From the NCBI GenBank assembly GCA_017521345.1, contig JAFXCU010000090.1:1-12732 (forward strand): 12,732 nt of DNA, written 5' to 3'. Below the pieces are notes generated by a model. That model had not been told where the DNA came from, searched no databases, and saw only the letters and a program-made list of their open reading frames with translations. Positions within the stretch are counted from its first letter, which is position 1. The number at the start of each line of letters is the position of its first letter. Positions 1 to 12,732 of the stretch are shown here, in pieces. A program made the translations under genes and the position numbers. Source of the DNA: Ruminiclostridium sp. Its GTDB lineage: Bacteria > Bacillota_A > Clostridia > Oscillospirales > Oscillospiraceae.

Positions 1-1109
1 AGGCCGGTCTGCTTGGTCAGCCACTCGGCGGCCAGGGCCTGGACAGCAAAGGACATGTCCATGATCTCGGCGGGGTGGCCGTTGCCGGCAGCCAGGTTCA
101 CCAGGCGGCCCTCAGCCAGGACGTTCAGGGTATTGCCGTTAGCCAGGGTGTAGCCGATGATGTTCTCCCGGCGGAGCTCCTGCTTGACAGACATTTCACG
201 CAGCTCTGCCACGGCGATCTCGCAGTCGAAGTGACCGGCGTTGGCCAGCAGGACGTTGTGCTTCATGGTCTCAAAGTGGCGGGGGACGATGACATCCTTG
301 CAGCCGGTGACGGTGACGAAGATGTCGCCCAGGGGGGCAGCCTCGTCCATGGTCATCACCCGGAAGCCGTTCATGGTGGCGTCCAGAGCCTTGAAGGGAT
401 CGATCTCGGTGACGATCACGTTGGCGCCCATACCGGCGGCACGCATAGCAACGCCCTTGCCGCACCAGCCGTAGCCGGCCACCACCACGGTCTTGCCGGC
501 CACCACCAGGTTGGTGGTGTGCATGATGCCGTCCCAGGAGGACTGGCCAGTGCCGTACTTATTGTCATAGTAGTGCTTGGCCTTGGCGTCGTTGACAGCC
601 ATCATGGGGCAGGGCAGGATGCCCTCCTTTTCACGGGCCTTCAGGCGGAGGATGCCGGTGGTGGTCTCCTCACAGCCGCCGATGAGGCAGTCGGCGTACT
701 CCTTGCACTTGCCGCCCAGCAGGTCGATCAGGTCGCCGCCGTCGTCGATGACGATGTGGGGGTGGCACTTAAGGGTCTCGGTCAGGTGCTGCTCATACTC
801 CTCGGCAGTGGCGCCGTAGATGCCAAAGGTCTCCACGCCCATGGAGGCCAGACCGGCGGCCACGTCGTCCTGGGTGGACAGGGGGTTGGAACCGGTCAGG
901 TAGACCTCTGCACCGCCCTGGGACAGGACATAGCCCAGGTTGGCCGTCTTGGCCTCCAGATGGACGGAGACCGCCACACGCAGGCCCTTAAAGGGCTGCT
1001 CCCGGATGAAGCGGGCCTCGATCTGGGACAGGGCGGGCATATGGTCCCGGACCCAGTGGATCTTTCTGCGGCCGGACTCGGCCAGAGACATATCTTTCAC
1101 AATGCTCAT
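1..1109 (-). CDS. ahcY: Adenosylhomocysteinase (S-adenosylhomocysteine hydrolase), C-terminus cut by window edge
   Basis: Cytoplasmic NAD-dependent enzyme that splits S-adenosylhomocysteine into adenosine and homocysteine, relieving product inhibition of methyltransferases. Reading leftwards from ATG 1109-1107, 369 codons are visible. The family is about 400-430 residues, so a few dozen C-terminal residues, including the NAD-contacting tail, lie outside. Visible family motifs in order: HLEAKTA (substrate-binding His), IDDGGD (catalytic-region Asp), CEETTTG (Glu), NDAKAKHYYDNKYG (the Lys, Asp and Asn of the active site), then the Rossmann motif VVAGYGWCGKG and the later NAGHFDCEI segment. HLEAKTA and the compact spacing resemble the shorter bacterial/archaeal form. 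An AAGAGG ribosome binding site lies at 1120-1125. The gene has a 5' leader of about 190 nt holding a SAM-clan riboswitch and terminator, so control by premature termination is likely. Confidence 0.97.
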   Translation of the reverse strand, partial: MSIVKDMSLAESGRRKIHWVRDHMPALSQIEARFIREQPFKGLRVAVSVHLEAKTANLGYVLSQGGAEVYLTGSNPLSTQDDVAAGLASMGVETFGIYGATAEEYEQHLTETLKCHPHIVIDDGGDLIDLLGGKCKEYADCLIGGCEETTTGILRLKAREKEGILPCPMMAVNDAKAKHYYDNKYGTGQSSWDGIMHTTNLVVAGKTVVVAGYGWCGKGVAMRAAGMGANVIVTEIDPFKALDATMNGFRVMTMDEAAPLGDIFVTVTGCKDVIVPRHFETMKHNVLLANAGHFDCEIAVAELREMSVKQELRRENIIGYTLANGNTLNVLAEGRLVNLAAGNGHPAEIMDMSFAVQALAAEWLTKQTG

Positions 1110-1145
1110 AGTTTGTTTTCCTCTTCTTTTTTGATGATAGACATG

Positions 1146-1171
1146 AAAAAAAGGCTCCCCAAGGGAACCTT
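1146..1171 (-). terminator. Intrinsic terminator of the ahcY leader (riboswitch expression platform)
   Basis: On the minus strand the arms at 1171-1163 and 1159-1151 form a 9-bp stem (AAGGUUCCC with GGGAGCCUU, one G-U pair) around a UUG loop, followed by a run of seven U. It lies between the aptamer and the ahcY ribosome binding site, so it is an attenuator and not a gene end. A competing helix is visible: UAAGGGAGC from the 3' strand of P1 and just beyond (1196-1188) can pair over nine positions with GUUCCCUUG of the terminator (1168-1160). Confidence 0.9.
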
Positions 1172-1185
1172 GCACGCAACACGCG

Positions 1186-1283
1186 GCGCTCCCTTATCGC
1201 TGTTAGCGGAACCACCTTGCCCGGACGGGCAGGTTGGTGTGGGGTCATGGAGCTAACTCTCTCGCCCACTCTTGATAATGCGC
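1186..1283 (-). ncRNA. SAM-clan riboswitch aptamer (SAM-I/SAM-IV-like, without a P4 helix)
   Basis: The minus-strand RNA shows the SAM-I/IV core. P1 is UUAUC (1278-1274) with GAUAA (1198-1194), extended by GCGC/GCGC at 1283-1280 and 1189-1186. The AAGAG junction follows. P2 is GUGGG with CCCAC and encloses the kink-turn-like GAGAGA and AUGA segments. Next come CAACC and a P3 stem GCCC-GUCC-GGGC, then the J3/4 segment AAGGUGGUUCC. A 6-nt pseudoknot is evident between GUUAGC in the P2 loop and GCUAAC after P3. Canonical SAM-I has a P4 hairpin between the pseudoknot strand and P1; here only AGC separates them, which resembles SAM-IV or the SAM-I/IV variants. Ligand binding would stabilise P1, break the antiterminator and turn ahcY off. 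Ligand identity is inferred from the fold. Confidence 0.85.
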
Positions 1284-1304
1284 TCTTATAAAAAATTACA
1301 CCTA

Positions 1305-1333
1305 ATTATATGGTCAAACATCAAAAAAAGCAA
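1305..1333 (-). promoter_or_regulatory. Sigma-A promoter for ahcY
   Basis: On the minus strand a perfect TATAAT (1310-1305) lies exactly 17 bp from TTGCTT (1333-1328). Transcription would start near 1298, just before the riboswitch. The same TTGCTT-17-TATAAT pair precedes the hydrogenase operon at 8592-8620. Confidence 0.75.
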
Positions 1334-1351
1334 GTAAATTCTCACGGTTTG

Positions 1352-1365
1352 TTGCCCTGGGGCAA
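1352..1365. promoter_or_regulatory. Perfect short inverted repeat, possible operator
   Basis: TTGCCC-TG-GGGCAA is a perfect 6-bp dyad with a 2-bp spacer. It lies between the divergent promoters of ahcY and the rhomboid-like gene, upstream of both -35 elements. A regulator site is possible; no regulator family is recognised. Confidence 0.3.
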
Positions 1366-1392
1366 AGATTTGGAAATGTTCACAGAATCTTC

Positions 1393-1421
1393 TAGACTTC
1401 CCGGCCCGTTGGAGGTAAAAT
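1393..1421 (+). promoter_or_regulatory. Probable sigma-A promoter for the rhomboid-like gene
   Basis: TAGACT (1393-1398, four matches to TTGACA) and TAAAAT (1416-1421, five matches to TATAAT) are 17 bp apart. They lie about 40 bp before the TTG start at 1461. Confidence 0.6.
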
Positions 1422-1460
1422 ATATCCTGATTTCATATGACATTAAGGAGGTCATTCCAC

Positions 1461-2333
1461 TTGCGTGCCATTCAACAGTGGCTGGATCGCTTCTGCTACA
1501 AGCATCCTAAGCTGAGTATCCCCGGCCTGATGCGGTACATCGTCATCGGCAACGTCCTGGTCTACCTGCTGGATATGTTCAGCATGGGGGGCGGGGCTCT
1601 GGGCTCCGGCCTGTTCAGCTTCAACACATCCGCCATTCTCTCCGGCCAGATCTGGCGTCTGGTCACCTTCATCTTCGTGCCCATGGGCAGCTCCAACATT
1701 TTCTTCTTTGCCATCACCCTGTACTTCTACTACTTCATCGGCAACGCCCTGGAGCGGGAGTGGGGGAGCAACAAGTTCACCGTCTTCTACTTCTTCGGCG
1801 TTCTCCTGAACATCCTCATCGGCTTCCTGGTGGGCGGAGCCTCCATGTACTACGTGAACATGTCCATGTTCTTTGCCTTCGCCACCCTGTACCCCGACCT
1901 GCAGTTCCTGCTGTTCTTCATCATCCCCGTGAAGGCCAAGTGGCTGGCCTGGATCGACGCCGCCTACTTCGCCATCGCCGTCTTCCAGTACCTGGCCGGC
2001 GGCCACATCCTCATGGCCCTCATCCCCATCGTGGCCGTGCTGAACTACCTGCTCTTCTTCGCCTCTGACATCGGCAACCTATTCTCCACCGCCAAGCGCC
2101 AGGCCAAGTGGAAGGCCGCCCAGCGGCCCAACCAGCGGCAGTATGGCGGGCCCAAGGTGGTCAACTTCGGCGATGCCAAGACCAAGACCAAGGAGAACTA
2201 CCTCCACCGCTGCGCCGTCTGCGGCAAGACCGACGTGTCCCACCCCCAGATGGAGTTCCGGTACTGCTCCCGGTGCAACGGCTACTACTGCTACTGCGCC
2301 GACCACATCAATACACACATTCATGTGCAGTGA
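1461..2333 (+). CDS. Rhomboid-like integral membrane protein with C-terminal Cys/His-rich zinc-binding-type tail
   Basis: A 290-residue polytopic membrane protein. TTG at 1461 is chosen as start because a perfect AAGGAGG (1445-1451) lies 9 nt upstream; the in-frame ATG at 1437 precedes that site. About six hydrophobic segments span residues 25-202. The rhomboid landmark GQIWRLVTFIF (about 62-72) is followed by LEREWGSNKF after the second helix, as in COG0705/PF01694 proteins. Rhomboids are intramembrane serine proteases with GxSG and a His in TM6. Here the aligned segment reads NMSMFF (Ser135), so the flanking glycines are lost, while a His is kept in GGHILMA (His182). Protease activity is therefore doubtful. 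Residues 251-288 hold CxxC (251/254), CxxC (269/272), CYC (277/279) and His 282, 286, 288, a likely zinc-binding tail. The TGA stop lies inside the first GTGAAAT linker of the downstream hairpin array. Confidence 0.85.
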   Translation: MRAIQQWLDRFCYKHPKLSIPGLMRYIVIGNVLVYLLDMFSMGGGALGSGLFSFNTSAILSGQIWRLVTFIFVPMGSSNIFFFAITLYFYYFIGNALEREWGSNKFTVFYFFGVLLNILIGFLVGGASMYYVNMSMFFAFATLYPDLQFLLFFIIPVKAKWLAWIDAAYFAIAVFQYLAGGHILMALIPIVAVLNYLLFFASDIGNLFSTAKRQAKWKAAQRPNQRQYGGPKVVNFGDAKTKTKENYLHRCAVCGKTDVSHPQMEFRYCSRCNGYYCYCADHINTHIHVQ

Positions 2334-2435
2334 AATTGGGCCCTTGGCCCAGTGAAATACGCCTTCGGCGTGTGAAATCCGGCCCTCGGCCGGGTGAAAT
2401 AGCCCCAAGGGGCTGATTCGGTGTCCCTTCGGGAC
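2316..2435 (+). repeat. Tandem array of short hairpins joined by GTGAAAT linkers
   Basis: Exact GTGAAAT heptamers start at 2330, 2352, 2372 and 2394 (spacing 22, 20, 22). Each is followed by a different perfect inverted repeat: TGGGCC-CTT-GGCCCA (2337-2351), ACGCC-TTC-GGCGT (2359-2371), CCGGCC-CTC-GGCCGG (2379-2393) and AGCCCC-AA-GGGGCT (2401-2414). A fifth, GTCCC-TTC-GGGAC (2423-2435), follows a degenerate linker. A weaker hairpin, CACA-TTCA-TGTG (2316-2327), precedes the first linker inside the end of the rhomboid-like gene. Stem sequences differ while pairing is kept, so structure is conserved over sequence. The stretch from 2436 to the cdd ribosome binding site is U-rich, so the last hairpin might act as a weak terminator. 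I do not recognise this as a named family. Confidence 0.85.
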
Positions 2436-2473
2436 GTATTTTATTCTGTTTTTCAGAAAAGGAGGCGTTTGCT

Positions 2474-2866
2474 ATGACCGATAAAGATTTGGTGGAGCTG
2501 GCCTTCACCATGCTGGACAAGGCCTACATCCCCTACTCAAACTTCCCCGTGGGGGCCGCCCTGGAGGGTTCCGACGGCACCGTCTACACCGGCTGCAACG
2601 TGGAGAACGCCGCCTACGGCTCCTGCATCTGTGCCGAGCGCACCGCCCTGGTGAAGGCGGTCAGCGAGGGCTGCCGCTCCTTCACCCGCATCGCCGTGGT
2701 GGGCAACGGCCCCGACTACTGCTGGCCCTGCGGCTCCTGCCGCCAGATGCTCTACGAGTTCGCCCCCGACCTGGAGGTCCTGGTGGCCAACCGGGACCAC
2801 GATTATGTAAAATACACCCTGCGTCAGCTTCTGCCCCACGGCTTCGGCCCCGAGGCTCTAAAATGA
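2474..2866 (+). CDS. cdd: Cytidine deaminase
   Basis: Cytoplasmic pyrimidine-salvage enzyme that deaminates cytidine and deoxycytidine to uridine and deoxyuridine. At 130 residues it has the length of the homotetrameric bacterial class. Substrate-binding FPVGAAL (24-30) and GCNVENAAYG (40-49) are present. The zinc site is complete: Cys53 with catalytic Glu55 in CAERTA, and Cys86 and Cys89 in PCGSCRQ. The start is fixed by a GGAGG at 2461-2465 ahead of ATG 2474. The gene directly follows the GTGAAAT hairpin array, with no other clear promoter seen in the gap, so it could be read through from upstream. It is followed 25 bp later by an acetyltransferase gene, probably in the same transcript. Nothing in it is unusual. 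Confidence 0.97.
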   Translation: MTDKDLVELAFTMLDKAYIPYSNFPVGAALEGSDGTVYTGCNVENAAYGSCICAERTALVKAVSEGCRSFTRIAVVGNGPDYCWPCGSCRQMLYEFAPDLEVLVANRDHDYVKYTLRQLLPHGFGPEALK

Positions 2867-2891
2867 CCTGCCACCCTCAAGGAGGTGCTCC

Positions 2892-3467
2892 ATGGACCTA
2901 CAGGAATTTCTGGACCGGCTGAAGGCCGGAGAGGCCATCACCCCCGATGGAGACCTGCATCACTTCATGCACGACCTCACCGAGGAGACCCTGCGCCTGA
3001 CGGCAGAACTCAACGGCTCCTACCACACCCAGGAGGAGATCTGCGCCCTCTTCGCCCAAATCACCGGCAAGCCAACCCCGGAGGGCTTCCGACTCTTCCC
3101 GCCCTTCTATGCCAACCTGGGCAGGAACATCACCGTGGGCAAGGGGGTCTTTCTCAACACCGGCTGCCACTTCGGCGACCAGGGGGGCATCACCATCGGG
3201 GACAACACCCTCTTCGGCAGCAACGTGGTCCTGGCCACGGTCAACCACGACTTTGACCCGGCCAACCGCCGGACGGCCTACCCCTCCCCCATCGTCATTG
3301 GGAGCAGCGTGTGGATCGGCTCCAGCGTCACCATCACTCCCGGTGTCACCAGTGGGGACGGCTCCTTCGTGGACGCAGGCGCGGTGGTCTCCAAAGACGT
3401 GCCGCCCAATACTGTCGTTGCCGGCGTACCGGCCCGGATCATCAAAACCATTGAACCGAATACATAA
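2892..3467 (+). CDS. Left-handed beta-helix (hexapeptide) sugar O-acetyltransferase, Maa/LacA-like
   Basis: A 191-residue acetyl-CoA-dependent transferase of the maltose/galactoside acetyltransferase class. Such enzymes acetylate a hydroxyl of a sugar; the acceptor here cannot be told. The N-terminal third (1-65) is helical. From residue 75 onward there are imperfect [LIV]GxxxX hexapeptide turns: ITVGKGVFLN, ITIGDNTLFG, IVIGSSVWIG, VTITPGV, and the closing VVAGVPARII typical of the superfamily. The catalytic His is His119 in VNHDFDP, as in the NH-x-x-DP motif of Maa and LacA. A strong AAGGAGG (2879-2885) precedes ATG 2892. It lies 25 bp after cdd and is probably cotranscribed. Its TAA stop (3465-3467) overlaps the left arm of a strong bidirectional terminator. 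The shorter N-terminus compared with typical Maa proteins leaves substrate class open. Confidence 0.88.
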   Translation: MDLQEFLDRLKAGEAITPDGDLHHFMHDLTEETLRLTAELNGSYHTQEEICALFAQITGKPTPEGFRLFPPFYANLGRNITVGKGVFLNTGCHFGDQGGITIGDNTLFGSNVVLATVNHDFDPANRRTAYPSPIVIGSSVWIGSSVTITPGVTSGDGSFVDAGAVVSKDVPPNTVVAGVPARIIKTIEPNT

Positions 3468-3503
3468 AAGAACTCCCTTGCCCTTCGGCAAGGGAGTTCT
3501 TTT
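3466..3503. terminator. Bidirectional intrinsic terminator between convergent genes
   Basis: A perfect 17-bp stem (3466-3482 with 3487-3503) closes a CTTC loop. It has A-tract and T-tract ends, so it works on both strands. Its left edge overlaps the acetyltransferase stop codon and its right edge overlaps the stop of the DUF378 gene at 3502-3504. Confidence 0.95.
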
Positions 3504-3726
3504 ATGCTGTCCCTCTGGCGCTGTCCGTCCGGGTCTCCTCCCGGAAAAACAGGGTGATGCACCACAGAGCAGAGACGCACACCAGGATATAGACCACCCG
3601 GCTGAGGATGGAGTCGGAGCCCCCGAAGAGGGCCGCCACCATGTCCATGCCGAAGAGGCCCACACCGCCCCAGTTCAGGCCGCCGATGACCAGAATGGCC
3701 AGGGCCAGCCGATCCAACATACGCAT
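3502..3726 (-). CDS. DUF378 family small membrane protein
   Basis: A 74-residue protein with two transmembrane helices (about 7-25 and 43-62). The hallmark GGLNWGGVGLFG sits at residues 15-26, just after the first helix starts, and matches the DUF378 (YuzA-like) family of unknown function. The start ATG 3726-3724 has an AAGGGAGG site (3741-3734) 7 nt upstream. An ATG two codons later is possible but less well spaced. The C-terminal FREETRTDSARGTA is polar and charged, probably cytoplasmic or surface-exposed. The gene stands alone: the pseudouridine synthase upstream on the same strand ends in its own terminator at 3804-3836, and I could not make out a convincing promoter in the 60 bp between. 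It converges with the acetyltransferase gene. Confidence 0.88.
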   Translation of the reverse strand: MRMLDRLALAILVIGGLNWGGVGLFGMDMVAALFGGSDSILSRVVYILVCVSALWCITLFFREETRTDSARGTA

Positions 3727-3803
3727 ACAAATACCTCCCTTATCTTGGGTTCTGGTTGGTAGTATGCCCCATGGACAACACTTCTTTGCTGGAAATCTTT
3801 GCA

Positions 3804-3836
3804 AAAAAGTCGTGCCGCAAAACGGCACGACTTTTT
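3804..3836. terminator. Intrinsic terminator ending the metY-eamA-rluA operon
   Basis: A perfect 14-bp stem (3804-3817 with 3823-3836) closes a CAAAA loop. The minus-strand transcript has a U run at its end. It lies directly after the pseudouridine synthase stop at 3841-3839. Confidence 0.93.
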
Positions 3837-3838
3837 CT

Positions 3839-4486
3839 TTACTCTTTGAACATAGTCCAGGGTGCTGTATTGGGAGTCTCCAGCCGGAAGTCCATCTCCT
3901 CCCCGGTGTCGGGGTGGGTGAACCGCAGATGGCTGGACCACAGGGCGATCTGCCACTCCTGGGGATCGGGATACCGGCTGTACTTCCGGTCCCCCGCCAG
4001 GGGCATGTTCCGGGAGGAGAACTGGGCCCGGATCTGATGGGTCCGGCCGGTTTCCAGGCGGATCTCCACCAGGGAGAAGCCCTCCTTGTTGTCCAGAAGC
4101 TTATAGTGGAGGACAGCCTGCTGGATGCCCTTGCCCGGGTACTTGGCCACGTAGGTCTTCCGGGTCTTCTCGTTCCGGCCCAAGAGGTCGATGTAGGTCC
4201 CCTCGTCGTACTGGGGCCGCCAGTGGACCACCGCCTGGTACTCCTTCAGGAAGGAGTCCTCCCGGATCTGCCGGGAGAGCTCCGAGGCGGCGGGGCCGGT
4301 GAGGGCGTAGACCATGATGCCGCCAACCACCTGGTCCAGGCGGTGGACGGTGCGGACCTTGGCCTCGGGCTGGCCGATGGCCTCCCGGATCAGGTCGGGC
4401 ATACCCCCGGGCTCGTCGGTGGACAGGACCCGGAAGGGCTTTTCGCAGACGACGATGGACTCGTCCTGATAGATGATGTTCAGCAT
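3839..4486 (-). CDS. RluA-family RNA pseudouridine synthase
   Basis: A 215-residue enzyme that isomerises uridine to pseudouridine in rRNA or tRNA. Family motifs are the catalytic-Asp segment TVHRLDQVVGG (Asp51) and motif II RLETGRTHQIR with the following GDRKY. The segment after Asp51 (QVVGG) differs from the more usual D/E-T-S-G, and no N-terminal S4 RNA-binding domain is present, so it is a short RluA/RluC-like member with an unknown target site. The start ATG 4486-4484 is chosen because an AAAGGAG site (4501-4495) precedes it. A longer in-frame extension up to 4576 would run through the upstream gene and lacks a ribosome binding site. That site overlaps the TAA stop of the preceding EamA gene, showing tight cotranscription as last gene of the metY operon. 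No functional link to methionine metabolism is obvious. Confidence 0.93.
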   Translation of the reverse strand: MLNIIYQDESIVVCEKPFRVLSTDEPGGMPDLIREAIGQPEAKVRTVHRLDQVVGGIMVYALTGPAASELSRQIREDSFLKEYQAVVHWRPQYDEGTYIDLLGRNEKTRKTYVAKYPGKGIQQAVLHYKLLDNKEGFSLVEIRLETGRTHQIRAQFSSRNMPLAGDRKYSRYPDPQEWQIALWSSHLRFTHPDTGEEMDFRLETPNTAPWTMFKE

Positions 4487-4499
4487 GGAGATTTCTCCT

Positions 4500-5360
4500 T
4501 TACGCCCCGGCTTCGGCCTGGGCTTTCTTTTTGTCCATTTGGGCCCCCACGATGTTATAGACCATGATGGAGACAAAGACGATGACGCCGCCCACCAGGG
4601 AGAGGCCCGTGATGGTCTCCCCCACCACCAGGGCCACCAGGACGGGGTTCAGGATGGGCTCGATGCCGGTGACCAGAGAGGCCGACACCGGCGGGGCATA
4701 CTTGACGCCCACGGTGAGAAACACATAGGCGATGCCCAGCTGGAAGACGCCCAGCAGGACGGCAGCCACCAGGGTCTGCTGGTCGAACTGGGTCTCCTGG
4801 ACCAGGGAGGGCAGGCCCACGATGGCCGCCAGACCATGGCCCAGCAGGGTGGAGGACAGAGGATCGCCCCCGGGGATCTTGTTGAGCATGAAGATCCAGC
4901 CGTAGCACACACCGGCCAGCACCGCCAGGCAGTTGCCCACCATGTCGCCGGAGCCCAGACCGTCCAGGAAGAAGCAGCCGATGCCGCAGAAGACGATGAG
5001 ACTGGTGCCGATGTCCAGCTTTTTGGGCTTCTCCTTAAAAATGAGCCACATGAAGAGGATGACCCAGATGGGAGAGGTGAACTGGAGGAGGATGGCGTTG
5101 GCCGCCGTGGTGAGCTTGGTGGCCGCCGTGTACAGGGTGGTGCTGCAGGCCACGATGCAGGCCCCGGCGATGGTGCCGGGGGTGAACTTCACCTTCTGCC
5201 GGGTGACTTTGCCAAAGATAAAGAGGATGACCACCGAGATGATGCTCCGGAAGGAGTTGATGGACAGGGACTGCCAGGGAATGAGCTTCACCAGCAGGCC
5301 GCCGGTGCTGAAGAGCAGGGAGGCGGCAAACACACAGAGAAGACCTTTTCTGGCATTCAT
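4500..5360 (-). CDS. EamA/DMT-family transporter (third of three tandem paralogues)
   Basis: A 286-residue inner membrane protein of the drug/metabolite transporter superfamily, with ten expected helices formed by two EamA repeats. Family-typical features: a first helix MNARKGLLCVFAASLLFSTGG, TTAANAILLQFTSPIWVI in the first repeat, and SLVTGIEPILNPVLVALV near the end of the second. The Lys/Glu-rich tail KKKAQAEAGA is cytoplasmic by the positive-inside rule. Its ATG overlaps the TGA stop of the upstream paralogue as ATGA (5360-5357), so translation is coupled. The pseudouridine synthase follows 13 bp later. DMT members export or import amino acids, nucleosides, SAM and others; substrate cannot be read from sequence, but a place in a metY operon suggests a sulfur amino acid or related compound. 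Confidence 0.93.
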   Translation of the reverse strand: MNARKGLLCVFAASLLFSTGGLLVKLIPWQSLSINSFRSIISVVILFIFGKVTRQKVKFTPGTIAGACIVACSTTLYTAATKLTTAANAILLQFTSPIWVILFMWLIFKEKPKKLDIGTSLIVFCGIGCFFLDGLGSGDMVGNCLAVLAGVCYGWIFMLNKIPGGDPLSSTLLGHGLAAIVGLPSLVQETQFDQQTLVAAVLLGVFQLGIAYVFLTVGVKYAPPVSASLVTGIEPILNPVLVALVVGETITGLSLVGGVIVFVSIMVYNIVGAQMDKKKAQAEAGA

Positions 5361-6217
5361 ACCGTGGCCGCCTTTCTCTCAGCCTGCTTCTCCTGCCGGG
5401 CGGAGAGCACGTTGTAGGCCATGATGCTCAGGAATACGATGGCACCGCCCACCAGGGACAGGGGGGAGATCATCTCCCCCAGGACCACCGCCACCAGGAC
5501 GGGATTCAGGATGGGCTCGATGCCGGCCACCAGACAGGCGGAGACCGGCGGGGCATAGCGGATGCCCGTGGTGAAGAACATGTAAGCAATGCCCAGCTGG
5601 AAGACACCCAGGGCCAGGGCGGAGGCCAGAGCCACGCCGGTGAACTGGGTCTCCTGGATGAGCCAGGGGAAACCGATGAGGGCACCCAGGGCCTGGCCCA
5701 GGATGGTGGCAAAGAGGGGGTCTCCCCCGGGGAACTTGTTCATCATGAAGACGCCGGCATAGCACACGCCGGACAGGAGGGCCAGCGCATCACCCAGGAA
5801 GCTGCCGGACCCCAGGCTGTCCAGGAAGAAGCAGGCCACACCGCCGAAGACGGCAACGCAGGTGATCACGTCCAGCCGCTTGGGCCGCTCCTTAAAGACC
5901 AGCCACATGACCAGGATCACGAAGACCGGGGCAGTGAATTGGAGAAGGATGGTGTTGGCGGCGGTGGTGAGCTTGTTGGCGATGGCGTAGAGGGTGGTGA
6001 CCCCGCACATGGACACAGCGCCCATGATGACGCCGGGAGTGAGCTTGAACTTCCGGCCGGTGACCTTGGCGAAAATCAGCAGCAGGATCACCGAGACGAT
6101 GCTCCGGAAGGAGTTGATGGCCATGGCGTTCCAGGGGATCACCTTGACACACAGGCCGCCGATGCTGAAAAGGATGGCGGCGATAAACACAAACAGAAGG
6201 CCCTTACGGGAGGACAT
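5357..6217 (-). CDS. EamA/DMT-family transporter (second of three tandem paralogues)
   Basis: A 286-residue ten-helix transporter, closely similar along its whole length to both neighbours. Shared blocks include the N-terminal RKGLL, INSFRSI, NKLTTAANTILLQF, FFLDSLGSG, PGGDPL, the ETQF segment and GIEPILNPVLVAVV. The C-terminal tail (QEKQAERKAATV) is charged and divergent between copies. ATG 6217-6215 follows a GAAAGGAAGG stretch and lies 18 bp after the stop of the first transporter. Its stop overlaps the start of the third (ATGA). Paralogues kept adjacent with conserved cores may form a heteromeric or substrate-split set; DMT proteins often act as homo- or hetero-dimers, but no pairing can be read here. 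Confidence 0.93.
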   Translation of the reverse strand: MSSRKGLLFVFIAAILFSIGGLCVKVIPWNAMAINSFRSIVSVILLLIFAKVTGRKFKLTPGVIMGAVSMCGVTTLYAIANKLTTAANTILLQFTAPVFVILVMWLVFKERPKRLDVITCVAVFGGVACFFLDSLGSGSFLGDALALLSGVCYAGVFMMNKFPGGDPLFATILGQALGALIGFPWLIQETQFTGVALASALALGVFQLGIAYMFFTTGIRYAPPVSACLVAGIEPILNPVLVAVVLGEMISPLSLVGGAIVFLSIMAYNVLSARQEKQAERKAATV

Positions 6218-6235
6218 GGACGACCTTCCTTTCTC

Positions 6236-7099
6236 TTATGATTGGGCAGACCCGGCGGCCTCTCTGGCCTCGGCCCGGGCCCCCAGGACATTATACACCA
6301 TGACGGTGACAAAGACGATGGCGCCGCCCAGCAGGGACAGGGGGGTGAGGACCTCCCCAATGGCAACGGCCACCAGGATGGGGTTCAGGATGGGCTCGAT
6401 GCCGGTCACCAGACAGCAGGACACGGGCGGGGCATACTTGGTGCCCCAGGAGATGAGGATGTAGGCAAAGCCCAGGGCAAAGACGCCCAGGCAGATGGCC
6501 GCAAAAAGGGTCTGACCGTCAAACTGGGTCTCCTTCACCAGCCAGGGCAGACCGATGACCGCACCCATGGCCTGGCCCAGGGCACAGGCAAAGATGGAGT
6601 CGCCCCCAGGGATCTTGTTCATCATGAAGATCCAGGCGTAGCCCACGCCGGACAGGAGGGCCAGGGAGTCGCCCAGGAGGCTGCCGTTGCCCAGGCTGTC
6701 CAGGAAGAAGCAGGCGATGCCCCCGAAGACGATGACGCAGGTGATCACATCCAGCTTTTTGGGCTTTTCATGGAAGCACAGCCACATGAAGAGGATGACG
6801 AACACCGGGGCAGAGAACTGCAGCAGGATGGTATTGCCCGCCGTGGTAAGCTTGTTGGCCGACACATACAGGATGGTGGTCACGCACATGGCAAAGGCAC
6901 CGATGGCCACGCCGGGGGTGAGCTTCAGCTTATGATGGGTGATCCTGGCAAAGGCAAAGATCATGGAGGCGGAGATGATGCTGCGGAAGGAATTGATAGC
7001 CATGGGATGCCAGGGAATGACCTTGATGCACAGGCCGCCGATGCTCATGAGCAGGGCCGCCACGAAGACGCAGAGCAGACCTTTTCTGGCCTTGGTCAT
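6236..7099 (-). CDS. EamA/DMT-family transporter (first of three tandem paralogues)
   Basis: A 287-residue ten-helix DMT protein, encoded next after metY with 21 bp between. AGGGAGGG precedes ATG 7099-7097. It has the same block order as the two later copies (RKGLLCVF, INSFRSII, NKLTTAGNTILLQF, FFLDSLGNG, PGGDSIF, ETQFDGQTLF, GIEPILNPILVAVA). Differences include a Cys-rich stretch SCCLVTG where the others have SASLVTG or SACLVAG, in the repeat next to the conserved GIEP. As the copy nearest metY it is the best candidate for the ancestral operon member, though this is only an inference from position. Substrate is unknown; an amino acid, a homoserine ester or SAM-like compound would fit the operon. 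Confidence 0.93.
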   Translation of the reverse strand: MTKARKGLLCVFVAALLMSIGGLCIKVIPWHPMAINSFRSIISASMIFAFARITHHKLKLTPGVAIGAFAMCVTTILYVSANKLTTAGNTILLQFSAPVFVILFMWLCFHEKPKKLDVITCVIVFGGIACFFLDSLGNGSLLGDSLALLSGVGYAWIFMMNKIPGGDSIFACALGQAMGAVIGLPWLVKETQFDGQTLFAAICLGVFALGFAYILISWGTKYAPPVSCCLVTGIEPILNPILVAVAIGEVLTPLSLLGGAIVFVTVMVYNVLGARAEAREAAGSAQS

Positions 7100-7120
7100 T
7101 TGGGCTCACCCTCCCTTCTC

Positions 7121-8404
7121 TCAGACGTTCTCCAGTGCCTGCTCCAGGTCGGCGATGATGTCGGCGGCATCCTCGATGCCCACGGACAGGCGAATCAGGT
7201 CGGGGAACACGCCGCAGGCTTCCAGCTCAGCGTCGGACATCTGACGGTGGGTGGCGGAGGCGGGGTGCAGGACGCAGGTCTTGGCGTCAGCCACGTGGGT
7301 GGCGATGGAGGCCAGCTTCAGACCAGCCATAAACTTCTCTGCTGCCTTACGGCCGCCCTTGATGCCGAAAGTGACCACGCCGCAGGTGCCGTTGGGCATG
7401 TACTTCTGGGCCAGCTCGTAGTTCTTGTCACCCTCCAGGCTGGGGCAGGTGACCCAGGCAACCTTGGGATGGTCCTTCACGAACTTAGCCACAGCCAGGG
7501 CGTTGGCGCAGTGCTGGGGCATACGCAGGTGGAGGGTCTCCAGGCCCACGTTCAGCAGGTAGGCGTTCATGGGTGCGGGGGAGCAGCCGAAGTCACGCAT
7601 GAGCTGTGCGGTGGCCTTGGTGATGAAGGCGCCGCCCAGGCCGAACCGCTCGGTGTAGGTCACGCCGTGGTAGCTCTCGTCGGGGGTGCACAGGCCGGGG
7701 TACTTGTCAGGATACTTGGTCCAGTCGAAGTTGCCGCTGTCCACGATGGCGCCGCCCACCTGGTTGGCGTGGCCGTCCATGTACTTGGTGGTGGAGTGGG
7801 TGACGATGTCAGCGCCCCACTCGAAGGGACGGCAGTTGATGGGGGTGGGGAAGGTGTTGTCGATGATCAGGGGCACGCCGTGGGCATGGGCTGCCTTGGC
7901 GAACTTCTCGATGTCCAGCACGGTCAGGGCGGGGTTTGCGATGGTCTCGCCGAAGACTGCCTTGGTGTTGGGCTTAAAGGCGGCGTTCAGCTCTTCCTCG
8001 GAGCAGTTGGGGTCCACGAAGGTGAACTCGATGCCCATGCGGCGCATGGTCACGGAGAAGAGGTTGAAGGTGCCGCCGTAGATGGCTGCGGAGGAGACCA
8101 CGTGGTCACCGGCGGAGCAGATGTTGAACACGGCAAAGAAGGAAGCGGCCTGACCGGAGGAGGTCAGCATGGCTGCGGTGCCGCCCTCCAGGGCGCAGAT
8201 CTTGGCTGCCACCCGGTCAGAGGTGGGGTTCTGCAGACGGGTGTAGAAGTAGCCCTCGGCCTCCAGGTCGAAGAGCTTGCCCATGGCCTCGCTGGTGCCG
8301 TAGCGGAAGGTGGTGCTCTGAACGATGGGGATGTTTCTGGGTTCGCCGCTCTCGGGTACGTAACCGGCGTGCAGGCAGTCGGTGCCTCTCTTGTAGTTGC
8401 TCAT
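7121..8404 (-). CDS. metY: O-acetylhomoserine sulfhydrylase (O-acetylhomoserine aminocarboxypropyltransferase)
   Basis: A 427-residue PLP enzyme of the Cys/Met metabolism family that makes homocysteine (or methionine from methanethiol) from O-acetylhomoserine and sulfide. ATG 8404-8402 is chosen because AAGGAGG (8421-8415) precedes it; an open frame continues upstream to 8560 but crosses the promoter. Motifs: N-terminal DCLHAGYVPESGEPRNIPI, phosphate-binding YFYTRLQNPT (Tyr54 and Arg56, which act on the neighbouring subunit), SSGQAA (82-87), Asp182 in DNTF pairing with the pyridine nitrogen, and Schiff-base Lys207 in HSTTKYMDGH. The insertion between residues 216 and 260 and the THRQMSD segment near the C-terminus fit MetY-type enzymes better than MetB or MetC. 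It is the first gene of a five-gene operon with three transporters and an RNA-modifying enzyme. No SAM riboswitch or T-box is visible in its leader of about 60 nt. Confidence 0.95.
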   Translation of the reverse strand: MSNYKRGTDCLHAGYVPESGEPRNIPIVQSTTFRYGTSEAMGKLFDLEAEGYFYTRLQNPTSDRVAAKICALEGGTAAMLTSSGQAASFFAVFNICSAGDHVVSSAAIYGGTFNLFSVTMRRMGIEFTFVDPNCSEEELNAAFKPNTKAVFGETIANPALTVLDIEKFAKAAHAHGVPLIIDNTFPTPINCRPFEWGADIVTHSTTKYMDGHANQVGGAIVDSGNFDWTKYPDKYPGLCTPDESYHGVTYTERFGLGGAFITKATAQLMRDFGCSPAPMNAYLLNVGLETLHLRMPQHCANALAVAKFVKDHPKVAWVTCPSLEGDKNYELAQKYMPNGTCGVVTFGIKGGRKAAEKFMAGLKLASIATHVADAKTCVLHPASATHRQMSDAELEACGVFPDLIRLSVGIEDAADIIADLEQALENV

Positions 8405-8433
8405 AGTCAACGGTCCTCCTTGGTCTATCTTGA

Positions 8434-8454
8434 ATGGGCGTAACACAACGCCAT
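8434..8454. promoter_or_regulatory. Inverted repeat in the metY leader, possible operator or leader hairpin
   Basis: ATGGGCGT and ACGCCAT form a dyad around AACACA (one G bulged), placed between the metY transcription start (about 8465) and its ribosome binding site. It could be a repressor site or an RNA hairpin; the loop is six bases and no U run follows. Confidence 0.35.
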
Positions 8455-8471
8455 TTTTATGCGAATAATAA

Positions 8472-8500
8472 ATTATACTGCGTTCCTGTGATTCGGTCAA
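8472..8500 (-). promoter_or_regulatory. Sigma-A promoter for the metY operon
   Basis: On the minus strand TTGACC (8500-8495) and a perfect TATAAT (8477-8472) are separated by exactly 17 bp. This is the strongest match to the housekeeping consensus in the window. The start would be near 8465, giving a leader of about 60 nt. Confidence 0.85.
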
Positions 8501-8545
8501 TCCCTCTTTTTTCGGCCGCTCCTGCCCTATACTTACAACATTTTC

Positions 8546-8559
8546 TGTTACCCCTAACA
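8546..8559. promoter_or_regulatory. Inverted repeat in the metY/hydrogenase divergent region
   Basis: TGTTA-CCCC-TAACA is a perfect 5-bp dyad. A second, ATATC-TGAG-GATAT, lies at 8575-8588, right before the hydrogenase -35 element. Both have a 4-bp spacer and could be operators. They resemble redox-repressor Rex half-sites only loosely, because the spacing is two bases shorter than the Rex consensus. Confidence 0.3.
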
Positions 8560-8591
8560 CAAAGTCTTATATCTATATCTGAGGATATCCA

Positions 8592-8620
8592 TTGCTTTTT
8601 GGCTCCCAAAACACTATAAT
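8592..8620 (+). promoter_or_regulatory. Sigma-A promoter for the hydrogenase operon
   Basis: TTGCTT (8592-8597) and a perfect TATAAT (8615-8620) are 17 bp apart, about 80 bp before the first start codon. Confidence 0.75.
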
Positions 8621-8652
8621 CCTTCCCATATTATAATAAAAGAATCTTATTG

Positions 8653-8675
8653 CCCCGGAACCAAAGGTCCCGGGG
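8653..8675 (+). promoter_or_regulatory. Stable hairpin in the hydrogenase operon leader
   Basis: CCCCGGAACC and GGTCCCGGGG pair over ten positions with one A-C mismatch around an AAA loop. It is not followed by a U run, so it is unlikely to be a terminator. It ends 7 nt before the ribosome binding site AAGGGAG (8683-8689), so a role in mRNA stability or translation is possible. Confidence 0.5.
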
Positions 8676-8698
8676 ATCAACGAAGGGAGAAATCTGAT

Positions 8699-10528
8699 TT
8701 GAGCAGGCTTAGTATCACCCCCTGGGAGAACGCCCAGCGCACGGTGGATGACCTGTACGCCGACATGGAGCGGCGCATTTCCTCCGCCCCCTGCGGCAAC
8801 TGTCCCGTGGAGCTGACCAGCGCCTTCCTGAAGCTGTGCCTGGCCCAGAGCTGCGGCAAGTGCGTCCCCTGCCGCATCGGTCTGGACCGGCTGGCCGACC
8901 TGCTGGACCGACTGCTGGAGGGCCAGGGCTCCGAGGCTGACCTGGATGTCATCCTCCGCTCCGCCCAGACCATCGTGGACAGCGCCGACTGCGCCATCGG
9001 CTTTGAGGCCGCCCAGATGGTCCTGGACGGCTACGTGGCCTTCCACGACGACTACATGGCCCACGCCACCCACGGCGGCTGCACCGCCAACTTCAAGAGC
9101 GTCCCCTGTGTGGAGCTCTGCCCCGCCCACGTGGACGTCCCCGGCTACATTTCCCTGGTGGGCGAGGAGCGCTACGCCGACGCCATCCGCCTGATCCGGA
9201 AGGACAACCCCTTCCCCTCGGTCTGCGGTCTCATCTGCGAGCACCCCTGCGAGACCCACTGCCGCCGCTCCATCGTGGACGCTCCCCTGAACATCCGGGG
9301 CATCAAGCGCTTCGCCGTGGACCACGCCGGTGAGGTGCCTGCACCCCCCTGCGCTCCCGCCACCGGCAAGCGCATCGCCATCGTGGGCGGCGGCCCCTCC
9401 GGCCTCACTGCCGCCTACTTCCTCTCCCTCATGGGCCACAAATGTACCGTCTTTGAGCAGAAGCCCAAGCTGGGCGGCATGCTCCGCTACGGCATCCCCA
9501 GCTACCGCCTCCCCGGCTCCTATCTGGAGCCCGACATCGAGTGCATCCTCTCCACCGGCGTGGAGGTCCACCTGAACTGCACCGTGGGCGAGGACGTCCA
9601 GCTGGAGGACCTGCGCCGGGACTACGACAGCGTGTACCTGGCCATCGGCGCCGCCCTCCACAAGACCCTGGGCATCCCCGGGGAGGAGGCCGACGGGGTC
9701 CTGTCCGCCATTGAGCTGCTGGATACCACCATTCGCAAGGCCAAGCCCGACTTCACCGGCAAGCGGGTGGTCATCGTGGGCGGCGGCAACGTGGCCATGG
9801 ACGCCACCCGCACCGCCGTCCGTCTGGGTGCCGAATCCGTCAAGTGCGTCTACCGCCGCCGCATCTCCGACATGACCGCCCTGCCCGAAGAGGTGGAGGG
9901 CGCCATGGCCGAGGGCTGCGAGATCCTGCCCCTGAAGGCTCCCGTCCGCATTGAGACCCACGACGACGGCCGGGTGGCCGCCCTGGTGGTCCAGCCCCAG
10001 GTCATCGGCGAGGTGAAGGGCGGCCGTCCCGCCCCCCGCAACGCCGACCAGTCCGAGGAGTTCATCCCCTGCGACGTGATCCTCATGGCCGTGGGCCAGC
10101 GGGTGGATGCCGAGCCCTTCGTCCAGGCCGGTGTCCCCGTGAAGCGGGGCACTCTGGTAGCCGGTCCCGACGGCAGCGTCCCCGGCATGGAGGGCGTCTT
10201 CTCCGGCGGCGACTGCGTCTCCGGCCCTGCCACCGTCATCCTGGCCATCGAGGCCGGCAAGGTGGCTGCCGCCAGTATCGACGAATACCTGGGCTGCCAC
10301 ACCGACATCTCTGCCAACCTGGAGATCCCCCCTGCCCCCTTCCGCCTGAAGCAGGCCACCGGCCGCATCGACCTGACCGAGCGTGAGGCCAGCTGGCGGA
10401 AGAACGACTTCGAGCTGATGGAAAACTGTATGTCCGAGCAGGAGATGGCCCAGGAGTGCAGCCGCTGCCTGCGCTGCGATCACTACGGCCACGCCGGCTT
10501 TAAGGGAGGGAGAACGACCACATGGTAA
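8699..10528 (+). CDS. Hydrogenase-associated NAD(P)H oxidoreductase: NuoF C-terminal 4Fe-4S domain fused to GltD/NfnB-like flavoprotein
   Basis: A 609-residue cytoplasmic flavoprotein, predicted diaphorase partner of the hydrogenase encoded next. The TTG start at 8699 is set by AAGGGAG (8683-8689) 9 nt upstream. Domains: (1) residues 30-120 match the C-terminal iron-sulfur domain of NuoF/HydB, SCGKCVPCRIG with Cys52, 55, 58 and Cys98 in DCAIG, but without the FMN/NADH domain that normally precedes it; (2) 130-195, a Fer4_20-type segment with Cys137, Cys141, Cys176, 180, 184, 188 for two 4Fe-4S clusters; (3) FAD-binding VGGGPSGLTAAY (229-240); (4) NAD(P)-binding VVIVGGGNVAMDATRTA (357-373) followed by VYRRR, a basic patch usual for NADPH sites; (5) GGDCVSGPATVILAIEAGK, the flavin-closing motif; (6) a C-terminal CxxCxxC (587, 590, 593). 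The stop overlaps the hydrogenase start (ATGGTAA), so the two are coupled. Confidence 0.9.
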   Translation: MSRLSITPWENAQRTVDDLYADMERRISSAPCGNCPVELTSAFLKLCLAQSCGKCVPCRIGLDRLADLLDRLLEGQGSEADLDVILRSAQTIVDSADCAIGFEAAQMVLDGYVAFHDDYMAHATHGGCTANFKSVPCVELCPAHVDVPGYISLVGEERYADAIRLIRKDNPFPSVCGLICEHPCETHCRRSIVDAPLNIRGIKRFAVDHAGEVPAPPCAPATGKRIAIVGGGPSGLTAAYFLSLMGHKCTVFEQKPKLGGMLRYGIPSYRLPGSYLEPDIECILSTGVEVHLNCTVGEDVQLEDLRRDYDSVYLAIGAALHKTLGIPGEEADGVLSAIELLDTTIRKAKPDFTGKRVVIVGGGNVAMDATRTAVRLGAESVKCVYRRRISDMTALPEEVEGAMAEGCEILPLKAPVRIETHDDGRVAALVVQPQVIGEVKGGRPAPRNADQSEEFIPCDVILMAVGQRVDAEPFVQAGVPVKRGTLVAGPDGSVPGMEGVFSGGDCVSGPATVILAIEAGKVAAASIDEYLGCHTDISANLEIPPAPFRLKQATGRIDLTEREASWRKNDFELMENCMSEQEMAQECSRCLRCDHYGHAGFKGGRTTTW

Positions 10529-12240
10529 CACTGACCATCGACAAAAAGACTGTCACCGTGCCCGAAGGCACCACCATTCTGGACGCCGCCCGTCAGGCCA
10601 ACATCAACATCCCCACCCTCTGCTACCTGCGGGAGGTCAACGAGGTGGCCTCCTGCCGCATCTGCGCCGTGGAGGTGGAGGGGGTCAGCAAGCTGGCCAC
10701 CGCCTGCAACACCCTGGCCGAAAACGGCATGGTGGTCCGGACCAACACCGAGCGGGTGCGCATCACCCGCAAGACCAACCTGGAGTTCATCCTGTCCCAG
10801 CACGTGGACCACTGCGTCACCTGCGTCCGCAGCGGCAACTGCACCCTGCAGACCCTGTCCAAGGACATGAACATTCAGCACATCCCCTTCACCCAGAGTG
10901 CCATCGTAAAGCCCTGGGACCCCCAGATCCCCATTCTCCGGGACAACACCAAGTGCATCAAGTGCCTGCGGTGCGTGTCGGTCTGTGAGCGGGTCCAGTC
11001 CCTGGGCGTCTGGGAGGTCACCGGCTCCGGTGCCCACACCGCCATCCGTGTCCGGGGCGGCCTGCCCATGGACCAGGTGAACTGCGCCCTCTGCGGCCAG
11101 TGCGCCGCCCACTGCCCCGTGGGCGCCCTGCGGGAGCGGGACGACACCGAGAAGGTCTTCGCCGCCCTGGATGACCCCACCAAGACCGTGGTCTTCCAGG
11201 TGGCCCCCGCCGTCCGCGCCGCCTGGGGCGACGGCCTGAACCTCTCCCCTGAGGAGGCCACCGAAAAGCGCATGGCCGCCGCCATCCGTGCCCTGGGGGA
11301 CGACTACGTCTTCGACACCAACTTCTCCGCCGACCTGACCATCATGGAGGAGGGCAGCGAGTTCCTCCAGCGGATGTCCCAGCCCGGGGAGCATCCCATG
11401 CCCATGTTCACCTCCTGCTGCCCCGGCTGGGTCCGGTTCCTGAAGCTGGAGTATCCCGAGCTGGTCCCCCATCTGTCCACCGCCAAGAGCCCCCAGCAGA
11501 TGTTCGGCGCCGTCACCAAGAGCTATTTTGCCGAGAAGATCGGCGTGGAACCCAAGGACATCTTCTGCGTGTCCATCATGCCCTGCACCGCCAAGAAGTA
11601 CGAGAGCGACGTGCCCGAGGTCAACGATGCCGCCGGCAAGGACGTGGACGTGGTCCTCACCACCCGTGAGCTGAACCGGATGCTCCGGGCCTTCCAGGTG
11701 AACGTGAAGGCCCTGCCCGAAGAGGACTTCGATTCCCCCCTGGGGGAGGGCACCGGCGCAGCCGTCATCTTCGGCGTCACCGGTGGCGTCATGGAGGCCG
11801 CCCTCCGCTCCGCCCACTTCCTCCTCACCGGCCAGAACCCCGATCCGGACGCCTTCCGGGAGATCCGCGGACAGCAGGGCTGGCGGGAAGCCACCTTTGA
11901 CATCAACGGCACCACCGTCCGTCTGGCTGTGGCCAGCGGCCTGGGCAACGCCCGGGACCTGGTGAAGGCCATCAAGAGCGGCCGGGCCCAGTATGACTTC
12001 GTGGAGATCATGGCCTGCCCCGGCGGCTGTGCCGGCGGCGGCGGTCAGCCCATCTGCAACGACCGGGACCTGTCCGCCGAGCGAGGCGCCCGGCTGTATG
12101 ATCTGGACGCCGCCAACCCCGTCCGGTTCTCCCACGAGAACACCCAAGTCCAGAAGCTCTATGAGGAGTACCTGGAAGCCCCCCTGGGCCACAAGTCCCA
12201 CCACCTGCTCCACACCGACCAGCGTAAGTGGTCTTTATGA
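10522..12240 (+). CDS. hydA: [FeFe] hydrogenase, modular M3-type (CpI-like)
   Basis: A 572-residue catalytic subunit that interconverts protons and H2. N-terminal electron relay: a 2Fe-2S ferredoxin domain (Cys34, 45, 48, 62), a His-Cys3 cluster (His94, Cys98, 101, 107) and two 4Fe-4S clusters (Cys145, 148, 151, 155 and Cys188, 191, 194, 198). The H-cluster domain has all three signatures: TSCCPGW (Cys299 for proton transfer, Cys300), MPCTAKKYE (Cys355) and MACPGGCAGGGGQP (Cys499, Cys503). These Cys positions are the same numbers as in the Clostridium pasteurianus enzyme CpI, and the Glu277/Glu280/Ser319 proton path is kept, so the enzyme should be active. No C-terminal 2Fe-2S extension as in trimeric bifurcating HydA is present. 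ATG 10522 overlaps the preceding stop. Maturases HydE, HydF and HydG are not in the window. A shared terminator follows. Confidence 0.97.
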   Translation: MVTLTIDKKTVTVPEGTTILDAARQANINIPTLCYLREVNEVASCRICAVEVEGVSKLATACNTLAENGMVVRTNTERVRITRKTNLEFILSQHVDHCVTCVRSGNCTLQTLSKDMNIQHIPFTQSAIVKPWDPQIPILRDNTKCIKCLRCVSVCERVQSLGVWEVTGSGAHTAIRVRGGLPMDQVNCALCGQCAAHCPVGALRERDDTEKVFAALDDPTKTVVFQVAPAVRAAWGDGLNLSPEEATEKRMAAAIRALGDDYVFDTNFSADLTIMEEGSEFLQRMSQPGEHPMPMFTSCCPGWVRFLKLEYPELVPHLSTAKSPQQMFGAVTKSYFAEKIGVEPKDIFCVSIMPCTAKKYESDVPEVNDAAGKDVDVVLTTRELNRMLRAFQVNVKALPEEDFDSPLGEGTGAAVIFGVTGGVMEAALRSAHFLLTGQNPDPDAFREIRGQQGWREATFDINGTTVRLAVASGLGNARDLVKAIKSGRAQYDFVEIMACPGGCAGGGGQPICNDRDLSAERGARLYDLDAANPVRFSHENTQVQKLYEEYLEAPLGHKSHHLLHTDQRKWSL

Positions 12241-12246
12241 CAAACA

Positions 12247-12283
12247 AAAAATGCGTTCCCGAATGATTCGGGAACGCATTTTT
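12247..12283. terminator. Bidirectional intrinsic terminator between hydA and the LuxR-type gene
   Basis: A perfect 17-bp stem (12247-12263 with 12267-12283) closes a TGA loop and has A and T tracts at its ends. It starts 6 bp after the hydrogenase stop and ends 4 bp before the stop of the convergent regulator gene. Confidence 0.95.
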
Positions 12284-12287
12284 CTTT

Positions 12288-12732
12288 TCAGCTTCTCAAT
12301 TTTAACAGGTCCAGGCGGGAGGACACCCCGCACTTGCGGTAGAGGTTCTGCAGGTGTTTGAGCAGGGTGTTCTTACTGATGGTGAGCCGGTCCAGGAGTT
12401 CCTGGTTGTTCAGGCCCTGGAAGATCAGGCCCAGGATCTCGGCCTCCCGGCGGGTGAGCTGGTAGGTCTGGGTGAGTTCCTCCATGCTGCGGCCCTTGGG
12501 CCCCTTGATCTCCTCGCTGCGCATGCACAGATCGTAGGCCAGGTTGATGTGGTTGGACAGGGCACGGAGGTAGAAGACCTCCTGGTCGGTGAAGGGCCCA
12601 TAGGACCGGGTGCGGTAGAGGGCCAGGCGGCCCAGGCTCCGGCCCCCGAAGGCGATGTTCATCTGGACGCAGTCGTAGACGTTGTACTCATGATAAATGT
12701 TCTGATAGGTCCGGCGGTTGTATCGGTCCTCC
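12288..12732 (-). CDS. LuxR-type transcriptional regulator, N-terminus cut by window edge
   Basis: The last 147 residues of a DNA-binding regulator are visible; the frame stays open to the edge (first full codon at 12731-12729), so an internal ATG at 12662 is not the start. The last ~55 residues are a LuxR/GerE-type helix-turn-helix: LTRREAEILGLIFQGLNNQELL, then TISKNTLLKHLQNLYRKCGV and SRLDLLKL. The region before it (YDCVQMNIAFGGRSLGRLALYR through HINLAYDLCM) has the look of a GAF-like sensor end, with a GRLALYR strand and a PFTDQEVFYLRALSNHI helix. A short KGPKGRSMEEL linker joins them. No receiver domain can be judged from this part. It converges with the hydrogenase gene; whether it regulates that operon is unknown. 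Confidence 0.88.
   Translation of the reverse strand, partial: EDRYNRRTYQNIYHEYNVYDCVQMNIAFGGRSLGRLALYRTRSYGPFTDQEVFYLRALSNHINLAYDLCMRSEEIKGPKGRSMEELTQTYQLTRREAEILGLIFQGLNNQELLDRLTISKNTLLKHLQNLYRKCGVSSRLDLLKLRS

Follow-up and report, generated by a model that had tools for sequence, protein, structure and literature searches.

A GTGAAAT-linked hairpin array between a rhomboid-like gene and cdd is a copy of Gut-1, a dispersed and patchily present repeat found at the 3′ ends of genes

The window, by which we mean the whole 12,732-nt stretch of DNA that was analysed, contains an array of four GTGAAAT linkers (22, 20 and 22 nt apart) and five perfect hairpins, located between a rhomboid-like gene and cdd. 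The features of this region are as follows:

1461..2333, plus strand: rhomboid-like membrane protein gene (gene caller and ORF list; ORF 1437-2333)
2328..2405, plus strand: match to Rfam RF01706, Gut-1 (76.7 bits, gathering score 50, E 2.4e-14 over the window)
2330..2445, plus strand: match to covariance model R1 of type A arrays, defined below (121.4 bits; the window is among its 41 sequences)
2330..2336, plus strand: linker 1, GTGAAAT (motif search)
2337..2351, plus strand: hairpin 1, TGGGCC-CTT-GGCCCA (fold; extends to 2335-2353 when folded)
2352..2358, plus strand: linker 2, GTGAAAT (motif search)
2359..2371, plus strand: hairpin 2, ACGCC-TTC-GGCGT (fold)
2372..2378, plus strand: linker 3, GTGAAAT (motif search)
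2379..2393, plus strand: hairpin 3, CCGGCC-CTC-GGCCGG (fold)
2394..2400, plus strand: linker 4, GTGAAAT (motif search)
2401..2414, plus strand: hairpin 4, AGCCCC-AA-GGGGCT, alternatively with a 4-nt loop (fold)
2423..2435, plus strand: hairpin 5, GTCCC-TTC-GGGAC (fold)
2474..2866, plus strand: cdd, cytidine deaminase (PF00383, 1.7e-19)

Both the GTGAAAT linkers and the perfect inverted repeats claimed in the first-pass annotation are borne out. GTGAAAT occurs five times on the two strands of the whole window, compared with a mean of 0.83 and a maximum of 4 in dinucleotide shuffles (0/200 reach 5), and the RNA fold of plus-strand positions 2300-2480 includes all five hairpins (z = -3.3, with 0/200 shuffles equally stable). 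The array region gave a z of -3.5 when folded as minus-strand RNA and of -2.8 when folded as plus-strand DNA (3/200 shuffles equally stable). Since stems 1-3 each reach 2 bp into the linkers in the RNA fold, the unpaired part of the linker is GAA alone. The only terminator-like site in 2250-2560 lies at 2421-2437 (hairpin 5) with the tail ATTTTATTCT, compared with a mean of 0.5 such sites in shuffles; it was also scored by a second terminator detector, the one used on other copies, whereas no promoter-like site was found in 2250-2560.

The ORF coordinates confirm that the TGA stop codon of the upstream gene (2331-2333) is part of the first linker, as had been noticed. In nine relatives in which cdd adjoins the upstream gene, the upstream protein ends at one common Gln residue, so that of the two placements originally offered, at the gene end or slightly inside it, the former holds and the latter does not. 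The distance from stop codon to cdd is 12-69 nt in these nine relatives and 140 nt in the window. The closest relatives by upstream protein are Evtepia-like gut bacteria, with a best identity of 91%. The designation of the upstream gene as rhomboid-like is weak, as its product scores 16.1 bits against Pfam Rhomboid, below the cut-off of 22.6. Elsewhere in the window, a SAM riboswitch (RF00162, 51 bits) is located at 1191-1281 on the minus strand, upstream of the minus-strand gene 3-1109, and three adjoining, paralogue-like ORFs of 286-287 aa occupy 4500-7099 on the minus strand, the first of which encodes an EamA-type transporter according to Pfam.

The window array scores above the gathering score of RF01706 across model positions 1-77 of 77, and this match identifies it as a copy of the known family Gut-1, which Rfam classes as an sRNA gene. 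In the available part of Weinberg et al. (2010; PMC2864571), Gut-1 is described, without a function, as a certain structured RNA that is probably not cis-regulatory and most likely a noncoding RNA, and its source is given as environmental sequences only, from the human gut only. In the literature library searched, no other publication naming Gut-1 was found. Compared to that description, as far as the available part of PMC2864571 goes, the family appears here as a multicopy element of many genomes, located in 3′ UTRs or behind terminators, and the Rfam model is shorter than the unit defined here.

Gut-1 is a dispersed and patchily present repeat in the searched genomes, and the further GTGAAAT/hairpin loci that a search of relatives was expected to reveal are indeed numerous. 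At E <= 0.001, matches were detected in 3/16 genomes of the sampled genus (all 3 over the Rfam cut-off), 75/400 of the family (50 over the cut-off), 163/394 of the order (128 over the cut-off), which from named relatives we take to be of the Oscillospirales type, and 49/291 of the class (33 over the cut-off), as well as in 1/16 genomes reached through the loci of upstream-protein relatives. Covariance model R1, built from 41 window-like type A arrays with the window copy included, matched 45/291 genomes of the class. The three carriers in the genus have 15 (G002), 28 (G018) and 7 (G019) Gut-1 matches; in the large searches, with 11-15 candidates scored per genome, counts per genome are lower bounds. 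As a control for the Rfam searches, 14 named genomes were examined, of which one (E. coli) matched at E <= 0.001, under the cut-off. No array match was found in plasmid and phage collections.

At related loci the array is present in some genomes and absent from others. Model R1 was run on 80 loci at which relatives carry the upstream gene and matched none of them; 75 of these loci include at least 200 nt downstream of that gene. The array adjoins rsmH at 1/9 related loci (G002) and pfk at 2/15 (G002 and G019); the gene end was located in 7/9 rsmH and 11/15 pfk loci (one of them, L298, is spurious), and the array search covered all 24. G018 and G001 share 97-98% identity with G002 in their rsmH and pfk proteins, yet in them the two genes are followed by ordinary terminators instead of the array. 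This patchy presence indicates, from sequence comparison, that the array is gained or lost at conserved gene loci. A 15.2-bit match inside a gene (L270) is taken as chance. Two pairs of copies, L081/L101 and L089/L104, are common to two species at one locus and may reflect vertical inheritance with use. The pfk orthologues L081 and L101 are 87% identical over 901 bp, yet their linker sets differ in all four places, a switch that could be due to gene conversion from another copy or to joint change. In the pfk locus of G018 (L287), another insert precedes the terminator where G002 and G019 carry the array. The rhomboid-cdd gap of G002 (L002, after position 3044) starts with CAATGAAGC and contains two hairpins that may be left over from an array of the ATGAAGC type at this position; model R1 had no match in this gap.

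For the analysis of placement, 179 distinct arrays were parsed from loci comprising the best Rfam matches and chosen stretches rather than a random sample, 78 without an inverted half (type A, like the window array) and 101 with one (type B); some rows duplicate a locus or are orthologues of others (L093, L134, L147, L152, L216 and L247; L081/L101; L094/L107). None of the 78 type A arrays lies within a gene, and in nine an ORF enters the array by 4 or 26 nt, based on gene calls from a codon model that had nine genes of the window as its training set and is less safe on the other genera to which it was also applied. An ORF-length gene caller that placed 37/78 arrays inside genes was rejected, as it was judged to call antisense ORFs of GC-rich DNA. 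The 5′ neighbour is in the sense orientation in 65 arrays, antisense in 6 and uncalled in 7, a count that is uninformative alone because convergent gene pairs always yield a sense 5′ neighbour. Among the 66/78 arrays with both neighbours called, those between codirectional genes are in sense in 21 cases and antisense in 5 (p 0.002), 34/39 between convergent genes are nearer the 5′ gene, and one lies between divergent genes. The distance from stop codon to array has a median of 32 nt over 60 sense arrays. A Pfam scan of 52 of the 65 listed upstream proteins yielded 69 families, none of which was found in more than two proteins. Because the genes that precede other copies are unrelated, the array is unlikely to regulate cdd specifically, and the earlier suggestion of a multi-hairpin attenuator before this gene loses ground to that extent; a regulator specific to cdd or to the rhomboid-like gene was rejected, given the lack of matches at the 80 relatives' loci and the unrelated upstream families. 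A role at transcript ends would fit the placement of the arrays and the terminator of full copies.

The extent of a full copy can be read from L084 and L088, both in G002, which are 98.5% identical over 196 bp and unrelated outside; this one pair defines the unit boundaries. The unit consists of an end hairpin around TTGCAAAATGCAA, the five array hairpins, a spacer, and a second end hairpin around TTGCAAAT..ATTTTGCAA followed by a T-run, the latter being an intrinsic terminator. Its two ends match as inverted repeats at 18/21 bases in L084, the one copy scored. The window copy aligns to unit positions 31 to 141 of 197, and both end hairpins are missing. In three close genomes, an intrinsic terminator is present within 140 nt 3′ of the array in 26/31 cases, compared with 1/31 in the 5′ control, and the opposite strand of the same stretch also scores as a terminator in 12/31; in other genera, a terminator follows the array in 7/29. 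The unit is therefore neither uniform nor strictly one-way. These counts come from the second detector; the first (16/61) was replaced because it lost terminators whose stem entered the T-run. Among the possibilities listed in the first-pass annotation, that of a spreading repeat element gains support from the dispersal, the patchy loci and the L084/L088 pair.

A second dispersed palindromic repeat, CCTCGCAGAGTTTCGCCG...CGACATGTGCGTG..., is located straight behind the end hairpin of the array in L085, L098, L099 and L104, and also occurs away from the array in L094 and L221; compared against Rfam, it reached the gathering score of no family. In L104, this repeat is extra relative to the orthologous L089 and has TTTTGG on both sides. 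Whole arrays are doubled head to tail at one locus in L134, L152 and L247.

Alignment A1 includes 41 of the 62 listed type A arrays, with those that were hard to align or near-duplicate left out. In A1, 97.4% of stem cells are paired, double changes occur in 20/30 pairs, and the covariation score is 0.504, compared with 0.176 when shuffled and at most 0.10 when slid. The 23 inner pairs show 177 double-change cells, 7 one-sided and 26 unpaired, the first of these numbers being inflated by inheritance because cells count sequences and not events. Inner pairs of type A stems (n = 1198) comprise 5 G-U and 8 A-C; when only distinct hairpin units with no more than one mismatch are counted, the numbers are 5 G-U and 5 A-C of 865 in type A and 4 G-U and 16 A-C of 1001 in type B. 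In contrast, 69 G-U versus 1 A-C were counted among 936 pairs of tRNA stems at the fetched loci, whereas ordinary terminators, with 46 G-U versus 28 A-C of 2371, show a much weaker preference than tRNA stems, which differs from types A and B together (p 0.0015) but not significantly from type A alone (p 0.13). Since the stems lack the G-U excess seen in tRNA, covariation alone is no proof of selection on RNA; the G-U test, which is of low power when confined to type A, leaves room for a terminator-like RNA role. The proposal that selection acts on the fold plus the linker is thus upheld as far as conservation of both across genomes is concerned, whereas the G-U counts do not bear out selection on an RNA fold.

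Loops have 3 nt in 346/458 units and are variable in sequence. The linkers, for which the parser accepts only the form TGA[AT][AG][TC], fall into the sets GTGAAAT, GTGATAT, ATGAAAT, ATGATAT, ATGAAGT, ATGATGT, ATGAAGC and a few others. They can add two pairs per stem (A6-T2′ and T7-G1′), leaving GAA or GAT single-stranded, and their positions 1 and 6 vary together: in 3/458 units, both pairs at the base of the stem are wobbles. The number of units, which the first-pass annotation proposed to compare between strains, looks fixed in type A: according to the parser, none of the 78 arrays has more than four linkers, and a variable-number tandem array was rejected for this type. By a looser linker count, L210, L211 and L217 have five or six in a row; these arrays belong to type B or are mixed.

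Candidate mobilisers were searched in genomes with and without the array. Y1 transposase was over the cut-off in 7/13 array-bearing genomes and in 3/9 without the array; Y1_Tnp is missing from G018 despite its 28 array matches, although a missed gene is possible in draft genomes. In 10 of 15 Y1 loci checked for TGAAAT/TGATAT linker pairs, eight had none and two had one, and a RAYT flanked by array repeats was not found in the Y1-bearing loci and genomes checked. Given that no Y1 gene is consistently present and that linker pairs are rare at the Y1 loci checked, mobilisation by RAYT is not supported; nor is group II intron machinery, whose maturase was found in 0/22 genomes. No target-site duplication was seen beside L084 and L088. 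A clean empty site was not found among the related loci, where relatives' flanks differ or a terminator seems replaced.

MITEs are non-coding elements of approximately 200 bp with terminal inverted repeats, near-identical copies of which are found at unrelated sites. The 196-bp non-coding unit resembles them in its imperfect end inverted repeats, scored in L084, and in the near-identical copies L084 and L088 at unrelated sites; in contrast to MITEs, each end is itself palindromic. In pneumococcus, BOX elements are modular, structured, intergenic and mobile-looking, with one module repeated a variable number of times. The array shares the first four of these properties but differs in sequence and modules, and type A shows no variable repeat number. 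Likewise, the arrays resemble REP, BIME and REPIN elements, the palindromic repeats associated with RAYT transposases (PMC3733652; see also PMC3116915), in being short palindromes that are dispersed, intergenic and single or grouped, some of them (type B) in inverted pairs. The GTAG or CGTC tag that marks one end of the 20-40 bp palindrome in REP/REPIN was not found, the array linkers being GTGAAAT and its kin, and, unlike REP/REPIN as presented in the available part of PMC3733652, the array unit comprises five to seven hairpins and its linkers are fixed. The main text of PMC3733652, as far as it was available, contains none of the terms Faecalibacterium, Clostridi and Firmicutes.

Taken together, the family match, dispersal, patchy loci, unit bounds from one pair, 3′-end placement and stem covariation point to a reading to which we assign a probability of roughly 0.6, namely that the window array is the inner part of a MITE- or REP-like dispersed element, mobilised in trans and located at gene 3′ ends. 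A full copy of approximately 196 bp would have five hairpins flanked by two palindromic end hairpins, the second of which is followed by a T-run; a trans-acting enzyme would move it as a MITE- or REP-like element, and the palindromes would be maintained at the DNA level. Copies would be gained and lost just after stop codons, mostly pointing along the gene, so that an array settling at a gene 3′ end would, as a full copy, bring its own terminator. Both end hairpins may have been lost from the window copy, conceivably because a terminator in that position would stop transcription short of cdd. A possible effect of this copy on cdd would draw on its position and on one weak terminator-like site.

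Several other explanations may be considered against this background. Gut-1 could be a functional RNA, either an independent sRNA or a 3′ UTR that binds a protein via GAA/GAU linkers and controls the stability of the upstream mRNA. The very strong covariation in A1 (97.4% paired, 20/30 double changes, 0.504 versus 0.176), the conservation of fold and linkers across genomes, and the coupling of linker positions 1 and 6, with both wobbles in only 3/458 units, would all be expected of such an RNA, and the placement of copies after stop codons with a sense bias would fit as well; however, G-U is not favoured over A-C (5:8 in type A, 5:5 in its distinct units, 4:16 in type B, against 69:1 in tRNA), loop sequences vary, no promoter-like site lies in 2250-2560, and presence is patchy beside unrelated genes, which together make this explanation unlikely. 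Part of the same evidence might instead be accounted for at the level of DNA. Template switching corrects palindromes, and strand switching during replication may have perfected the stems, with covariation as a by-product of DNA repair and the array merely persisting. The excess of double-change over one-sided and unpaired cells in the 23 inner pairs of A1 (177 versus 7 and 26) and the absence of a G-U preference agree with this process, which gives no reason for linker conservation, the constant hairpin number or the orientation bias; as a full account we regard it as somewhat unlikely, and it can be combined with the mobile-element explanation.

It has also been considered that the window array acts as an attenuator or partial terminator, lowering cdd relative to the upstream gene. 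The array parts codirectional genes that are spaced 12-69 nt apart in nine relatives, hairpin 5 with its T-rich tail is terminator-like, and most copies in close genomes have an intrinsic terminator at their end. Nevertheless, the site is weak (1 versus a shuffle mean of 0.5), the strong end terminator is missing from the window copy, and elsewhere the array is not tied to cdd, so that such a role seems highly improbable.

Returning to the mobile-element reading, what the available part of PMC2864571 treats as an RNA of environmental sequences is here an element dispersed over gene ends, and patchily present, in many gut bacteria. Near-perfect compensatory changes may stem from DNA palindromes, which calls for caution with covariation-based RNA catalogues. 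Since full copies carry terminators, gain or loss of the array could rewire transcript ends.

A longer element, type B, matches the same model in many genomes of the order and is composed of three GTGAAAT hairpins, a central hairpin, and hairpins with the reversed linker ATTTCAC. In one example (L163), the linkers of the two halves can pair, and z is -6.7 for RNA and -8.6 for DNA. The 57 loci L132-L188 include 41 of type B, 37 of which begin directly behind a T-run and 19 of which are found no more than 75 nt downstream of a gene for tRNA or tmRNA, in sense. It is conceivable, albeit at less than even odds, that types A and B belong to one large superfamily of mobile palindrome arrays homing to transcript ends, in which a trans factor would read the code of GTGAAAT and hairpins and covariation would arise at the DNA level. 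Type A would then occupy sites after stop codons with its own terminator, and type B sites immediately behind the terminators of genes for tRNA, tmRNA and others, its linkers in one half being able to pair with the reversed linkers in the other; if so, covariation would be a false lead for RNA discovery.

Two type B loci may be mentioned separately. A viral-filed contig of 13,189 bp (L264) has a type B copy at about 1017-1202 behind a terminator. In G728, L204:1-730 consists of three tandem units of approximately 243 nt, each composed of a terminator, a type B element and a tail, all of which stand behind one tRNA gene (tRNA-Val, 735-810).
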